From positions 1 through 64,000 of IMG/VR virus record IMGVR_UViG_3300010412_000003: a DNA stretch of 64,000 bases. One strand, given 5' to 3'. Within the stretch, counting starts at the first letter, position 1; each line of letters begins with the position of its first letter. The position numbers and the translations under genes were made by a program. Shown here in pieces: positions 1-64,000 of this stretch. Source of the DNA: a virus. The notes under the pieces are model-generated. The model searched no databases and was not told the origin of the DNA. It worked only from the letters and a program-made list of their open reading frames with translations.

Positions 1-1
1 G

Positions 2-154
2 GATGGAATTTATACAACTTCTGTTGGGGAGGATACAATTGACGAAAGCGCATTTGCATACAAGCCAATGGATTACTTGTTGAGAAACATTAGTGATACA
101 GTTGATGTTGTCGCACACATCAAACCATTATACAATTTCAAGGCAGGTAATTAA
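2..154 (+). CDS. rtcB: RtcB-type RNA ligase, C-terminal end only (5' part lies outside the window)
   Basis: Frame 2 is open from the window edge to a TAA at 152-154 and gives 50 residues. They contain DESAFAYKPMDYLL followed by a D-x-V-D-V-V-x-x-I-x-P stretch, the pattern that closes RtcB proteins (DE-x-P-x-AYK ... V-x-V-V ... P). RtcB ligases join RNA ends carrying a 2',3'-cyclic or 3' phosphate to a 5'-OH, using GTP and Mn2+. The metal-binding Cys/His core is upstream and not visible, so activity cannot be judged. The next gene starts 1 base after the stop, so rtcB heads or belongs to the same rightward operon. Other RNA-repair families (RlaP-like, cREC, an RNA ligase) occur downstream. Confidence 0.75.
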   Translation, partial: DGIYTTSVGEDTIDESAFAYKPMDYLLRNISDTVDVVAHIKPLYNFKAGN

Positions 155-155
155 A

Positions 156-404
156 ATGGATGAAGAAAAAGAATATAGTTTTAAAAATTTTGACAAAAGT
201 AAGGTTGAGAAGGTGTATGCTGATCTTATGGAGAGAAGCGTAGTAGCATCTATGGCAATTCAATTTATAGAAGCAGTTGAGAGATCGGGTATTGAAAGTG
301 AAAGAGGCATTCAATATCTTGATCTTTTACAAAAAGTAATTGCCGAATACAAGAAGAAGAAACATGAGATTTATAAAGGAGAGGAAGGTAGTAAAAATGA
401 ATAA
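156..404 (+). CDS. Small hypothetical protein, 82 aa, mostly helical
   Basis: I do not recognise a family. The ATG at 156 follows the rtcB stop by one base, with a weak GGCAGG upstream. An in-frame extension to 93 would overlap rtcB by 62 bases and is not needed. The protein is charged and predicted helical (VEKVYADLMERS..., a Lys/Glu-rich tail KKKKHEIYKGEEG) with no Cys motif or membrane segment. Its last 8 bases overlap the next gene, so the two are probably translationally coupled. Confidence 0.6.
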   Translation: MDEEKEYSFKNFDKSKVEKVYADLMERSVVASMAIQFIEAVERSGIESERGIQYLDLLQKVIAEYKKKKHEIYKGEEGSKNE

Positions 405-804
405 AGGTGATAGTAATAGTGAAAATATGAATTATTTTACAGATGATAATACAAGTGGCGCATGGTATTGGCAACCAAGTTGTAATCCACCAGAACCAGT
501 TCCATATTTTCCAGTTGAAACAACAACCATTAGTTTTTCACCAGTGATCTCTAATCCAGTGCCAGTAAAAGTTATTTTCTATAATAATCTTGTTACTGTT
601 GTTTATTGGAGTGATGGTGATAAAACATCTGTAAAATGTACAGATGGAGAAGAGTTTTCAGAAGAGATTGGTCTTGCAATGTCATATGTAAAAAAATTTG
701 CTGGAAACAGATCGAAGTTTATGAAGATTTTGAAAAAATCATTTCACATGGAAAGCATTAGGAAACAAAAAAAACAAGATACAGAAATGGAAGAGCAGGA
801 ATGA
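397..804 (+). CDS. Phage protein of the conserved YWSDGDKT-x-VKC type, 135 aa
   Basis: The start at 397 is chosen because AAAGGAGAGGAAGG lies just upstream; an earlier in-frame ATG at 340 has no site. The centre (about residues 55-100) reads V-x-F-Y-N-N-L-V-T-V-V-Y-W-S-D-G followed by T-x-V-K-C and E-x-G-L-A-M...K-x-x-G-N. From memory, this pattern recurs in many uncharacterised phage proteins of Gram-positive hosts (a small beta unit, then a helix). No enzymatic residues are evident. The N-terminus is rich in Asn/Pro/Trp and probably flexible. The last four bases overlap the next start (ATGA). Function unknown. Confidence 0.7.
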   Translation: MNKGDSNSENMNYFTDDNTSGAWYWQPSCNPPEPVPYFPVETTTISFSPVISNPVPVKVIFYNNLVTVVYWSDGDKTSVKCTDGEEFSEEIGLAMSYVKKFAGNRSKFMKILKKSFHMESIRKQKKQDTEMEEQE

Positions 805-1193
805 TTATTGAAAAGATATTAGAAGATTGGGAAGGTGTTGAGCTTAAAAGGAAAAGGAAGATGGTCATAGACTATCTTAATGAAAGAGCAAAAGAATTGC
901 CAGAGGATGTTGTTGCGCCATCTATAATGCTCATTAGACAAAACATTGATGAAGAGACAAGGTGTGAGGTTGTAGAAAATTTTGAAAAATATGGTGGTGT
1001 TTGGTGGACAAGACCAGATTTTCATTATCACTTTGGGGTAAAAGTTAGAAACATGCTAAGAGATTTAGTTTGTAATGATGATGTTTTACAAACAAAAAAT
1101 TGGGATGATTACTGGCAGATTGTTGTCGAAATTGCATTGGGACTAAGAAATGAAACCACAAGAGAATACACAAGAGAAGTTGAATTTAGTTAA
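801..1193 (+). CDS. Hypothetical protein, 130 aa
   Basis: Starts by ATGA overlap with the preceding gene and ends inside the methyltransferase gene (44-base overlap), a sign of a compact co-translated operon. The protein is acidic and helical. A distinctive stretch near residues 67-88 has W-W-x-R-P-D-F-H-Y-H-F-G-x-x-V-R-N-x-L-R-D, which recalls small phage/bacterial proteins with a W...HFG...RN core of unknown role. I assign no function. Confidence 0.6.
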   Translation: MIIEKILEDWEGVELKRKRKMVIDYLNERAKELPEDVVAPSIMLIRQNIDEETRCEVVENFEKYGGVWWTRPDFHYHFGVKVRNMLRDLVCNDDVLQTKNWDDYWQIVVEIALGLRNETTREYTREVEFS

Positions 1194-1767
1194 AGATAAT
1201 AAATACAATATAATTTATATTGACCCACCTTGGAAATTTAAAACATACTCTCCAAAAGGTAAGGAAAAAAAATCAGCAGAAAACCATTATCCAACAATGA
1301 CCATCGAAGAAATTTACCAATTAGATTTAAAAAGAATTGCAAAGCCAGATTGTGTTTTATTTACTTGGGTAACATTCCCACTTTTAAAAGAAGGCTTGAT
1401 GGCAATAGAAAAATGGGGGTTTGAATATAAAACAAATGCATTTACTTGGGTGAAGAGAAACAAAATTGCAGATAGTTGGTTTTGGGGAACAGGTTATTGG
1501 ACTAGAGCAAATGCAGAGTTATGTTTGTTGGCAACAGTTGGAAGTCCAAAAAGAGTTTCACGTTCTGTACATCAGGTTCTTGACGACAGGGTAATGAGAC
1601 ATAGTAAAAAACCACAAACAGCTAGAGATAGAATTGTACAGTTGTGTGGTGATCTTCCAAGAATTGAAATTTTTGCCAGAGAACGGGATGTTGGTTGGGA
1701 TGCAACAGGTTATGACCTTGATGGATTAGATGTTAGAGATACGATTGGATTTAAAAATGTGGACTAA
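1150..1767 (+). CDS. MT-A70 family adenine-N6 methyltransferase
   Basis: This 205-aa protein has the MT-A70 signature: IIYIDPPW at residues 21-28 (catalytic DPPW near 25-28), then NHYPTMTIEEI, LFTWVTFP, and WVKRNK. The family transfers a methyl group from S-adenosylmethionine to N6 of adenine in DNA or RNA. In phages it usually acts on DNA, protecting against restriction or marking transcription. The length is typical for the phage type. Near the C-terminus, KPxTARDRIVQLCGDLPRIEIFAR is the usual final block that stabilises the Rossmann core. No cognate endonuclease is seen nearby, so it is probably an orphan enzyme. It overlaps both neighbours. Confidence 0.9.
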   Translation: MKPQENTQEKLNLVKDNKYNIIYIDPPWKFKTYSPKGKEKKSAENHYPTMTIEEIYQLDLKRIAKPDCVLFTWVTFPLLKEGLMAIEKWGFEYKTNAFTWVKRNKIADSWFWGTGYWTRANAELCLLATVGSPKRVSRSVHQVLDDRVMRHSKKPQTARDRIVQLCGDLPRIEIFARERDVGWDATGYDLDGLDVRDTIGFKNVD

Positions 1768-1981
1768 AGAAGAGTTTATTCAAATTGCAGATAAGGAAAT
1801 AGAAAAAATAAAAGCAAGAAGTGGAAAAGTTTATTCTCAGTTTGGTTTGAATTTTGGCACAACTTATAATGATGATGTTAAATTTATAAAAGCTCATTAT
1901 GAGAATTTGGGATATGTTGTAACAACTCATATTTGCAAAAGACGTTTGGCAGATATATCAATACAATTCAACTCTAATTAA
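1757..1981 (+). CDS. Small hypothetical protein, 74 aa
   Basis: The ATG at 1757 overlaps the end of the methyltransferase gene by 11 bases; an upstream in-frame ATG at 1730 lies deeper in that gene. The sequence (WTKEEFIQIADKEIEKIKARSGKVY...) has an amphipathic first half and a short beta-like second half ending in KRRLADISIQFNSN. No family recognised. It is the last gene before a promoter-containing gap at 1982-2067. Confidence 0.55.
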   Translation: MWTKEEFIQIADKEIEKIKARSGKVYSQFGLNFGTTYNDDVKFIKAHYENLGYVVTTHICKRRLADISIQFNSN

Positions 1982-2006
1982 CCCTGAAATTAATCTTGTT
2001 TTACCC

Positions 2007-2035
2007 TTGATTAAAACTTAATGTCATGGTAAAAT
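2007..2035 (+). promoter_or_regulatory. Sigma-A/sigma-70-type promoter (TTGATT-17-TAAAAT)
   Basis: TTGATT at 2007-2012 and TAAAAT at 2030-2035 are separated by exactly 17 bases, in the only real gap between the methyltransferase operon and the RlaP-like gene. The start codon at 2068 is 32 bases from the -10 box. Seen directly; activity is inferred. Confidence 0.55.
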
Positions 2036-2067
2036 GATTGGTAATTGAGTTTAGTAAGGATGGTAAT

Positions 2068-2997
2068 ATGGGAAATTTTGATGTAGAAAAACATAAGATT
2101 TTTGAATGTATATCTGGTAGTCGTTTGTATGGGTTGAACAAACCCAATTCTGATTTTGATTATCGGGGTGTTGTGATTCCACCAATGGAAGTTCTTTTAA
2201 ATCCTTTTGAAAGCTTTGAGCAGAAAGACAAGGGTTTTGAAGAGGAAGATAGAACATTATATGCACTTGGAAAGTTCTTCAAACTTTGTGCTGATGCAAA
2301 CCCAAATATTGTTGAGCTTTTGTTTGTTCCACAATCACACATCCTATTTAAAACACCACATTGGAATTTAATCTTGCAGAACAAACACTTGTTCCTGAGC
2401 AAGAAAGCAAAGTATACATTTACTGGATATGCATTCAGCCAGTTGAAATCAATTCAGTCTCACAGGGTATGGTTTACAAACCCACCAGATCACAAACCAA
2501 CAAGAGAAGAGTTTGGTCTTATGGGGCATAGAAGTGTCAGCACAAAATTTGCTGAATTGGTTGCCAGTGGTGATTTGAGACTTGAGTATCTAAATGAAGA
2601 GTATGCAACTGAGGCAAGAAAAGAATTTGGGTATGCCAAGGCAAAAGAGGTTTGGGATAACTATATGTCTTGGTTCAATGGAAGAAATCCAGAGCGAAAA
2701 GCACTTGAGGAAAAATTTGGTTATGATACAAAAATGGCATCACATCTTTTTAGATTGATGTTGGAAGGTAGAGAGCTTTTACTGGAAGGTAAGATAACAT
2801 TTCCTCTTCCAGAGGCAGAGTTCGTCTTGGCAGTAAAAGAGGGAAAGTATACATATGAGGAAGTTCTTGAAATGGCTAAAGATTTTGACAATCAGTTTCA
2901 GGAATGGCATGATGTATCTGATCTTCCAAAAGCACCTGATCGAAAAAAGCTTGCTGATCTTTATTATTCACTAATCAATATAGAGGTTAGGAAATGA
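2068..2997 (+). CDS. RlaP-like nucleotidyltransferase (DNA polymerase beta superfamily)
   Basis: A 309-aa protein with the nucleotidyltransferase signature GSRLYGLNKPNSDFDYRG near residues 17-34: the GS pair plus D29 and D31 would bind the two metal ions and NTP. The long helical C-terminal half matches the RlaP type (RNA-ligase-associated nucleotidyltransferase), reported alongside RtcB and other RNA-repair genes. The substrate is unknown; terminal addition to RNA ends is a reasonable inference. The ATG at 2068 has AAGGATGG in front; a TTG at 2038 would place the start inside the promoter region. The gene overlaps the next one by 4 bases. Confidence 0.75.
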   Translation: MGNFDVEKHKIFECISGSRLYGLNKPNSDFDYRGVVIPPMEVLLNPFESFEQKDKGFEEEDRTLYALGKFFKLCADANPNIVELLFVPQSHILFKTPHWNLILQNKHLFLSKKAKYTFTGYAFSQLKSIQSHRVWFTNPPDHKPTREEFGLMGHRSVSTKFAELVASGDLRLEYLNEEYATEARKEFGYAKAKEVWDNYMSWFNGRNPERKALEEKFGYDTKMASHLFRLMLEGRELLLEGKITFPLPEAEFVLAVKEGKYTYEEVLEMAKDFDNQFQEWHDVSDLPKAPDRKKLADLYYSLINIEVRK

Positions 2998-3203
2998 AAA
3001 TAATTGCAGATAGAAATACTAAAAAAGGAGCAAAGGTTCTTTTTCAATATTATCCAGAACGTCAGTTTGGTGACAATATGTATGTTTCTTGTGTCAATGG
3101 AATTACTATATTAAATATTCAATACAAGGGCAGTTTAAAAGATGAAGATGTTTTAAAATTCTTGGATGATGTTGTAGATTTATTGGAAAGGGCAGGTCAT
3201 TAA
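2994..3203 (+). CDS. Small hypothetical protein, 69 aa
   Basis: Starts by ATGA overlap with the nucleotidyltransferase gene. A short alpha/beta protein: KVLFQYYPERQFGDNMYVSC, then ITILNIQYKG, then an acidic helix DEDVLKFLDDVVDLLERAG. No motif that I recognise. Its tight coupling suggests an accessory protein for the upstream enzyme, which is inference only. Confidence 0.6.
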   Translation: MKIIADRNTKKGAKVLFQYYPERQFGDNMYVSCVNGITILNIQYKGSLKDEDVLKFLDDVVDLLERAGH

Positions 3204-3204
3204 A

Positions 3205-3504
3205 ATGGATGAAGAAACTAAAAAATATGTTGATGATAAAATAGAATGTATTTCAAAAATATTGAAAGATATTAAGTCAAAAAGTGTTCTAACATATGCC
3301 CAAATAAATTTTATTTTGTTTTTGTTTTCTGTTGGATATTTGTGGGAAGATCGTATTTACATGCTATGGCAAAATGATAGTTTTTGGGAAACAGTGGTTG
3401 GTTTTTTCACTGCTTGGTTTCTTCACCCACTGTTTGTTGGTATGAAGCTTGCTGGTCTTGACATTTCACGATTAGATTTGATTCTCCTTGAGGCAATCAA
3501 ATAA
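3205..3504 (+). CDS. Small membrane protein, 99 aa
   Basis: The N-terminal 30 residues form a charged helix (MDEETKKYVDDKIECISKILKDIKSK). They are followed by a hydrophobic segment at about 34-48 (INFILFLFSVGYLW) and a second at about 62-85 (WETVVGFFTAWFLHPLFVGMKLAGL). This looks like a two-pass inner-membrane protein with a cytoplasmic coiled-coil-like N-terminus. It lies one base after the previous gene. No family recognised. Confidence 0.6.
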   Translation: MDEETKKYVDDKIECISKILKDIKSKSVLTYAQINFILFLFSVGYLWEDRIYMLWQNDSFWETVVGFFTAWFLHPLFVGMKLAGLDISRLDLILLEAIK

Positions 3505-3507
3505 GAT

Positions 3508-4017
3508 ATGGCTAAATCAATAGATCAGGATTCGATAGGTACTGTTTATGTTTACTGTGATGGTGGTTGTAGAGGAAATCAAAATAAAGAAAATGTTGGT
3601 GGTTGGGGTGTGTATTTGAAACGTGGTCAATTTCGTGAACATAAAATGAATGGTTCTAAAAAAAATACCACAAATAATGAAATGGAATTAATAGCAGTTA
3701 TTGAAGCATTAAAATTTTTAGGAAATAAAAAACGAGAAACAATTATAATTGTAGATAGTAATTATGTTTATAGTGGAATAACAAATTGGATTTATGGCTG
3801 GATTGAAAGAGGATGGAAAACAAAGTCAAAATCACCAGTAAAAAATATGAAATTATGGAAGGAGCTATTATCACTTAAATTACAATTTGAAAACATTAAG
3901 TTTGAATTATGTAAGGGTCATTCCGAAATAGAAGGGAATGAGATTGCAGATCAGCTTGCAAATAAGGCAATGGATGATTTAGAAAAATTTGAATCTATGG
4001 GAGATAGTGATGTTTAA
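3508..4017 (+). CDS. rnhA: Ribonuclease HI
   Basis: A 169-aa RNase H fold protein. The first strand YVYCDGGCRGN carries D18; NNEMELIAVIEAL carries E60; IIVDSNYV carries D83; KGHSEIEGNEIADQLA supplies the His loop and D148. All four acidic residues of the DEDD metal site are therefore present. It cleaves the RNA strand of RNA-DNA hybrids and probably removes primers or R-loops during phage replication. It overlaps the following lipoprotein gene by 8 bases. Confidence 0.92.
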   Translation: MAKSIDQDSIGTVYVYCDGGCRGNQNKENVGGWGVYLKRGQFREHKMNGSKKNTTNNEMELIAVIEALKFLGNKKRETIIIVDSNYVYSGITNWIYGWIERGWKTKSKSPVKNMKLWKELLSLKLQFENIKFELCKGHSEIEGNEIADQLANKAMDDLEKFESMGDSDV

Positions 4018-4540
4018 AAAACAAAGCGTTTTATTTTTGGTGGTGTTAGTTTTAATTTCATTGTTATTGGTTGGTTGTATGCCAGATACGCAAACAACTG
4101 ATAATGGGTTGGTTGTAAACAAGGTGCAGGATACACAATTGTATCATGTTTATATGCTTGTTGAGTCTGGTGATCAGTATTCAAGCTTGAGGGGTGAGAG
4201 TGGTGGTGTTTTCATTAATGGAACTGGAAATTTTAGTAGTTCGATTTGGGAAGATGGTAAAGGAATGGTTCGTGGTATTTTGGTAGAAGTTGAACCAGAA
4301 CCACAGTGGGTTTCCAATATCTTGAATGAGGTTGATAATCCAATATTCATTGTAAAAACAACTGATAGAAAAGCAACAATGGGCAAAGGTGGGGATTTAT
4401 TACATTTGGTTTGCACTACAGATTATGAACCAACATGCACAAAGGATTTAGAGACCCTTGATATATTTTGTGAAGAAACATGGGAGTTTGATTTTTGCAG
4501 ACTAATCTGGATTGATCGAGAAAGTGAGATTGTAGAATGA
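4010..4540 (+). CDS. Phage-encoded lipoprotein, 176 aa
   Basis: The start at 4010 follows GGGAGAT. The protein begins MFKKQSV, has a hydrophobic core (LFLVVLVLISLLL), and then a lipobox VGC with C23, so it should be lipid-modified, cut by signal peptidase II and anchored on the outer face of the cell membrane. The mature part is about 150 aa with several Cys (HLVCTTDYEPTC, IFCEE, FCRL) that could form disulfides. Phage lipoproteins often block superinfection by related phages; that role is plausible but not shown. It is coupled by ATGA to a tiny membrane protein gene. Confidence 0.75.
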   Translation: MFKKQSVLFLVVLVLISLLLVGCMPDTQTTDNGLVVNKVQDTQLYHVYMLVESGDQYSSLRGESGGVFINGTGNFSSSIWEDGKGMVRGILVEVEPEPQWVSNILNEVDNPIFIVKTTDRKATMGKGGDLLHLVCTTDYEPTCTKDLETLDIFCEETWEFDFCRLIWIDRESEIVE

Positions 4541-4656
4541 GGGTTGTAATTGGAATGATTGGTTATGTTATTGGGATTGTTCTTGGGGTTCGTTTTGGGG
4601 AGTATGTTGTTACTAGAAAGTTTTGGTCAAACTGGATGAAAAAGGTGGTAAAATAA
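4537..4656 (+). CDS. Tiny membrane protein, 39 aa
   Basis: ATGA overlap with the lipoprotein gene and TAATG overlap with the next gene strongly support a real coding sequence despite its size. It has one hydrophobic segment (VVIGMIGYVIGIVLGVRFG) followed by a basic Trp-containing tail (RKFWSNWMKKVVK), the pattern of a single-pass membrane peptide with a positively charged cytoplasmic end. Function unknown. Confidence 0.6.
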   Translation: MRVVIGMIGYVIGIVLGVRFGEYVVTRKFWSNWMKKVVK

Positions 4657-4760
4657 TGGTAGTGATAACTGAAAAATTAATTAAGGCTGTAGTAATTACA
4701 ATTGGTGTTCTTTTAATAGTTGGAATAATTGCAGGTTTGTATTTTTGGGCAATGGGATAA
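4656..4760 (+). CDS. Tiny membrane protein, 34 aa
   Basis: Start and stop overlap/abut neighbours (TAATG). Sequence: MVVITEKLIK then a single hydrophobic helix (AVVITIGVLLIVGIIAGLYFW). It follows the lipoprotein and another 39-aa membrane peptide, so the three may act together in the envelope. No family can be assigned at this size. Confidence 0.5.
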   Translation: MVVITEKLIKAVVITIGVLLIVGIIAGLYFWAMG

Positions 4761-4764
4761 TAAA

Positions 4765-5163
4765 ATGAAGATTTTATTTTTAGAAGACAATGATGAAAGA
4801 ATTTTCAAAGCACAGCAATTGTATAAAAATGTTGAGGTCTTATCAATTGCGAAGACAGCATCTATTGCAATTGAATTTTTGAAAACAAGACTTTCATATG
4901 ATGTAGTTCATTTAGACCATGATCTCGGTGGTGAAGTGTATGTTGACTCAAGTCGAGAAGATTGTGGCATGGAAGTTGTTAGGTTTTTATGCGAGAACAA
5001 TCACATTTATTCTGATGTTGTCAAGGTTGTTACAGTACACTCTTGGAATATACCAGCATCACAGGAAATGTTTAAGAAGTTGCGTGAGGCTGGATATACA
5101 ACATTTATGATTCCCTTTGGTGTTCAAAATTGGGATATTGGAAATCATATTGATCTTGTTTGA
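4765..5163 (+). CDS. cREC-type (cyclic-phosphate processing) receiver domain protein
   Basis: A 132-aa receiver-like protein: MKILFLEDNDER supplies the acidic D8/N9 pair, VVHLDHDLGG at about 48-56 supplies the central acidic residues, and VTVHSWNIPASQEM near residue 93 has the H-S-x-N-P-like segment. This combination fits the cREC family, described from genome context as RNA-repair proteins that act on cyclic phosphates next to RtcB, rather than a two-component response regulator. No DNA-binding domain follows. The start at 4765 is preferred over 4729, which would lie inside the previous gene. Confidence 0.65.
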   Translation: MKILFLEDNDERIFKAQQLYKNVEVLSIAKTASIAIEFLKTRLSYDVVHLDHDLGGEVYVDSSREDCGMEVVRFLCENNHIYSDVVKVVTVHSWNIPASQEMFKKLREAGYTTFMIPFGVQNWDIGNHIDLV

Positions 5164-5165
5164 AA

Positions 5166-5366
5166 ATGAATAAAGTAATAATGTATGGATTGATCTACAA
5201 AAACGGAATGCCACATGCAACATTTTCAGCACCATACATAGTTAATAATCATGGTGAGGAAGAGTTTGATCTTCCAATGATTGCTGATGAAGATAGTGAC
5301 AATGGAGACCTGTATTATATTGATATTTTAGAAGTTGTTTCAAAAGAAGACGAAATTGACCCTTGA
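5166..5366 (+). CDS. Small acidic hypothetical protein, 66 aa
   Basis: Starts two bases after the receiver-domain gene. Acidic C-terminal half (EEEFDLPMIADEDSDNGDLYYIDILEVVSKEDEIDP). The promoter of the recombinase begins inside the last codons, so this gene ends the operon. No family recognised. Confidence 0.55.
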   Translation: MNKVIMYGLIYKNGMPHATFSAPYIVNNHGEEEFDLPMIADEDSDNGDLYYIDILEVVSKEDEIDP

Positions 5367-5391
5367 CAAATATTTTATTTAAGATTATAAT
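5363..5391 (+). promoter_or_regulatory. Consensus promoter TTGACA-17-TATAAT ahead of the recombinase
   Basis: TTGACA at 5363-5368 and TATAAT at 5386-5391 are perfect consensus boxes with a 17-base spacer. The recombinase start codon at 5422 follows with an AAGGAG site at about 5410-5415. This gives the recombinase its own strong promoter recognised by the host's main sigma factor. Confidence 0.8.
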
Positions 5392-5421
5392 TAGTCATAA
5401 TCAAAAAACAAGGAGTTCAAA

Positions 5422-6279
5422 ATGTTCAACAAATACACTGAGTATATCAACAATTTGAAAGCAGAAGGAAAAAGCGAACACACTATTGCATCATACTCTG
5501 CTGGAATTGAACCTTTCTTGAACCACTTTGGAATCAACACTGTGGAAGATATTGTAAATATTTCCAAAAGCGAAATTGTAGAATATCGAAATTCAATTAA
5601 TGGAAAACCATCCACTGTAAATGCGAGAATGAGACCAGTGAAGGCATTTCTAAACTGGATGGTTGACATGGATTACATTGAAACCAATCCTGTATCACGA
5701 ATTAAAAGTTTGAAAGAATCAAAGAGAGTTCCATTGATTTTGACAGATGAAGAGGTTATTGCAATGTTGAATGCTTGTGATAACACTCAGGAAAAACTCA
5801 TGGTTGCAATGATGATCACAACTGGAATGCGAGTAAATGAATTAGTTCTGGCAAAAGTTAGTGATGTTCGTGAAAATAGAATTCTTGTTCATGGAAAAGG
5901 TGACAAGGAGCGTTGGGTTGCATTGCAGAGTTGGGTAGTTGATCTTTTGAATGCACATCTTTCAGAGAATAAAGATGAATATCTTTTCCCATCACGCAGG
6001 GGTGGTGATCAGGTAACTACAAATGCAATTCGTTATCGAATCAAGAGAATTGCTAAGAATGCTGGTGTTGAAGAAGAACGTCTTTCTAAGATCACACCAC
6101 ACTCAACTCGAAGATACTTTGCAACTGCTGTATTGAATAATGGAACAGACATTGCTGTTGTGCAACAACTTATGGGACATGCATCAATCAACACAACATT
6201 GCGCTATGCACAGGTTTTGCACTCAACTATGGACAATGCTCTTGAGAGCAAGTTTGGGAATTTCAACAATGGGAAGTAA
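5422..6279 (+). CDS. Tyrosine recombinase (XerC/D-like integrase)
   Basis: 285 aa. N-terminal SAM-like core-binding domain (about 1-95) and C-terminal catalytic domain. Catalytic residues are visible: R137 in TTGMRVNE, Lys in HGKGDKER (about 157-160), H227-x-x-R230 in HSTRRYF, H253 in LMGHAS and the nucleophile Y262 in TTLRYAQ. It lacks the long arm-binding domain of lambda-type integrases and is close in size to XerC/XerD, so it may act at simple core sites. A 28-bp inverted repeat with Xer-site geometry lies 65 bases after its stop. Roles could be integration, dimer resolution or inversion. It has its own consensus promoter. Confidence 0.9.
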   Translation: MFNKYTEYINNLKAEGKSEHTIASYSAGIEPFLNHFGINTVEDIVNISKSEIVEYRNSINGKPSTVNARMRPVKAFLNWMVDMDYIETNPVSRIKSLKESKRVPLILTDEEVIAMLNACDNTQEKLMVAMMITTGMRVNELVLAKVSDVRENRILVHGKGDKERWVALQSWVVDLLNAHLSENKDEYLFPSRRGGDQVTTNAIRYRIKRIAKNAGVEEERLSKITPHSTRRYFATAVLNNGTDIAVVQQLMGHASINTTLRYAQVLHSTMDNALESKFGNFNNGK

Positions 6280-6469
6280 GTATAAAAACAAAATCACAAT
6301 CAAAAAACCAAAAACAATACTTGAGTTTTTTGGTGGAGACCTAGAGCATCCTCAAACACTTGAGGATGCTCGAAAAAAAATGTGGGATAGGATGATGGCT
6401 TTGAAAGCTGGATATGGTTTGAAATTAAATCATAAAACAGGAAAACTAGAAACATTTAGGTTTAGATAA
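6269..6469 (+). CDS. Small basic hypothetical protein, 66 aa
   Basis: Overlaps the recombinase stop by 11 bases. A basic protein (SKYKNKITIKKPK..., WDRMMALKAGYGLKLNHK). Codons for LEHPQTLEDAR are formed by the 28-bp palindrome at 6344-6371, so the DNA here may serve two functions. No homologous family is recognised. The next gene follows after 11 bases with GGAGATCG. Confidence 0.55.
   Translation: MGSKYKNKITIKKPKTILEFFGGDLEHPQTLEDARKKMWDRMMALKAGYGLKLNHKTGKLETFRFR
6344..6371. repeat. 28-bp perfect inverted repeat with Xer/dif-like geometry
   Basis: Left arm GAGCATCCTCA (6344-6354) and right arm TGAGGATGCTC (6361-6371) are perfect complements around the 6-base centre AACACT. Two 11-bp arms around 6 bp, 28 bp in total, is the layout of chromosomal dif sites used by tyrosine recombinases. 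It sits 65 bases downstream of the recombinase stop, within a small gene. It could also simply fold as an mRNA hairpin (12 bp, loop ACAC). Confidence 0.5.
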
Positions 6470-6480
6470 GGAGATCGAAA

Positions 6481-6717
6481 ATGGAAAATGTAATTGTTGT
6501 TTTTACAATGGGAAATAGCACAAAGGGTTCTTCGCATAGGGTTGTAATTCCAAAAGATTTTACTGTAAGCGAAAAAGATGCTATTGGAATGGCAACAGAA
6601 GCATTGGCTGAAAAACTTGGTTTGGATGTTTCAAATATTGAAGATATGTTTGCGGTTGAATTGGTTCAATATGTTGAGGGACTTGTGGTTTTCTCTGATT
6701 CTTGGGACAATGGGTAA
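6481..6717 (+). CDS. Hypothetical protein, 78 aa
   Basis: Good GGAGATCG site 4 bases before the ATG. A short alpha/beta protein (VIVVFTMGNSTKGSSHRVVIP..., EKDAIGMATEALAEKLGL) ending in an acidic stretch. No motif recognised. The end overlaps the next gene by 8 bases. Confidence 0.6.
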   Translation: MENVIVVFTMGNSTKGSSHRVVIPKDFTVSEKDAIGMATEALAEKLGLDVSNIEDMFAVELVQYVEGLVVFSDSWDNG

Positions 6718-6967
6718 AAAAATGATCGAGAAAAATTATTATGATTGTAAATATTGTGAGACAACCAGAGAGGTTGGAGAGTTTTGTGGTTGTGATGGCT
6801 CTGTTGCTGAATTGTTGGTTGCAAGGGGTGATGATGCAATTAGAGTGTTGCAAAGGTTGTATGTTGGTGGGAGTACAGATTTAGAAGAGCTTGAAGTTGT
6901 AATTAATAATTGGAAAAATGCCAGAAGTCATGCGACAAGTGAGGGAATGGAACATGAGAATTTATAA
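6710..6967 (+). CDS. Small zinc-ribbon-like protein, 85 aa
   Basis: Begins inside the previous gene; an ATG at 6722 is an alternative start. The N-terminal region has YDCKYCETTREVGEFCGCDG: a C-x2-C pair and a C-x-C pair about ten residues later, suggesting one bound zinc. The rest is helical and acidic (VAELLVARGDDAIRVLQRL...). Function unknown. Confidence 0.6.
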   Translation: MGKKMIEKNYYDCKYCETTREVGEFCGCDGSVAELLVARGDDAIRVLQRLYVGGSTDLEELEVVINNWKNARSHATSEGMEHENL

Positions 6968-7073
6968 AAATGACGAAGAGGGTTTTGGAATTGAACTTGA
7001 GTATCTTGACTGGTTTGCAATTCTAATGATTGTTGTTATGGTTGGAACTTTTGCTGTAGAATTATCTAAATAA
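6954..7073 (+). CDS. Tiny single-pass membrane protein, 39 aa
   Basis: Overlaps the preceding gene by 14 bases. Acidic N-terminus (MRIYKNDEEGFGIELEYLDW) followed by one hydrophobic helix (FAILMIVVMVGTFAVEL). Coding is supported mainly by position within the operon and a GAGGGAAT stretch upstream. Function unknown. Confidence 0.45.
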   Translation: MRIYKNDEEGFGIELEYLDWFAILMIVVMVGTFAVELSK

Positions 7074-7100
7074 AAGAAGTGTTTTATTAAGGAATATAAA

Positions 7101-7583
7101 ATGAAAACAGAAGAGGTTATGAAAAGAGAGGATGTGAATAATTTAAAGAAGGTCAGCAAGTCTGACACACACTTTATGTTGTATGCAAAATATCATTATG
7201 AAAAATCAAATGATGTTATTGGTGATCTCATTACAATTTATAAAAGATTTTATGTTGTTCCTGATCAGGTAATTGACAATGATTTGGAAAGAGAATATTG
7301 TATTAAATATATTTTTTCTATTTTGAGAGATATGGTTTATGAATATTATCTTAATGAATCAGGGGTAAATCAAGAATATCGTTTTCAGGAAATTATCAAA
7401 ACAATGAGAAATGCTAGTCATGATGTTGGATATATTTTGGGATTTTTGAGTATGATTTCATTAGTAAAAGTTAAAGATGTATTAGAGCTTGCAGAAGAGG
7501 CAGATGAAACATTGTTACCATTGTCAAAAGGTTTGATTGAAAAAAGAAGGCTTGAATTACTTGACAATAAATATAACCTATGA
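7101..7583 (+). CDS. Hypothetical helical protein, 160 aa
   Basis: AAGGAAT precedes the start. All-helical composition (KYHYEKSNDVIGDLITIYKRFYVV..., CIKYIFSILRDMVYEYYL..., ILGFLSMISLVKVKDVLELAEEADETLLPL). A promoter TTGACA box starts inside its last codons. I see no catalytic motif. Confidence 0.6.
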   Translation: MKTEEVMKREDVNNLKKVSKSDTHFMLYAKYHYEKSNDVIGDLITIYKRFYVVPDQVIDNDLEREYCIKYIFSILRDMVYEYYLNESGVNQEYRFQEIIKTMRNASHDVGYILGFLSMISLVKVKDVLELAEEADETLLPLSKGLIEKRRLELLDNKYNL

Positions 7584-7589
7584 TAGAAT
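7561..7589 (+). promoter_or_regulatory. Promoter TTGACA-17-TAGAAT
   Basis: TTGACA at 7561-7566 and TAGAAT at 7584-7589, 17-base spacer, overlapping the end of the preceding gene. It should drive the KTSC-like gene at 7632, which has an AGGAGAT site. Confidence 0.7.
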
Positions 7590-7631
7590 CATCACTAAGA
7601 TAAACAATAACTTAAATAGGAGATTAATTAA

Positions 7632-8063
7632 ATGAAAAATCAAATTGTTTATGATGAAGATGGAAATCCAGTAGGTGTTTTGGATATTAAAAAGGGAGAA
7701 TATCTTCCACTGCTAACCAATAAAGTTGTAAATGGTATTACAGAAATTGTTAACAGCACTGCTGAAAATGGAATTAGGGAACTGTCAAAAAATATTGTTG
7801 AAATGATCTTTGGTGGTGTTACAACTATTGTGGTTACTCGACATTCAAGTTGGGTTGCAGGGTTTCAGTATGACAGTTTGAATGAAGCTTTGATTGTTTA
7901 CACAAAGCGAGAAGGTTATAATGATGAACACATGATTAATCTTGATAAGTATTACACCATAGAAAATGTTACTTGGAGTGAGGTTTCTTATCTTATTGAA
8001 ACTGCAAAAGTTGGAAATTCTATTGGCAGGGTTATTCATAGAATGCAAAATGCTCGAAAATAG
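7632..8063 (+). CDS. KTSC-like domain protein, 143 aa
   Basis: N-terminal half: DEDGNPVGVLDIKKGEYLPLL and a helix. The C-terminal half (about 72-140) reads SSWVAGFQYDSLNEALIVYTK...YTIENVTWSEVSYLIETAKVGNSIGRVI, which follows the KTSC pattern (SS-x-I-x-x-x-G-Y-D...L-x-V-x-F...Y...V-P...A-x-S-x-G-x-x-x-N). KTSC domains are small beta-barrel modules often found near RNA-related proteins; their function is unsettled. The gene has its own promoter and directly precedes the structured RNA locus. Confidence 0.55.
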   Translation: MKNQIVYDEDGNPVGVLDIKKGEYLPLLTNKVVNGITEIVNSTAENGIRELSKNIVEMIFGGVTTIVVTRHSSWVAGFQYDSLNEALIVYTKREGYNDEHMINLDKYYTIENVTWSEVSYLIETAKVGNSIGRVIHRMQNARK

Positions 8064-8076
8064 ACTGACCAATTTC

Positions 8077-8104
8077 TTGACAAATAAAAAAAATCTGTTA
8101 TAAT
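8077..8104 (+). promoter_or_regulatory. Upstream promoter of the RNA locus, TTGACA-16-TATAAT
   Basis: TTGACA at 8077-8082 and TATAAT at 8099-8104, 16-base spacer: near-perfect consensus. A transcript from here would run through the inverted repeat at 8142-8187 and then into the structured RNA region. Confidence 0.75.
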
Positions 8105-8141
8105 ATTCATAGTTATCCTTTTGGTTTGGTTGGTTTGTTGA

Positions 8142-8187
8142 AAGTCAAGGGAATTGCAGGTGGGAACTTGATGAATTCCCTTGACTT
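8142..8187. repeat. 14-bp perfect inverted repeat overlapping a -35 box
   Basis: Arms at 8142-8155 and 8174-8187 are perfectly complementary (14 bp, AAGTCAAGGGAATT type) around an 18-base loop. There is no U-run after it, so it is not a normal terminator. The right arm contains the TTGACT -35 box of the next promoter. It could be an operator for a dimeric regulator, or a hairpin in the upstream transcript. Confidence 0.7.
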
Positions 8188-8209
8188 GAAAATAAAATCA
8201 AGGTATAAT
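8181..8209 (+). promoter_or_regulatory. Second promoter of the RNA locus, TTGACT-17-TATAAT
   Basis: TTGACT at 8181-8186 (inside the inverted repeat) and TATAAT at 8204-8209, 17-base spacer. The expected start is near 8216, just before the first structured domain. Together with the promoter at 8077 this suggests strong expression of the RNA. Confidence 0.75.
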
Positions 8210-8238
8210 AAATAGGAAAGTTGGACTTTTACAAAAAA

Positions 8239-8429
8239 TATAATTGGCTTTTACGCCTCTTGATCTAAATATCTGATACTGGCTGTACACTGGTGTAGGG
8301 TGGGTCGCTCTACTAGGTGAGAGGATACATCCGAGGAAGGATGGGAGTATCACCTAATCAGATGGATACCAGAGGTACACTGGTGAAGATGGGGAGACTA
8401 TCTTCCAAGGGGCATAAAAGTCAATTATA
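8239..8429 (+). ncRNA. Structured RNA domain A, closed by a long-range helix of about 21 bp
   Basis: Bases 8239-8259 pair with 8409-8429 (about 20 pairs, two G-U, one mismatch). Inside are a hairpin with a CATCC/GGATG stem and GAGGAA loop at about 8327-8342 nested in a TAGGTGA/TCACCTA helix, and a GAAGAT/ATCTTC hairpin near 8385-8405. The 11-mer GTACACTGGTG occurs twice (8285-8295 and 8375-8385). No open reading frame of note. This is a compact multi-helix RNA that I cannot match to a named class by eye. It ends 5 bases before the tRNA-like domain. Confidence 0.7.
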
Positions 8430-8434
8430 AAAAT

Positions 8435-8555
8435 GGGGTTGATCGGTTTCGACAGGTCACAGGGATTATCAGTAGGTGAAAATGCCCTTGGTGAAGACAC
8501 TGAAAATAATCGTGAACTTGTGATTTGGACAGGGGTTCAATCCCCCTCAACTCCA
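8435..8555 (+). ncRNA. tmRNA-type tRNA-like domain with a miniature insert (no tag reading frame)
   Basis: The 5' part reads GGGGTTGATCGGTTTCGACAG, the tmRNA 5' signature, and the 3' part ends in a T arm and CAACTCC-A. The acceptor stem is 8435-8441 with 8548-8554 (7 bp, one G-U). The T arm has a stem at 8531-8535/8543-8547 and loop UUCAAUC. A P2-like helix pairs 8455-8461 with 8519-8525. The whole domain is 121 nt, against about 350-400 nt for ordinary tmRNA. The interior lacks space for the usual pseudoknots, and I see no tag-like frame ending in Ala-Ala and a stop. CCA is not encoded. The standard mRNA-like part has thus been lost or replaced. Confidence 0.75.
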
Positions 8556-8559
8556 CAGA

Positions 8560-9221
8560 ACTTTAATAACCATTCAGATGCAATATATCTGATAAAAAAA
8601 CAAATAGCATGGGTTGGTTGGATTTCCAGCAACCGTCAAGTTTCGTATAAAGGAAACAAGAAGAGTTATAAAACCTCTTCCATGTTATTTGCCAAGGAAC
8701 ATAACTTGGGTTGACTAGCCAGTAAAGTAGGGAAGAAGGGTAGTTTTGCAAACCACTGTGAGTTAGAAACGTAATCTGTCTCACCAGTTAGTAAGGCTAG
8801 CAAGTCCTTTGCAAGACTACTACGTGAAGGCAAAAATCTGGAAGCACCAGATCAGTAGAACGACTCCTACACCCAAGATATAAAATTATTGGTAAATTAT
8901 CGGTAGATGTTGGAACGTGCTATCATGGTTGGTGAATGGTCTTTGTAAAGCCACTAAAAGGTAGAAGACTAGACGGTAACTAAAACACCATGCAGGAAAT
9001 ACAATAACCTGCCTCACCAGTTCCAACAAAATTTTGAAGATTTTCAGGGAATGATAGGTTAGCCACCTAACTCTTAGGAGAGAAAGCAGATAAAAACTAT
9101 CTCCCAAGGATGGTTCTGTAGGGTACTGAGAGGAACAGACAACTGGATACTTGGGTTAGAAAAAATCCTATCCTCATGTAATGGCTTGTGGGGTTGTCAT
9201 TCCCTGAAAGTTTTCAAAACA
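8560..9221 (+). ncRNA. Large ornate structured RNA domain (about 660 nt), GOLLD/ROOL-like in character
   Basis: There is no credible gene here; helices dominate. Clear ones: 8660-8665/8675-8680; 8740-8752/8808-8820 (13 bp, one G-U) crossed by 8711-8720/8795-8803, implying a pseudoknot; 8836-8841/8847-8852; 8908-8916/9020-9028 (9 bp); 8992-8996/9008-9012; and a closing helix 9032-9054/9197-9219 of 23 bp with two G-U pairs. A module running from TTTGYAAA..CCACT to CTCACCAGTT appears twice (8745-8789, 8942-9022). Large size, repeats, pseudoknot and a neighbouring tRNA recall the giant phage RNAs GOLLD and ROOL, but I cannot confirm class membership by eye. The transcript probably continues to the terminator at 9673-9704. 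Confidence 0.7.
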
Positions 9222-9251
9222 AAATGAAATACAAAACCAAAGGAGATAAAA

Positions 9252-9428
9252 ATGTTTAGCGAACTTGTTGCACTTTATGCTGGATTGTTTTTTGTTGTTT
9301 TCAGTTTTGTGGTAGAACCATCAAAGAATTTTGTGTCAAAACTTTTGTTCAAAGCAATTCCATTTATTTTTGGCATGTTGTTGTTGGTATCTTGGGCAAG
9401 TTTACGTGGTTGGCTTGTTATAGTATAA
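9252..9428 (+). CDS. Small two-pass membrane protein, 58 aa
   Basis: AAAGGAGATAAA precedes the ATG. Sequence: MFSELVALYAGLFFVVFSFVV (first hydrophobic helix), EPSKNFVSK (polar turn), LLFKAIPFIFGMLLLVSWASLRGW (second helix). It lies between the structured RNA and tRNA-Arg and is probably on the same transcript. No family recognised; a holin-like or envelope role is possible but unsupported. Confidence 0.65.
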   Translation: MFSELVALYAGLFFVVFSFVVEPSKNFVSKLLFKAIPFIFGMLLLVSWASLRGWLVIV

Positions 9429-9443
9429 AAAATGTAATAAAAT

Positions 9444-9516
<73 letters not shown>

Positions 9517-9545
9517 CCTTGTGAGATTATAAGGAGGTCGTGATA

Positions 9546-9668
9546 ATGCTAAGACTTTTATGCTGGTTTAGAAATGAATATGAAGTTTTGTGGTGTGATT
9601 GGTGTAAAATCATGACTGTCCACAAATGGAATGGCGAAGATTGGGTTTGTTCAAGAAATCATAGGTAA
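9546..9668 (+). CDS. Very small Cys/His/Trp-rich protein, 40 aa
   Basis: A strong AAGGAGGTCG site precedes the ATG. Residues include LWCDWCK (C-x2-C), then VHKWNGEDWVCSRNH, giving a C-x2-C...H...C-x3-H set that could bind one zinc. It follows tRNA-Arg and is closed by the terminator at 9673-9704. Function unknown. Confidence 0.6.
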   Translation: MLRLLCWFRNEYEVLWCDWCKIMTVHKWNGEDWVCSRNHR

Positions 9669-9672
9669 TATA

Positions 9673-9704
9673 AAAAGTCCTCTATTTTATTAGAGGACTT
9701 TTAT
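9673..9704 (+). terminator. Intrinsic terminator ending the RNA-locus transcript
   Basis: A 12-bp perfect stem (9673-9684 with 9691-9702, AAAAGTCCTCTA type), 6-base loop, and T-rich 3' side (CTTTTAT). The A-rich 5' side makes it potentially bidirectional. It closes the unit running from the promoters at 8077/8181. Confidence 0.85.
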
Positions 9705-9717
9705 CTAGGAGGTAAAA

Positions 9718-9876
9718 ATGGAAAAGCTTATTTTTTATTGCATATTCTCTTTGATAATTACTGCTCTGGTTACGCTTACCATATTTGGTGGTGGGATAAG
9801 ACCATCTGAGAGAGTTGCTACATCTTTATATGATTATGACGATATTGAAGAACCAAAGGAAGACGAAAATGTGTGA
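9718..9876 (+). CDS. Small membrane protein, 52 aa
   Basis: TAGGAGGT lies 6 bases before the ATG. One hydrophobic helix (LIFYCIFSLIITALVTLTIFGGG), then an acidic tail (YDYDDIEEPKEDENV). Overlaps the next gene by 8 bases. Part of a run of tiny envelope-type proteins. Confidence 0.6.
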   Translation: MEKLIFYCIFSLIITALVTLTIFGGGIRPSERVATSLYDYDDIEEPKEDENV

Positions 9877-9985
9877 TCTAAATTGCGTTGGTATGATTGG
9901 ATTAATTCTTGGGATAAGCATGACCACAATTATCACCTGTGTTCTTATGATAAGAATTAAAGAAAGGGAGGAAAGTGTTGAATAA
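9869..9985 (+). CDS. Tiny membrane protein, 38 aa
   Basis: Starts inside the previous gene. MCDLNCVG, then a hydrophobic helix (MIGLILGISMTTIITCVLMI), then a charged tail (RIKEREESVE). Coding is supported by the overlaps on both sides and by the composition. Confidence 0.5.
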   Translation: MCDLNCVGMIGLILGISMTTIITCVLMIRIKEREESVE

Positions 9986-10103
9986 AATTACACTTTTATT
10001 TTTCATTTTGTTTATAACAAACCCATATTTGAAAATTATATTTGGAAGTGTGTTTGATTATTTTTATGAAAAATTTGTTGTCAAATCATTGGTGAGAAAA
10101 TGA
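9978..10103 (+). CDS. Small hydrophobic protein with TTG start, 41 aa
   Basis: GGGAGGAAAG precedes a TTG at 9978 (GTG at 9975 is the alternative). The frame overlaps the previous stop and ends in ATGA with the next gene. The N-terminal half is hydrophobic (ITLLFFILFITNPYLKIIFG), followed by an aromatic/basic half. No family recognised. Confidence 0.45.
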   Translation: MNKITLLFFILFITNPYLKIIFGSVFDYFYEKFVVKSLVRK

Positions 10104-10429
10104 AACAAAGAATTTTATTTATTTTTATCTTGCTATTGTTTGTTTCTTTGTTTATTTCTACAGATGGAATTTCTCCAAAATGTTTTGAAAATTATGAGGG
10201 TTATGTTATTGGTGATATTATTCTTGATAAACTTCCAAGTAATGTTTCATGTTCATTTGCAGATAAAGAACCAATGATAATAAAGTTTTCAATAACAAAC
10301 TCACATCTTATTTATTATAATACTAATGGTGAAATACAAGCACACAAATATATCTGTTATCCTATAACTGAAAAATATTTTTCTTGTGAGATATGGGTTG
10401 AAAAACCTGATCGTTTTGTATATTGGTGA
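10100..10429 (+). CDS. Secreted or membrane-anchored protein, 109 aa
   Basis: Begins with a classic signal-type segment: MKQR, then ILFIFILLLFVSLFIS, then a polar region (TDGISPK). The remaining 85 residues have four Cys (KCF, SCSF, YICYP, SCEI) compatible with disulfides outside the membrane. It is coupled by ATGA to the upstream gene. It might be an envelope or superinfection-related protein. Function unknown. Confidence 0.6.
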   Translation: MKQRILFIFILLLFVSLFISTDGISPKCFENYEGYVIGDIILDKLPSNVSCSFADKEPMIIKFSITNSHLIYYNTNGEIQAHKYICYPITEKYFSCEIWVEKPDRFVYW

Positions 10430-10486
10430 CAGACAAGCCACCAGAGATTCACACGCACTTTTTCAAAAATTCTATAAAATTGGGGC

Positions 10487-10515
10487 TTGCAAAAAAACGA
10501 ATTTTGTGGTATGAT
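10487..10515 (+). promoter_or_regulatory. Promoter TTGCAA-17-TATGAT for the replication operon
   Basis: TTGCAA at 10487-10492 and TATGAT at 10510-10515 with a 17-base spacer, in the 282-base gap ahead of the SSB-like gene. It should start a transcript with a leader of about 190 bases. Confidence 0.7.
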
Positions 10516-10711
10516 ATTTTTTGATCAAGATTTTTTTAAAAAAAATAATTTTCTTTTTTTTATAAGCTTGGGTTATTTCGGGCATAATCAAATTGGAGGA
10601 AAACAAAAAGATACATAAATAGATAATAAAAAAAATAAAAACAAAAAAATAAAAAATAAAAACATTGTATTTAAAAATATAAAAAATAAAAGGATTATGA
10701 GGTAAAAAAAC
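10516..10711 (+). other. Long A/T-homopolymeric leader with an orphan Shine-Dalgarno
   Basis: This leader consists largely of A-runs and T-runs, for example the T-rich stretch at 10516-10565 and the A-rich stretch at 10600-10700. A GGAGG at 10595-10599 is not followed by any usable start codon. The real ribosome site for the SSB-like gene is the weaker ATGAGGT just before 10712. I see no folded RNA class here. Confidence 0.5.
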
Positions 10712-11728
10712 ATGGCTAGAAATTTTGAATTACCAGAAACAAAAGGAAACTTCCAACTCAAAGGGATTGTCACTGGTGTAGGTCGTGACGGTTTCTATAA
10801 GGATGGCACTAGCACTTCTGGAAAGAAGTGGAGGGCTGTAAATTTTGGTCTTGTTGTTGAAGATGGTACTGTTTTATATCTAACACTTCTTGGAACAGAG
10901 CAAGATCGTGCATGGTTTGGTGGAAAAGAAGGTGATGAGTTTAAGACTGTTGATGTTGAATGGTCTAAGAGACATACTTTCAAAAAGGCTGGATATAAAA
11001 TTTTCGGTCTAACTCTCGGTCTTCAAAAAGATGAAGAGGGGAAAAATGACAAGAAATATCTACACCAATTTGATGCTTGTAAATATATTTCAGATAACCT
11101 AGAAGATGGTATGAGTGTATTTGTTAGGGGCAATTTAGAGTTTGGTCACTTTGTCACTGAGCAGGGTGATACTGTGAGAACACAAAAATTAGTTCCAACA
11201 CAAATTTCACTACTTAGCTCTGATATTGATTTTGATAGTGAAAAATATGAACCAGAACACAGGTTTACACAAGATATTATCTTTCTTGGAATTGATAAAG
11301 AAGGTGAGGAGTTTCCAGTAGAAGCACATCTTGTTTCTTACAGGGGAATTGAGACTGACACTTTCGTAATTCGTGACAATAAATTAGCCAAATTATTCAG
11401 GGAGAAACTTAAACCATACACAAAAATTCAAGTGCATGGTTGGGTTACAACTGCCCAAGTTGGTGAAGAGGTTTCAGAGGAAGATAGTGAAGAGGTTTGG
11501 GGTGAAGAGAATGAAATGACCAAGGCACGAACCCCATATAGAAGAATTTTTCTTGTTACTGGTGCTAATCCAAGCACTATTGATACTGAAAATTACACTC
11601 AAAAAGCAATTGAAAGTGCAATTGAGGCAATGACCAAAGACGAAAAGGCAGTTAGCGAATTTGGAAGTGAAGAGGTTTGGGGTGAGGGTGGTTCGTCAGA
11701 TACTGAATCTGATGATGAAGACTGGTAA
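10712..11728 (+). CDS. ssb: Phage single-stranded DNA-binding protein (OB-fold, acidic tail)
   Basis: 338 aa. The N-terminal half (about 1-190) is beta-rich and reads like an OB-fold SSB (FQLKGIVTGVGRDGF..., WRAVNFGLVV, VFVRGNLEFGHF). The C-terminus is strongly acidic and ends ESDDEDW, the kind of tip that recruits replication partners in SSB proteins. The heptamer SEEVWGE occurs twice (near 262 and 318), flanking a Lys/Arg segment. The first place in the replication operon and the Sak4-like ATPase next door support the role. Longer than bacterial SSB (about 170 aa). Confidence 0.7.
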   Translation: MARNFELPETKGNFQLKGIVTGVGRDGFYKDGTSTSGKKWRAVNFGLVVEDGTVLYLTLLGTEQDRAWFGGKEGDEFKTVDVEWSKRHTFKKAGYKIFGLTLGLQKDEEGKNDKKYLHQFDACKYISDNLEDGMSVFVRGNLEFGHFVTEQGDTVRTQKLVPTQISLLSSDIDFDSEKYEPEHRFTQDIIFLGIDKEGEEFPVEAHLVSYRGIETDTFVIRDNKLAKLFREKLKPYTKIQVHGWVTTAQVGEEVSEEDSEEVWGEENEMTKARTPYRRIFLVTGANPSTIDTENYTQKAIESAIEAMTKDEKAVSEFGSEEVWGEGGSSDTESDDEDW

Positions 11729-11744
11729 ACCAGAGAGGAAATTC

Positions 11745-11785
11745 AATTATCTAGTGGTATATATACCACTAGATAATTCTTTTTT
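11745..11785 (+). terminator. Intrinsic terminator after the SSB-like gene
   Basis: A 34-base perfect palindrome at 11745-11778 (two 17-base halves, AATTATCTAGTGG type), followed by CTTTTTT at 11779-11785. It probably terminates part of the transcription, setting SSB expression above that of the following enzymes. Confidence 0.85.
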
Positions 11786-11796
11786 AGGAGACAATG

Positions 11797-12873
11797 ATGG
11801 TAGGAAAAATTAACGAAGTTAAAAAGGATGCTGGTTCTTTTAAGCATTTAATTATGGGGCAACCAAAAGTTGGTAAGACAACATTGTTTAGGGATTTTAT
11901 TATTGAACAATATGGTGATTCAAAATATGGTTTGCTTCTATCAATTGGTGATGAAGAAGGCTATAAACTAATTGATGATTTGTTTGTTGAAGAAACATAT
12001 ACTTGGAGTGAATTTGTTAAAACGGTTGATGATCTTGTCGAAAATGCAAAAGATACTACATATAAAATGATTGGGTTGGATACAATTGATGAACTTGTTG
12101 AAATTGCAATAGATGAAGTTTTAAGATTGCATTTTTTGAGAAAGGGTTCTAAGGCAGAATCAATCAACTCAGCATTGGGTGGTTGGGGGGCAGGTCAGAG
12201 AATGGTTGTTTCTCTAATGAAGAAACAACTTGGTAGATTAACAAAAGCAGGATATGGGTTGTTTTTTATTGGTCATACTAAAGTAAAAGATTTTGTTGAA
12301 AAAGATGGTGAAGCATATCAAATGTTAACAGGAAATCTTGATGGAAAATATCAAAGATTTTTTGCTGGATATGTTGATGTGATTGCCGTTTTATATTCTG
12401 AAAAAGAAATTGAAGAAGGAACAATTTCAGGCGCAACAAGGTGGATTTATTTTAGAAGTGACGGATATATTGATGCTGGTTCAAGATTTCCAGATGTTCC
12501 ACTGAGAGTTGAGCTATCTGCAAGAAACTATATTGATACATTTAATCATGGAATTAAAAGTGCAATGAGCGAAAAGATTAGTGATGAAGAGTTTACCAGA
12601 CTTGCAAGGGAAGAAGAAGAGGAAAGAATAGATTCTGGTCTTGAATATTCTAAGAAAGAAAAGTCTGGAAATCCTGATCTTGCAGAAAAACTTAAAACAC
12701 CAGAGGATTATATCAAGCATATTGGAAAAATGATCAAGGGTTTAAATAACGAAATGAAAAAAGAAGTTAGAATTACCCTTGAAGATGATGGAATTGATGT
12801 AAGGGAATACAAAGAAATAAAGGATATTGAAACACTTAAACATATTTTAAGAGTTGTTTCGGATGTAATTTAA
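11797..12873 (+). CDS. RecA-like P-loop ATPase, Sak4/AAA_24 type (single-strand annealing)
   Basis: 358 aa. Walker A GQPKVGKTT at residues 21-29, Walker B MIGLDTIDEL near 87-96, and LFFIGHTKVKDF as the sensor-like strand near 158-169. Small RecA-core ATPases with this layout in phages are Sak4-type recombinases, which anneal single strands and work with a phage SSB, here the preceding gene. The C-terminal 100 residues are charged and helical. The ATG at 11797 is preferred for spacing (TAGGAG plus 6); the ATG at 11794 is the alternative. Confidence 0.75.
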   Translation: MVGKINEVKKDAGSFKHLIMGQPKVGKTTLFRDFIIEQYGDSKYGLLLSIGDEEGYKLIDDLFVEETYTWSEFVKTVDDLVENAKDTTYKMIGLDTIDELVEIAIDEVLRLHFLRKGSKAESINSALGGWGAGQRMVVSLMKKQLGRLTKAGYGLFFIGHTKVKDFVEKDGEAYQMLTGNLDGKYQRFFAGYVDVIAVLYSEKEIEEGTISGATRWIYFRSDGYIDAGSRFPDVPLRVELSARNYIDTFNHGIKSAMSEKISDEEFTRLAREEEEERIDSGLEYSKKEKSGNPDLAEKLKTPEDYIKHIGKMIKGLNNEMKKEVRITLEDDGIDVREYKEIKDIETLKHILRVVSDVI

Positions 12874-12876
12874 AAA

Positions 12877-12898
12877 GATGGGGATGAAAATCCCCATC
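12877..12898 (+). promoter_or_regulatory. Intercistronic hairpin with GAAA tetraloop
   Basis: GATGGGGAT (12877-12885) pairs perfectly with ATCCCCATC (12890-12898) around a GAAA (GNRA) loop. It begins 4 bases after the ATPase stop and is followed at once by the AAAGG ribosome site of the next gene. There is no U-run, so it probably stabilises mRNA or tunes translation rather than terminating. Confidence 0.7.
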
Positions 12899-12912
12899 AA
12901 AGGATGGTGTTT

Positions 12913-13614
12913 ATGGTTATGGGACATGATATTAAAACAGAAACTATTTTAAAATGTTGGCATTGCAAGGGTGAAATTGTTTTGGAAACAACTGAACTGC
13001 TGATGCATAGAGAAAAACCATATCATCGAAAATGCTTACTAGAAAAAGAGACAGGAAAAAAGAGGGGTGCTTTAAAGCTAGAAAACATACCAGAATTCAT
13101 AGAAGAGATCAAACCATATTCTGAAAGTTATGCCAAAAAACTTATTGATAGAAATATTTTGATAAAATGGATACAAACAGAATACAACACTATTGTTTTA
13201 CCATCTTTCGTTATAAACAAATTAGATAAAATTATTGATGGAACAATGGAGGGTTTGTCAATCCCAATTCCACCTGATCATATGCTGGATATGTGGATAA
13301 GAAAAATTCCTGAGCTTAGAAAAATAGAGCAGTATAACTTAAAACAAGGTAAGAGATTTAAAAAACCACACCTTATTAGTTATGATATGTCAATTATTTC
13401 TAGCAAATATCCATCATATTTGAAACACATTGAAGAACAGAAGTTGGCAAAAGAGGCAGGTATATTTGCACCAAACAGAAATGATGTTTTGAGTGAAATG
13501 GAAAGAATGATGCAAACAAAAGTGGTTATGAATATTCCAGATCATGTAAAAGAACATGATGATATGTTAAATGATTTTATAAATGATATTATGAACGAAA
13601 AGGAAGATGAATAA
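12913..13614 (+). CDS. Zinc-finger helical protein before the helicase (possible helicase loader)
   Basis: 233 aa. The N-terminus holds C15-x2-C18 and H38-x2-C41, a half-LIM-like zinc site (KCWHCKG...PYHRKC). The rest is helical and charged. Its position directly before the DnaB-like helicase gene (3 bases apart) suggests a loader or primosome partner, but I recognise no loader family. The ATG at 12913 is chosen because AAAGG is 9 bases upstream; the ATG at 12904 touches that site and the ATG at 12919 is farther away. Confidence 0.6.
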   Translation: MVMGHDIKTETILKCWHCKGEIVLETTELLMHREKPYHRKCLLEKETGKKRGALKLENIPEFIEEIKPYSESYAKKLIDRNILIKWIQTEYNTIVLPSFVINKLDKIIDGTMEGLSIPIPPDHMLDMWIRKIPELRKIEQYNLKQGKRFKKPHLISYDMSIISSKYPSYLKHIEEQKLAKEAGIFAPNRNDVLSEMERMMQTKVVMNIPDHVKEHDDMLNDFINDIMNEKEDE

Positions 13615-13617
13615 CAT

Positions 13618-15150
13618 ATGGGTGAAACGCTAGAACTTACAAATGTAACAAGTGAAATATTTTTTGTTGGCTCATGTTTTTCTCAGCCAGATTTATATTT
13701 AAGTTATGGTGAATACATGAGACCAAAGTATGATTTTTCAGATGTAGTTACAAGGTTTCTTTACGAAAGCTTTGAGCTTTATTATTTAAATTTCTCTGAA
13801 AATGTAACAAGAGAAAAAGTAAATGCGTTTATGTCCCAAGATGAAGCAAGACTTTCAAGATATAATCAATATGGTGGTTATGATACTGTCGAAAGCTGGA
13901 TGAATCTTTCAGATGCAGATGATATTGAAAATTATTTCAATTTGGTAAAAAAATATTCCCTTTTACGAGAATATCATAGAAATGGATATAATGTTGAAGC
14001 AATAATGGTTCATCCAAAGTTTCAACAATTAACAGCACAAGATATTTATAGGCTTGTTAGGGGAAAAGTTGATAGAGTTTTTACAATAATTTCTGCCAGC
14101 GAAGATAGCATACCACTTAATCATGGTATTCAAAACACTGTATCCGAATATTTAATTGCACCACAAATGGGATTAGATTATCCTTGGTGGTCAATAAATG
14201 AAATGTTTCGTGGAATGAGATTGGGTAAAATTGTATTAAATGGATTTCTTAGCAATGAGGGTAAGTCAAGAAATCTTATGCTCTTGATGGCTCATACTGC
14301 GCTTGTTAAAAAGCAAAAGTTTTTATTAATGAGCAATGAAATGTCAGAAGATGATCTTAGGTCTGCTCTTATTACAACAGTATTAAACAATGAGTGTTTT
14401 AAAAAATTACATGGTGTTAGCAGAATAAAGAAAGAACGTGAAATTGTTTTGGGAATTTATTTTGATGATAATGGAAAACAAATTTCAAGATATGTAGATG
14501 AAGATGGTAATTTTTTAGAAAGCGAAGAAGAGTACACACAGAGAGTTTACAAAACATCTGCTGAATACAGGGATGTTCTCAGGGTTGCAAAATTTCTTGA
14601 AGAGGAAGGTAATGGATTTCTTTTATTCAAGGATGTGGGAACTGGATACTCTGATGAAATGTTGGAGCATGAAATTAGAAGACATGCTTTGGTTTATGGT
14701 GTAAAATATTTTGGGTATGATACTTTAAAGGGTTGGAAAACAGATGATTGGCAATCTTTAAAACAAACAACAACAAGATTGAAAGAACTGGCAACCGAGC
14801 TAAATATATTTATGTGGGCTGTGTTCCAACTTACTGATGATACACACTTTACAAATGTTTTTGATCTTAGCAGTAATAACATTGCAAATGCAAAACAAAT
14901 CAAGCACGTTGTAGATTACCTTTTGTTGGGAAAAAGAATTTATCAAGGTGAATACATGAATTATGAATATGCATCACATGAGGTTTGGGGAGAACCAAAA
15001 ATTCTCCCATTAGATCAAAACAAAAAATATTTTGCAGTAATAGTTGATAAAAATCGTGGTGGTTCAAAACAATTCAATCCATTATTTGAGTATGATCTCG
15101 ATCTAAATATATGGAAAAATGTTGGTTCTTTAATTCATAAAGGATTATAA
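13618..15150 (+). CDS. DnaB-like replicative DNA helicase
   Basis: 510 aa. The C-terminal RecA-like core shows a Walker A variant GFLSNEGKSRN (G215-K216-S217; the position usually Ala/Gly is Phe), then KFLLMSNEMSEDDLR corresponding to the DnaB H1a block, VKYFGYDTLKGW as Walker B region, and FMWAVFQLTDDT as the H4-like strand. DnaB helicases form hexamers on the lagging strand and unwind DNA 5' to 3'. The N-terminal 190 residues are the partner-binding domain. The primase gene follows immediately, consistent with a primosome. Confidence 0.75.
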   Translation: MGETLELTNVTSEIFFVGSCFSQPDLYLSYGEYMRPKYDFSDVVTRFLYESFELYYLNFSENVTREKVNAFMSQDEARLSRYNQYGGYDTVESWMNLSDADDIENYFNLVKKYSLLREYHRNGYNVEAIMVHPKFQQLTAQDIYRLVRGKVDRVFTIISASEDSIPLNHGIQNTVSEYLIAPQMGLDYPWWSINEMFRGMRLGKIVLNGFLSNEGKSRNLMLLMAHTALVKKQKFLLMSNEMSEDDLRSALITTVLNNECFKKLHGVSRIKKEREIVLGIYFDDNGKQISRYVDEDGNFLESEEEYTQRVYKTSAEYRDVLRVAKFLEEEGNGFLLFKDVGTGYSDEMLEHEIRRHALVYGVKYFGYDTLKGWKTDDWQSLKQTTTRLKELATELNIFMWAVFQLTDDTHFTNVFDLSSNNIANAKQIKHVVDYLLLGKRIYQGEYMNYEYASHEVWGEPKILPLDQNKKYFAVIVDKNRGGSKQFNPLFEYDLDLNIWKNVGSLIHKGL

Positions 15151-16179
15151 ATGGACATTCTGGATTTGAAAGAGTACATTTTGGAGAATGATTTAGTTGA
15201 AACAATTCTGGATTCTCTTGGTTGCCATTCAATAAAAAGGCACGAAGGGAATCCAGATGATTATTATTCCTGTGCAAATCCAGATGGAGATAATTCCCAA
15301 GCTGTTACAGTTTACTTAAATGAATATTTGCCCTGCATAAATTATACAAGAAACATTTCAAAGTCAAATGTTACACCAGATATATTTTCATTGGTAGAAT
15401 TTTACCAAGATATGTCATTTTTTGAGGCATTCAAATATATCTGTGGAGTAATTGGGATTGATGTTTATCATGATATGTCAAAGGAATTGCCAAAAAGTTT
15501 ATTGCTAACAAAGACACTTTCAAAAATGAATAAACATGGTTCTGATGATATAGACAATCCAATTAAACCTATACCAGAAAAGATATTAAAATATTATTAC
15601 CCCTATGTTAACGATTTATTCAAAAATGACGGTATCAGTTACAAAACACAAAAAGAATTTGAAATTGGATATGACCCATTTACAAATAGAATAACTATCC
15701 CAATTCGATCTGAACATGGTGATCTTGTTGGTGTTAAGGGTAGGATATTTGAGTGTGAGTACAAGGGTAATTATAAGTATATTTATCTTGAGAAATGTCC
15801 TAGAAATAAAATACTTTATGGTTTATATAAAACGTATGAAGAGATTAAACTCAAGGGTAGTGTGTTTGTAGGTGAGTCGGAAAAGTCTTGTATGCAGTTA
15901 TGGGATATGGGGCATAAAAACTGTGTTGGAATTGGTGGAAAGATGATCTCAAAAACACAGATTCAAAAGCTGGAAAGACTAGGTGTAAAAATAATTTTAT
16001 GTTTTGATAAGGATGTGACACAGGAAGAGCTTGAATCCATTGCAGATAAATTTTTACCAGCAATAGAAATTTTAGCGATTATTGATACTGATAATATTTT
16101 GGATGAACATGAAAGTCCAAGTGATAACAAAGAGAAATTTGAAACTCTTTTAAAAAACAATTTATTTAAAATAAGGTAG
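15151..16179 (+). CDS. DnaG-type DNA primase
   Basis: 342 aa with a TOPRIM domain: SVFVGESEKSC carries E242, and ILCFDKD carries D286 and D288, the metal-binding acidic residues. The N-terminal 50-70 residues hold a degenerate zinc-binding region (GCHSIKRHEG..YYSCANPDGD..LPCINYTR). Shorter than bacterial DnaG (about 600 aa), lacking the helicase-interaction domain, as is common in phages. It synthesises RNA primers and is encoded directly after the helicase without a gap. Confidence 0.8.
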   Translation: MDILDLKEYILENDLVETILDSLGCHSIKRHEGNPDDYYSCANPDGDNSQAVTVYLNEYLPCINYTRNISKSNVTPDIFSLVEFYQDMSFFEAFKYICGVIGIDVYHDMSKELPKSLLLTKTLSKMNKHGSDDIDNPIKPIPEKILKYYYPYVNDLFKNDGISYKTQKEFEIGYDPFTNRITIPIRSEHGDLVGVKGRIFECEYKGNYKYIYLEKCPRNKILYGLYKTYEEIKLKGSVFVGESEKSCMQLWDMGHKNCVGIGGKMISKTQIQKLERLGVKIILCFDKDVTQEELESIADKFLPAIEILAIIDTDNILDEHESPSDNKEKFETLLKNNLFKIR

Positions 16180-16185
16180 GTAAAA

Positions 16186-17889
16186 ATGAAATACAAATTA
16201 CAGGAAGATAGTACGTATAAAGAGGGCGAAGTATTAAAAAAGTTTTTAAAGAACAGAGGGATTGTTGATGTTGATCGTTATCTTGCGGTTGGAAATCATG
16301 AAATTATCCCATTTGAAAACCTAGAGAATATTGAGGATGCTGTTAGATTATTGGAATATCATATTGCGAAAGAAAGTATTATTGGAATTGTTGTTGATAC
16401 TGATGCTGATGGGTTTGCATCTGCTTCAATTTTGTATAAATATCTTTTAGAAATTTATGATGAAGAAAAAATTAGACTTTTCTTTCATGCAAGTAAAAAG
16501 CATGGTTTATCAGAAGATATTTCAATTCCAGATAATATTGGTCTTTTGATTGTTCCAGACGCTGGCTCTAATGATGTAAATGAATCAAGAAGATTGAAAC
16601 TTAGAGGAATTGATGTTCTGATTTTAGATCATCACGAAATTGAAAAGCAAAATAGATTTGCTCTAATTGTCAATCCACATCTTAGTCCAAAATACGAAAA
16701 CAAATATTTGTCTGGAACAGGTGTTGTTTACAAGTTCTTAAAAGCACTTGACGAAAAATTTTCAGAAAATATTGCAGATGATTTTCTTGATCTGGTTGCG
16801 CTTTCCATTATCTCAGATAGTATGAGCTTGAAAGAATATGAGAACAAATGGCTTGTTGATTTGGGGTTGTCGTTTGTTAGAAACGGATTTTTTGAACAAT
16901 TGATTTTGAAACAAAATTATTCCCTAAAGGGTGTTGTTGATATTATTGGTGTTCAATTCTATATTGTTCCTCTTATTAATGCAATGATTCGTGCTGGCAG
17001 TATGGAAGATCAAGAAAAGATGTTCAAAGCTTTTGCTGGAAAAATGGAATATTTTCCATATAAAAAACGTGGTGCTGATGAAGAGGTTCAAGAAAATATT
17101 TTCGAGCATGTTGCAAGATTGTGTGTCAATGTAAGAAATAAACAGAACAGAGAAATTGAAAAGGCAATGGATAAACTCATTCCTGTTATTGAAGAAAAGG
17201 GATGGGATAAAAACAAGGTGATGTTTGTTAATGTTGGAGATCAGCTTGATAAAAATTATACAGGGCTTGTTGCAATGAAGCTTGCAAGCAAATATGGCAA
17301 ACCATGTTTACTTCTGAGACCAAACAACGATAGATCATCATACTCTGGTTCTGGAAGAAACATTGAATGTGATATTGAAGACCTCAAACAAACTCTAAGC
17401 GAAACTGGATTTTTCAGTTGGATTATGGGACATGGAAATGCATTTGGTGTTGCAATTAAAAAGAAAGATATTTTACCTGCAATTGAACACATCAATGAAA
17501 TGCTACAGGATTTTGATTTTTCCAAAACATATCTTGTTGATTATGTTTTTGAAGCAAGTGATGTTACAGCAGATATGATTTTTGAAATGGCTCAAACCAA
17601 ACCATTCTTTGGTCAGGGAATGGATGAAATGAGAATTGTAATTAATAATTTGGTTGTAATGCCAGAAGATGCTGATGTTCTTGGTAGAAGTGGAAATACG
17701 TTTAAAGTAACCATCAATGATGTTACATATTTGAAGTTTGGTTGCGAAGAAGAAGAATTGGATGCCTTGACTTTTACAGAGAATGGTGCTATAATTAACA
17801 TTGTTTGTAAACCATCTATTAATGAATTCAATGGTGAAGAAAATGCTCAGTGTTATATTGAGGAAATTGAATTTGTAAATAAGGAATAG
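16186..17889 (+). CDS. recJ: RecJ-like single-strand exonuclease (DHH/DHHA1)
   Basis: 567 aa. DTDADG at residues 71-76 is DHH motif I, LDHHE at 147-151 is the DHH motif itself, and the DHHA1 glycine/histidine block GHGNAFG sits near 415-421. All metal ligands appear intact. RecJ degrades single-stranded DNA 5' to 3'. In a phage it may trim recombination intermediates or remove primers. The length fits bacterial RecJ (about 570 aa) including a C-terminal OB-like region. A GGTAGG site precedes the start. Confidence 0.88.
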   Translation: MKYKLQEDSTYKEGEVLKKFLKNRGIVDVDRYLAVGNHEIIPFENLENIEDAVRLLEYHIAKESIIGIVVDTDADGFASASILYKYLLEIYDEEKIRLFFHASKKHGLSEDISIPDNIGLLIVPDAGSNDVNESRRLKLRGIDVLILDHHEIEKQNRFALIVNPHLSPKYENKYLSGTGVVYKFLKALDEKFSENIADDFLDLVALSIISDSMSLKEYENKWLVDLGLSFVRNGFFEQLILKQNYSLKGVVDIIGVQFYIVPLINAMIRAGSMEDQEKMFKAFAGKMEYFPYKKRGADEEVQENIFEHVARLCVNVRNKQNREIEKAMDKLIPVIEEKGWDKNKVMFVNVGDQLDKNYTGLVAMKLASKYGKPCLLLRPNNDRSSYSGSGRNIECDIEDLKQTLSETGFFSWIMGHGNAFGVAIKKKDILPAIEHINEMLQDFDFSKTYLVDYVFEASDVTADMIFEMAQTKPFFGQGMDEMRIVINNLVVMPEDADVLGRSGNTFKVTINDVTYLKFGCEEEELDALTFTENGAIINIVCKPSINEFNGEENAQCYIEEIEFVNKE

Positions 17890-17893
17890 AAGA

Positions 17894-18127
17894 ATGGATG
17901 CTGAAAAATTAATTTTCATAGAGTTGGAAGAGGCAATTGAGTTTGATAAAGATAACGCTTTACCTAAAGGTCTTTATGTGAACAGGGGTGGAAAGTGGTT
18001 TCACATGAATTTTGATGGTGGGTGGTTGTCAACTTCAAATTTTTGCATTTGTGATAAACACATTGTTACAACCAAATATATGAATAGTTTAATTGAAACC
18101 AAAAGTTTATCTTTGGGGAGATCATAA
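17894..18127 (+). CDS. Small hypothetical protein, 77 aa
   Basis: Starts 4 bases after the RecJ stop, with AAGGAATAGAAG upstream. Mixed alpha/beta sequence with Trp and Cys (KWFHMNFDGGWLSTSNFCICDKH). No family recognised. The stop directly abuts the next start. Confidence 0.55.
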   Translation: MDAEKLIFIELEEAIEFDKDNALPKGLYVNRGGKWFHMNFDGGWLSTSNFCICDKHIVTTKYMNSLIETKSLSLGRS

Positions 18128-18346
18128 ATGGACTGGATACTTAGCATGGCAACTGTAGCAACAAATTTTCTTGTTGGCAAAAAAATAAAATGGGGATGGA
18201 TTATTGCAATCTTCAATAGTTTTGCTTGGATGTATTATGCAGTTTACGTGCTAAGTCCAGCACAGTTTGGATTATTGCCATCATCTGTTTTAAACCTGAT
18301 GATTGCAATTGGAAGCGCAATAAAATGGTTCAAAGAGGATAAATAA
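18128..18346 (+). CDS. Small multi-pass membrane protein, 72 aa
   Basis: Contains ILSMATVATNFLVGKK, then WGWIIAIFNSFAWMYYAVYVL, then LLPSSVLNLMIAIGSAIKWF: two to three membrane helices. The W...N...W-x-Y-Y pattern resembles a single repeat of PnuC/SemiSWEET-like transporters, which suggests, but does not prove, a small-molecule channel role. A GGGGAGATC site lies upstream. Confidence 0.6.
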   Translation: MDWILSMATVATNFLVGKKIKWGWIIAIFNSFAWMYYAVYVLSPAQFGLLPSSVLNLMIAIGSAIKWFKEDK

Positions 18347-18364
18347 AATAAGGATTTTATTGAA

Positions 18365-18904
18365 ATGATACTTAATGCAAAAAGAGTTTATCTTGTATCA
18401 CAAGCAGAAGATTGTATTTGTTGTGGCAATGAAGAGTGTGAGGTTTCACATACAAGTGTTATGGGGGTTTTCTTTAAAGAGAAAAAGGCTAGAAAATTTA
18501 TCAAACAGGCAAGGAAACAAGGAAGGTATTATTTTATTGAATATGATGTTGTTGTTGGTGACATAGTTGCTACACATAATCAATATGTTATAAAAATACT
18601 TCTAGATAATAGAGAGATAATTGAAATACAAGAAACGAAGAATACTGATGTTTCATTTTTGGATGGTATGATATTACAATCTTGGAGGAGTCAAGAGGAA
18701 GGTGGTGGTTCTTATCTTGAAATCCCATGTTATGCAAGAGATTTAAACGAAGCAAAAAAAATAGCACTAAAAGAATTTGATGAACATATTGAGTATCAAA
18801 AAATTGTTAAGAAAAGGCTTGAGTTAGAGAAAGAGCAATACGAAAAAGATATGAAAGAATATCTCAAAAATCCAACAAAAGAAAATTATAACAAATTAGT
18901 TTAA
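18365..18904 (+). CDS. Hypothetical protein, 179 aa, Cys cluster plus coiled coil
   Basis: The N-terminal part reads RVYLVSQAEDCICCGNEECEVSHTSVMGVFFKEKKARKFI, a pattern seen in small phage proteins that start like V-Y-L-V and continue with a short helix after G-V-F. The CICCGNEEC cluster may bind a metal. The C-terminal 60 residues are a Lys/Glu-rich coiled coil (VKKRLELEKEQYEKDMKEYL). Function unknown; it lies between RecJ and the polymerase. Confidence 0.55.
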   Translation: MILNAKRVYLVSQAEDCICCGNEECEVSHTSVMGVFFKEKKARKFIKQARKQGRYYFIEYDVVVGDIVATHNQYVIKILLDNREIIEIQETKNTDVSFLDGMILQSWRSQEEGGGSYLEIPCYARDLNEAKKIALKEFDEHIEYQKIVKKRLELEKEQYEKDMKEYLKNPTKENYNKLV

Positions 18905-18917
18905 TAAAGGATGTTTA

Positions 18918-21900
18918 ATGAACTATACCTCACTTCATAATCACACATATTTTTCAACACTAGATGGTTATTCTTCACCAGAAGAATATCTTAAACGTGC
19001 TACTGAATTAGGTCTAAAGGGCATTGCCATTACTGAACATGGCAATGCCTATTCTTGGTTGTATTTTGACAAGATAAAAAAGAACTACCCAAATGTTAGA
19101 ATGTTATATGGGGTTGAATTTTATGAAGCATTTGATATGCTCAAGCAAGACAAGGATAATAAATATTTTCACTTGCTTGCAATAGCCAGAAATGAACGTG
19201 GCAGAATTGCTCTGAATAGACTTGTTACCATATCAAATTTTAATGGGTTTTATTACAAACCAAGAATTGATATTCATGCTATGTCAGAATATGCTGATGA
19301 TATTATTGTAACATCTGCGTGTTTGGCATCTAAAATTTCAAGAACAGAAAGTTATGACCTAAGTGTTGTGTATGCACTTGAATACCAGAAATTATTTCCT
19401 AATTTTTATCTCGAACTTCAATCACACAGACATGAAGATCAAGTGAAATATAACCAAAAACTGATTCAAATTCACAAAGACACTGGCATTCCATTTGTAA
19501 TTACAACAGATTCTCACTCTGCTACAGAAGAGGATTTGAAGTATCAAGAGAAACTTGTTCAAATTGCAAGGGATGATGAAACAATTGGTGAAATTTATGA
19601 GGGTTGTTATGTGCAATCTGTAAGTGAAATTCATGAAATAATGGATTCTCAGATTGGCTTTGATATGGTTGAAAAAGGTCTTTTGGAAACAAATAAAATT
19701 CTTGACTTGGTTGAAGAAGTAAATATGCCATTTCAAAAACCAACATTACCGCACTATCCGCTTCCAGAAGGGTTTGATAGCAATGAAGAATATTTGAAGC
19801 ATCTTATTTATCTTGGATGGGATAAGAAATTTGGGGAAGGGTATGATGATACTCTTGAAGAATATTCCGATAGGGTTGTGTATGAGTTTGATGTTATTAA
19901 AGACATGGGTTTCGCTGGATATTTTATTATTGTTTGGGATATTATTTCTTGGGCAAAGGAAAATGGTATTATGGTTGGTGCAGGTCGTGGTTCTGCTGGT
20001 GGAAGTTTAGTTTGTTATCTTCTTGGAATAACAGAGCTTGACCCAATTAAATACAAACTTATTTTTGAAAGATTTTTAAATCCAGAGCGTGTTTCTATGC
20101 CAGATATTGATATTGATTTTGGAGATAGAGATCGTGTTGTTGAATATCTTACAAATAAATATGGAGAAGAAAGAGTTTGTCAAATTATTAATTACTCTTT
20201 TATAACACCTGTTGTGGCAATTAAAGATGCTGGAAGAATTTTGGGTGTTCCATACAAAATTACAGAACAAATTTCAAAAAGATTTGTTCGTGAAACATTT
20301 GAAGAGTGTATGATGGATAATCCAGAAATTGAAAAAGAATATCCAGAATACGCACAAATTTTTGAAGTTGCATCAAAATTGTATGGAAGGGTTAGAAATG
20401 TCAGCACACATGCAGGTGGTGTTGGGATTGTTGATACTGAGATAAATAACTATATGCCAATGAAGTTGGGTACTAAAGGTGAGCATGTCATTCAAGCTGA
20501 TAAGAAAACATCGGAAGACATTGGTATTGTAAAGTTTGATATTTTGGGAATTTCCACACTAACCCTGATTCAAGAGATAATTAATGATGCTGGAATAGAC
20601 GAATGGGAAATCAATCCCAACAACTATGAATTTTTGTCAAACAAAAAGATGTGGGGCATTCTGCAAAATGCTCAAACAAATGGTGTTTTTCAAGTTGAAT
20701 CCCAAGGTATGAAAGAGCTTTTATTAAGACTCAAACCAGAAACCCTTAATGATGTTAGTGCTGTTTTGGCGTTATATAGACCAGACTCAATTCAAATGCT
20801 TGAAGACTATATTAGGTTTAAACAAAATCCAAATGAAATTGAGTTGTGGCATGAAGATATGTATGATATTGTAAAAGATACATATGGAACAATTATTTTT
20901 CAAGAACAACTAATGGAAATTGTTAGGCTTTTTGCTGGCAGAAGCATGGGTGGTGCTGATCTTTTTAGAAAGGCAATTGGAAAGAAAGATTTGGAATTGG
21001 TAAGAAGAGAAGCAAGAAAACTTTATCAAGAAATTATTGATAATGGATACAGTCATGATCTTGCAATCAAAATTAGTCAGTACATGGAAGATAAGGGTGG
21101 GTATATGTTCAATGCATCACACTCTGCTCTCTATGCAGTAATTACATTGCAAACAGCATTTTTAAAAGCCAACTATCCAGAATTATTTTTCAAGGCACTA
21201 CTGAATCAAAACACTGGTGATTATGGCTCTATCAATAAGTATATTGTTGATGCACAAGAATTTGGTGTTGAAGTTTTGCCACCACACATCAACAAGTCAG
21301 AAAGGGGTTTCTCTGTTGTTGAAAATAAAGTTCTGTTTGGTATTGAGGCAATAAAAGGAATTGGTCAAACATTATCAGACAAAATTGTTGAAGAAAGAAT
21401 TAAGGGTGGGAAGTATGAAAACCTTTTTGATTTTATAGAAAGAACTTCTCCAAATGTCTCTCAGGTAGTTTCTTTAATAAAGTCTGGTGCAATTCCAACT
21501 AAAAATAAACGTCAATATCTTATTGATTATGCACAAAGTTTATATAATGAAAGAGAATACAAACCAGTAAAAACATTACCATCAGAAAAAATATTATTGG
21601 AAAAATGGCATTTATCATTTCCAAAAGAAATGAACAAAGACGAAAAGCTAGAGAGGTATAATAGTGCCAGAAAACTATCATTTGAATCAGAGCAAATTCA
21701 AAGATTGAAAAAACACATTGATACTTTTGTTGAGAAGTATCTTTCAAGTGAAAAATTGTGGGAGTTTGAAACTCTTTCAATTTTTCTAACAGGAAACCCA
21801 TTCAAGTTGGCAAACAATTTTATTACACATTATTCTAATAATCAAATTGGTGAAAAATGTGTTTTAGTTGGTGTTGTTGCAGACATTACAAAAAAGAAAG

Positions 21901-22127
21901 ACAGGAATGGAAAGGCTTATTGTTTCATTAGTTTATATACTTCTCATTCGGAAATAATTGATGTTACTTTTTGGAGTGGCAAGTATAGCGAATACATTCA
22001 GCATCTTGTAAAGGGAAATGATATTGCAGTTTTGTGCAAAATAACTGATGATGGAAGATTCGTTGCTGAAAAATTAAAAGAATATAAAACATGGCTAGAA
22101 GGAAGATTGGAGATTGTCAATGCATAA
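18918..22127 (+). CDS. dnaE: DNA polymerase III alpha subunit (DnaE type)
   Basis: 1069 aa, close to bacterial DnaE length. The PHP domain opens with LHNHTYFSTLDG (H7, H9) and continues with AITEHGN and VTSACLASKI. The polymerase active site PDIDIDF spans 395-401, supplying the paired catalytic aspartates. GAGRGSAGGSLVCYLLGIT is the conserved palm motif, and a C-terminal OB fold (VLVGVVADITKKKDRNGK) binds single strands. There is no inserted exonuclease domain. The phage thus encodes its own replicative polymerase in place of the usual phage family A or B enzyme. It overlaps the RecD2-like gene by 8 bases. Confidence 0.95.
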   Translation: MNYTSLHNHTYFSTLDGYSSPEEYLKRATELGLKGIAITEHGNAYSWLYFDKIKKNYPNVRMLYGVEFYEAFDMLKQDKDNKYFHLLAIARNERGRIALNRLVTISNFNGFYYKPRIDIHAMSEYADDIIVTSACLASKISRTESYDLSVVYALEYQKLFPNFYLELQSHRHEDQVKYNQKLIQIHKDTGIPFVITTDSHSATEEDLKYQEKLVQIARDDETIGEIYEGCYVQSVSEIHEIMDSQIGFDMVEKGLLETNKILDLVEEVNMPFQKPTLPHYPLPEGFDSNEEYLKHLIYLGWDKKFGEGYDDTLEEYSDRVVYEFDVIKDMGFAGYFIIVWDIISWAKENGIMVGAGRGSAGGSLVCYLLGITELDPIKYKLIFERFLNPERVSMPDIDIDFGDRDRVVEYLTNKYGEERVCQIINYSFITPVVAIKDAGRILGVPYKITEQISKRFVRETFEECMMDNPEIEKEYPEYAQIFEVASKLYGRVRNVSTHAGGVGIVDTEINNYMPMKLGTKGEHVIQADKKTSEDIGIVKFDILGISTLTLIQEIINDAGIDEWEINPNNYEFLSNKKMWGILQNAQTNGVFQVESQGMKELLLRLKPETLNDVSAVLALYRPDSIQMLEDYIRFKQNPNEIELWHEDMYDIVKDTYGTIIFQEQLMEIVRLFAGRSMGGADLFRKAIGKKDLELVRREARKLYQEIIDNGYSHDLAIKISQYMEDKGGYMFNASHSALYAVITLQTAFLKANYPELFFKALLNQNTGDYGSINKYIVDAQEFGVEVLPPHINKSERGFSVVENKVLFGIEAIKGIGQTLSDKIVEERIKGGKYENLFDFIERTSPNVSQVVSLIKSGAIPTKNKRQYLIDYAQSLYNEREYKPVKTLPSEKILLEKWHLSFPKEMNKDEKLERYNSARKLSFESEQIQRLKKHIDTFVEKYLSSEKLWEFETLSIFLTGNPFKLANNFITHYSNNQIGEKCVLVGVVADITKKKDRNGKAYCFISLYTSHSEIIDVTFWSGKYSEYIQHLVKGNDIAVLCKITDDGRFVAEKLKEYKTWLEGRLEIVNA

Positions 22128-24342
22128 TAGAGATTTAGGAAAAGAATTTGAATTTGATGCAACAATTACATATGAAATGTTTTTTGATGATAGCACTCTT
22201 TGGGGTGCTTACGCATTTGAAACAGATCAAGAATTGCCAGAAACAAAGGAAAGACCTGACCCATTTGGGTTAGAACCCTCTGTTTATACTTCTAATCTTG
22301 TTGGGAAAACACAAAGGCTTGACCCATCAATGAAATATCATGTGAAGGCAAAGCTTGCTTATTCTAAAAAATATAAGTCATACAATTATGAAATTGTTTC
22401 TGTACAACATGAAGCACCACAAAGCCTTGAAGATCAAAAGACGTTTCTTAAAACACTTGTAACTGAAAGACAAGCGGAGACACTTCTTAACGTATATCCA
22501 AATATTGTTGAAATGGTTCTAAGTGGAGAATATGAAGTTGATCTAAGTTTATTAGATGGCATTGGAAAATTTACAATGCAAAGAATTGAAGAAAAAATAC
22601 TTGATAATTATTTAATGGCAGACTTGATGGTTTTATTAGCACCAATTGGTGTTAGTCTTGCAAAGATCAAAAAGATTTTTTCAATGGAAACAAATCCTGC
22701 TGTTGCAAAGGATATGTTTTTACAAAATCCATATGTTATCACAAAGCTGGATAGAATTTCTTTTGCACAAGCAGATAAAATTGCTGTGAAAATTAATCCA
22801 GAGCTTGAAGTGTCAATGGAAAGGTTGATGGCATTTATTGAATACTTTCTTGTTCAATTAGGTGAAAATGAAGGTCATACATGGACAACAATTGATACAA
22901 TACGATATGGTGTTTTAGACTTTATACCAGAATGTGAAAAGCTTTTAGATGAATTGATTAAATTTGAAAAAGAAAATCCAAGTTTTCTATATATAAATAA
23001 TGATAAAATTGGGTTGAATTATTATTATAATTCAGAAAAAGAAATTCTTGAAGTTGTTGAAATGATTTCATGCTCTAGTCCATTGGAAATTTCTCAGGAA
23101 GAAATAAACAATGGGATAAAAATTGCAGAAGAACAGCAGGGATTTAAATTTACAGAAGAGCAGGTTGAATTTCTGATTCAAATGACGAAAAATAATTTTA
23201 ACATCATTACAGGAAAAGCAGGTAGTGGTAAAAGCACATTGTTACGTGGAATTGTCAATATCTACGGAAACAAACAAATTGCTCTTTGTGCATTGTCTGC
23301 AAAGGCATCAAAAAGAATTGAAGAAACCACAGGAAGAACGGCATCCACAATACATAGACTTTTGGGTGCAATGGGAGAGAATCAGTTTTATTATGGTAGC
23401 AAAACAAAATTACCATATGATGTTATTATTGTTGATGAATCAAGCATGGTAAATGCATATATTTTTCATCGTTTGTTTTTGGCAGTAAGAAGTGGTAGTA
23501 AGGTTGTTTTGTGTGGAGATTCAAAACAGCTTCCACCAATTGGTTATGGAAATGTATTTGGAGACTTACTTGAAAAAGGAAATATTAATGTAAATAGACT
23601 GACCAAAATCTTGCGTCAAGCAGAAAAATCTGGTATAATTACAGATGCAAATAAAATAAGGGATGGTATATCACCAATTGAAAAGCCATTGCGAAGAATT
23701 GTACATGGTGAAAATAAAGATATGTATTATATGTTCAGGGATGATAAAGCTGAATTGAGAAGAATTGCAATTGAAAGATATTTAGATGCTGTAAAAGATG
23801 TTGGTCTCGATGATGTTTTTATTCTCACACCAAGAAAAAATACTGTAATAAATAGCTCACTAGAAATAAACAAGAAGATTCAAGATATTTTGATTAATGA
23901 TGATGTTCCACAAGTTAAGTTGAAAGATGGTCGTATTTATAAACAGGGTTGTAAAGTTATACACAGGGTTAATGATTACGATAAACAAATTTTTAATGGT
24001 GAGTTGGGGTATATTGTGGAAATAAAAACTGACAGCATTGGTGAGCCAACAGAAATAATCGTTGGCTACGGAGAAAATAAAATATCATATGCAGTTCACG
24101 AATTGTATGATATTGATTATGCTTATGCCCTTACAACACACTTATATCAAGGTTCTGAGGCAGATACGGTTATAGGTATTATTGATAAGTCACATTATAC
24201 ATTGTTGGATGCAACATTTTTATACACAATGATAACAAGGGCAAGGTCAAGGTGTTTATTGTTGGCAGAACCATATGCCTACAAAAGATGTTTGAAAGAA
24301 AATAAAAGTATTAATAGACAAACTTGGATAAAGGAGTTGTAA
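22120..24342 (+). CDS. RecD2-like SF1B DNA helicase
   Basis: 740 aa. N-terminal OB-like and helix-hairpin region (LLDGIGKFTMQRIEEKIL near 145-165), then motor domains: Walker A GKAGSGKST at 365-373, Walker B VDESSM near 438-443, GDSKQLPP motif III, LTKILRQ motif IV and a final TTHLYQGSEADTVIG...MITRARS block. RecD2 enzymes unwind DNA 5' to 3' and act in repair and recombination outside RecBCD. The ATG at 22120 has a suitable GGAG upstream; a TTG at 22114 is less likely. Translationally coupled to dnaE. Confidence 0.88.
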   Translation: MHNRDLGKEFEFDATITYEMFFDDSTLWGAYAFETDQELPETKERPDPFGLEPSVYTSNLVGKTQRLDPSMKYHVKAKLAYSKKYKSYNYEIVSVQHEAPQSLEDQKTFLKTLVTERQAETLLNVYPNIVEMVLSGEYEVDLSLLDGIGKFTMQRIEEKILDNYLMADLMVLLAPIGVSLAKIKKIFSMETNPAVAKDMFLQNPYVITKLDRISFAQADKIAVKINPELEVSMERLMAFIEYFLVQLGENEGHTWTTIDTIRYGVLDFIPECEKLLDELIKFEKENPSFLYINNDKIGLNYYYNSEKEILEVVEMISCSSPLEISQEEINNGIKIAEEQQGFKFTEEQVEFLIQMTKNNFNIITGKAGSGKSTLLRGIVNIYGNKQIALCALSAKASKRIEETTGRTASTIHRLLGAMGENQFYYGSKTKLPYDVIIVDESSMVNAYIFHRLFLAVRSGSKVVLCGDSKQLPPIGYGNVFGDLLEKGNINVNRLTKILRQAEKSGIITDANKIRDGISPIEKPLRRIVHGENKDMYYMFRDDKAELRRIAIERYLDAVKDVGLDDVFILTPRKNTVINSSLEINKKIQDILINDDVPQVKLKDGRIYKQGCKVIHRVNDYDKQIFNGELGYIVEIKTDSIGEPTEIIVGYGENKISYAVHELYDIDYAYALTTHLYQGSEADTVIGIIDKSHYTLLDATFLYTMITRARSRCLLLAEPYAYKRCLKENKSINRQTWIKEL

Positions 24343-24765
24343 ATGAATTCTGCTATTAGAGAAAAATATTTTAGAGAACATGAAAGATTACAAGATGCAA
24401 TCACAAAAGAGGCAATGAGAGTAATCAACATTGTTAAAAAATCTCTTGGGGAACAAAGTATGGATAAAATGCTCAACAATGGTTTTACTCTTGATGAAAC
24501 TTATATTGAACATGATGATGAACAAGTTGTTTTCAAACTAGAGGAAGATGGTTGCAGTTGTTGTCCAAGTGAATATCAATATCTTGCTGTGCCATTTTCA
24601 ATTATGTTTGATGAATATGAGCTTAATGAACATATTGAAAAATTGAAGCAAAGAAAAATTGAATTAGAAGCCAAGAAGGAAGAGGAAAATCGTATAGCTC
24701 AACAAAAATCCTTAGATTATAAAAGGGAACTTTATGAAAGATTAAAAAGGGAACTTGGAGAATAG
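24343..24765 (+). CDS. Hypothetical coiled-coil protein with Cys cluster, 140 aa
   Basis: Follows the helicase without a gap (GGAGTTGTAA site). A helical N-terminus, then EEDGCSCCPSEYQYLAVPF with three Cys in four residues, and a C-terminal coiled coil (EHIEKLKQRKIELEAKKEEENRIAQQ). No family recognised. Confidence 0.55.
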   Translation: MNSAIREKYFREHERLQDAITKEAMRVINIVKKSLGEQSMDKMLNNGFTLDETYIEHDDEQVVFKLEEDGCSCCPSEYQYLAVPFSIMFDEYELNEHIEKLKQRKIELEAKKEEENRIAQQKSLDYKRELYERLKRELGE

Positions 24766-24770
24766 CAACC

Positions 24771-25301
24771 ATGCAACCGCCACTTTCATTTTATAGCATT
24801 CGGGATAATAGTATTTCATATGGTGAAAATGGAAATTTTACTCTTAGAAAGAATGGAAGATTTCTTTATGTAAATGGGAAACGTGCAAGAAAATTTAAAG
24901 ACCCTTATGAATGGGCAAATCCAAGCAGGTCTGTTTACACAATTGGAAATTTTATGATCAAAATTGATACAAGCAGATATGGGCAAATGAATCCACAGTG
25001 TAAAAGGGAAGTTGAAAAGTGGCTTGCAATGGATGAAAATGATAGGAAATACTTCCCATATGTTTTTGATTGGGGAGTTCTTGATGGAAGACATTGGATT
25101 GTTGTTGAGTTTGTTGAAATGAAAGAACCAAGTGACTACTCGGAAATTATTGAATACCTTTGTGAAAAATATAAACTTAACGATTTGATTAATGATAAAA
25201 GAGAAAAAATAATGTATGGTCTTATGGATTTAGATTGTGCTGTCAATTGGGCTATTAGGGAAGACACACAAGAACCAATTATTTATGATTTTGCATATTA
25301 G
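24771..25301 (+). CDS. Putative degenerate kinase-fold protein, 176 aa
   Basis: The order of segments recalls a minimal protein kinase: a beta region with VYTIGNFMIKID (a candidate VAIK-type Lys), a helix QCKREVEKWL (candidate paired Glu), a hinge-like WIVVEFVEM, a helical lobe, and a final IIYDFAY resembling the DFG strand. No clear HRD catalytic loop is present (DLDCAVNWAIRED is the nearest stretch), and the protein stops right after the DFG-like motif. If it is a kinase fold, it is truncated and may be a pseudokinase. Similar short proteins occur in phages as hypotheticals, to my recollection. Confidence 0.4.
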   Translation: MQPPLSFYSIRDNSISYGENGNFTLRKNGRFLYVNGKRARKFKDPYEWANPSRSVYTIGNFMIKIDTSRYGQMNPQCKREVEKWLAMDENDRKYFPYVFDWGVLDGRHWIVVEFVEMKEPSDYSEIIEYLCEKYKLNDLINDKREKIMYGLMDLDCAVNWAIREDTQEPIIYDFAY

Positions 25302-25310
25302 GAGATTAAT

Positions 25311-25739
25311 GTGAATAACTTAAAAAAAGATGTTGCTGAATTGAGAAGAGAATGGATTGAAAAAGGAAGATTAATTCAAGAGTTGGAAGACCAAGTTAGA
25401 GTTGAAGAAAATTCAAAACTTATTGGCAAAAATTTTTGGTCAGCAAGTGATGGTGTTTTTCCATCAAATGTACCAAATGTGAGTAATATGCATGGCATTC
25501 CAGATCAATATTCATTTGCATATCGTGTTACAGGGGTTGATAAAAGGGGATTTTTACAAGGTATTGTTGTTGGTAGATTTTTTAATACATTCGGATTCTT
25601 TTCAAAATCACAGGTGAATGTTGATGTTTCTAATGGATTCAATGAAATTTCAGATGATGAATGGAATGAATGGGTTGATATGTGTATTGAAGGTTTTGAA
25701 AAATTTATAGTAAAGGTAGAAAAAAATGAAACAGATTAA
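25311..25739 (+). CDS. Hypothetical protein with GTG start, 142 aa
   Basis: The GTG at 25311 follows AGGAGATTAAT. A short coiled coil (NNLKKDVAELRREWIEKGRLIQELEDQVRVEE) is followed by a beta-rich region (YSFAYRVTGVDKRGFLQGIVVGRF) and an acidic Trp-containing helix. No family recognised. Overlaps the next gene by 14 bases. Confidence 0.55.
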   Translation: MNNLKKDVAELRREWIEKGRLIQELEDQVRVEENSKLIGKNFWSASDGVFPSNVPNVSNMHGIPDQYSFAYRVTGVDKRGFLQGIVVGRFFNTFGFFSKSQVNVDVSNGFNEISDDEWNEWVDMCIEGFEKFIVKVEKNETD

Positions 25740-26052
25740 TTTGCCAACAATGTCTATTACTAAAACAGAACCAGATATTGGGGTTGCTATTTGTTATAAA
25801 GAAGAATATTATGATGGAGATAAAATTCTTGTTGCAGAAACATATGTTGAAGTTTTAGGTCAAGATGGTTACAAAAGTAAGCAGGTTGTTTTTGAAATGG
25901 ATTCTCATGATATGTTGATGATAGCTGATGTTTCAGCAGACGAAATTATATATTTGATGGAAGATCAAGTTGAACACTTGGAAAAATTTTTAGAAACATA
26001 TCGTATAAGAAAGGCTTTGCTAAAAGAAAATAAAAAACAAAATGAAAGATGA
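25726..26052 (+). CDS. Hypothetical acidic protein, 108 aa
   Basis: Overlaps both neighbours (14 and 11 bases). A beta-rich first half (VAICYKEEYYDGDKILVAETYVEVLG) and an acidic helical second half ending in a Lys-rich tail. No recognised motif. Confidence 0.55.
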   Translation: MKQINLPTMSITKTEPDIGVAICYKEEYYDGDKILVAETYVEVLGQDGYKSKQVVFEMDSHDMLMIADVSADEIIYLMEDQVEHLEKFLETYRIRKALLKENKKQNER

Positions 26053-26311
26053 ATTTGAAATACTTCTCAAAAGAATGAAAATTCTTGTAGACAGGATTGA
26101 GGCAGTTCAAACATCAAACTCACACATGAAAAATGGAAGTTTATATAATTTAAATTATTATATTGAAAAAATAGAAAACAAATCTTTTTTCAATTTTGAT
26201 AATCCAGAGCAAAAGGAATATGTATATAGAGAATATATGTATAGAGAATGTGATCGAGTAGATAAATTTTTAGAAAAAGAAGCAGTGAAGACAGGAGAAA
26301 AAAATGCTTAA
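26042..26311 (+). CDS. Hypothetical helical protein, 89 aa
   Basis: Charged, helical, Tyr-rich (YNLNYYIEKIENK, EYVYREYMYRECDRVDKFLEKE). Overlaps the deoxyribosyltransferase-like gene by 8 bases. No recognised motif. Confidence 0.5.
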   Translation: MKDEFEILLKRMKILVDRIEAVQTSNSHMKNGSLYNLNYYIEKIENKSFFNFDNPEQKEYVYREYMYRECDRVDKFLEKEAVKTGEKNA

Positions 26312-26693
26312 TGTTTATTTAGCAGGTGGAATGAGAACTGGTTGGCAAAAAAGTTTTACAGATTTAGAGGAAGATGAAATCTATGCCAATTTTGTTCACT
26401 TTATTGACCCTAGAAATAATGGAACAAAGGTTTTTGAAGAATTTACTTTTTGGGATATGTTTGGTGTAGAGAAATGTGATTTAGTTTTTGCATATCTTGA
26501 GAAGTCTAATCCTGCTGGACATGCCATGATGGTAGAAGCTGGCTATGCATTAGGACTTGGGAAAAGAGTTATCTTTGTAAATGAACAAAGTGATAATAAA
26601 TACACTATGTTTTTAGCAAAATGTCCAAGGGTAATTTATTTTGATAATTTTGATCAAGGATTTAATTACTTTTTAACCTTGACAAATATATAA
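26304..26693 (+). CDS. Nucleoside 2-deoxyribosyltransferase-like protein
   Basis: 129 aa. It opens with VYLAGGMRTGWQ and continues with HFIDPRN, VEKCDLVFAYLEKSNPAGHAMMVEAGYALGLGKRVIFV. The D-x-V-x-A-x-L...G-x-x-x-E-x-G-Y-A-x-G-x-G-K pattern is that of nucleoside deoxyribosyltransferases and related nucleotide hydrolases; the Glu in the MVEAGYA helix would be the nucleophile. Likely roles are nucleotide salvage or cleaning of nucleotide pools. The gene ends inside a promoter (26679-26707). Confidence 0.65.
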   Translation: MLNVYLAGGMRTGWQKSFTDLEEDEIYANFVHFIDPRNNGTKVFEEFTFWDMFGVEKCDLVFAYLEKSNPAGHAMMVEAGYALGLGKRVIFVNEQSDNKYTMFLAKCPRVIYFDNFDQGFNYFLTLTNI

Positions 26694-26707
26694 AATTAAG
26701 ATATACT
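26679..26707 (+). promoter_or_regulatory. Promoter TTGACA-17-TATACT
   Basis: TTGACA at 26679-26684 overlaps the end of the previous gene, and TATACT at 26702-26707 follows after 17 bases. The next start (26744) has an AAAGGATAAT site. It probably drives the group from 26744 to 29443. Confidence 0.7.
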
Positions 26708-26743
26708 TAATCTCAATACAAGTTTAAATAAAAGGATAATTTT

Positions 26744-27022
26744 ATGGATGATGTGAAGCATGTTTTATTTGAAAGATTAACTAAGGGAAAAAATTCATTA
26801 AAGTTTGCTTTTGAAAGTGCTGTTAGAATGGTCAATATAAAAAGCAAAACTATTTGGGATGAATCTTATTTCCTTGCAACTGTTTCAAAAGATGGAATTT
26901 TGTTTGAAGACAGTAGTGGAGATACTTGTTTTTGGATTACCAAAGATCAGGTTGATCATATGAAAACAATTCTATCATTCTTTGAAAAAAGATTTGTAGA
27001 AGGAGTTGAAAATGAAGAATAA
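26744..27022 (+). CDS. Hypothetical protein, 92 aa
   Basis: First gene after a consensus-like promoter. Helix, then a short beta region (YFLATVSKDGILFEDSSGDTCFWITKDQ), then a helix. No recognised family. Overlaps the HD-domain gene by 11 bases. Confidence 0.55.
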   Translation: MDDVKHVLFERLTKGKNSLKFAFESAVRMVNIKSKTIWDESYFLATVSKDGILFEDSSGDTCFWITKDQVDHMKTILSFFEKRFVEGVENEE

Positions 27023-27524
27023 CAGAAAAGAACCACCTGTAGAACTTATAATGACTGAGAAAATTGCTTCTGCAATGATGTTTGCAATCAAGAAACACAA
27101 AGGTCAATTGTATAATGGTAAGGATTATTTTAAGGAGCATGTTTTAGATGTTTTGAAACTTGTTTGCCAAACACAATTTAGGCGCAATGAGGATGTTTTG
27201 GTTGCTACAATCTTACATGATATTGTTGAAGATACAGAGGTCACTCTGGAAGAGATCAAAAAAGAATTTGGTAGGAATGTGGCAAATCTTGTAGACCTTG
27301 TTACTCACAACAAAGTAGATGATCATTACAGTGCTTACACAGTTCGATTGAAAAATAGTGGAAACAAAGGTGCTATAACCATAAAATTATGTGATCTTAC
27401 TTCTAATTTGAGCAAATTAGAATGTGTTGATGATGAATTAAGAAAATATCTTTTGAGAAAGAAGTACCTAAATGCTCTTACGTATTTGACGTTAGGATAT
27501 TTTGAAGAAAAAACAAACTACTAG
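27012..27524 (+). CDS. HD-domain hydrolase, (p)ppGpp hydrolase (MESH1/SpoT-HD) type
   Basis: 170 aa. The motif order fits the small alarmone hydrolases: A-x-x-x-H-K-G-Q-x-Y-N-G-x-x-Y near 24-40, H in YFKEHVLDVL, HDIVEDTEVTLEEIKKEFG (the HD pair plus ED), LVDLVTHNK, and IKLCDLTSNL (the distal Asp). There is no synthetase or TGS domain, so it can only degrade. It may lower (p)ppGpp or a related signal nucleotide during infection. The ATG at 27012 has GGAG upstream; the TTG at 27006 is an unlikely start. Confidence 0.75.
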   Translation: MKNNRKEPPVELIMTEKIASAMMFAIKKHKGQLYNGKDYFKEHVLDVLKLVCQTQFRRNEDVLVATILHDIVEDTEVTLEEIKKEFGRNVANLVDLVTHNKVDDHYSAYTVRLKNSGNKGAITIKLCDLTSNLSKLECVDDELRKYLLRKKYLNALTYLTLGYFEEKTNY

Positions 27525-27533
27525 GAAAATATA

Positions 27534-27905
27534 ATGACTAGAATAAATTGCTTGCCAGTTGAAGAGTTGTCAGACCAACATCTGTTTGCTGAATATAGAG
27601 AGCTTCCAAGAGTGAGACATTTAGAACCTAGGCATAGTGATATTAAAGAATATAAATTGGGTGATGGTCATGTAAAATTCTTTTTGGATAAAGGTCTTTG
27701 GTTGCAACATCGTCATGAAGAATTAAAAAATGAATTAGATGCAAGGGGAATTCAAACAAGCATACCTGTATTATCACTTAGTTGGGATAGTGAATTTATG
27801 CTTGATTGGATTCCAACAGAAAAAGACATTGAAATTAATATTGAAAGAATTCTTGAAAGAATATATAATGGAAAAATAAAACATACATGGAGTAATAAAA
27901 AATGA
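27534..27905 (+). CDS. denV: Pyrimidine-dimer DNA glycosylase (T4 endonuclease V family)
   Basis: 123 aa. The start MTRIN...ELSDQHLFAEYRELPRV matches T4 DenV almost position by position: T2 (whose alpha-amine is the nucleophile after Met removal) and E23 in EYRELPR are present, as is H16. It cuts the glycosidic bond at UV-induced pyrimidine dimers and nicks the abasic site, allowing repair of phage DNA. The middle (GDGHVKFFLDKGLWLQHRHEEL) corresponds to the T4 GAGHVTFFYDK...R block. Overlaps the RNA ligase gene by 4 bases. Confidence 0.92.
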   Translation: MTRINCLPVEELSDQHLFAEYRELPRVRHLEPRHSDIKEYKLGDGHVKFFLDKGLWLQHRHEELKNELDARGIQTSIPVLSLSWDSEFMLDWIPTEKDIEINIERILERIYNGKIKHTWSNKK

Positions 27906-29008
27906 GTGAAAGAACATTGGCAAGCATTCAGGTAATTGAAGACATTCAGCCAATCCCAAAATATGACAATATTGAATACGCACAAGTTTTGGGATGGTGG
28001 GTAATTGTTCGAAAAGGGGAATATGTTATTGGTGATAAAACAATTTACATTGAAATTGATTCTGTTTTACCACCTAGAGAAGAATATGAATTCTTGAGAA
28101 AACGCAATTTCAGGATTAAGACAATGAGAATGGCAGGGGTTGTTTCTCAGGGAATTTGTTTCAAGCCAGAATTACTTTTACCAAATACAAGCAGGTATAA
28201 AGTTGGTGATGATGTAACTGAAATTCTTGGAGTTGAAAAATACGAACCAGATCAATACAACAGAAAGCTACCCACAGGAAAAAAGGGTTCTCCAAAATAT
28301 CCAAAATTTTTGCTTAGATTTAAATGGTTTAGAAATCTTGTTTTGAATAGAAAAGACAATCGTGGATTTCCTAGATTTATTTCAAAGACTGATGAAACAA
28401 GAATTCAAAATATGCCATTTGTTTTTAAAGACAAAGAGACACAATATATTGTAAGAGAAAAAATTGATGGACAAAGCACAACATTTTTTCTCGAAAAGAA
28501 AAAGCTTGGATGGTTGAGGAAAACAGAATTTGATTTTGGAGTATGCTCAAGAAATTTAAGATTGTGGAAAAAAGATGATAGTCCATTTTGGTTTATTGCA
28601 AATTATCATAAAATAGAAGATGTTTTAAAATCAATTTTTGTTATCACTGATGCAAAACACTTTGTTGCAATTCAGGGAGAGACAATTTCTCCAAGCGCAC
28701 AAGGGAATAAATACTTGGTCAGTGAGCCAGAATTTTATGCTTTCAATTTTATTGTTGATGGTGTAAAAATAAATTCAATTACATCTAGTGAAATATTAAT
28801 GGATTATGGAATATCTTGGTGTCCACTTGTTGCTACGAAATTTACATTTGATGGAATTGATGATGTTGAAATGTTGATGCACTATGTTGATGGAAGATCG
28901 CATATAAATCCAAATGTTTTACGTGAGGGATTTGTTTTCAGAAATGAAAAGAAAGATGTTTCTTTCAAATGTGTGTCAAATAAATTTTTGTTAAAGTATA
29001 ATGAATGA
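27902..29008 (+). CDS. ATP-dependent RNA ligase (Rnl family, DRB0094-like architecture)
   Basis: 368 aa. The nucleotidyltransferase motif is REKIDGQS with K187 as the adenylation site. Further motifs are GVCSRN (III-like), AIQGE (IIIa/IV region), LREGFVFR (IV) and SFKCVSNKFLLKY (V). An N-terminal extension of about 150 residues (SIQVIEDIQPIPKYDNIEYAQVLGWWVIVRKG...) looks like the OB-like module of the Deinococcus-type ligases. It should seal nicked or cleaved RNA, for example tRNAs cut by host defences. Its partners may include the RtcB and cREC genes upstream. Confidence 0.85.
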   Translation: MSERTLASIQVIEDIQPIPKYDNIEYAQVLGWWVIVRKGEYVIGDKTIYIEIDSVLPPREEYEFLRKRNFRIKTMRMAGVVSQGICFKPELLLPNTSRYKVGDDVTEILGVEKYEPDQYNRKLPTGKKGSPKYPKFLLRFKWFRNLVLNRKDNRGFPRFISKTDETRIQNMPFVFKDKETQYIVREKIDGQSTTFFLEKKKLGWLRKTEFDFGVCSRNLRLWKKDDSPFWFIANYHKIEDVLKSIFVITDAKHFVAIQGETISPSAQGNKYLVSEPEFYAFNFIVDGVKINSITSSEILMDYGISWCPLVATKFTFDGIDDVEMLMHYVDGRSHINPNVLREGFVFRNEKKDVSFKCVSNKFLLKYNE

Positions 29009-29020
29009 TTGGAGATTAAT

Positions 29021-29443
29021 ATGAGTAGATCAATTGAGGATATTCACAAGGAAGCTAGAAGTGGTACTGGCTCACATATGTATCGTTGTTATAATTATCA
29101 TGCTCTTCGGGTTGAATTTTATTGTGAAAACTGCATTGATGATTTGCCATCATACATAGATGTTGAGGGAAACCCAAAGGCAAATTTGTTTACAAAATGT
29201 GAATCTTGTGGGTTTCAGCACAAAGATCACTTGATGAATTTCTTTTTGTTTTGGATGTTTATTTATCCACTAATTACGCTAACTACTATATCAACAATGC
29301 ATCACAACATGGAAATGGAATTTTTTATGGGCAAGAGTGTACTTGGTTATTGGATGTGGGTAGCAATGTTGTCTTGGTTGGGTGGTGGTTTTTTAATGTT
29401 TTGCATCAGAGCAATTCAGAAAAAAATAGCAAGAGAATGGTAA
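29021..29443 (+). CDS. Zinc-ribbon membrane protein, 140 aa
   Basis: TTGGAGATTAAT precedes the ATG at 29021. The N-terminal soluble part has FYCENC and KCESCGFQHKDH (two C-x2-C pairs, one zinc site), followed by two hydrophobic segments (FFLFWMFIYPLITLTTI and LGYWMWVAMLSWLGGGFLMFCI) and a basic tail. It is last in its operon; the next promoter starts 10 bases after the stop. Function unknown. Confidence 0.6.
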   Translation: MSRSIEDIHKEARSGTGSHMYRCYNYHALRVEFYCENCIDDLPSYIDVEGNPKANLFTKCESCGFQHKDHLMNFFLFWMFIYPLITLTTISTMHHNMEMEFFMGKSVLGYWMWVAMLSWLGGGFLMFCIRAIQKKIAREW

Positions 29444-29452
29444 GCGAGTTTC

Positions 29453-29481
29453 TTGACAAAAATAAAGTTTAATGGTAGAAT
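29453..29481 (+). promoter_or_regulatory. Promoter TTGACA-17-TAGAAT for the TerD-domain gene
   Basis: TTGACA at 29453-29458 and TAGAAT at 29476-29481, 17-base spacer. The expected start point is about 29488-29491, right at the first copy of the structured leader motif. Confidence 0.75.
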
Positions 29482-29490
29482 GATATTATA

Positions 29491-29633
29491 TTGGGCTATG
29501 GAGTGTCTTCCTTCTAAATTGAAATAGACTTTCACCGTTTAGATATTCCAGTTTCCCAAAAACTTTTAAAATGGGCTATGGCATTCCTTCCTTCCAAAAA
29601 ACCGCACACTTTTATAGGAATGCCAATTTCCCA
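29491..29633 (+). ncRNA. Tandem structured RNA motif in a 5' leader (two covarying copies)
   Basis: Copy 1 is 29491-29559 and copy 2 is 29572-29633. Both have GGGCTATGG, seven variable bases, TCCTTC, a loop of about 20-25 bases, then CCA-(A/G)-TTTCCCA. The inner helices pair 29499-29508 with 29541-29550 and 29579-29588 with 29616-29625 (10 bp each). Their sequences differ but pairing is kept, partly by G-U. The outer GGG/CCC helix closes each copy. The UCCUU loop segment can also pair with the AAGGA ribosome site at 29644-29648. It could be a tandem riboswitch or a protein-binding autoregulatory leader. I do not recognise the class. Confidence 0.75.
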
Positions 29634-29653
29634 ATTTCACAAAAAGGAAAAAA

Positions 29654-31759
29654 ATGAATAATTCAGAAGCAACCTATTTTTTGATGGAAAGAAAAAATAA
29701 AGTTATTTTACCAGATCGTACATATCGTGATGCACATAACACAGCTTATGTTGCGACAATGATGTATGGTTTGGTAAATTTAGGTTACACATTTTCATCG
29801 AAACTATTTGATCATCTTTCAAAACACTCCAAGACAGATATTGATAATGCTTTTGAAAGCATTATTGGTGTTTTAAATCAAAGATTGGGAAATGATGTTG
29901 TTCATAGAGCAATGTATCCAAATTTTCCAAGACAGGTAATGGAAGCACATGAAGTTGAGTTGCTTATCAATGCCATTATGCACTATTGGTCTGGTGGAAA
30001 TGTTACCCCTGTATATGAGAAACTTTCAAGACAAAAAATTGAAGTTAAAAAATTTGATGAATTAAAAGTTATTGATCTTGGAAAAACAAGAGACTTTTTT
30101 GAAATGTTTACCGCAATCTTGAAATCAAAAACATCAATTTCTCAGCGTGATGTTGCATATCTTGAATGGTATATGTCCTTTTTCCCAAGTGTGTTTTCTT
30201 TGGAAATTGAAAAAATTACCATGAAAGAGATTGTTGCAGTTTATTCTGGATTGATTATCAAACATCTTGGTGAAGATTTTTGGTTCAAATATATTTCAGA
30301 TCACATCACAAACCCAAATGATGTTTTAAGAATTGCAACTTATCTTTCTGGTGGTGACGTAAGTCTTTCAACTAATACTGAATTCACCAATATGCCAAGA
30401 AGCATTAGAAGACTTTTAATTCAGTTATTAGATAATTTTGCAGAAAACAATTTTTTGCTTTGGGTCATGGTTGAAATGAAACCCCATTTTAAGAAATGGA
30501 TTAGATTGGGAGAGGTTCTTCACCCATTTGAAGATAGGTATTCAAAATATAAGGGTGCAATTAGATTGTTTGACTTTGTGCGAAATAATGTTCACTCTGT
30601 AAAAACATACAACTCTCTTGTTGAAAAATATTTTAATCAACGTGAGTATGGTTTGCTTGTTTCAACGCTACGAGAAAAACCAACCATGTATGCCAGAAAT
30701 TTGAATAGAATTATTAATACAATGGAGCATGTTACAACAAAAAAGATTGTAATGGATTTCTGTGAGGTTATTGATAAAGTATCAACAACTGTTTTGATCA
30801 ACATGGTTTCTCATTTTTCTAGTTTGATGAATATGAGATATAGAGTTTTCTTTCCAAAAAGCAATGTTGGAAAAGTATATGGAATGGTAAATAATCTTCC
30901 ACTGATTGACAAGTATACTGTTGAAAATGTTATTTATCATATTAAGTTGGAATTGATCAAAAGATTTAGCAAACTTGAAAGTCTTGGAAATGTTTATATT
31001 AATCCAAATCTTTCTAAATATGCTGTTCCATTTTCTCAGAGATCAGCAAGCGAATCACTAATGGGTCTTACAAGAGGTAGTAAATTTGAATTCTCTGGAA
31101 ACATTTTGAGATTTTTTATCTATTGGGAAAATAATATGAGCAGAGTTGATCTTGATTTATCTGTCACATTTTATGATGAAAATTTCAACATTGTTAATTC
31201 TGTATGGTATAGAAATTTGAGAAATCGTTTTTCTACTCACAGTGGGGATTTTGTCTCTGGTGAAAATGGTGTCAGTGAATTTGTTGATATTGATGTTCAA
31301 GATGCAGTTTATCTTGGTGCTGTTTATGCTGTGCCAAATCTAATCTCATTTACTGGTCAGGGATTCAAAGAGCTTGAAAAATGTTACATCGGCTGGATGG
31401 AAAGAAATGATATGATGTCTGGTGAAATTTATGAGCCATCAACTGTTGTAGATAAAATCAACGTATCGTCAGATTCGCAAACATATATTCCAGTTGTTTT
31501 GGATTTGAAAAATCGTGAGGCAGTTGTTGCTGACATTTCAGTTGCTGGTAGAAGACATGGAAACCAAGCAAGTAATTTGAAAATGTTAAAATGGGTTGGG
31601 TTGTCATTGATGAACTCAAAGAAAATGAATGTAAAAGAGCTTTTGGAATTACATGCTACTGCTAGAGGAAAAATTGTTGATAACATTGAAGATGCTGATA
31701 CGGTATTCCTAGAGGGTTTCGGTTTAGAAACGGATGTAATTGTTTCAGAATTTTTATAA
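29654..31759 (+). CDS. Large protein with C-terminal TerD-like domain, 701 aa
   Basis: Residues about 475-595 read like a TerD/TerZ domain: ILRFFIYW, RVDLDLSVTFYDENFNIV, then STHSGDFVSGENGVSEFVDIDV, YAVPNLISFTGQGFKEL; the acidic D-L-D and S-G-D/E-F-V-D-I-D segments are calcium-binding candidates. The N-terminal 470 residues are helical, with YPNFPRQVMEAHEVELLINAIMHYW near 90-115, a block I associate with bacterial TerD-fused proteins in stress or RNA-linked contexts. TerD proteins belong to chemical-stress and phage-defence networks. The role in a phage is unknown. Expression is preceded by a promoter and a tandem RNA element. Confidence 0.6.
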   Translation: MNNSEATYFLMERKNKVILPDRTYRDAHNTAYVATMMYGLVNLGYTFSSKLFDHLSKHSKTDIDNAFESIIGVLNQRLGNDVVHRAMYPNFPRQVMEAHEVELLINAIMHYWSGGNVTPVYEKLSRQKIEVKKFDELKVIDLGKTRDFFEMFTAILKSKTSISQRDVAYLEWYMSFFPSVFSLEIEKITMKEIVAVYSGLIIKHLGEDFWFKYISDHITNPNDVLRIATYLSGGDVSLSTNTEFTNMPRSIRRLLIQLLDNFAENNFLLWVMVEMKPHFKKWIRLGEVLHPFEDRYSKYKGAIRLFDFVRNNVHSVKTYNSLVEKYFNQREYGLLVSTLREKPTMYARNLNRIINTMEHVTTKKIVMDFCEVIDKVSTTVLINMVSHFSSLMNMRYRVFFPKSNVGKVYGMVNNLPLIDKYTVENVIYHIKLELIKRFSKLESLGNVYINPNLSKYAVPFSQRSASESLMGLTRGSKFEFSGNILRFFIYWENNMSRVDLDLSVTFYDENFNIVNSVWYRNLRNRFSTHSGDFVSGENGVSEFVDIDVQDAVYLGAVYAVPNLISFTGQGFKELEKCYIGWMERNDMMSGEIYEPSTVVDKINVSSDSQTYIPVVLDLKNREAVVADISVAGRRHGNQASNLKMLKWVGLSLMNSKKMNVKELLELHATARGKIVDNIEDADTVFLEGFGLETDVIVSEFL

Positions 31760-31782
31760 AATAGAAAGGGGTATAAAGTAAA

Positions 31783-32334
31783 ATGGAAGTAATTGTTATG
31801 TGTGAACAGGGATACCAGCAAGCACTTGTCGGGTTATCTTTGAGGAAAAATGTTTCATTAGAAGAGGTTGAATTTAAACTAATGGAATATGCCAATCGTG
31901 ATGATGGTCACGATAAGTTTTTAGAGGCAATGGTTGTTTGGATAGATGTAATAGCACCAAGATATTTTTGGCAACAATTTGATAAAGTAAGAATTGGTGT
32001 GTCAACTCAGTCTGAATCAACAATGCATACGTTAAAACGTGGTGCTTTAACACAGGAAAGCTTTGAAGGTGGAATCAACGATTTGTATTTGAGATTTTTG
32101 AACAAACTAATAGAAGAGGGTATGTTAGAAGAGTTTAAAAAGCATCTTCCAGAATCTTTTCTGCAAAGAAGAATTGTTTGTACTGATTATAAAACATTAA
32201 AAAGGATTATACACTCAAGACATAAAGATAAAATGTGTGAATGGAAGAAATTTGTTAATTGTGTTTTGAGACAGTTGTCACATGCCGAACTTATTATGAA
32301 TGGCACAAATATTGACGACTTTTTTAATTGTTAG
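31783..32334 (+). CDS. Possible ThyX-related (flavin-dependent thymidylate synthase-like) protein
   Basis: 183 aa. The order PRYFWQQFDKVRIGVSTQSESTMHTL, then LPESFLQRRIVCTDYKTLKRIIHSRHKDKMCEWKKFVNCVLRQL recalls the ThyX fold (a strand with R-x-x-x-S-x-x-S, later LP...T...N-x-x-x-L-x-x-x-x-x-x-R...W-E-x-x-x-x-x). The canonical RHRxxSxxExSxR motif is absent, so activity is doubtful. The neighbouring dNMP kinase, ribonucleotide reductase and dUTPase genes fit a role in nucleotide metabolism. Confidence in the family is moderate to low. Confidence 0.5.
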   Translation: MEVIVMCEQGYQQALVGLSLRKNVSLEEVEFKLMEYANRDDGHDKFLEAMVVWIDVIAPRYFWQQFDKVRIGVSTQSESTMHTLKRGALTQESFEGGINDLYLRFLNKLIEEGMLEEFKKHLPESFLQRRIVCTDYKTLKRIIHSRHKDKMCEWKKFVNCVLRQLSHAELIMNGTNIDDFFNC

Positions 32335-32916
32335 ATGCCATCTGGAAAAATACATGATCAAATTTGGAGAGTGGGACTTGACTACATGCTTGTTGCAACA
32401 TTATCTGTCATTTTCCCACTCATAATTTTTACAGGCGAAGTTGAATTAATTGCAATTTTTTCTGGATATTTATTAGGTTCTTTTATAGAGCCAGATTTAG
32501 ATCAGTATGCCATAACAACCTCAGAGGCAAGGCTATACAAGTGGTTCAAGGATGTTGGTGCTTTTATTGTTGGATATTTTACTTGGTATGCTTATCGTTT
32601 CAAACATAGGGGAATATCACACTTTCCAGTTATTGGAACACTAACCAGATGGATTTGGATGTTCTTTCCATTTATGATTTACTGGATATTATCAGGAAAT
32701 TATGATGGATTTTTGATTTTAAAAAACAAATGGTTAATTTATATGTTTATTGGAAATTCAATTTCTGATCTTCTCCATATTGGTGCTGATCGTGATTGGT
32801 TTGTAATGAAAATATTTTATAGACAAATAAGAAAGAAAAAACAAAAAAAATACAAAATAGTTAATCCCTTAGATAAACTTACGTTAAGGGTTAATAAAAT
32901 ATTAAATAAAAGGTAA
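32335..32916 (+). CDS. DUF2227-like membrane-associated metal-binding protein
   Basis: 193 aa. MPSGKIHDQIW at the start, GYLLGSFIEPDLDQ near 45-60, then FKHRGISHFPVIGTLTRW: the K-x-H-D, P-D-L-D and H-R-G-x-S-H-x-P blocks are those of DUF2227/YdjM-like putative metal-dependent hydrolases. Three to four hydrophobic segments and a strongly basic C-terminus (RKKKQKKYK) point to a membrane protein. It starts at the previous stop with no gap. The reaction is unknown. Confidence 0.6.
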   Translation: MPSGKIHDQIWRVGLDYMLVATLSVIFPLIIFTGEVELIAIFSGYLLGSFIEPDLDQYAITTSEARLYKWFKDVGAFIVGYFTWYAYRFKHRGISHFPVIGTLTRWIWMFFPFMIYWILSGNYDGFLILKNKWLIYMFIGNSISDLLHIGADRDWFVMKIFYRQIRKKKQKKYKIVNPLDKLTLRVNKILNKR

Positions 32917-32940
32917 ATAAAATTTTAAGTAGAGGTAAAT

Positions 32941-33306
32941 ATGAGTGAAGAAAAAGAAACATTAAATCTTATGGCTTTTAGAGTGCCTATAAGTATATGC
33001 CCTAGATGTGGAGAAAGTCATGATGAAGTTCTAATCAAACAATTAGTAAATTCTTTTATTGTAAACGAAGATACAACACTGGAAGGTTATTCTTGGGTAA
33101 AGATTGTGAAAAATTTAGATACAACAGAACCAGTTCCGAATATGGATAATTTTAACCCATCTTTATTTATCAATCCAATGGTGATTAAACTTAACAAAGA
33201 AGAAAATTGGCAAAATAATTATACTTTCTGGACACAATGCCCAACAAATGATGAACCAGTATTTTTAGCAATTCAAATCAAATATGTTGAGGAAGAAGAT
33301 AAATAA
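32941..33306 (+). CDS. Hypothetical protein with one CPRC motif, 121 aa
   Basis: AGAGGTAAAT precedes the ATG. SICPRCGESHDEV near residues 18-30 is half a zinc ribbon; a later Cys (QCPTND) may complete it. Ends EEEDK. No family recognised. Confidence 0.55.
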   Translation: MSEEKETLNLMAFRVPISICPRCGESHDEVLIKQLVNSFIVNEDTTLEGYSWVKIVKNLDTTEPVPNMDNFNPSLFINPMVIKLNKEENWQNNYTFWTQCPTNDEPVFLAIQIKYVEEEDK

Positions 33307-33307
33307 A

Positions 33308-33610
33308 ATGATCAAAAGCAAAAAAAGAAAAGTTCTCAGATATACTTCTGATCTTTATGTAAAAAGTTCTTTTCCATTTGTTCATACAAACAATTTAGAG
33401 GAAGCAAAAAATTATTATCCATTTCACGAAATTGTTAGAACACTAATTTACTGGAAATACAAAATTCGTGTTAAACCAATAAACCTTCTAAGTGTTAGTG
33501 GAAAGTTTGATGCAAGAATGGAAGTTGAAACTGGTGGTGTAAAGGGATGGTGGAATAAATTATTATTGAAAATTGTAAGATATTTAGATGAAAAAAGGAC
33601 TAGTTTATAA
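33308..33610 (+). CDS. Small basic protein, 100 aa
   Basis: Starts one base after the previous stop. Very basic (MIKSKKRKVLRYTS..., WKYKIRVKPINLL, WWNKLLLKIVRYLDEKRTSL), which might mean nucleic-acid or membrane contact. It overlaps the dNMP kinase gene by one base (TAATG). No family recognised. Confidence 0.55.
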   Translation: MIKSKKRKVLRYTSDLYVKSSFPFVHTNNLEEAKNYYPFHEIVRTLIYWKYKIRVKPINLLSVSGKFDARMEVETGGVKGWWNKLLLKIVRYLDEKRTSL

Positions 33611-34206
33611 TGGAAGCAATTATTACAATTTCTGGAAAAGCACAAGCAGGTAAGGATTTTTTTGCTCAGACGTTAAAGGAATACTTGGAAAAGGAGCATA
33701 ACAAAAAAGTTGTTGTGATTCACTATGCAGATTATTTGAAATTTATTTGTAAAGAGTATTATGGATGGAATGGAGAAAAAGATGAAGCTGGAAGAACACT
33801 GTTGCAAAAAGTTGGAACTGATGTTGTAAGAAAATTAAACAAAACATTTTGGGTTGATACTGTTGTTAATTTCATCAATGCCTTTAGAAATGAATTTGAT
33901 TGGTTTATTATTCCAGATTGTCGTTTCCCAAATGAAATTGATACACTAAGATATATTTATGAAAATAAATTTGTTGCAGTAAATTTATACAGAACACAAT
34001 ATGGTGGTGTTTTTGAAAATACTCTAACAGAAGAGCAGAGAAACCATCCATCAGAAATTGCTCTTGATGGCTACACTAAATACGACTTTACAATTGAAAA
34101 TAATGGTTTGCAAAGCGGAATGAAATCTATGGTTCAATGGTTTGTTCATGAAGTTGAATATTTGTTTCAAGATAAAATTATATTAGAAAAGAGGGGAGAG
34201 TTTTAA
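33610..34206 (+). CDS. Deoxynucleoside monophosphate kinase
   Basis: 198 aa P-loop kinase. SGKAQAGKDFFA (residues 8-19) is the Walker A, and LLQKVGTDVVRK, IPDCRFPNEID and NHPSEIALDGY are the blocks typical of phage dNMP kinases (T4 gp1 group and relatives). It converts dNMPs to dNDPs, feeding DNA synthesis together with the reductase that follows (1-base overlap). It probably accepts several bases. No domain is missing. Confidence 0.85.
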   Translation: MEAIITISGKAQAGKDFFAQTLKEYLEKEHNKKVVVIHYADYLKFICKEYYGWNGEKDEAGRTLLQKVGTDVVRKLNKTFWVDTVVNFINAFRNEFDWFIIPDCRFPNEIDTLRYIYENKFVAVNLYRTQYGGVFENTLTEEQRNHPSEIALDGYTKYDFTIENNGLQSGMKSMVQWFVHEVEYLFQDKIILEKRGEF

Positions 34207-36194
34207 TGAAATTTCCAGTTTTAGAGAGGTTTAATTTTAGCAGTTCTTTTATTGAAGAGTGGAAAAATCAAAAACCAAATTTTGGATTTAATGGACTTGG
34301 AGAATTTGTTTTTTTTAGAACATATTCTCGCATTAAAGAGAATAGATACAATGAACAGTGGTGGGAAGTTGTTCAAAGAGTTGTTGAAGGTGAATTTTCT
34401 CTTCAAAAACAGCATGTAATTGATGGCGGTTTGGGTTGGGATAATAGGAAGGCACAATCATCAGCAAAAGAAACATTTGAAAGAATATTCAATTTCAAAA
34501 TGATTCCAAGTGGCAGAAGTCTTTGGGCTATGGGTACTCCACTTGTTATGGAGAAAGGTTTAACAAGTTCCTTGTTTAGTTGTGCATTTATTAGTACAGC
34601 CAACATGAAAGAAAATGCTGGACAACCATTTATGCAAGTGATGGATTTGCTCATGACTGGTGTTGGGGTTGGTGGTGATATTTTGGGTGCTGGTTTAGAA
34701 ATTAAAGAACCAAATAAATTGAAACTAAAATATACAATTCCAGATTCTAGAGAGGGTTGGGTAAATTCTGTTGGAATGGCAATCAATGCATTTTTTGGTG
34801 GAGATAATTATGAATTTGATTATTCTGAAATTAGACCATATGGTTCTCCAATAAAAACATTTGGTGGTACAGCAAGTGGTCATGAACCACTAAAAGAATT
34901 GCATGAAGCTATAGTTGAAATGTTTTATGGAAAAGCAGGTGAGGGAGTCACAGCAACAAACATTGTTGACATTTTCAATCTTATTGCCAAAGCTGTTGTT
35001 GCTGGTAATACCAGAAGATCAGCAGAGATTATGATTGGAGACAAAACAGAAGAGTTTTTGAATTTAAAAAACTACGAAGTTAATCCTCACAGAGCAACAT
35101 TTGGATGGGCAAGTAACAATACAATTTATGCAAAAATTGGTGATGATTATTCACAGGTAGCAAAAAGAATTGCTGATAATGGAGAACCAGCACTTTTTTG
35201 GATTGACAATGCAAGAGAGTATGGAAGAATGAGGGATGGTGAAAGAAACTTTAAAGATATGAATGTTATGGGTCTGAATCCATGCGGAGAAATTACTCTC
35301 GAAGATGGGGAGTTGTGTAATCTTGTTGAGATTGTCCTTCCGAAACAAGAAAATTTGGATGATTTTAAAAAGACAATTAAATATGCATATTTGTATGCAA
35401 AAACAATGACCTTATTGGGAATTGGATGGGAAAATACAAATCGAGTTCTTATGAGAAACAGAAGAATTGGATTGTCTCTTACTGGCATTGCCCAATTTGT
35501 TGCAAAGCATGGAATTAATACACTAATAGAATGGATGGAGGAAGGGTATAAAACAGCTAGGTACTATGATGATGTGTATAGCAAGTGGTTGGGAATTAGA
35601 GAAAGTATAAAAGTAACAACTGTAAAACCATCTGGAACTGTTTCTCTTTTGGCTGGATGTACTGCTGGTCTTCATTATCCAGAAAGTCAATATTATATTA
35701 GAAGAGTAAGAGTTGGCAAAGGTACTCAATTTGAAAAGATTTTATCTAGTGCTGGATTCCATGTAGAACCTGCATTTGGTCAAGAAGAATCAACTGTTGT
35801 TGTTGAGTTTCCAGTTTTTGCTGGTGAAAATGTAAAAACAATTAAAGATGTTTCTATGTGGGAACAAATGGCACTTGCTTCTTTAGCCCAAAAATATTGG
35901 GCAGACAATTCTGTTTCTGTTACAGTGACATTCGGAGAAGATGAAGTTTCTCAAATTGCCCAAGCACTAGATTTCTTTCAATACGGACTAAAAGCAGTTT
36001 CTTTATTACCAAGGGCAAAAGATGGAATGTACCCTCAAATGCCATATGAGCCAATCACAGAACAAAAATATTATGAAATGTTGTCGAAACTAAATGAGAT
36101 TGATTACTCTAGTTTGTTTGGTTCTGAGGCATTAGTTGAAAAGTTTTGTGCCAATGATGTTTGTGAAATTGATTTTGAACCAAGTGGGGATTAA
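34206..36194 (+). CDS. nrdJ: Class II (adenosylcobalamin-dependent) ribonucleoside-triphosphate reductase
   Basis: 662 aa, monomeric RTPR type. Key cysteines: C126 in FSCAFIS, C360 in NPCGEI (thiyl radical site) and C371 in GELCNL, with the 11-residue spacing expected for the latter pair; the C-terminal CANDVC pair regenerates the site. VGVGGDI and the KPSGTVS loop are conserved. It reduces ribonucleoside triphosphates using vitamin B12 coenzyme and needs no separate radical subunit or oxygen, suggesting a host that makes or imports cobalamin, possibly under low oxygen. It adjoins the dNMP kinase and dUTPase genes. Confidence 0.93.
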
Positions 36195-36196
36195 AA

Positions 36197-36667
36197 ATGC
36201 TTTACAATTACTCATGTATTAATTACGATGCGGAGGAAGTCTTGAAAATAAAGATAAAGTATTTTACAGATATTGAAAAAATTGGAAAAATTGATATTGG
36301 GGACTGGATTGATCTAAGACTGGCAGAAGATGTTGGTATTTATAAAGGTGAACACAGGCTTTTACCACTAGGTATTGCAATGGAACTTCCAAAAGGATAT
36401 GAAGCTCACATTTTACCTAGAAGCTCTACATTCAAAAATTGGGGAATTTTGATTGCTAACTCTATGGCAGTAATTGATGAGTCATATAATGGGGATAGTG
36501 ACCAATGGTTTCTAAGTGTTTATGCAACAAGGGATGTTCTTATCAATAAAAATGATAGAATTTGTCAGTTTAGAATTATTGAAAAACAACCAGAGATCGA
36601 ATTTGTTGAAGTAGAAACATTGGGAAATGAAGATCGTGGTGGTTTTGGAACTACAGGTACAAGATGA
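36197..36667 (+). CDS. dut: dUTPase / dCTP deaminase-fold protein
   Basis: 156 aa. Motifs: DLRLAEDV (1), [27 protein letters not shown] (2-3), NDRICQFRI (4) and RGGFGTTG (5). The full set matches trimeric dUTPase, which hydrolyses dUTP to dUMP and PPi and so prevents uracil incorporation. The C-terminal Gly-rich arm is present. It completes the nucleotide module dNMP kinase, RNR, dUTPase, and overlaps the next small gene by 4 bases. Confidence 0.9.
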
Positions 36668-36849
36668 ACTCCCTATTTGAAAATGAAGATGGGTCTCCAA
36701 GAAAACTTGGCAAGGATGAAAAAGAATACTTGGAAATGATCTTGGGAAAAATGATCAAAGACTTACAAACATTTGGTTCTTTCAAATCATTTATAACCAG
36801 CATGTATTATGAAACAAACAAACAAAATAATAATTACAAGTTGAATTAA
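36664..36849 (+). CDS. Small hypothetical protein, 61 aa
   Basis: ATGA overlap with dut. Sequence: acidic/basic N-terminus ([32 protein letters not shown]), then a helix and a Lys/Asn-rich tail. No family recognised. Confidence 0.5.
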
Positions 36850-36895
36850 CTAACATTGAAAATTTTATTATAAAAGAATAAAAAAGGAGGTTGTA

Positions 36896-36994
36896 ATGGA
36901 AAAAGAAAAACCAAAAAAGATTAGCATAAGACCTTTATCATGGGCAATTCTTTTGGCTACCAAAGGATTGACAATAAAAGAAGTAGTAAAATAA
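36896..36994 (+). CDS. Tiny basic peptide, 32 aa, last gene of the rightward unit
   Basis: A near-perfect AAAAAGGAGG site lies 6 bases before the ATG, which argues for real translation of MEKEKPKKISIRPLSWAILL... (32 aa). Basic N-terminus, short hydrophobic stretch, and TIKEVVK end. It is followed by the convergent terminator. Function unknown. Confidence 0.5.
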   Translation: MEKEKPKKISIRPLSWAILLATKGLTIKEVVK

Positions 36995-37018
36995 GTGGTA
37001 TAAAGTTAAAAAAACGTA

Positions 37019-37054
37019 AAAAAAATAGGATGCAATTTGGCATCCTATTTTTTT
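37019..37054. terminator. Bidirectional terminator between the convergent transcription units
   Basis: A perfect 15-bp stem (37019-37033 with 37040-37054), loop AATTTG, with an A7 run on one side and a T7 run on the other, so it can stop transcription from both directions. It separates the rightward early region from the leftward virion region. Confidence 0.93.
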
Positions 37055-37140
37055 ATTAACTTTCCCCCTGTATGTGTGGTGTTTTCCCCTCTACATCCCC
37101 ACATATTCGGTATTTTAATTTAATAAAACATCTATTTTAT

Positions 37141-38055
37141 TTAGAACTTCTCTGCAAACCAATGAATGATAGATTTTATCACTTTTGATAAGAAATCAAC
37201 AAACTTTTCAAACCAATTCATATCTTCCTCTTCCACAGGTGGTTCTGGTGGAGCAGGTGGTACAGGTTCAGAAGGTGGTTCTGGTTCTTCAACCTCATAC
37301 CCACCCCACATTAACATTTTCTTTAAACTAGAATTACCCTCTAACTGAGGGGTTTGAGGATAGTTATATGATGGTAATTTTTCTCTAAGCTTTGTATAAA
37401 ACTCTTCCCACGTTAATCCAAATGGATTTTCTTTTATGGTTAGAATTGCATAATAAGACATTGCACCATAATATTTACTTCCAAAATAAGCATCATAACT
37501 ATATTCAGAATCACTAGAACCAGTTAAAAGAAGTTCTTTCATTTGAAATTCTTGCAAAAATTTTCCAGTTCTTTTTAATTCTGGTGTTAATTGGGGTGTT
37601 GATTCGTGTTTAAGAAATCTTGGTTTTGCACTTTCGGAAAATGGACTTGCGAATCTTGTTGAAGTTCCACTAAAACAAGAATCAAGTATAATGTAAACAG
37701 CAACACCATCTGGAACTTTATTAAGAACAGACCTTAACGAATCATCTAGCAAAACACCATCAGAAACATAAAGTGCTTCATCATAATAATCTGGTTCATC
37801 ACCATTCTGATCTGGAACTTGAGTTCCATGACCAGAATATGTCATAACAATTACATCACCATAAGATGATGCGCCAATCATGTTTTCAAGCTTTTCAAGA
37901 ATAACTTGTTTTTTTGCTTCACGATCTAAGATCACACTTACATCAAAACCAAACTTAGTTAAAACATCAAGCCAACCCATAGCATCATTTATGCAACCAT
38001 TTAGATTTGCAGAACCACCATAATCGTTAATTCCAATGCATATTGCTCTTTTCAT
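37141..38055 (-). CDS. Metacaspase-like protease (caspase fold, peptidase C14)
   Basis: 304 aa. RAICIGINDY at the start, TYSGHGTQV with H76, and IILDSCFSGT with C127 form the caspase His-Cys dyad; acidic residues before the Cys (D125) and a basic specificity are expected for metacaspases. The C-terminal third has a proline/glutamate linker (EEPEPPSEPVPPAPPEPPVEEE) and an amphipathic tail (WFEKFVDFLSKVIKSIIHWF) that may bind membrane. The ATG at 38055 has AGGAGAGAG upstream. It is the last gene of the virion/lysis operon, after the endolysin. Target proteins are unknown. Confidence 0.8.
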   Translation of the reverse strand: MKRAICIGINDYGGSANLNGCINDAMGWLDVLTKFGFDVSVILDREAKKQVILEKLENMIGASSYGDVIVMTYSGHGTQVPDQNGDEPDYYDEALYVSDGVLLDDSLRSVLNKVPDGVAVYIILDSCFSGTSTRFASPFSESAKPRFLKHESTPQLTPELKRTGKFLQEFQMKELLLTGSSDSEYSYDAYFGSKYYGAMSYYAILTIKENPFGLTWEEFYTKLREKLPSYNYPQTPQLEGNSSLKKMLMWGGYEVEEPEPPSEPVPPAPPEPPVEEEDMNWFEKFVDFLSKVIKSIIHWFAEKF

Positions 38056-38063
38056 TCTCTCTC

Positions 38064-38888
38064 CTAAAAAATCCACTCAATACCACTAGTTGGTTCAAAA
38101 TATTCGACAACATCAGGGTATAACAAATAAAGTGGCAAGAAACCACCTGCTTTCTTTTCTGGAAGATCATTTCTGAGATTGATTCCATCTACAATCTGTT
38201 CTTCCATTCCCAAAAATGCAAGGTTTCCACCATCAAACCCAAACGGTCTAATCTTTTGATTTTCAACACCTGCATATTGAGTTCCATTTGCATACACCAT
38301 AAACCAACCACCAGATTTCAAAACAATTCTTTTGCCAGCGGTATTGTCCAATCCTCTCAACTCTGCATTCTCATATGGATAAAGAACATTGTCTTTTACA
38401 ATTTGAATTGGCGTATCTTTTCCAACTTTAACATAACCAACTCTTAACCCATTGACTTTTGTAGCCCACTTTTCTTGTGGCAACTGCTTGAAGTTGACAA
38501 AATCTAAAACAGGTGGTTCTACAGGTGGCTCTGGCTCTACAGGTGGCTCTGAAACACCACTATCATCTTCATGGGCATGATCAAAAACATATTCATATTT
38601 GTGAATGTGTTTTTTATATTCTTCAACATGCTCTTCGAATTTTGTTACATACTGAGAAATTGCATTGAAATTTTCAGATATTTTTTGAAAATTTTCATTG
38701 ATTCTTTGACCGTTTTCTGCAATTAATTCCTCAAGCCCAAGTTCCTCTACAGCCTTTAATCTGGCAGAAATAATCGAGAGAGCAGAGTCAACATCTTCCT
38801 TTTTTGCAAAAAGAGAACCATCAAAAAACTCTTTAACCTTTTCTTCAATAAACTCCCCAAATAATGAAATAAATATTTTTTTTAACAT
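38064..38888 (-). CDS. Coiled-coil protein with Pro-rich linker and C-terminal beta domain, 274 aa
   Basis: The ATG at 38888 has GGAG 8 bases upstream. Layout: an N-terminal helix with KKIFISLFGEFIEEKVKEFF, a long coiled coil (about 35-100, ENGQRINENFQKISENFNAIS), a linker SEPPVEPEPPVEPPV, and a beta-rich C-terminal domain (about 130-274). The linker resembles those in the adjacent endolysin and metacaspase. No family recognised; a virion-surface or lysis accessory role is possible. Confidence 0.55.
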   Translation of the reverse strand: MLKKIFISLFGEFIEEKVKEFFDGSLFAKKEDVDSALSIISARLKAVEELGLEELIAENGQRINENFQKISENFNAISQYVTKFEEHVEEYKKHIHKYEYVFDHAHEDDSGVSEPPVEPEPPVEPPVLDFVNFKQLPQEKWATKVNGLRVGYVKVGKDTPIQIVKDNVLYPYENAELRGLDNTAGKRIVLKSGGWFMVYANGTQYAGVENQKIRPFGFDGGNLAFLGMEEQIVDGINLRNDLPEKKAGGFLPLYLLYPDVVEYFEPTSGIEWIF

Positions 38889-38900
38889 ATACAAATCTCC

Positions 38901-39776
38901 TTATAAATAATCAACTGGATACATAAACACTTCAACCTTGTGTTCATGCTCAATTGGCTCTGGTGGAACAGGTGGTTCTGGAATTGGTGGAACAGGTGGT
39001 TCTGGCTGAGAAACAAAACTCAACCAGTCATAAAACTCCTGCTTTTTTCTTCTTGTAATATTAAAATCCAATTCATCAGAATCAAAACCTAATTCAATTC
39101 CAATATTACTTGCAGAAACAACCTGCCACATTTCCCAATCATTTGCCTGTCTTTCTGGTGGCATAGTTGGCTTATATTCTAATGTCAAAAACACCTTTTC
39201 CCAAAAGGATTTAAACTGATCTGTTAACCCATTAGCCCAATTTGCATATGGGTATTGTGCAATCCAAAATGGAAAATTTTTACCCTCTGATGTATACGGG
39301 GACAGCCAATCCTTGTAATCATATCTATTTGCATATAAAATAATTCTTTTATTTGGAAACCTTGTTTGAAGCTCTTTCATAAATTTTATTGTATTTAAAG
39401 CAAAAACACTTGATTTTTCATTATAATATTGTTCAAAATCCATAACAAAAAATGAAAAATCTTTTCCCTCACAAAATAAAAGAAATGCACCCAACTGCCT
39501 TTTCCAATCAGAGTGGCTTGAAAAATACCAATATGCACCAAGAGGTATTCCAAGCTTTGATGCTATAGAATAATTTTTATCAAAATTGACATCTTTATAA
39601 ATTCCACCATTTTGTGCGCCATATCCAGCACGTAAAACAATAAAATCCATAACCTTTTCAAATATCTCCATATCAACCTTGCTTAAATCCCAATTACCTT
39701 TGTGGTGACTAAAGTCAGCACCAGTTGCATATGGACTTTTTGAAATTAAATCTAAAATCCATTCTGTTTGATTCAT
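38901..39776 (-). CDS. Endolysin, GH25 (Chalaropsis-type) lysozyme
   Basis: 291 aa. GADFSHHKGNWDLSKV at 19-34 carries the first catalytic Asp (D21). The FFVMDFEQYY strand supplies the catalytic D-x-E pair, and ILYANRYDYKDWL and FWIAQYPYANW are typical GH25 segments. It cleaves the beta-1,4 bond between N-acetylmuramic acid and N-acetylglucosamine. The C-terminal part has two proline-rich repeats (PEPPVPPIPEPPVPP) and a short tail instead of a known wall-binding domain. No signal peptide, so it needs a holin. A GGAGG site is 5 bases before the ATG. Confidence 0.9.
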   Translation of the reverse strand: MNQTEWILDLISKSPYATGADFSHHKGNWDLSKVDMEIFEKVMDFIVLRAGYGAQNGGIYKDVNFDKNYSIASKLGIPLGAYWYFSSHSDWKRQLGAFLLFCEGKDFSFFVMDFEQYYNEKSSVFALNTIKFMKELQTRFPNKRIILYANRYDYKDWLSPYTSEGKNFPFWIAQYPYANWANGLTDQFKSFWEKVFLTLEYKPTMPPERQANDWEMWQVVSASNIGIELGFDSDELDFNITRRKKQEFYDWLSFVSQPEPPVPPIPEPPVPPEPIEHEHKVEVFMYPVDYL

Positions 39777-39785
39777 AAACACCTC

Positions 39786-41153
39786 CTAAAACCAAGATGA
39801 AATAACATTAGAAGATAAGGCTGTATAAGTCAATTCAAGCAATGGTCTATCACCAGCAGTTCCTGAACCACTTGAATAATACCATTTCCCTGTATAGTGA
39901 CCGCCAGATTGTGTTTCAGCTATATTATAACCATTGTTTACATATGTTGAGTTAATCCAGTTGTCAAAATCTGTAATTAAAATATTAGAAAAAACAATGT
40001 CCGATGGTTCAGTTGGAGAAGTAGTATATTGATAACTTCCACTTACTGTTGAAACAATATCACCGGTTGTGTTTGTACCCCCACCACTACTCCAGTTGTT
40101 GTTGGTTTTGTATATTTGCCATGTTGCCTGAGTCTCAACCCAATCCCTCTCGTCACGTATTCTTCTCATGCTATTTGTGTGGGGAAAGTCAAGGTTTTGT
40201 GAGCTATACAACCGAAGAGTTAAATCTGCCGAAACACCACTTTGGTAATCGTCAAGACCTGTAAAATCAAATCTTATCAGTGTTGTATTTGCATTCGAAG
40301 CACCATTAACTCTTCCAACAAGAACATTTGACCCATTAGAGTTTGTTGTTGGACTAACTTGGGAAAGATAACAATCCTGACCCGTTGTATCGTCTGGTTG
40401 ATAATTCCATGTTGGGTCAATGACAACTGGAAATATAGCGTTTTCCAACCAACTTGATTTAACACCTGACAAAACATATACACCACTGGAATCCTCAATA
40501 AAAAACTGCTCAACAGACGCTTCTTTAGAGGCATCACCACTCGATTCTGTAGCAACACCACCAAATATAGAAATGCTTTCATTTTTTAAATTCTTGCTTT
40601 TTATTCTTTTTGATAAGTTGCTTATTTGAGAACCAACCTTTGTAACAATTACAAGGTGAGTTCCATTTATAGATGGCATTTCGTTAATGTGAAGATTTTC
40701 CTTTATTCTTCCACTTTCATGAACAACATATTCAGATGAATAATTTTTATCAATTATTTTTTTAAAATTTTTTCCGTTAAAAAATCCAGTTTTTTTATCA
40801 AATGTAGATAAAATTTTGAGAGTGTTTGTTTTTTGGTCATAATCACCAATCCCAATTGTATGATGATAAAAACCTCTTGATGGAATAAAAACACTTCCAT
40901 CATCACCTATCTCAAAATCAATATTTATGTCCCTGATCTTTTTTTTTCCAGAATTTCCATTTTCGAATGTTGAAATAATTGGGAACATAGCCCTGTTAAC
41001 CCGATCATATTTATGAACTGGAAACTGAGCCAAAACTGCCTTTACCACACCCCTTTCCTCTGTTCTGTAAATTATACCATTGTGTATTCTTCTTTTAACT
41101 TGAAGGTTATCATTTTTTTTATTAACATGGCTTGTCCATTCACTTTCTATCAT
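39786..41153 (-). CDS. DNRLRE-domain virion protein, likely adhesin or fibre, 455 aa
   Basis: The last 200 residues show the DNRLRE-type beta domain (DCYLSQVSPTTNSN...LVGRVNGASNANTTLIRFDFTGL...ADLTLRLYS...WVETQATWQIY...) that ends phage and surface proteins and probably binds carbohydrate. The N-terminal half is beta-rich (FPIISTFENGNSG..., VIDPTWNYQP). It lies between tail fibre and endolysin genes, fitting a host-binding role. Upstream site GGGAGAT. Confidence 0.65.
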   Translation of the reverse strand: MIESEWTSHVNKKNDNLQVKRRIHNGIIYRTEERGVVKAVLAQFPVHKYDRVNRAMFPIISTFENGNSGKKKIRDINIDFEIGDDGSVFIPSRGFYHHTIGIGDYDQKTNTLKILSTFDKKTGFFNGKNFKKIIDKNYSSEYVVHESGRIKENLHINEMPSINGTHLVIVTKVGSQISNLSKRIKSKNLKNESISIFGGVATESSGDASKEASVEQFFIEDSSGVYVLSGVKSSWLENAIFPVVIDPTWNYQPDDTTGQDCYLSQVSPTTNSNGSNVLVGRVNGASNANTTLIRFDFTGLDDYQSGVSADLTLRLYSSQNLDFPHTNSMRRIRDERDWVETQATWQIYKTNNNWSSGGGTNTTGDIVSTVSGSYQYTTSPTEPSDIVFSNILITDFDNWINSTYVNNGYNIAETQSGGHYTGKWYYSSGSGTAGDRPLLELTYTALSSNVISSWF

Positions 41154-41168
41154 TATATAATCTCCCTG

Positions 41169-42536
41169 TTATGGTAATCTGACTTCCATTGTTATAGAAC
41201 ATCCTTGTGCTGGTGTTGTGTGAACAGAATCAATTGTCATTCTAATCAAATCCGCAGTTTGAATATCATCATTCGATGTGTTAATTGTTACAGATGATAT
41301 TGTTGTACTGCCACTATCAAATGTGATAAGCCCAGAGCAAATTTCAACCCAAGAACCTCTGTACCTCTCAACCGAAACAATCATCGAACCAGTTGTTCCT
41401 GCTGTCATTGCAACACCTTCAAAGTTAACAACATTCATACCATTCCAAGCATCAGGAACTTTGAAAACAAATTTAACACCAGTAGAACAATCTGTTGATG
41501 GCTCTACAAGTTGTACAATAATACCCTTTGTTCCCAAGTTAGAACCAGCCAGCGCATCTGGTGTAATTGTTCTTGATGTGTCAGTTCCAGTATTGACCTC
41601 TGCAACTGTTGCAAGTTCTGATTTTCCAGCCAATGATGTTGTTGCCTGACTAACCGCTGATGTCACATCACCAGACCAAGCTGGAACACCACCACTAACA
41701 GTTAATACATTTCCAGATGAACCAATTGGCAAAGATGTAATTTCAGAAGCACCAGATGCATACAAAATGTCACCAGTCGTTCTTGCAAATGGGGAAATGT
41801 ACCCCCTCCAAGATGTTCCATTAGAATAAAAATATCCAACCTGATTCTGCCTTACAGTTCCAATTGTTGTTGTTCCACTATCTTCTTTTACAACAAGGTC
41901 TTCATCACCATCAGCAGTATTATGAATAATAAAAATTGGATTAAAAGCACTTTCTGCTGGAAGAAGAATATCACGATTCACCCCATTAGGGTCTAAATAT
42001 TGAATTGATGCGCTATAATCATTTAAAGTTTTTGTTGTAGATAATGTCTCTGTATTTTTTTTATAAACCCCAACATTTTGAATTGCAGAGACAACAACCC
42101 AAGCTGTTCCATTATATTTTAAATAATACTCTCTATTCTTTCCAAGATCATTGCCATCAATGTTTTGTACATTACCATCATTGTCAATCTTATATACTGT
42201 TTTAACACCCAATGAGTTGATGTTCAAGGTAACTGCTCCATTAGATGTTTGACTCAGTTTTAATATGATCTTAAGATCAGTTGTATATGATGTGATTGCG
42301 CTAATTCCAGTTGCCTCATAAAGACTTCCAGAATTATAAGTTGCACTAACTGGAATAGCACCCCTCTGTGTTTCAAGAGTGTCTATACTTGATTGAATAT
42401 CGGTTAGTGCTGTTTCAATTTTTGTCATATTGCTATTTGTAGTGCCACACATATCAAGACGATAATCCAAAAATAATTCTATTGTGTCACTTGAATCATA
42501 AAGAGTTAGGTTATAATTCGTTGTAGTTGATACCAT
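41169..42536 (-). CDS. Tail fibre-type protein, 455 aa
   Basis: The N-terminus (TTTNYNLTLYDSSDTIELFLDYRLDMCGTTNSNMTKIETAL) is the typical attachment start of siphovirus fibre/baseplate proteins. It is followed by a short coiled coil and repetitive Gly/Ser/Thr-rich beta segments (GDILYASGASEITSLPIGSSGNVLTVSGGVPAW, a fibre repeat). The C-terminal 130 residues form a separate beta domain (VKFVFKVPDAWNG..., VSVERYRGSWVEICSG). A receptor-recognition function is inferred from position and composition. Confidence 0.7.
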   Translation of the reverse strand: MVSTTTNYNLTLYDSSDTIELFLDYRLDMCGTTNSNMTKIETALTDIQSSIDTLETQRGAIPVSATYNSGSLYEATGISAITSYTTDLKIILKLSQTSNGAVTLNINSLGVKTVYKIDNDGNVQNIDGNDLGKNREYYLKYNGTAWVVVSAIQNVGVYKKNTETLSTTKTLNDYSASIQYLDPNGVNRDILLPAESAFNPIFIIHNTADGDEDLVVKEDSGTTTIGTVRQNQVGYFYSNGTSWRGYISPFARTTGDILYASGASEITSLPIGSSGNVLTVSGGVPAWSGDVTSAVSQATTSLAGKSELATVAEVNTGTDTSRTITPDALAGSNLGTKGIIVQLVEPSTDCSTGVKFVFKVPDAWNGMNVVNFEGVAMTAGTTGSMIVSVERYRGSWVEICSGLITFDSGSTTISSVTINTSNDDIQTADLIRMTIDSVHTTPAQGCSITMEVRLP

Positions 42537-42557
42537 AAAGTCCTCCTTATGTTATTT

Positions 42558-43031
42558 TTATGTAGCCACATAATCCAAGTCTCCTAATGTCTCAACGTCA
42601 AGAGTTCCAAGTGTTGACGCATCCCAATCTGAAAGGTTATAAAATACCGCTAAAATTGGAGTAAATGCATTAGAAAAATTAAAATTTGAAATTGTGGTTA
42701 TAACTTTACTATTTTCTTTCCATGTAAGTGATAAAACACTAACCTGAGAAATTGTTTTTGATAAATACTCTTTAAACTTCATAGAAAAAGTATTTACCCT
42801 TCTACCACCATTTAAGTCAAAAGTCAAATATTCTTTAAATTTAATATTATAAGCAACATTTATCAAAGCACTCATTGTTATACTAAATTGCTTACTTACT
42901 TTCATTGCGAAAGTTATTGGAAATTTTTGAACAATTTGAACAAACCAACTATCAGATGGTGTAAACCCTCTAATTACTAGATCAAAGGCTTTTTTTGTAA
43001 CAATATTAACATTAAAAGATATAGATGGCAT
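42558..43031 (-). CDS. Hypothetical virion protein, 157 aa
   Basis: Lies within the fibre cluster. It is beta-rich with repeated VSKQFSITMSA / FKEYLTFDLN / FKEYLSKTIS segments, indicating internal duplication of a short strand-turn unit. It ends in SDWDASTLGTLDVETLGDLDY, a Trp-Asp-Leu style tail. Probably baseplate- or fibre-associated. Confidence 0.55.
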   Translation of the reverse strand: MPSISFNVNIVTKKAFDLVIRGFTPSDSWFVQIVQKFPITFAMKVSKQFSITMSALINVAYNIKFKEYLTFDLNGGRRVNTFSMKFKEYLSKTISQVSVLSLTWKENSKVITTISNFNFSNAFTPILAVFYNLSDWDASTLGTLDVETLGDLDYVAT

Positions 43032-43048
43032 TTCTACCCCTTTGTCTT

Positions 43049-43456
43049 TTATGAGTTAACAATGCTAACAACAATTGCACCAACCGCAAAATAAACTACA
43101 GTACCAGATTGCACAACTCTTGATGGAGACAAAGCACCAAAATAAAGCATGTTTCCACTCGTTAATGCATCAGAAATGAAAACATATGTAATTGTACCCC
43201 AAGATGCAGAGCTTTCTGCGAAAGAAACCTGAACAGTATTTGATAAAGAACCACTTGATGCGTTTCCCCATTGCGATTTTGTATTTGTTAAACTTGCCCT
43301 AGCATATGAACCACCAACTGGTTCTGTTGCACCAGTTCCATCATTGTTAATTGTTGTAGTAGAAAGACCAAAGTACAATGTTGATGGAACTGTATAGTTT
43401 GTAGCACCAAAGTCTTTGTCTAAAATTCTATTAGATTGATAATAAGTAATACTCAT
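43049..43456 (-). CDS. Tail fibre-associated protein, 135 aa
   Basis: The sequence NRILDKDFGATNYTVPSTLYFGLSTTT...GTGATEPVGGSYARASLTNTKSQW matches a widespread small phage structural family (N-x-I-L...FG-x-x-x-Y...P-x-x-L-Y-x-G-L-S-T-T...G-T-G-x-x-E-P-x-G-G-x-Y-A-R). It then continues with strands and a C-terminal hydrophobic beta hairpin. Precise function is unknown; it accompanies fibre genes. Confidence 0.7.
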   Translation of the reverse strand: MSITYYQSNRILDKDFGATNYTVPSTLYFGLSTTTINNDGTGATEPVGGSYARASLTNTKSQWGNASSGSLSNTVQVSFAESSASWGTITYVFISDALTSGNMLYFGALSPSRVVQSGTVVYFAVGAIVVSIVNS

Positions 43457-43468
43457 GTGTATAACCTC

Positions 43469-43819
43469 CTAGTCATTTTGTATTCTTGGAACAATTGTCA
43501 GGATGCCCTGTGATGGTCTAAATTCATTTTGATCTAAGTCTGTAATTACTGGTTGATGAATAAATTTTCCCTCTAAGTCAACCGTATCTACTGAATCAAT
43601 TTCTATCTCAAATGTATTTGTTCCAGTTTTAGTTCCAGTTTTAGTTAAAATGGCAGTGTCAGGTTGCCCATAATAACTCATTGTCCATTCAACTGTTGAT
43701 GATGTGATGTCAATTAAAACACCAAGTTCATCATACACATTGAATTCTAAAATATAATTTGTACCACCAATGAAAATAATTTCCTCAAGATCATTGATGT
43801 TAGAGTAAACATTTCTCAT
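43469..43819 (-). CDS. Baseplate/fibre-type beta protein (BppU-like character), 116 aa
   Basis: A compact beta domain: LEEIIFIGGTNYILEFNVYDELGVLIDITSSTVEWTMSYYG...GTNTFEIEIDSVDTVDLEGKFIHQPVITD...SQGILTIVP. This is the pattern of small phage immunoglobulin-like baseplate modules (F-x-x-G-D-T-x-x-F-x-x-x-V-x-x...V...L...D-T). It sits between Tal and the fibre proteins. Confidence 0.55.
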   Translation of the reverse strand: MRNVYSNINDLEEIIFIGGTNYILEFNVYDELGVLIDITSSTVEWTMSYYGQPDTAILTKTGTKTGTNTFEIEIDSVDTVDLEGKFIHQPVITDLDQNEFRPSQGILTIVPRIQND

Positions 43820-43838
43820 TTATATTCACCCCACTTTT

Positions 43839-44102
43839 CTAAATATGTTTTTCAACTATTTCTTTATTAGGAACTTCAAGATTCATAACCTCTTCTAAAA
43901 CCATTTCCAATACTTGATCAAGATCAATTATTGTATTCATTGACTTCATAAACATTTGCATGTTTCCATGACCTCTAACCTCTACTGCTTGAAGACCATT
44001 ATACATTTCTATCAATGATTTTTTTACAACATCAATTTTTTGACCTAAACTTAAATCCCTAATATCTTTTTTTTGTTGATTGTCACCAACTACGTCATTC
44101 AT
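43839..44102 (-). CDS. Small helical protein, 87 aa
   Basis: Lies between Tal and the BppU-like gene. An acidic helical protein with MNDVVGDNQQKKDIRDLSLGQKIDVVKKSLIEMYNGLQ... and a C-terminal LEVPNKEIVEKHI. Could be a chaperone for fibre assembly. No family recognised. Confidence 0.5.
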   Translation of the reverse strand: MNDVVGDNQQKKDIRDLSLGQKIDVVKKSLIEMYNGLQAVEVRGHGNMQMFMKSMNTIIDLDQVLEMVLEEVMNLEVPNKEIVEKHI

Positions 44103-44110
44103 TTTATCTC

Positions 44111-46777
44111 CTAAATACCAATTGAATAAGAATATAATATGCCTTTATAAAACCTAAGTGTAGCATATCCAGTATAAACAACTGCTGTGAGTCCATAAGT
44201 TCCGTTTATAACAAAATAATCTGTATCAACTCTAAATGTAACAGTGTTACTTCTTATCTGGCTATTACCAGTGAGATATAAAATACCACCCTGCAAGTCA
44301 AGATAAGAACTTCCATAAAGCAATAAGTTTGTTGCTTGAAATGATGTTACAGTAGAGCCAAGATTTATTTGTGCATTACCAGCACCACCAATAGTTCCAC
44401 CCCAAACCCTACTGCCACTCATACTTCCAGTAGTAACATAACCTGCATTAATACCACTTCCAATTTGCCCACCATTAATAGTTCCATAAATGTTGTCAGC
44501 ATAAATTGTTCCAGAGAAACTTGCTGTACTGCCATCTATGCTCAAAGCACCCAATTTTATTTTACCATTGCTCCTGATGTAATTTCCAAGATTATCATAC
44601 AGACTGTTTGAATTAATATTCCAACCACCAATAGTACCACTACTGGCACTAATACTCCCGCTAAAAGTTCCAGTAGCACCAGATAAATCACCAGAAAAAA
44701 CCAAATTTCCACTTCCATCAGCATAAAACCTATCAACCCAAGTACCACCAGTGTTACCTTGAATTTTTATTCCATTTGTTGGGTCAATATAAACCCTACT
44801 GCTATCTGTTTCAAGAGAGATACTACCATTTGATATTGAAACACCAGTTGCATCAACAACAAAACTCAAATCCTCATTTTGAATTGTCAATGTGTTTCCA
44901 GCAATTAAATTTCCAACAATTGTATCAGCAACCAGACCATAATGTGTAACCCCACCAACATCCACTCTTCCAAGTGCAACTTTTGCTGTTGCCCAATCAT
45001 CATCTGTAAAAGCCAATACATTGTTTGTTAGCCAAACCTGTTCATCATCAAATGTTACACCATTCCATTGTCTTCCACGAAGACCAGCACCATCTATGAT
45101 AATATCCTGATCTGATGTTGAAACAAGATTGTTCACTGTTGCATTTAATGCAGAGCTAATAAATGTTGTTACTTCATCTTTATGACTTTCACTCCAATTG
45201 TTCCAGTCCTGTTTGTTAAAGCTAACAGTTGCGCCAAGATTGTTTATTTGACCAAAAAGATCACTAAATACATACGCACTTGTATCTGATCTAAGCCTAT
45301 TGCTTAAAATTAAGGAAAATTTATCTGGATTGTCATAGTTTATTTTAACCTCTAGTATAATTGAAGTTGTAATTTGACCATTTGGAAGTTCAACTGTTAC
45401 AGAAGAACCAACTTCGAGATCATTTGAAAAAGATTGAAATTCTTGCATGGCAAGAAAATTTATACTATCTGCTTCAAAAATATATCTTGGTTGTGAAATT
45501 CTACCCAAAACACTTTTCCCTTGATCATACAACAATTGAGATTGATCTTGTTTTTCAGAATCAGTCATAATATCAGTTTGAATTATATTTGGATTTTGAT
45601 ATGTGTTTTCAAAAGTAAATTCTGACAACTCAGCAAGTTCACTTTCTGTAAAATTGCTTTCAAATGAAACTATATTATTAATATCTACCAAAGATTGTTG
45701 CAAAACTATAATTTCATTTTGCTTTGAAATAATTTCAATGTTTTTAGAATTTATTAAAGCTTCTTGATTATCTATTTGTGTTTTTATATCATCTGTTGCC
45801 AATCCTTGTTGAATTCTGCTTGCTAATATTTCTTCAAGACCAGCAAGGGTTGAAAGTAAAGCTACCAACTCCCCTTGTAAAACAATTAAATCATCATATG
45901 CGGTTTTTAAAGTCGTTAACGTAGCACCATATGTTGATTCATAACTTGCCACCAAAGCTTCCCAAGCTGTTAATTTGGTAATCAAATTTTGACTCATCCA
46001 ATCTGTATTTTTATAATATGAAAAGTCATATATCGTTGCAGAACCAAGTGGATTTACAGACCTGATGGTAAGATTTCCACCACCATAAACGCTTAGTGCA
46101 GTTGTTATTTCATCATCCATTTCTTGCAATTTTGCTTGTTTCAAAAGATTATCGAATGATAAAAATATATCCGTTTGCGAAACAGCACTATCAATTGAAT
46201 CAACTTTTATTATATTATTTATGGTATCAAATGAAAAAATACATTCATATGCATTAGAAACATCATTCATTAGAAAGTTGTAAACATTTGTATCCTGAAC
46301 ATCAAATGTTCTAAATTTTGCCGAAATAGAAGCATCAACACTTCCAATGCTCCAAGATGGTAAAAGGTTTACAACTTCTTGTAAAAGAGTTCCATCTGGT
46401 GATACGGCATCATAAAACTGATATGTCCCACCAAAACCAGTTAGTCTTTTTTTTGACATTTTGAATTCAATAGAAATTGCAATTACATTTTTAATATCAA
46501 CACCACCATTTGTATCCTCTGGTGCTTTAATAATTTCAAAATAACCAATACCTTCAACTTTAATTAATCTTTTAACTACAATGTAATTATAAACTGATAA
46601 TTCGATGCCATTTACATTTTTTGGAATTGTAAATGATATTTCACTCACTGCATTAAATCTTGGTGTATATTCAACATCATAAGCCATAGAAAGAGAATAA
46701 ATTTCTGTTTTATCTGGATTACATAATGTCAATGCTGGTTTTTCAAGTCTGCTAAAAATGTCATATGAAACTTGCAT
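44111..46777 (-). CDS. Tail-associated protein (Tal / prophage endopeptidase tail type), 888 aa
   Basis: The N-terminal 350 residues (ALTLCNPDKTEIYSLSMAYDVEYTPRFNAVSEISFTIPK...) correspond to the tail-tip Tal/gp18-like domain of siphoviruses. A coiled coil lies around 270-370 (LQGELVALLSTLAGLEEILASRI...), and a long repeat region near 600-850 is rich in Gly/Ser/Asn (SGNLVFSGDLSGATGTFSGSISASSG), a collagen-free fibre shaft. It plugs the tail tip and contacts the host. Gene order TMP-Dit-Tal supports the call. It overlaps the Dit gene by 1 base. Confidence 0.8.
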   Translation of the reverse strand: MQVSYDIFSRLEKPALTLCNPDKTEIYSLSMAYDVEYTPRFNAVSEISFTIPKNVNGIELSVYNYIVVKRLIKVEGIGYFEIIKAPEDTNGGVDIKNVIAISIEFKMSKKRLTGFGGTYQFYDAVSPDGTLLQEVVNLLPSWSIGSVDASISAKFRTFDVQDTNVYNFLMNDVSNAYECIFSFDTINNIIKVDSIDSAVSQTDIFLSFDNLLKQAKLQEMDDEITTALSVYGGGNLTIRSVNPLGSATIYDFSYYKNTDWMSQNLITKLTAWEALVASYESTYGATLTTLKTAYDDLIVLQGELVALLSTLAGLEEILASRIQQGLATDDIKTQIDNQEALINSKNIEIISKQNEIIVLQQSLVDINNIVSFESNFTESELAELSEFTFENTYQNPNIIQTDIMTDSEKQDQSQLLYDQGKSVLGRISQPRYIFEADSINFLAMQEFQSFSNDLEVGSSVTVELPNGQITTSIILEVKINYDNPDKFSLILSNRLRSDTSAYVFSDLFGQINNLGATVSFNKQDWNNWSESHKDEVTTFISSALNATVNNLVSTSDQDIIIDGAGLRGRQWNGVTFDDEQVWLTNNVLAFTDDDWATAKVALGRVDVGGVTHYGLVADTIVGNLIAGNTLTIQNEDLSFVVDATGVSISNGSISLETDSSRVYIDPTNGIKIQGNTGGTWVDRFYADGSGNLVFSGDLSGATGTFSGSISASSGTIGGWNINSNSLYDNLGNYIRSNGKIKLGALSIDGSTASFSGTIYADNIYGTINGGQIGSGINAGYVTTGSMSGSRVWGGTIGGAGNAQINLGSTVTSFQATNLLLYGSSYLDLQGGILYLTGNSQIRSNTVTFRVDTDYFVINGTYGLTAVVYTGYATLRFYKGILYSYSIGI

Positions 46778-47568
46778 TATCCACCAACCTTTCTTGCAAA
46801 TTGATATGTCATGTCAACTTGAGATAAAGAACCAGAAAATGTTATTGTATTTCTTCCTTTGACAAGCCTGAACCAATTTTTATTAAAATTAGACAATCTT
46901 CTCAAGGCAGTTGAGCTTGAAATTGTTCCAAGCTCATTATTAATTGTAATTATCTCACCAGATGTTAGTCCAGTAAATTCAAAAAGCCTATCATTATCCT
47001 GAGATACTGATATGCTAAAGTCACCACCAAATTCATTTGCAGTTATTTCTAAAGATGGATAATTATAATCATTATCATTTGATAGATTATAAAAATCTAC
47101 TATGCTATTTACATCAGCATCAGTAAATGAATATGTTTTTGTTCTTGGAAAAGTCCACGCAAAAGGACTGTCGCAAACAACGGTTGCCTTTACACCACGA
47201 ATAATGTTTCCAACTTTATTAACTTGTGGGTTTGTCAAAAAACAATTAAAATAAACATCTTGCATATCAGATTGTAAAATTTGCAATTTTTTATATTGAC
47301 TATGACCAAAAAGCCATGATTGAATATGCCCAATATCAGGAGAAGTTATTTCTCTTGGACTATTGAACGAAACATCAAATTCTAAAGCAGGAGATTGTTT
47401 TGCGCCAAGCAAATAGTTTTTTGACTTTCTGTAAAGACTTTCTACGTACAGTTCAACATTGCTTGAGCCAGTTACATCAACATCACCACCATTTGGTGAT
47501 GCAATGTATAAAGAGTAGAGTTCTGATGGTTTTCCATCGAAAATAAAACTTGCTCCCCAAAAACTCAT
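46777..47568 (-). CDS. Distal tail protein (Dit)
   Basis: 263 aa. MSFWGASFIFDGKPSELYSLYI is the characteristic Dit opening (F-x-G-x-x-S-x-x-x-x-L). Further along are LEFDVSFNSPREI, IQSWLFGHSQYKKLQI and the C-terminal galectin-like strands (VDFYNLSNDNDYNYPSLEI, EIITINNELGTI). Dit forms the hexameric ring joining the tail tube and the tip. The position between the tape measure and Tal is diagnostic. Confidence 0.85.
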   Translation of the reverse strand: MSFWGASFIFDGKPSELYSLYIASPNGGDVDVTGSSNVELYVESLYRKSKNYLLGAKQSPALEFDVSFNSPREITSPDIGHIQSWLFGHSQYKKLQILQSDMQDVYFNCFLTNPQVNKVGNIIRGVKATVVCDSPFAWTFPRTKTYSFTDADVNSIVDFYNLSNDNDYNYPSLEITANEFGGDFSISVSQDNDRLFEFTGLTSGEIITINNELGTISSSTALRRLSNFNKNWFRLVKGRNTITFSGSLSQVDMTYQFARKVGG

Positions 47569-47585
47569 AGAAACCTCCTAAAATT

Positions 47586-47613
47586 ATATGGTGTGGATTT
47601 CTCCACACCATAT
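47586..47613 (-). promoter_or_regulatory. Intercistronic hairpin between tape measure and Dit
   Basis: A perfect 12-bp stem (47586-47597 with 47602-47613), tetraloop. No U-run on the minus strand (AATTTTAGG follows). It may be a weak attenuator or an mRNA-stabilising structure. It lies directly after the TMP stop. Confidence 0.65.
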
Positions 47614-50600
47614 TTATATTGAATAACTACCAGCACTTCTTGTAAAGCCTCTCAAATTCATTATTTGATTTATTTTATCAATAACCTGTTGAGAAATCTT
47701 TTCAATATCTGGTACAACATTTTCATCTAAATTACCTGCAACATTAATTTCCATTAATTTTTCAACACTGAAATTAACCTCTTTCGTAACAATTCTTGGT
47801 GTTCCAGTTAGTGTTAAGTTTGCAAGGGCATCACCAGCAGATGCAAATGCACCAGACATAGAAGAACCACCCATTGCTGTGCTTAGTGCCTGATTAGCAA
47901 TCATTGCATCTGCACTTTGAATTGCGCTTGATGGTGCTGGTGTTGACTGTTGTGTTGGAATATAGCCCAATGCCTCCCTCAATTTATTAATAAATTGTTG
48001 AACATTGTCAGCTTGAATGTTTTCGATAATAGAAATTGCATTTGCAATTTGATCTTCAAACCTTTGCCTCTCTTCTTCAAGCATTGCTTGTTGTTGATCA
48101 ACTGCATGTTCAAATTGAAATGTTTCCAACTCTTGTTGTTGTTCAGATAGTTGTGCTTCTAATTCTTGTCTCCTTCTTTTTGCTTCTTCCGAAGTGTCTA
48201 AAGATAGTTCAAGAATTTCTTTTTGAAGATCAGCAATACTCTTTTGCTTATCTTGTAGTTCATCTTGGTAGCGTTTCTCAGCAACCATAGTATCTAAAAG
48301 CTGTTTTCTTTTATTAATAATTTTGTTGTAAGAATCCAACTGATCTTTGAGTGCTTCGATTTGCTTTTTACGCATTTCCTCAACTGCATCAGCAAGGTCA
48401 TTTGTAGCACTTGTAGCACCAGATATAGCATCCTCAAGATCATCATAAACATCAGTTACCTGACCACCAGCACCAGTAATTTGATTCAGTGGTTGTGTCA
48501 AATTGTAAATGTCATTGCCTAAATTGATATTGCTTGCCATTCCCTGCAAACTAGCACCAAATTGGCTAATAGCATTCCCAATAGATTGCATAGATGTGCT
48601 TGAGCCACTAATGTCAAGTTGAAAAGTTGGAATCCCAATGTAAGTTTGAAAAAGACCACCAGCATCTATTGGGAAATTAGTCATTCCCCCTGTCCACACT
48701 GGTTGGAAATTTATTTGAGCATCAAATTGACCAATTGCATCACCAAGAGTTACAAGCAAATCACCAGCAGACATTACAAGTGCTGAAATTGCATTTCCAG
48801 TTGCTCCTGCGGTTTGCTGTGTAAAGCTATTAAAGTTCTCTTGAGATTGCATCATCCATGTTGCTATTTGACTTGCGCTAGAAAAAACATTTCCCTGCAA
48901 GTCTTGAACTTGAACACCAGCATTAAATGCCAGTTGTGCCATATTTTGTGCATAAGCCTGAAATTCTTGAGTTCCAATTCTTAAATTTTCAGTGGCTTGA
49001 AGTTGAACAACTTTCGCAATTTCGAAGTTTAATTTTTGAAGTTCTCCCAATTGAATTGTAGCATTAGACATTTGATCTAACGAATCACTAACTTCAATGC
49101 CACTTGCATCAGCAACAGAACCTAATTGCTGAAATACACCCATAACCCCTATCAATTGCTCTGAATATGACAAAATATCCATTTCGCCAGCATCAAACAT
49201 TGATGAAATTTGAGCAAGAGAACTTGATGCATCTGAAACTAATCCAGCAAACAATAACTGTTGTTGCTCACCAACTAAATCACCAAAGTCTGCTTCCGAA
49301 AGTTGTCTTTGCAATGCATCGAAATATTGTGTTGCAGAAAGCTCACCCTCTTCAAATTGTCGAGATATTTCACCTATTGCTTCCGAAAAACCACCCAAGC
49401 TTCCAGTTAGTCCAGATGCTTGCAATGCAACATCTTGTAAAAACTGAGCATAGTCCCTAGACATGGGGATTGCTCTTTCAAGTTGGGATATGTATGCATC
49501 ATAAAACTTAAGTTCTTTTTCACTAGCACCAGCCATCATTGCTTCAAATTTTGCCGTATATGCCTTTTGAACATTAAGTTTTTGAAGTTTTTCTGTGTTA
49601 AGAGTAATAATATCACCCTCAATTTCTAACAGATCAACCCAACTTTCATACTCTTCTGATAGAGCCATAATATCATCAATGGATAAAGCTCCCTCTAGTG
49701 ATTTCTTTGAAATATCAATTGTTTTTGAAATTGAATTGTGAAGATCACCAAATATATCTCTTAGGTCTTTTACCTCTTCTTCAACTTCCCCAAGACCAGA
49801 TGCTAATCCATCTAGGTTTTCAAGATATTCCTCCATGAAAGAAGACATATCACCTGTTTCTTCACCTAATGCATTTTGTGCCTTCCATGCTTCGTATAAT
49901 TCTTCACTATATGCTGGAAGTGTTGTGCTATAAAGCCTCTCAATTTGACCATTTGCCTTTTCATGTTCGGCATAAAGTCTTCCCTCTTCATCAATGTTTT
50001 TGTTTAATACTTTAGCACCATCTCTAAGAGCATTTAGATATTCTTCATAAGATGTTGTTGATTTTCTAAGTTGCATTTCAAATGCTTCAAATGCATCAAG
50101 CTTTAATAATTCTTTGTTTATAAAACTTGATTCAATTCCGTCACCAACGGCACTCTCTATTGCCTCTATTCCAGTTTTAAGTGTATCAGTTAATGCACCA
50201 AGATCATCACCAGTATCTTCTGCAACTTTTGCAAAAGTATCTTTAAATTGTTGCTTTAAGTTCTCCGTTCCTTCTTCTGCTGTTCTTACAACATTATTAT
50301 AAGCCTGAAAAGCTTTTATAACAGAATAAATTGCAATTGCAACAGCACCACCAACAACTGCTGTACTACTCATTAAACCATTTAGGGTAAGTATAGTTCC
50401 ATTAAGTATACCCAAGTTTGATATATTCGCAATCAGTATTGGAATTAAGTTACTTAATACAAGCCAAAAGTTTTGAAAAAATGTAATAATCCCAATTGCT
50501 TTTGTTCCGATTAGTTCTGCATTTAACAAAGCAATAAAGAAAACAATTCTTTCTATAAGTTTCGGAATTCCACCTGCTTTGTCAAGAAGTTCAAGCATTG

Positions 50601-51771
50601 AAGTTCCAAGGTCATACATTCTTCCAATTGCTTCTGATGTTACTGCATCCTGCCACAAACCTTCCCATGTAGCCTTAAATGTGTTAGCCCTAGCCTCCAC
50701 ACTTTTCATATAAATTTCAAATCTTTCTAATGCTCTTCCAGATGCATCTGCTTGCATTTCCTGAAACTCTAAAACATCGTTAAAGTTTTCCATAAGCACA
50801 AGGAAGTTTTCTCTTTGCCTGACACCAGCAACAGCAATTGCTATATATGATTTTTCCTTTTGAGACAGAGTTTCCCATTCAAGAGACAATTCATATAAAA
50901 CATCATCCATATCTCTAAATTGTCCCTTTGCATCAAAAAGAGTTGTGTTTGTAAATGCTTTTAAAACTTTTTCAACATCAGAAGCTGATTCTCCAACTTC
51001 ATCCAGTTGGTTTAATTTCAAATTCTGCATACGTGCAAAAAGTGTTTTAAAAGATTCACCAATACTACCAGCACTCTTTCTTGTTACGCTAGAGACTGTT
51101 GCAATATAAGCCACAAGGGTATCAAAATCAACACCTGCCTGTTGTGCAGAATTTGACGACCTCTTTAATGCCTCTGCCAACTCAGCAACACTTGTTGCGC
51201 TTTGATTATCAACCTCAACCAACTTATCTAAAACTGTAATTGCATCCGTTGCCTCAAGCTTAAAACCATTTAAGATTGATGTTAGATATTCTGTCGCTTG
51301 GGCAGACTCCATGTTGGCAAGTTTACTTGCAATCAAACTTGCACGTACAAGTTCTTGCGCTTCCTCTGCTGTCTTGCCTTGTCTAAACCACTCCAAAGAA
51401 CCTTCTGCTACTTCAATCGTGGTAGCACCCATTTCTTTTGCAAGGTTATTAAATTCAGAAGAGAGTTGACGTATTTCATCACTTGTTTTTCCAGTAACAA
51501 TTTGGACTGCTGTCATTGACTTGTCAAGGTCTTTGATATACTCAACACCCTTTCTAAGTTGTTGTAATGTACCAAAAACAGCACCTGTTGCCAATGTCCA
51601 TTCAAGAGTTTTCTTTATTGCATCACCAATACTCTGAGACAAACCTTTAACATCTTTTTGCGCCTGTTTTGCGCCTATATTAATTTTCTTTTCAGAAATT
51701 TTTTTGGTTTGAGATTCTAACTCTTTGGTATCAATTGTTGCTGTAAAAATTACTTTATATTTATCAACCAT
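47614..51771 (-). CDS. Tail tape measure protein (TP901 family)
   Basis: 1385 aa from the ATG at 51771 (AAAGGAGGGGAATCT upstream; the ATG at 51789 is too far upstream). The N-terminal TP901-core block spans about 90-260 (FNNLAKEMGATTIEVAEGSLEWFRQG...ATEYLTSILNGFKLEATDA...SVSRKSAGSIGESFKTLFARMQNL type pattern). Hydrophobic segments near 430-500 (IIFFIALLNAELIG, VLSNLIPILIANI) could enter the membrane on DNA ejection. A long coiled coil (RKKQIEALKDQLDSYNKIINKRKQLL...) lies near the C-terminus. The length suggests a tail of about 200 nm (roughly 1.5 angstrom per residue; inference). Confidence 0.92.
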   Translation of the reverse strand: MVDKYKVIFTATIDTKELESQTKKISEKKINIGAKQAQKDVKGLSQSIGDAIKKTLEWTLATGAVFGTLQQLRKGVEYIKDLDKSMTAVQIVTGKTSDEIRQLSSEFNNLAKEMGATTIEVAEGSLEWFRQGKTAEEAQELVRASLIASKLANMESAQATEYLTSILNGFKLEATDAITVLDKLVEVDNQSATSVAELAEALKRSSNSAQQAGVDFDTLVAYIATVSSVTRKSAGSIGESFKTLFARMQNLKLNQLDEVGESASDVEKVLKAFTNTTLFDAKGQFRDMDDVLYELSLEWETLSQKEKSYIAIAVAGVRQRENFLVLMENFNDVLEFQEMQADASGRALERFEIYMKSVEARANTFKATWEGLWQDAVTSEAIGRMYDLGTSMLELLDKAGGIPKLIERIVFFIALLNAELIGTKAIGIITFFQNFWLVLSNLIPILIANISNLGILNGTILTLNGLMSSTAVVGGAVAIAIYSVIKAFQAYNNVVRTAEEGTENLKQQFKDTFAKVAEDTGDDLGALTDTLKTGIEAIESAVGDGIESSFINKELLKLDAFEAFEMQLRKSTTSYEEYLNALRDGAKVLNKNIDEEGRLYAEHEKANGQIERLYSTTLPAYSEELYEAWKAQNALGEETGDMSSFMEEYLENLDGLASGLGEVEEEVKDLRDIFGDLHNSISKTIDISKKSLEGALSIDDIMALSEEYESWVDLLEIEGDIITLNTEKLQKLNVQKAYTAKFEAMMAGASEKELKFYDAYISQLERAIPMSRDYAQFLQDVALQASGLTGSLGGFSEAIGEISRQFEEGELSATQYFDALQRQLSEADFGDLVGEQQQLLFAGLVSDASSSLAQISSMFDAGEMDILSYSEQLIGVMGVFQQLGSVADASGIEVSDSLDQMSNATIQLGELQKLNFEIAKVVQLQATENLRIGTQEFQAYAQNMAQLAFNAGVQVQDLQGNVFSSASQIATWMMQSQENFNSFTQQTAGATGNAISALVMSAGDLLVTLGDAIGQFDAQINFQPVWTGGMTNFPIDAGGLFQTYIGIPTFQLDISGSSTSMQSIGNAISQFGASLQGMASNINLGNDIYNLTQPLNQITGAGGQVTDVYDDLEDAISGATSATNDLADAVEEMRKKQIEALKDQLDSYNKIINKRKQLLDTMVAEKRYQDELQDKQKSIADLQKEILELSLDTSEEAKRRRQELEAQLSEQQQELETFQFEHAVDQQQAMLEEERQRFEDQIANAISIIENIQADNVQQFINKLREALGYIPTQQSTPAPSSAIQSADAMIANQALSTAMGGSSMSGAFASAGDALANLTLTGTPRIVTKEVNFSVEKLMEINVAGNLDENVVPDIEKISQQVIDKINQIMNLRGFTRSAGSYSI

Positions 51772-51787
51772 AGATTCCCCTCCTTTC

Positions 51788-51831
51788 ATACGATATTAAA
51801 TACGATGTTAATATTAAGTTAATATCGTATT
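51788..51831. repeat. Triple 12-mer repeat forming an inverted-repeat core beside the second recombinase
   Basis: The 12-mer ATACGAT(A/G)TTAA occurs at 51788-51799, directly again at 51800-51811, and inverted at 51819-51830. The last two form a near-perfect palindrome (13-bp arms 51799-51811 and 51819-51831, one mismatch, 7-base spacer). It begins 9 bases after the recombinase stop and lies in the gap before the tape measure gene. Arm length plus a 7-base centre suits a tyrosine-recombinase core site; a transcription operator is the alternative. Confidence 0.55.
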
Positions 51832-51839
51832 AAGTATAT

Positions 51840-52853
51840 TTATATAAATGCTTCATCTGCATTATCTTCTTCATCCCTAATTACATAAATCTCTGTGGTT
51901 GCAGAACTTTCATGTCCCAATAATTTTTTAGCAACCTCAATATCTTTGCCTTGTTCAACAACCAATGTAGTTGCTCTTGTTTCTCTAATCAAATGTGGGT
52001 GAACTCTTCTGCCAACAATTTCTTCAAATATTGTCCTGCACCACAAGTTAAAAGTTTCAACAGATATTCTCTTTGCAGTATCAGAACTTCCAGAAATAAA
52101 AACATACCTGCAATTATCATTTCCACGAAAATCTATCCACTTTCTGATTGACTCCATAGCATCTTCATCAAATGCAAGTTGTCTAATCTTCCCTTCCTTA
52201 GAAGAACCTTTACAACGTATATCATGTGTCAAATAATATTTTGAAGTCCTTTCCTCTAAAACACCATCTTCATTTAAAACACTTATTGTTTTAATTTTTG
52301 GCTCATAATCAACGACCTCTTTTAATAGTTGTGCAACCTCTGATCTTCTAGCACCACTTGAAAAAGAAAATTTCAAATATGCCAAGTGTTGCCACAATCC
52401 TCTTTTTTCAAGTTCATTGCAAAGGTTTTTATATTCTTCAATTGTAAGAGGTTCTTTTTTGTTTACAAACTTCTGCTTTGGAGCAGGAATACCCTTGCTT
52501 ACATAGTTTCTAAACGTGGGGTATTCATCTTCATAAAAAACCTCAATATAATTATTCAAACTTGAAACGGCACTTCTCTTAAGTCTTATACCAGAAGAGG
52601 ACATTCCCAATTTGGTTAAATAATTTTGATAAAACAAAAAGTCCTTACTTCTAATTTCATAAAATTTTTTATTGCCCCTATTTTCATAAACCCAATAAAA
52701 GAAAATTCTTAATGCAGATGTATATTGCTTAAGGGTATGATCACTTAAATGAATTGATTGTTCTAAATATTCTTCAACAATCTTTCTATTTTCAGAATCA
52801 ACCAAAGACCATTTTTCATCTGTAATTTCTTCCATCTTTGTTCTTTTCGCCAT
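51840..52853 (-). CDS. Second tyrosine recombinase/integrase
   Basis: 337 aa from the ATG at 52853 (TTGGAGGTTTGT upstream). The core-binding domain is about 20-125; the catalytic domain has SSGARRSEVAQL (Arg), the conserved Lys region, HPHLIRETRAT (H-x-x-R) and LLGHESSATTEIYVI (His and nucleophile Tyr). It differs in sequence from the recombinase at 5422. It lies, with RusA, inside the virion operon between tail-assembly and tape-measure genes. A repeat cluster with recombinase-site geometry directly follows it. Confidence 0.85.
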   Translation of the reverse strand: MAKRTKMEEITDEKWSLVDSENRKIVEEYLEQSIHLSDHTLKQYTSALRIFFYWVYENRGNKKFYEIRSKDFLFYQNYLTKLGMSSSGIRLKRSAVSSLNNYIEVFYEDEYPTFRNYVSKGIPAPKQKFVNKKEPLTIEEYKNLCNELEKRGLWQHLAYLKFSFSSGARRSEVAQLLKEVVDYEPKIKTISVLNEDGVLEERTSKYYLTHDIRCKGSSKEGKIRQLAFDEDAMESIRKWIDFRGNDNCRYVFISGSSDTAKRISVETFNLWCRTIFEEIVGRRVHPHLIRETRATTLVVEQGKDIEVAKKLLGHESSATTEIYVIRDEEDNADEAFI

Positions 52854-52865
52854 ACAAACCTCCAA

Positions 52866-53309
52866 TTAAACTTCTTTTAAAACTATCTCTAACCTTGGAT
52901 GATTCCTATCATATTCAAATGGTTTAATATGAATATAAAGATGTTTACCATCATCATCAACCATAACACCAGAATCAACAAGTCCATCATTGATAAATTT
53001 TGGTGTCATGATCATATTGTCCATATCTCTTCTTCTATTATCACCAAAGTAAAATGTATATTCCATTTCTACATTGGTCATATTAAGATTTTCGATTCCA
53101 TAAAAGCTCGACATCCATTTTGCAAATTCTTTATATTTCTGTTTCACAGAATTTTGAACCATTCGCTTCATGGCTATGAAGGCATTTAGACTTGGTGGAA
53201 AAACACCCTTGATTGGTTTTACCTTTCTTCTTGGATAGGTCTCAAAATAACACTCATGATACAAGTCTATTAACTCTTGATCTATTGTCAAATAAAATTT
53301 TCTTTTCAT
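52866..53309 (-). CDS. RusA-like Holliday junction resolvase
   Basis: 147 aa. FPPSLNAFIAMKRMVQNSVKQKYKEFAKW, then the signature YFGDNRRRDMDNMIMTPKFINDGLVDSGVMVDDD with the clustered Asp that bind metal. RusA dimers cut four-way junctions. The location next to a tyrosine recombinase is unusual for the virion module. It starts after the terminator at 53379-53414 and a TAAATTAAG-rich stretch in which I see no clear promoter. Confidence 0.8.
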   Translation of the reverse strand: MKRKFYLTIDQELIDLYHECYFETYPRRKVKPIKGVFPPSLNAFIAMKRMVQNSVKQKYKEFAKWMSSFYGIENLNMTNVEMEYTFYFGDNRRRDMDNMIMTPKFINDGLVDSGVMVDDDGKHLYIHIKPFEYDRNHPRLEIVLKEV

Positions 53310-53378
53310 TTTTGATTCTTTCTTAATTTATTTTTAGTCTATTTTTAATTTAGTCTTAACTAAATTTTTAATAAAGGT

Positions 53379-53414
53379 AAAAAAAAGAGGGATGGGAAAT
53401 TTATCCCATCCCTC
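53379..53414 (-). terminator. Intrinsic terminator (minus strand) upstream of the RusA/recombinase genes
   Basis: A perfect 11-bp GC-rich stem (53387-53397 with 53404-53414, GAGGGATGGGA type) with a 6-base loop, followed on the minus strand by eight T (A-run at 53379-53386). It ends the transcript of the 62-aa protein, so RusA and the recombinase need read-through or a separate promoter. Confidence 0.88.
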
Positions 53415-53430
53415 AAAATAAAATACTTAG

Positions 53431-53619
53431 TTAAGCAACTGGTTCTTTGGTAAAGAAAATTCTGATAATAATATTTGCAATACCAACCAACAGCATGAAA
53501 ATACCATTCACAGAAAGATCACCACCATTAAGAAACTCAATCACCAACTGTACAATACCAGCCAATGCGGTCAAAATATTCAACCACACAGTTTTAGATT
53601 CAAACCATCTCTTAAACAT
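53431..53619 (-). CDS. Small holin-like membrane protein, 62 aa
   Basis: Sequence KRWFESKTVWLNILTALAGIVQLVIEFLNGGDLSVNGIFMLLVGIANIIIRIFFTKEPVA: charged start, two hydrophobic helices separated by a short polar turn, and a common phage pattern (F-x-S-K-T-x-W...G...L-x-I-I-L-R-x-x-T-x-x-P). Such proteins are often annotated as holin-like; the role is unproven. GGAGT(T) site upstream. Confidence 0.65.
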   Translation of the reverse strand: MFKRWFESKTVWLNILTALAGIVQLVIEFLNGGDLSVNGIFMLLVGIANIIIRIFFTKEPVA

Positions 53620-53633
53620 AATTTCAAACTCCT

Positions 53634-54203
53634 TTAAATTTTTTTAATTTGTATTCCAAGTGAACTTCCAATTTTTGCAAGTTCTTTTCTTGTATAAATT
53701 TCCAAACCCCTTTGATCAAACATTTTTTTCATTGTTCTATCCCAATAGGGTTTCACCCTTCTAGCCAACCAGTGACTTGAAGTAAATCCATCTTTGTTCA
53801 AATATTCATCCAACATACTTCTAACATCACCCCAAGAGCTTTCGTTGCCATGTTTATACATGCCATCAGAGCCATCATATTCCATGCTTTGCCAATCATA
53901 AATCATTTTTGCAATAACTGACTGTGCTGTAAATTGAAGGTCTTTCCACTTAAAAGCCTCTAAAAATTCAAAAGAGGGTTGTCGTGTGCCACCCAAATAC
54001 CAAGCTACACCACCAGAATATCTTGAAACAGTTCCATCTTTTTTTCTTCCGACTGGTCTTGCTTCATCACTCTGATAGGCATATTTCAAAATATTTTCCC
54101 TTAATTCTGCCAGAAAGTATTTGGTTGCTTTGTCAATCACTGGTTCTAAGATTTGTTTCCTCATAAACATTTGCACCGCAAATGTATTGCTTAGTCCACC
54201 CAT
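53634..54203 (-). CDS. Virion or tail-completion protein of unknown type, 189 aa
   Basis: Helical N-terminus (VQMFMRKQILEPVIDKATKYFLAELRENILKY), then WYLGGTRQPSFEFLEAFKW and a region with YDWQSMEYDGSDGMYKHGNESSWGDVRSML. No family recognised; position between the tail-chaperone-like gene and the lysis-like gene suggests a structural role. Overlaps the zinc-ribbon gene by 13 bases. Confidence 0.5.
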   Translation of the reverse strand: MGGLSNTFAVQMFMRKQILEPVIDKATKYFLAELRENILKYAYQSDEARPVGRKKDGTVSRYSGGVAWYLGGTRQPSFEFLEAFKWKDLQFTAQSVIAKMIYDWQSMEYDGSDGMYKHGNESSWGDVRSMLDEYLNKDGFTSSHWLARRVKPYWDRTMKKMFDQRGLEIYTRKELAKIGSSLGIQIKKI

Positions 54204-54424
54204 TTTTCATCAAACCCCCTAGTGATTTTTCTATTTATTCTCTCTTTTTTCTCACTCTTTTTTCTTTTTTGCTCTTCTAAAATGGCGAATATTTCATCAT
54301 CATCTACTTCAACTTTGCAGGTTGGGCAAATTATAATTTCCTCACCCTCGTAACTATTAACTTGCAATTGCGTAGAGCAAGTTGGACATTTATTTTTTAG
54401 AGTTTTTAATTTCTTTCCAAGCAT
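54191..54424 (-). CDS. Zinc-ribbon protein, 77 aa
   Basis: KCPTCSTQLQV...IICPTCKVEV gives two C-P-T-C pairs about 20 residues apart, a classic zinc ribbon, followed by a highly charged Lys/Glu/Arg helix (EEQKRKKSEKKERINRKITRG). Function unknown; perhaps nucleic-acid or protein binding. Confidence 0.6.
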   Translation of the reverse strand: MLGKKLKTLKNKCPTCSTQLQVNSYEGEEIIICPTCKVEVDDDEIFAILEEQKRKKSEKKERINRKITRGFDEKWVD

Positions 54425-54429
54425 TTTAC

Positions 54430-55014
54430 TTACTTTCTGTTAGCATCCTCAATGATTTGCCCAACAGGAGAATCTTTAAGGGTTTCACCAACCTGCTTTA
54501 TGCTTTTAGTTAAGGATTCAAGAGATTCTTCCGTACCCTCTTCTGAAATTCTTTCAACAAAAGCTATAATAGAATTAATAAGGCTTTGTAGTGCCTTTTC
54601 AAAAGAGTTCTTCATGAGCATTTCGTTTTTGTAATTATCAACAGCAATCATAATATTACCAATAACATCATGGTAGTTTTCAATGGCATATGTAATTTCT
54701 TCCCACAAGCCACTTGCAAGAAAACCATCAAGATCAAGAACGAAGTTTCCCTCTTCATCAAAAACCATAATGTTAGTATATTTGTCAACGACCTCCATTG
54801 TAAATGCATGTTCAGCACCAAAGTAATTCCAACCAGATAAAAACATTTCTGTTTCAACTTCTTCTGAAAGAAAATATGTCTCCATATATTTTGATGCTAA
54901 AACTAACATATCTTGATATGGAATATATCGAAATACTTTGATTTCCTCTCCCCCAAATTTTCCATCCAATGTTTTCAATTCCTGCTTCTGAAAACTTAAC
55001 TTTTTTTTCTCCAT
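54430..55014 (-). CDS. Tail assembly chaperone-like protein, 194 aa
   Basis: Located after the major tail protein and before the tape measure gene, where tail assembly chaperones are found. The sequence is acidic and helical (FRYIPYQDMLVLASKYMETYF..., DEEGNFVLDLDGFLASGLW...), consistent with such a chaperone. I see no obvious slippery sequence for a -1 frameshift to a longer product. Family assignment is by position only. Confidence 0.5.
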   Translation of the reverse strand: MEKKKLSFQKQELKTLDGKFGGEEIKVFRYIPYQDMLVLASKYMETYFLSEEVETEMFLSGWNYFGAEHAFTMEVVDKYTNIMVFDEEGNFVLDLDGFLASGLWEEITYAIENYHDVIGNIMIAVDNYKNEMLMKNSFEKALQSLINSIIAFVERISEEGTEESLESLTKSIKQVGETLKDSPVGQIIEDANRK

Positions 55015-55067
55015 TGTTTAAAAATTCTCCAATTTAATTTAATAAAAACAATATTTTATTATGTGGA

Positions 55068-55535
55068 CTATTTGTTGCCCACTTCCGCTATAATACCAAT
55101 TATCTTTTCAATGCCTTGCCATATTGCTACCAAAATACTCCCACCAAATAATGCTGGAACTCCCTTTTCTTTAATAAGAGATAAAATATCAATCTTACCT
55201 CTATCTTCAAGTTCATCAATTTGTGTTTTAACTTCATCAATTGCCTTCCCAACATTATTTTCTAACCCCGAAAGTCTTTGTGATAGGTTTCCCTCAATCT
55301 CTGCTGTTTTAGCTGTTCCTGCAACGATCTCAGATCGCATTTCGGTCATAGCAATTCTCATGGACACAATAGCCTCAGATAACTCTTTTTGTATTGCGAC
55401 AGAACCTTCATGGATTTCATTTGATCTTTCTAAGTACGCACCAAGAATGCCAACAGATTTTTCCAATTCAGAAATGTCTTCTTCTATTTTGCCAACTCTA
55501 TTTTCAAGACTAATTAATCTGCTATCTTCTGCCAC
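55068..55535 (-). CDS. Coiled-coil protein with C-terminal membrane segment, 155 aa
   Basis: The GTG at 55535 with GGAGGGTGAC upstream is the best start. A long coiled coil (LISLENRVGKIEEDISELEKSV..., IQKELSEAIVSMRIAMTEMRSEI...) is followed by one hydrophobic segment (GVPALFGGSILVAIWQGIEKIIGIIAEV). The XhlA-type hemolysin proteins of phages have this layout, so a lysis-related function is possible. Confidence 0.6.
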   Translation of the reverse strand: MAEDSRLISLENRVGKIEEDISELEKSVGILGAYLERSNEIHEGSVAIQKELSEAIVSMRIAMTEMRSEIVAGTAKTAEIEGNLSQRLSGLENNVGKAIDEVKTQIDELEDRGKIDILSLIKEKGVPALFGGSILVAIWQGIEKIIGIIAEVGNK

Positions 55536-55557
55536 TATGTCACCCTCCAAAACAAAA

Positions 55558-55752
55558 TTATACTTCTATAGTGTCTCCAACTTTGTATTTTTTGCTGTCT
55601 GTGATTTGCATCCATACATTACCCTGTTTTGTTTTATAAACAAGATATTTTTCAGCAACAAGAATTATTTCATATTTGCTTTTTAAAGACTTTGGCTTCT
55701 TTTTTGGCAAATCCTTCTTATCACCTTCAACAACATTTTCTTCATCAACCAT
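55558..55752 (-). CDS. Small hypothetical protein, 64 aa
   Basis: Charged N-terminus (MVDEENVVEGDKKDLPKKKPKSLKSKYE), then a strand-rich part (IILVAEKYLVYKTKQGNVWMQITDSKKYKVGDTIEV). Short SH3-like beta character. It is separated from the major tail protein gene by a strong hairpin. No family recognised. Confidence 0.55.
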   Translation of the reverse strand: MVDEENVVEGDKKDLPKKKPKSLKSKYEIILVAEKYLVYKTKQGNVWMQITDSKKYKVGDTIEV

Positions 55753-55767
55753 AAAATGATCTCCTAA

Positions 55768-55801
55768 ATTATAGGGGTGTGTAGAAACACACCCCTATAA
55801 T
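55768..55801 (-). promoter_or_regulatory. Strong hairpin 3' of the major tail protein gene
   Basis: A perfect 15-bp stem (55768-55782 with 55787-55801) with a 4-base loop, 14 bases after the major tail protein stop on the minus strand. No true U-run follows (TTTAGGAG). It is probably a 3' stabiliser or partial terminator for an abundant mRNA. Confidence 0.75.
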
Positions 55802-55815
55802 ATTTGTAATAAAAA

Positions 55816-56841
55816 TTAGCTGGCAGTTACAACTACATTAGCATCAATCGTTGCCTTGGCAGTGATAGAGGCTTTTACAACTGCTGTTCCAGAAGAAACA
55901 TAGGTCACAAGACCACTGGAAACTGTTACAACAGCAGGTGTATCTGATGCCCATGTAATATCCGCATCAGGTGGAATAAATGGCGCACCAGTTTGCGGAA
56001 CGGCATAAAGCACAAGTTGCTTAGTGCCACTTGCAATGGTGAAATCCCCACCCTGAATCGCAAGAGCAATAACTTCGTCATACCAGTTTGCACCATTAAT
56101 AACTTCGATGATCTTTGCATATACAGGTTCATCAGTACAAGCACCTGTAGCAAGTTCATCAGATGCCAAAGCTCTAGCAGACAAAGGGGTAGACGACACA
56201 CCATCTGCTGTCATTGAAATGCTGAAAGCACCAGTCAATGAAGCTTTTGGAACAATAATTTGAACCTCACCAATAACATTGGTTGCCGAATCCGAACTGT
56301 TCAATTGTGCAACCATAACCAGCCTTACAATGCTAGGAATAACATTAGCTGGAATGGTCACAGAACGAGCAGATGAATCCAAGGCGTAATATCTCACACA
56401 CACAACATCATTTTCAGCACCAACGCCAGAAGTGAAGTTAGAGCCAGAGAATGTCACTCTTTCAACCGTACCATCTTGGAAAGTTACCCAACCATAGATG
56501 GAAGCACCTTGAATAGCCAGTGGTGTTCCAGTAACTGTACCAGTTGCACCAGCCCCCAATGTAATCGTTTCCTCAGTATAAATGTTAGAACCAGTTGCAA
56601 TCTGTGCGCCCACAGAGTTAGCTAACAGGTCAAGATTCCACTGAGCATCAGTGAGATTGATAGTTAATTCAGCAGTGTTATAATACACATATTGAAGCTG
56701 ATTACCTCTACCAGCACGAACATCTGTGTTGCCAACGCTCGTTTCAATCGAGCTATCAAGTAGAGTTTTCGCACTAAACAAAAGCACATCATTTTCATCA
56801 TACGCATACACATCTGCAACTGACGTTAAAAATTTTCTCAT
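55816..56841 (-). CDS. Major tail protein with C-terminal Ig-like domain
   Basis: 341 aa. Begins MRKFLTSVADVYAYDENDVLLFSAKTLLDSSIETSVGNTDVRAGRGNQ, a start seen in tail tube proteins of long-tailed phages (defining a tube with A-x-x-L-x-D-S-x-x-E). The final 85 residues form a bacterial Ig-like (Big_2) domain (DADITWASDTPAVVTVSSGLVTYVSSGTAVVKASI) that would decorate the tail surface. The strong hairpin after it and its position before the tail chaperone support high expression. Confidence 0.8.
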   Translation of the reverse strand: MRKFLTSVADVYAYDENDVLLFSAKTLLDSSIETSVGNTDVRAGRGNQLQYVYYNTAELTINLTDAQWNLDLLANSVGAQIATGSNIYTEETITLGAGATGTVTGTPLAIQGASIYGWVTFQDGTVERVTFSGSNFTSGVGAENDVVCVRYYALDSSARSVTIPANVIPSIVRLVMVAQLNSSDSATNVIGEVQIIVPKASLTGAFSISMTADGVSSTPLSARALASDELATGACTDEPVYAKIIEVINGANWYDEVIALAIQGGDFTIASGTKQLVLYAVPQTGAPFIPPDADITWASDTPAVVTVSSGLVTYVSSGTAVVKASITAKATIDANVVVTAS

Positions 56842-56858
56842 TTAGCAATCCTCCTAAA

Positions 56859-57620
56859 TTATTTTTTTTGGTTCTCAAAATTAACTTGGCTTTGAATTTC
56901 ATCAAGACCAATTGTTACACCTGCAAGCTTATCTTTATCCAAGTCTGCAAGCCAATGTTTTATAAATTTTTCATCTTTAAATTTTACCATTCCACTCATA
57001 GAAGCAGTAAGATAAATTTGATAATGAAGTTTATGATCTAGTCTTTCTATAATTTTGTTAAATTTTCGAATGCTTAGATTATAAATATCATCTATTTTAA
57101 AAGATGTAGAAATTAGAACAGCAACAACTAAGTCTTCAAGAGAACCCATTTTTGTTTGACTCATTTTTGCTTTTAGACGTTTTGCTTCCTCCATCTTGTC
57201 TCTAATTTCTTTTTGAATTGTTTCATCTGGTATCTCTACCATATTTTGTTCACAGATTATCAGCTTTATATTTTCAAAATCATCACTATCATAAGTTATT
57301 TTATCAACTAAGAATATTGGTTTAACATTTTCATTAAACTTAAGTTCAATTCTTGAGGAATCAATTCTTAAAACCATTGCCAAAAGTTCTTTAAACAATA
57401 ATGCATATGGATTATCTTTTGTCGTATAACGATAAAGATATTCTAAATATGTCATTGTAATAATTGAAACATCTGGAATGCTATTTTTTTCCATTAAAAT
57501 TGATTGTACCAAAAAATAAAACTCATAATAATTATTCATTAAAGCTGGATATATTTTCAATCCTTTATATTCAACAGGAAGGTCGAATACAAGGTTTTTT
57601 TCGTAAACAGATTTTTCCAT
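56859..57620 (-). CDS. Virion-module protein of unknown function, 253 aa
   Basis: The ATG at 57620 is adjacent to the preceding stop at 57622; the upstream in-frame extension would overlap that gene by 56 bases. The protein is helical (YEFYFLVQSILMEKNSI..., LEYLYRYTTKDNPYALLFKELLAMVL) with a charged middle (EIRDKMEEAKRLKAKMSQTKMGSLEDLVVAVLIST). It sits between connector genes and the major tail protein. No family recognised. Confidence 0.55.
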   Translation of the reverse strand: MEKSVYEKNLVFDLPVEYKGLKIYPALMNNYYEFYFLVQSILMEKNSIPDVSIITMTYLEYLYRYTTKDNPYALLFKELLAMVLRIDSSRIELKFNENVKPIFLVDKITYDSDDFENIKLIICEQNMVEIPDETIQKEIRDKMEEAKRLKAKMSQTKMGSLEDLVVAVLISTSFKIDDIYNLSIRKFNKIIERLDHKLHYQIYLTASMSGMVKFKDEKFIKHWLADLDKDKLAGVTIGLDEIQSQVNFENQKK

Positions 57621-57621
57621 G

Positions 57622-58179
57622 TTAACCTGACTTTGACGACATAAATATCTGTTTCCCCTTGAATGGAAGCTGACCAATTACGGAAAGTCTAGGTTGTTGA
57701 CTTGTTAGCCTATCAAAAAATAACTTTCCAACAAGACCATCAATTTCAACCCCATTAAATGTTTTTAACAACTCTGTAGTAATAACATCAACTCTTGTTT
57801 TGTAGTTGCTAAGAGTGTTCATTTTATAATGAGAATATACCTCAAGACTTACTGATACAGTTCCAACAGTTCTATTTTCTGGAAATATAACAATTGGAGA
57901 AATTCTCAAAATGCAATCTTCCCTTGTATGAACATCTGGACTTCCATCATCTATAAAAACATTATATTTACTGGAATCATCTTGACCAGCATATATCAAA
58001 CCACCTTTTTGCTCAAAAGTTAAGTTCGCATGTTTCCAAGCATCCCTATCATGATAAAAAAGAAGTTTCCAAATCATTTCATTATTCGCAACAAGATGTG
58101 AAACCATATTGTAAGCAATGCTATCGAAATGCTCATATAAGTTATACCCAATTCTTGAATCATCAACATAATCTACCAT
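57622..58179 (-). CDS. Head-tail joining region protein, 185 aa
   Basis: The ATG at 58179 overlaps the previous stop by 1 base (TAATG). A beta-rich protein (YNVFIDDGSPDVHTREDCILRISPIVIFPENRTVGTVSVSLEVYSHYKMNTL...) with a C-terminal strand pair. Position suggests a connector/tail-completion protein. No specific family. Confidence 0.5.
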   Translation of the reverse strand: MVDYVDDSRIGYNLYEHFDSIAYNMVSHLVANNEMIWKLLFYHDRDAWKHANLTFEQKGGLIYAGQDDSSKYNVFIDDGSPDVHTREDCILRISPIVIFPENRTVGTVSVSLEVYSHYKMNTLSNYKTRVDVITTELLKTFNGVEIDGLVGKLFFDRLTSQQPRLSVIGQLPFKGKQIFMSSKSG

Positions 58180-59459
58180 TACCACATACCTCTAAGTTCT
58201 ATTTCAAAATTTTTGATATGAATTCCAGAAGTACATTGAACAGTTAGAACATCATCTAAATATTTTTCTATATTATAAATGGAAAAATTATTTCCATCAA
58301 TAACATTGAATTCATAATTTTCAGATGGAACTGTTCCAGAATTTAGAACAAAAGAAAATGTGTCTGCTTGTATAGCACCATTAAGATACAAACTAGCAGA
58401 AAATACTTTTGTGTCTGTCTCAAGAACGTAATTCTGATTTGGAGAAATAACAACTTGATATTCATTTACTGGTGCTACAGTCACAGATATAGCGCATGTA
58501 TCAAAAACATATGAATTATTTGCAATTGAGCATGTAATTGTGCAACTTCCCTCAGAAACAAATGTAACTAATCCATTACTATCCACTGTTGCAATCTTTG
58601 CATCAGAAGAAGACCAAGATAATGATTTTTCAACTGTTTTTCCATTCAGTGTTACAACAGAATAGAGTTGAATTTGATCTGATGGATTTCCACTCAAAGA
58701 AGAATTTGATAACTCAAGAACATATGTGTTATCATTATATTCAGCAATTCCATTAACCAGATCATCAGTGTCTGGATTGACATAATCTGCATTTAATGTA
58801 AGAATTAAATATCCAGCCAATGTATTGCTATCAAGTGTAGACAAATTATTAAAATTTTCTATACCACCACCCATGACTCTATATGCTGTCCAATTATTCG
58901 GATTGCCAAATAAAAATCTTTGATTTGCTTGAATTGTGTTTGTATTAGAATTTAACTGTGTAGCTATTCTTAACATACCAGATGGACTAACCACTTTAGA
59001 GCCAGCAGTTGCATAGTCCCTGTTTTCCTTAATTCCATAATCAATAGCACATGGATAAGAAAAAACAGCACCATCTTCCGTTACCCACCTTAGAAGATTA
59101 TTGCACCTTCTTACAACAGCACTGGTATGAAGACTTGACTTGCTTGTAATATTTATAACAATCCAATAATTATCATCAAAAATATAATACCAACCAAGTG
59201 ACACTTGATGGTCTATGTCCTTAAATAGCAAAACCTTATAATCATCACCTTGAGGCATACCAGTTCTTCCAAAAACAACATTGTTGATTCTAACATCAAT
59301 TTCTTTATATTCACCAGATGCAAATTCAGTTTCCTCTTGTATTGTGTACCAATCAGAAGACCTATAAAATAATTCATCAACTGCCTTCTGGTATGCCTCT
59401 CTTTTTTGATCTTTTGGAGTTTGAGATAAGTAACTGTTATAAGCATCTAAATATTTCAT
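58179..59459 (-). CDS. Head-tail connector-type protein with Ig-like domain, 426 aa
   Basis: The N-terminal 110 residues (AYQKAVDELFYRSSDWYTIQEE..., RINNVVFGRTGMPQGDDYKVLLFKD) look like a stopper/connector beta barrel. An Ig-like Big_2 block (GKTVEKSLSWSSSDAKIATVDSNGLVTFVSEGSCTITCSI) lies at about 255-310. The C-terminus is another beta domain. An Ig module on a joining protein is uncommon. The gene follows the adaptor gene by 2 bases. Confidence 0.6.
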   Translation of the reverse strand: MKYLDAYNSYLSQTPKDQKREAYQKAVDELFYRSSDWYTIQEETEFASGEYKEIDVRINNVVFGRTGMPQGDDYKVLLFKDIDHQVSLGWYYIFDDNYWIVINITSKSSLHTSAVVRRCNNLLRWVTEDGAVFSYPCAIDYGIKENRDYATAGSKVVSPSGMLRIATQLNSNTNTIQANQRFLFGNPNNWTAYRVMGGGIENFNNLSTLDSNTLAGYLILTLNADYVNPDTDDLVNGIAEYNDNTYVLELSNSSLSGNPSDQIQLYSVVTLNGKTVEKSLSWSSSDAKIATVDSNGLVTFVSEGSCTITCSIANNSYVFDTCAISVTVAPVNEYQVVISPNQNYVLETDTKVFSASLYLNGAIQADTFSFVLNSGTVPSENYEFNVIDGNNFSIYNIEKYLDDVLTVQCTSGIHIKNFEIELRGMW

Positions 59460-59461
59460 TA

Positions 59462-59920
59462 TTAAACTCCAAACTCACCACTTGCCCATGAAGACCAATC
59501 AACCTTTCTAAATTGATAATCAACAAGCATTTGCGAACATTCTTCTGTTAACATAATAAGGAAATCTTGTTTTGATTTTAAATTTTGTGCCTCAGAGTAA
59601 TGTTTGAAATCACGATCTGTAAGATTTAAATTCATTTGCAAAACATCTTTTACTTCTTTGGCTAACCAAAACTTAACCATATATTTAGATAAAATGATCT
59701 GATTCTCTTCATCCAAATCAAAGCTAAAAGTTCCATTTGCATCATCCCTGTCAGTCAAATCTTGAGTGCAGTTATGAACAAATTCACCTATTGCCAAAAC
59801 AAGAAATCCCTGTAAATATGTTTCAAAATCTGTGTCAGATAGGTTATATAAATCAACAAGCGAATAATCTTTTATTTGTTGCATAAACAGATCATATACA
59901 TCCGTATAAGGTGTTGCCAT
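59462..59920 (-). CDS. Head-tail adaptor-like protein, 152 aa
   Basis: All-helical, acidic/aromatic (YTDVYDLFMQQIKDYSLVDLYNLSDTDFETYLQGFLVLAIGEF..., MVKFWLAKEVKDVLQMNLNLTDRDFKHYSEAQNLKSKQ), consistent with the helical adaptor proteins (gp6/gp15 type) that follow the capsid gene in siphoviruses. Assigned by position and helicity. Confidence 0.6.
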   Translation of the reverse strand: MATPYTDVYDLFMQQIKDYSLVDLYNLSDTDFETYLQGFLVLAIGEFVHNCTQDLTDRDDANGTFSFDLDEENQIILSKYMVKFWLAKEVKDVLQMNLNLTDRDFKHYSEAQNLKSKQDFLIMLTEECSQMLVDYQFRKVDWSSWASGEFGV

Positions 59921-59959
59921 ATATATCTCCTAACTAACATATTTAAAATATGTTATATT

Positions 59960-60562
59960 TTATTCTTGTAATCTATTCTGTTTTAAATCCTCAGATGCCT
60001 CCACAAAACTAAATCCAGCTTTCTGTGAAATTGCTGAAATTAAATTCATATTCAAAACTTCACCATCTGCTAATTTATTTACAATCATGGTATGAATAAG
60101 CTCTTTTTGTCTTGGGTTTGCAGAAGCATAAATTTCTAATGCAGATGCATCAGCATTTGTATCAAAAATTTTAACAATCTGATCTTCCCCAATAATTTTT
60201 TCATAAGCTTCATAAAGACCATGTTCTCTAATTACTCTCGAATCAGCAATATAGAAAAATCCAGATTCAAGAAATCCACTATTATTTTCCATGATCAAAA
60301 CAAGATCAGAATATAAAAATTTCTTTCTTTCACCAAATCTTTTAAATGTAAAAACTTTTCCTCTGCCAAACCCCAATGTAGATAATGTTAGCTGGACAGG
60401 GCATAAGCTGATTACAGTAATATAATCATCTGGTCTAAGTTTTTCTACCTGCTGTTCCCCCTCTAATTCAAGCAAACGTGCTTGAAGTCTTTCAACCTCT
60501 TGAAGTAATTCATCCTTCTTAAGAGAAGAGAGGTTTTGTGTTTCATTTTTCGTGTTCATCAT
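59960..60562 (-). CDS. Virion-module protein of unknown function, 200 aa
   Basis: An N-terminal coiled coil (LSSLKKDELLQEVERLQARLLELEGEQQVE), then a region with DYITVISLCPVQLTLSTLGFGRGKVFTFKRFGERKKFLYSDLVLIM and IVNKLADGEVLNMNLISAIS. The ISLCP...L-S-T...GRG-x-x-x-F-x-x-F-G-E block recurs in phage proteins located next to capsid genes. Function unknown. It starts after the capsid-gene hairpin. Confidence 0.55.
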   Translation of the reverse strand: MMNTKNETQNLSSLKKDELLQEVERLQARLLELEGEQQVEKLRPDDYITVISLCPVQLTLSTLGFGRGKVFTFKRFGERKKFLYSDLVLIMENNSGFLESGFFYIADSRVIREHGLYEAYEKIIGEDQIVKIFDTNADASALEIYASANPRQKELIHTMIVNKLADGEVLNMNLISAISQKAGFSFVEASEDLKQNRLQE

Positions 60563-60593
60563 ATCCTTTAGAATTTAAAATTTATTTTATTTT

Positions 60594-60624
60594 ATCTTGG
60601 TGGGGTTTTTCACCCCACCAAGAT
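60594..60624 (-). promoter_or_regulatory. Strong hairpin 3' of the major capsid protein gene
   Basis: A perfect 13-bp GC-rich stem (60594-60606 with 60612-60624), 5-base loop, 16 bases after the capsid stop. On the minus strand it is followed by A-rich rather than T-rich sequence, so it is not a standard terminator. Probably protects the capsid mRNA 3' end. Confidence 0.75.
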
Positions 60625-60640
60625 TTGCACCTTGCAAAAA

Positions 60641-61759
60641 CTAGGCAAGCGTGATGATACCAGCCAAAGCATTTGTTGCAATAGCAGTACCCCAAGCTTT
60701 GTAAAGAGTTGCATCCTGAGTCAAATTTGCTCTGTCATACATACCAGAAACATTGCTAAGAGTTGCACCTTCAAGAACCAGTTTCACCAGTTTGTTAGCA
60801 GACGGAGACAGAACATAAACATTGTTATCATCAAGCATCAGCTTGAATTCAGTTCTCCAATCAGCAACTTGAGGCAAAGCCATTACATCATAACCAAAAG
60901 CAGTTCTGATGTAGCCGACTTTCACAAAATCGCTCTGGAAATCATAGCGATAATTTGAATCTGCTGGAAGAATGTTCTGCAAAGCAAGCTGAGTACCAGC
61001 AACAATTGCTCTCTGACCACCATTCCAAGCAGAAACCTTCTGAGCCAAAGCAACAAGGGTTGCCTGAGTGTATCCAGCATATCTCAAAGCATCATCACCA
61101 GCATTGTCAAGAGCTTCCATAGCAGTATTGAAAACAGAAAAGACATCACGAGTCACTTCGCTTTCAATTGACATAATAGCCTTGGCAACAAATTCTGCCA
61201 ACGATTCTTTTCCAGCCAAAACTTTGTAAAGAGCAACCTGAACACTGATCTGACGATTTTCAGGAAGAACAGTCACCTGTCCAGAAAATTGTTTTCTCAT
61301 TTCAGCAGTTCTCTGCGCTCTGCCAGCCTTGCTGATTACAAACAGGTCTCTTGGCTTGACTTCAAAAGAAGCACTATCACCAAAACCAATAGCTCTAACA
61401 TCAGTATACAGACCGATTGACTCGATCAGAGACTGAGGAAGAACCATATCAATCATTGCAGAAATAACTGCAAAGGTAGCCCAACGAATTGAAGGGTGAT
61501 TTGCCCACTGCTCAATTGGGAAAGCATCCAGTGTCGAAACACTGGCATGTTTCATAATTTCATTTTTAAGAGCAAGATTCATTTGCTCTTCTTTCTCAGC
61601 AAAAGAGATAGGTGTACCATCTTCTTTCACTTTCATAAATTCAACATTAGTCGCACCATTCAGTGCTTTATAATGATTCCAATAATCTTGAAACATAATA
61701 TATGGTTTCAAGCCTTCGTCACCTAATGCAAAAGTTTTAATGTTATCGGGAACTCTCAT
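60641..61759 (-). CDS. Major capsid protein (HK97-fold type)
   Basis: 372 aa. The features fit an HK97-like capsid: an N-terminal arm, then ISAMIDMVLPQSLIESIGLYTDVRAIGFGDSASFEVKPRDLFVISKAG (E-loop region near 100-145), a long spine helix (VALYKVLAGKESLAEFVAKAIMSIESEVTRDVFSVF), then AIVAGTQLALQNILP (the P-domain/A-domain pattern with I-V-A-G) and a C-terminal strand. No obvious cleavage site can be named. It lies directly after the protease/scaffold and decoration-like genes, and has an AGGAGG-type site. Confidence 0.85.
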   Translation of the reverse strand: MRVPDNIKTFALGDEGLKPYIMFQDYWNHYKALNGATNVEFMKVKEDGTPISFAEKEEQMNLALKNEIMKHASVSTLDAFPIEQWANHPSIRWATFAVISAMIDMVLPQSLIESIGLYTDVRAIGFGDSASFEVKPRDLFVISKAGRAQRTAEMRKQFSGQVTVLPENRQISVQVALYKVLAGKESLAEFVAKAIMSIESEVTRDVFSVFNTAMEALDNAGDDALRYAGYTQATLVALAQKVSAWNGGQRAIVAGTQLALQNILPADSNYRYDFQSDFVKVGYIRTAFGYDVMALPQVADWRTEFKLMLDDNNVYVLSPSANKLVKLVLEGATLSNVSGMYDRANLTQDATLYKAWGTAIATNALAGIITLA

Positions 61760-61816
61760 GTATAAATCCTCCTAAATCCTTCATCAATATTATATTTGTA
61801 TATATGGTAAAAACCA

Positions 61817-62350
61817 CTAAGCAATTGCTACAACTTCAAATTGGTAAGCGGTAACTCTCTGAGTTCCGATAGAACCAAGACCGATTGAAATATAGGTCGT
61901 TCCAAGCAATTTGAGGGATAGACCAGACACTGCGCTTGCACCCCAATTCAACTGATAATCGGCATTGGTTGCAACAACAAAAGTGTTGGTTGATTTAGTG
62001 CCAGTAATTACATCATCAGTTAAAGTGATAATATCACCAATCTGAGGTTTGAAGCATGAAATTGGGTCTCCAATAGCATGAGCAAAGTTACGTGGGTCAG
62101 GGTCGAGACCTCTATACTGAGCATTCGTGTCAACGATTTCAGGCGAGTATGCCATCCACAGATGAGTCAAATTAGCACCAGTTGCAGGTTGAACTGCTGT
62201 CCACATTTCAGTTTCACCTTCGCCAGTTTCTTTTCCAGAAAGAGCAAACACCATACCATTCTCAATCAGTGCGCTCGATTTTGCGGTTCTGTTCAAAGCA
62301 TCAATATTCATTGCCTGAACTTTATCTAAAACTACTACTCCATAAGCCAT
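61817..62350 (-). CDS. Capsid decoration-like protein, 177 aa
   Basis: Between the scaffold and capsid genes, where decoration/head-stabilising proteins are encoded. It is beta-rich (MVFALSGKETGEGETEMWTAVQPATGANLTHLWMAYSPEIV..., KPQIGDIITLTDDVITG, FVVATNADYQLNWG). No signal peptide. The same composition is seen in small trimeric capsid-surface proteins. Assigned by position. Confidence 0.6.
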   Translation of the reverse strand: MAYGVVVLDKVQAMNIDALNRTAKSSALIENGMVFALSGKETGEGETEMWTAVQPATGANLTHLWMAYSPEIVDTNAQYRGLDPDPRNFAHAIGDPISCFKPQIGDIITLTDDVITGTKSTNTFVVATNADYQLNWGASAVSGLSLKLLGTTYISIGLGSIGTQRVTAYQFEVVAIA

Positions 62351-62370
62351 AATTTAAAATCCTCCTAAAA

Positions 62371-64000
62371 TTATTTCCATAAACTTTTATGATTTTCCGA
62401 TTTGCCAGAGTCAAACGGCATACCGATTACGATAAAATCTTTATTTTTTTTATCCTTGCCAATGCTGGATTCAAATGCCATTGATCTGACATAATTTTTC
62501 CAAGCATCCAGAGTGTCAAGAGAATATTCTTGTGATTTAACACGAATCTCTGCAATCTGTTCTGATGTAAGAAATTCCGAAACTTCTGATACAATCTGCT
62601 CTACCTGAAATTCGAACTGTTTCTTTTCAACAGCTTCTTTATATTCTCGAAGCTCTTTTGCTTCTTCTTCAACAAAAACAAACTTTGCAAACAAAGAATT
62701 TACAAAACCAATCATTTCCTTAGAAATCTGTAATTCTTTTACTTCGCTTGCAACACCATCACCAACAAGTTCAAAGAGTTTTTCAGAATATTCCAAAGAT
62801 TCAAGTGTCATATAAGGTTCTTCATCTTCTTCACTCTCTTCCTTTTCTTCTTCCTTCTCTTCCTCTTCTTCCTCTGCCATTTCAGTTTCTTGAGGCTTTT
62901 CTTCCTCTTCCTCTGCCATTTCAGTTTCTTGAGGTTCTTCTTGAGGCTTTTCTTCCTCAAATTCTACGTTGGTTTCTACTGGCGTGTCTTGAGTTTCTTG
63001 AAGTTCATCCTCGGTCTCGAAGACCTTTTTCTCTTCCTTTTCCATAAAACTCATTTCCTCCGTTTTTTCTGTGGGCATATCATCAATACTATTTTTCTTT
63101 ATCCATTTCCCATTTTTTACAATGTGGGTTTTTTTGAAATTAGAAATTGCAATTGCCCATCCGTTTTTTTCGCCATCTACGCCAATTGCTTCTGCTTGCC
63201 TCGCAATTGAGTTGGCTTGAGCTAATGTAACAGGGGGTTCAATTCCCCTGATTGCTGAATTAGCCTCTTTTAAACTTTTATAAACAAACATTTTGTTAAT
63301 TTTTCCCATGTCAATGTCTCTGATTTCAGATTGTAAATCAGAAGACCATTCCATTCCAGCACTCCCCCCATGAAGAATATAATCTAAAAATTTTTCACCA
63401 TCCTCTTCAAATGGAACAGATTCAAGATTAGAAAAATACCCACTTAAATATTTTATTTTTTGTGGGGTAGCGAACTTTCTCTGTGATAAGAATTTTGCTG
63501 TGGAGACAGCAACACTCGTACCACGATAAGATTGATTTTTTCTAAGCTCCAATCCCCTTAGTGCATTTTTTTTAACTTGTTCTGGAATTGAAAAGTTCAA
63601 TCTTGAGTATTTGCTAAAAAATTCTTCCTTATCCTCTTCTTCTTGAAAGCTTAGAATTTGGACATGAGCATTTGGACTTGCTTCTGTTACATATTTTCCA
63701 AGAACAGCTATTGCAGTATATGAAAAATCAAGCATCTTTTCTAGTCCAGTTTTTTCATCTTTCTCTGTCTCGAATAATTCCATTTCAACAGAAACTTTTC
63801 TTTTATTCTCAAGGTCTCTTTTGAAAACACTCATAAATTTCCTAGAGTATCTTTTCCATATTTTTGCAATGACCATAAGACCAATTCTTCCATCTTCTAA
63901 TTCTTCAAAGCTGGCACTATTGGGAACAACAAATCCAGCAATAAATGGTTGTTTTGCATGACCTTTGAAATCTTCGAACATATCATCATAATCAAAAACA
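62371..64000 (-). CDS. Prohead protease (XkdF-like) fused to an acidic scaffold-like region, partial
   Basis: The frame is open to the window's right edge (…VFDYDD before an internal Met at 63981), so the 5' end is missing. The visible protein has AGFVVPNSASFEELEDGRIGLMV and KVSVEMELF, a pattern seen in XkdF-type prohead proteases. A second region is AVSTAKFLSQRKFATPQKIKYLSGYF...DYILHGGSAG, and a strongly acidic stretch with 13-residue repeats (KPQETEMAEEEEE) ends in a helical segment with ELREYKEAVEKKQFEFQVEQI, typical of internal scaffolds. It would process and shape the prohead before capsid maturation. Confidence 0.65.
   Translation of the reverse strand, partial: VFDYDDMFEDFKGHAKQPFIAGFVVPNSASFEELEDGRIGLMVIAKIWKRYSRKFMSVFKRDLENKRKVSVEMELFETEKDEKTGLEKMLDFSYTAIAVLGKYVTEASPNAHVQILSFQEEEDKEEFFSKYSRLNFSIPEQVKKNALRGLELRKNQSYRGTSVAVSTAKFLSQRKFATPQKIKYLSGYFSNLESVPFEEDGEKFLDYILHGGSAGMEWSSDLQSEIRDIDMGKINKMFVYKSLKEANSAIRGIEPPVTLAQANSIARQAEAIGVDGEKNGWAIAISNFKKTHIVKNGKWIKKNSIDDMPTEKTEEMSFMEKEEKKVFETEDELQETQDTPVETNVEFEEEKPQEEPQETEMAEEEEEKPQETEMAEEEEEEKEEEKEESEEDEEPYMTLESLEYSEKLFELVGDGVASEVKELQISKEMIGFVNSLFAKFVFVEEEAKELREYKEAVEKKQFEFQVEQIVSEVSEFLTSEQIAEIRVKSQEYSLDTLDAWKNYVRSMAFESSIGKDKKNKDFIVIGMPFDSGKSENHKSLWK
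62869..62934 (-). repeat. 13-codon direct repeat in the scaffold region
   Basis: A 27-base sequence (TTCCTCTGCCATTTCAGTTT plus seven more bases) occurs at 62869-62895 and again at 62908-62934, offset 39 bases, so the coding repeat is 13 residues (EEEKPQETEMAEE). It lies inside the acidic stretch and probably arose by slippage or tandem duplication. Confidence 0.8.

Follow-up and report, generated by a model that had tools for sequence, protein, structure and literature searches.

A tRNA-like-domain-only tmRNA between two predicted structured RNAs in a phage, and its relatives in viral DNA

The window analysed here comprises the first 64,000 nt of a viral record 84,546 bases long (84.5 kb; IMG/VR IMGVR_UViG_3300010412_000003). 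The phage has genes for an integrase and for a phage replication set, for which a close relative is absent from the phage collection searched; its DNA polymerase is ~33% identical to the top matches, many of which are from Firmicutes or gut phages. The integrase gene lies 2 kb upstream of the RNA locus and we read the phage as temperate. Protein-guided synteny, using the 338-aa neighbour, gave no relative. The non-coding locus occupies positions 8216–9221 of the window (+ strand) and is preceded by two near-consensus promoters, in line with the tandem promoters claimed in the preliminary description. Promoter 1 (TTGACA-16-TATAAT, 8077–8104, +) matches the consensus at 12/12 positions and is one of two such sites in the entire 84.5-kb record; promoter 2 (TTGACT-17-TATAAT, 8181–8209, +) matches at 11/12 positions and is expected to start transcription near nucleotide 8216. 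The −35 element of promoter 2 is overlapped by the right arm of a perfect 14-nt inverted repeat with an 18-nt spacer (8142–8187; arms 8142–8155 and 8174–8187), a possible operator, hairpin or attenuator of which a second copy was not found in the record.

Between the end of an ORF at 8063 and the start of a 58-aa ORF at 9252, no credible gene was found: the ORFs overlapping the locus are short (93, 73 and 73 aa), and the 93-aa ORF begins within the tmRNA-like unit described below without an obvious ribosome-binding site. The GC content of the locus is 0.407, compared to 0.332 for the genome. Downstream follow (i) a 58-aa predicted membrane peptide (9252–9428, +), preceded by AAAGGAG and without a Pfam match, (ii) the tRNA-Arg that had been noticed nearby, a tRNA-Arg(UCU) at 9444–9518 (+) whose CCA is not encoded, and (iii) a 40-aa ORF. 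Behind them sits a terminator-like hairpin (9673–9706, +; AAAGTCCTCTA..TAGAGGACTTT followed by a T-rich tail), read from the sequence as the likely intrinsic terminator of the operon, and every part from the strong promoters to this hairpin lies on one strand. Far from the RNA locus, on the − strand, the phage has another tRNA cluster, with Gly, Trp, Asn, Pro and Lys tRNAs (L250 7224–8392; record 71224–72392).

The 5′ part of the locus is formed by domain A (8239–8429, +), a branched structure closed by 24-nt arms (8239–8262/8406–8429) of 88% complementarity, which agrees with the closure of about 21 bp proposed earlier. The 5′ region of 219 nt (8216–8434) folds at −82.2 kcal/mol, with z scores against shuffled sequences of −8.2 in one run and −7.5 in another, and the 150-nt segment of domain A is the most stable among 2,252 such segments of the record. 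Domain A contains two copies (8275–8298 and 8365–8388) of a 24-nt direct repeat, D1 (ACACTGGTG), and its closing helix ends 5 nt ahead of the tmRNA-like unit.

The 3′ ornate region (8559–9221, +; 663 nt) belongs to no known family and folds at −199.3 kcal/mol with z = −6.9 and −5.7 (two runs), whereas the mean z of 20 length-matched control stretches of this phage was −0.8 (sd 1.3, minimum −3.9). It divides into a sub-domain at 8740–8820 (+) closed by helix I3 (8740–8757/8803–8820), a sub-domain at 8909–9027 (+) closed by GTTGGAAC/GTTCCAAC according to sequence reading and the MFE structure, and a 3′-terminal sub-domain at 9032–9219 (+; z = −5.45). An 18-nt repeat, D2 (CTCACCAGTT), occurs twice in the region, once in each of the first two sub-domains (8772–8789 and 9005–9022), and is partly complementary to D1. 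The 23-nt helix said in the preliminary description to close a 660-nt domain at its 3′ end is present (9032–9054/9197–9219, 91% complementary), but it encloses the last 188 nt only. Since both flanks outfold shuffled DNA and the overlapping ORFs are short, the initial view of a large structured locus without a credible gene is upheld.

Between these flanks lies a tRNA-like-domain-only (TLD-only), CDS-less tmRNA of 121 nt (8435–8555, +), an assignment based on its match to RF00023, on covariation and on a shared arm architecture. The tmRNA family model matches at 8435–8558 with 66.9 bits (gathering cut-off 47), which substantiates the tmRNA-like domain recognized at first sight, and in the alignment 290 model positions are replaced by 41 nt. 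The acceptor stem pairs perfectly over 7 bp (8435–8441/8548–8554) with G3-U70 intact; it is followed by TTCGAC (8448–8453), an extended P2 arm (8454–8526), GGAC (8527–8530), the T arm and a discriminator A at 8555, and CCA is not encoded, as in the neighbouring tRNA-Arg. The stretch from TTCGAC to GGAC spans ~73 nt, compared to ~300 nt in a normal tmRNA. A tag reading frame is absent, with no Ala-Ala-stop in the unit and the model positions for tag and pseudoknots missing, and ARAGORN does not call the unit at 8435–8555. The sequence shows that this unit is the tRNA-like domain of a tmRNA, of predicted alanine identity, that its D-loop analogue and its T arm are intact, that it lacks a tag frame and has a family-specific extended arm, and that it is a member of a broad viral class. 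Its T arm and acceptor are 94% identical over 33 nt to Clostridia tmRNA, which may be taken as only a hint to the host. A match on a Monoglobus plasmid proved to be an ordinary tmRNA region beside smpB.

To collect relatives, IMG/VR was scanned twice with patterns and the matches were filtered for acceptor pairing, yielding at least 89 distinct TLD-only units of 73–136 nt: the one in the window, one on a bacterial contig (L093) and at least 87 on other viral contigs, an undercount because the scans used exact patterns. Members that were checked exceed the Rfam cut-off. The 89 units listed form 22 clusters at 80% identity. G3-U70 is found in 89/89 of them (the window and 88/88 relatives), with a filter that accepted any canonical pair at position 3, and Ala-Ala-stop in none. 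Acceptor pairs 4–6 and T-stem pairs 1–2 each occur as four or five pair types among the units listed, the acceptor counts being helped by the acceptor-pairing filter, while in the unfiltered P2 stem 5.53 of 6 pairs form when each strand keeps its partner and 3.72 (sd 0.08) when partners are swapped. The tmRNA-like unit thus passes a covariation check in its P2, acceptor and T stems across the units listed. SmpB was not found in 26 viral records, many of them short and most possibly fragments, in a search that was positive for 10/14 control genomes.

Compact TLD-only tmRNAs of 77–81 nt (L139, L148, L155, L175 and others) are common in IMG/VR, at least as many as those listed, and many carry a CCGCAYGCGG-type hairpin in the arm. 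Two TLD-only genes without RNA annotation occur in isolated phages: Streptomyces phage LuckySocke (L371 601–678; record 17977–18054, +; host S. lividans JI 1326) and Stenotrophomonas virus Jojan60 (L375 601–680). A stricter pattern, which fits seven of the viral units, gave five matches in 84,980 bacterial and archaeal genomes. One of these is a compact unit (L093 1414–1521) on a Candidatus Uhrbacteria MAG contig, which may represent a prophage or have been mis-binned from a virus; three (L095, L096, L097) lie within genes that ARAGORN calls full tmRNA, and the fifth (L094) has the same layout. Among rejected candidates, matches in human-gut phages are mostly full tmRNAs, first-scan matches such as L002, L007 and L009 look like two adjacent tRNAs, and L004, L011, L015 and L022 are full tmRNAs in which TTCGAC occurs by chance; the latter two groups were removed by the acceptor-pairing filter.

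Three further viral sequences were recorded in passing. Directly before tRNA-Gln, Microbacterium phage Dismas and its relatives carry a unit resembling a tRNA (L373 ~400–478), which combines a G3-U70 acceptor and a tmRNA-like T arm with GGTTCGCC in place of TTCGAC, and is possibly a divergent TLD. Synechococcus phage S-CAM1 carries a two-piece (permuted) tmRNA called by ARAGORN (L103 ~1946–2260; tag ANTSDSAANNIVAFSRSTVAA), unannotated in the record. Gordonia phage GodonK carries the 3′ end of a tmRNA-like gene (L102 ~2001–2034) without annotation or an ARAGORN call.

The long-arm form of the unit is shared by five unrelated phages, namely the window phage and those represented by L031, L032, L039 and L017, whose units were folded independently. 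In each, the arm runs from P2a through an A-rich 3′ bulge, P2b, an internal loop, P2c and a second internal loop to a small hairpin (P2d). The helix sequences are unrelated: own partners pair to 100% and swapped partners to 37% (P2b) and 50% (P2c), in a comparison of five sequences with hand-chosen segments. The first internal loop is AGUA/GAA in four of the five units, which corresponds to the bulged-G (loop E) consensus; when the arm loop motif was used as a search pattern, only L031 was real. The unit closest to that of the window is L031, 75% identical over 126 nt. Proteins of the long-arm phages show almost no similarity to those of the window phage: comparison of the loci gave three matches, all weak.

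Neither flank matches an Rfam family: cmscan gave no match at E ≤ 10 to GOLLD (RF02032) or ROOL (RF03087), and direct family searches found none for GOLLD at E ≤ 1 and no match for ROOL, although no positive control rang in either. Covariance models thus exclude GOLLD and ROOL at their own level, and membership of either family, whose resemblance was raised at the outset, is not supported. A group I intron, theta ribozyme or riboswitch as the identity of the locus likewise found no Rfam match. The apparent pseudoknots of the preliminary description are unsupported because no pair of predicted free loops is complementary over ≥6 nt. Both blastn of the flanks against phages and plasmids and repeat-motif scans of IMG/VR with blastn/nhmmer follow-up returned chance matches only, and those inspected closely fall in coding DNA. 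None of the collections searched yielded a relative of the flanks, so that their structure rests on one sequence; by folding statistics on that sequence, both flanks are predicted to be strongly structured RNAs. In other phages the unit mostly stands by itself, separated from adjacent features by short gaps, and the longest of the flanking gaps (up to 632 nt) gave z values from 0.2 down to −3.6, all above those of the flanks described here. Among the phages checked, two orphan structured RNAs flank the unit only in the window phage, and they may be regarded as candidates for a new large-RNA class.

The interpretation we favour, to which we assign about an even chance, is that of one operon from which the tmRNA-like unit would be excised as an alanine-charged SmpB decoy that blocks host trans-translation, the flanks acting as GOLLD/ROOL-like RNAs. 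The operon would consist of two sigma-70 promoters, domain A, the TLD-only tmRNA, the 3′ ornate RNA, the 58-aa membrane peptide, tRNA-Arg, the 40-aa peptide and the terminator. RNase P and RNase Z would excise the unit as 121 nt plus an added CCA, and AlaRS would charge it. The charged unit would then bind host SmpB and EF-Tu and, at stalled ribosomes, compete with the tmRNA of the host; as it cannot supply a tag frame, trans-translation during infection is proposed to be blocked or rerouted. Excision would also free the flanking RNAs, which may act separately, perhaps assembling into structural RNAs like GOLLD and ROOL. A decoy or poison is the simplest reading because G3-U70 is present in 89/89 units listed, a tag frame is absent and no phage SmpB was seen. 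The SmpB decoy idea draws on one experimental precedent: the tmRNA of phage DS6A is reported to be ‘little more than the TLD’. Strong inhibition of tmRNA, perhaps via SmpB titration, is reported for a molecule similar to it (PMC4131195; PMC11915505). Arm conservation in the long class exceeds the needs of a bare decoy, and we count it against this reading.

The same charged, SmpB-bound molecule might instead be a CDS-less rescue helper, accepting the nascent chain before another factor releases it, a role that has been put forward for tagless tmRNAs of mitochondria. For the phage unit it is unlikely by our estimate: tagless mitochondrial tmRNAs are kept together with SmpB (PMC11915505), yet phage SmpB was not seen in the 26 records, and the TLD-only precedent is reported to inhibit tmRNA. 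We hold it similarly improbable that the flanks are strongly palindromic DNA (a replication or packaging site, or an old insertion) that folds by chance. The lack of flank relatives in any collection searched would fit such DNA, but the + strand outfolds the − strand in both flanks (−82.2 vs −57.0 kcal/mol for domain A; −199.3 vs −179.2 kcal/mol for the 3′ region), which fits RNA with G-U pairs, and consensus promoters aim into a locus of raised GC content.

Slightly more doubtful still is a single RNA machine in which domain A, the unit and the 3′ domain stay covalently joined in a GOLLD-like manner, with the charged TLD displayed or caged. The locus would then represent a new giant phage RNA class, itself no better than doubtful, in which a chargeable tmRNA-like domain within a ~1-kb scaffold captures SmpB, EF-Tu or stalled ribosomes. 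The GOLLD linker between 5′ and 3′ regions sometimes holds tRNAs (PMC12286853), the tRNA-like unit of the window likewise lies between 5′ and 3′ structured domains, and D1 and D2 offer partial complementarity across it. However, GOLLD and ROOL matches are lacking, domain A is self-closed 5 nt before the unit, an acceptor stem with perfect pairing is a substrate for RNase P and RNase Z, free loops complementary over ≥6 nt do not occur, and units in the other phages checked are without strongly structured flanks. That the unit is a decayed tmRNA captured from a host, persisting next to unrelated structured DNA as a neutral remnant or as the relic of an integration site, is very improbable: the temperate lifestyle with an integrase 2 kb upstream and the 33-nt Clostridia match would suit this reading, but it is contradicted by compensatory stem changes across 22 clusters, by a G3-U70 never lost in the 89 units listed, and by the shared arm architecture and perfect acceptor pairing.

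Of 97,179 tmRNA genes in a 2025 database, 9 are of the ‘standard, no CDS’ form, DS6A being the phage case (PMC11915505), and DS6A is the only phage TLD-only case described in the open-access literature searched. Message-less tmRNA was previously a curiosity; at least 89 distinct units are now at hand, nearly all on viral contigs, and stripped-down tmRNA copies are, as judged from these sequences, widespread in viral DNA. The invariant alanine identity and the absence of a companion SmpB among the records searched suggest that phages may commonly block or steer the ribosome rescue of their hosts, an idea that is directly testable because unannotated TLD-only examples occur in isolated phages. 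The flanking orphan RNAs provide a lead on the roles of GOLLD/ROOL-like RNAs around tRNA-like units.

GOLLD and ROOL are the nearest analogues of the structured flanks. In GOLLD, a linker in which tRNAs are sometimes found lies between a variable 5′ region and the 3′ region, and the RNA forms 14-mer cages (PMC12286853). The locus resembles it as a phage RNA of the same size class with structured 5′ and 3′ regions near tRNA genes; it differs in holding a tmRNA-like unit where the GOLLD linker sometimes holds a tRNA, and in giving no covariance match. ROOL is likewise a large phage RNA near tRNAs and differs in size and in the covariance match. With bacterial tmRNA (RF00023) the unit shares the G3-U70 acceptor, the TTCGAC D-loop analogue, P2, GGAC and the T arm, whereas tag frame and pseudoknots are missing and its length is 121 nt instead of ~350 nt. 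The tagless tmRNAs of jakobid and oomycete mitochondria also lack a tag reading frame, but are mitochondrial, usually permuted and partnered by nucleus-encoded SmpB. The closest likeness is to the ‘standard, no CDS’ tmRNA of DS6A: both have standard gene order and consist of a phage-borne tRNA-like domain without CDS or tag frame, and the window unit differs in its long structured P2 arm (~73 nt from TTCGAC to GGAC) and its two large structured RNA flanks. The preliminary description stands in its structured locus, tmRNA-like unit, promoters and tRNA-Arg, and is not supported in its pseudoknots and in a GOLLD/ROOL affiliation; the combination it found unfamiliar is better described as a TLD-only tmRNA of the rare but known DS6A kind accompanied by two orphan RNAs.
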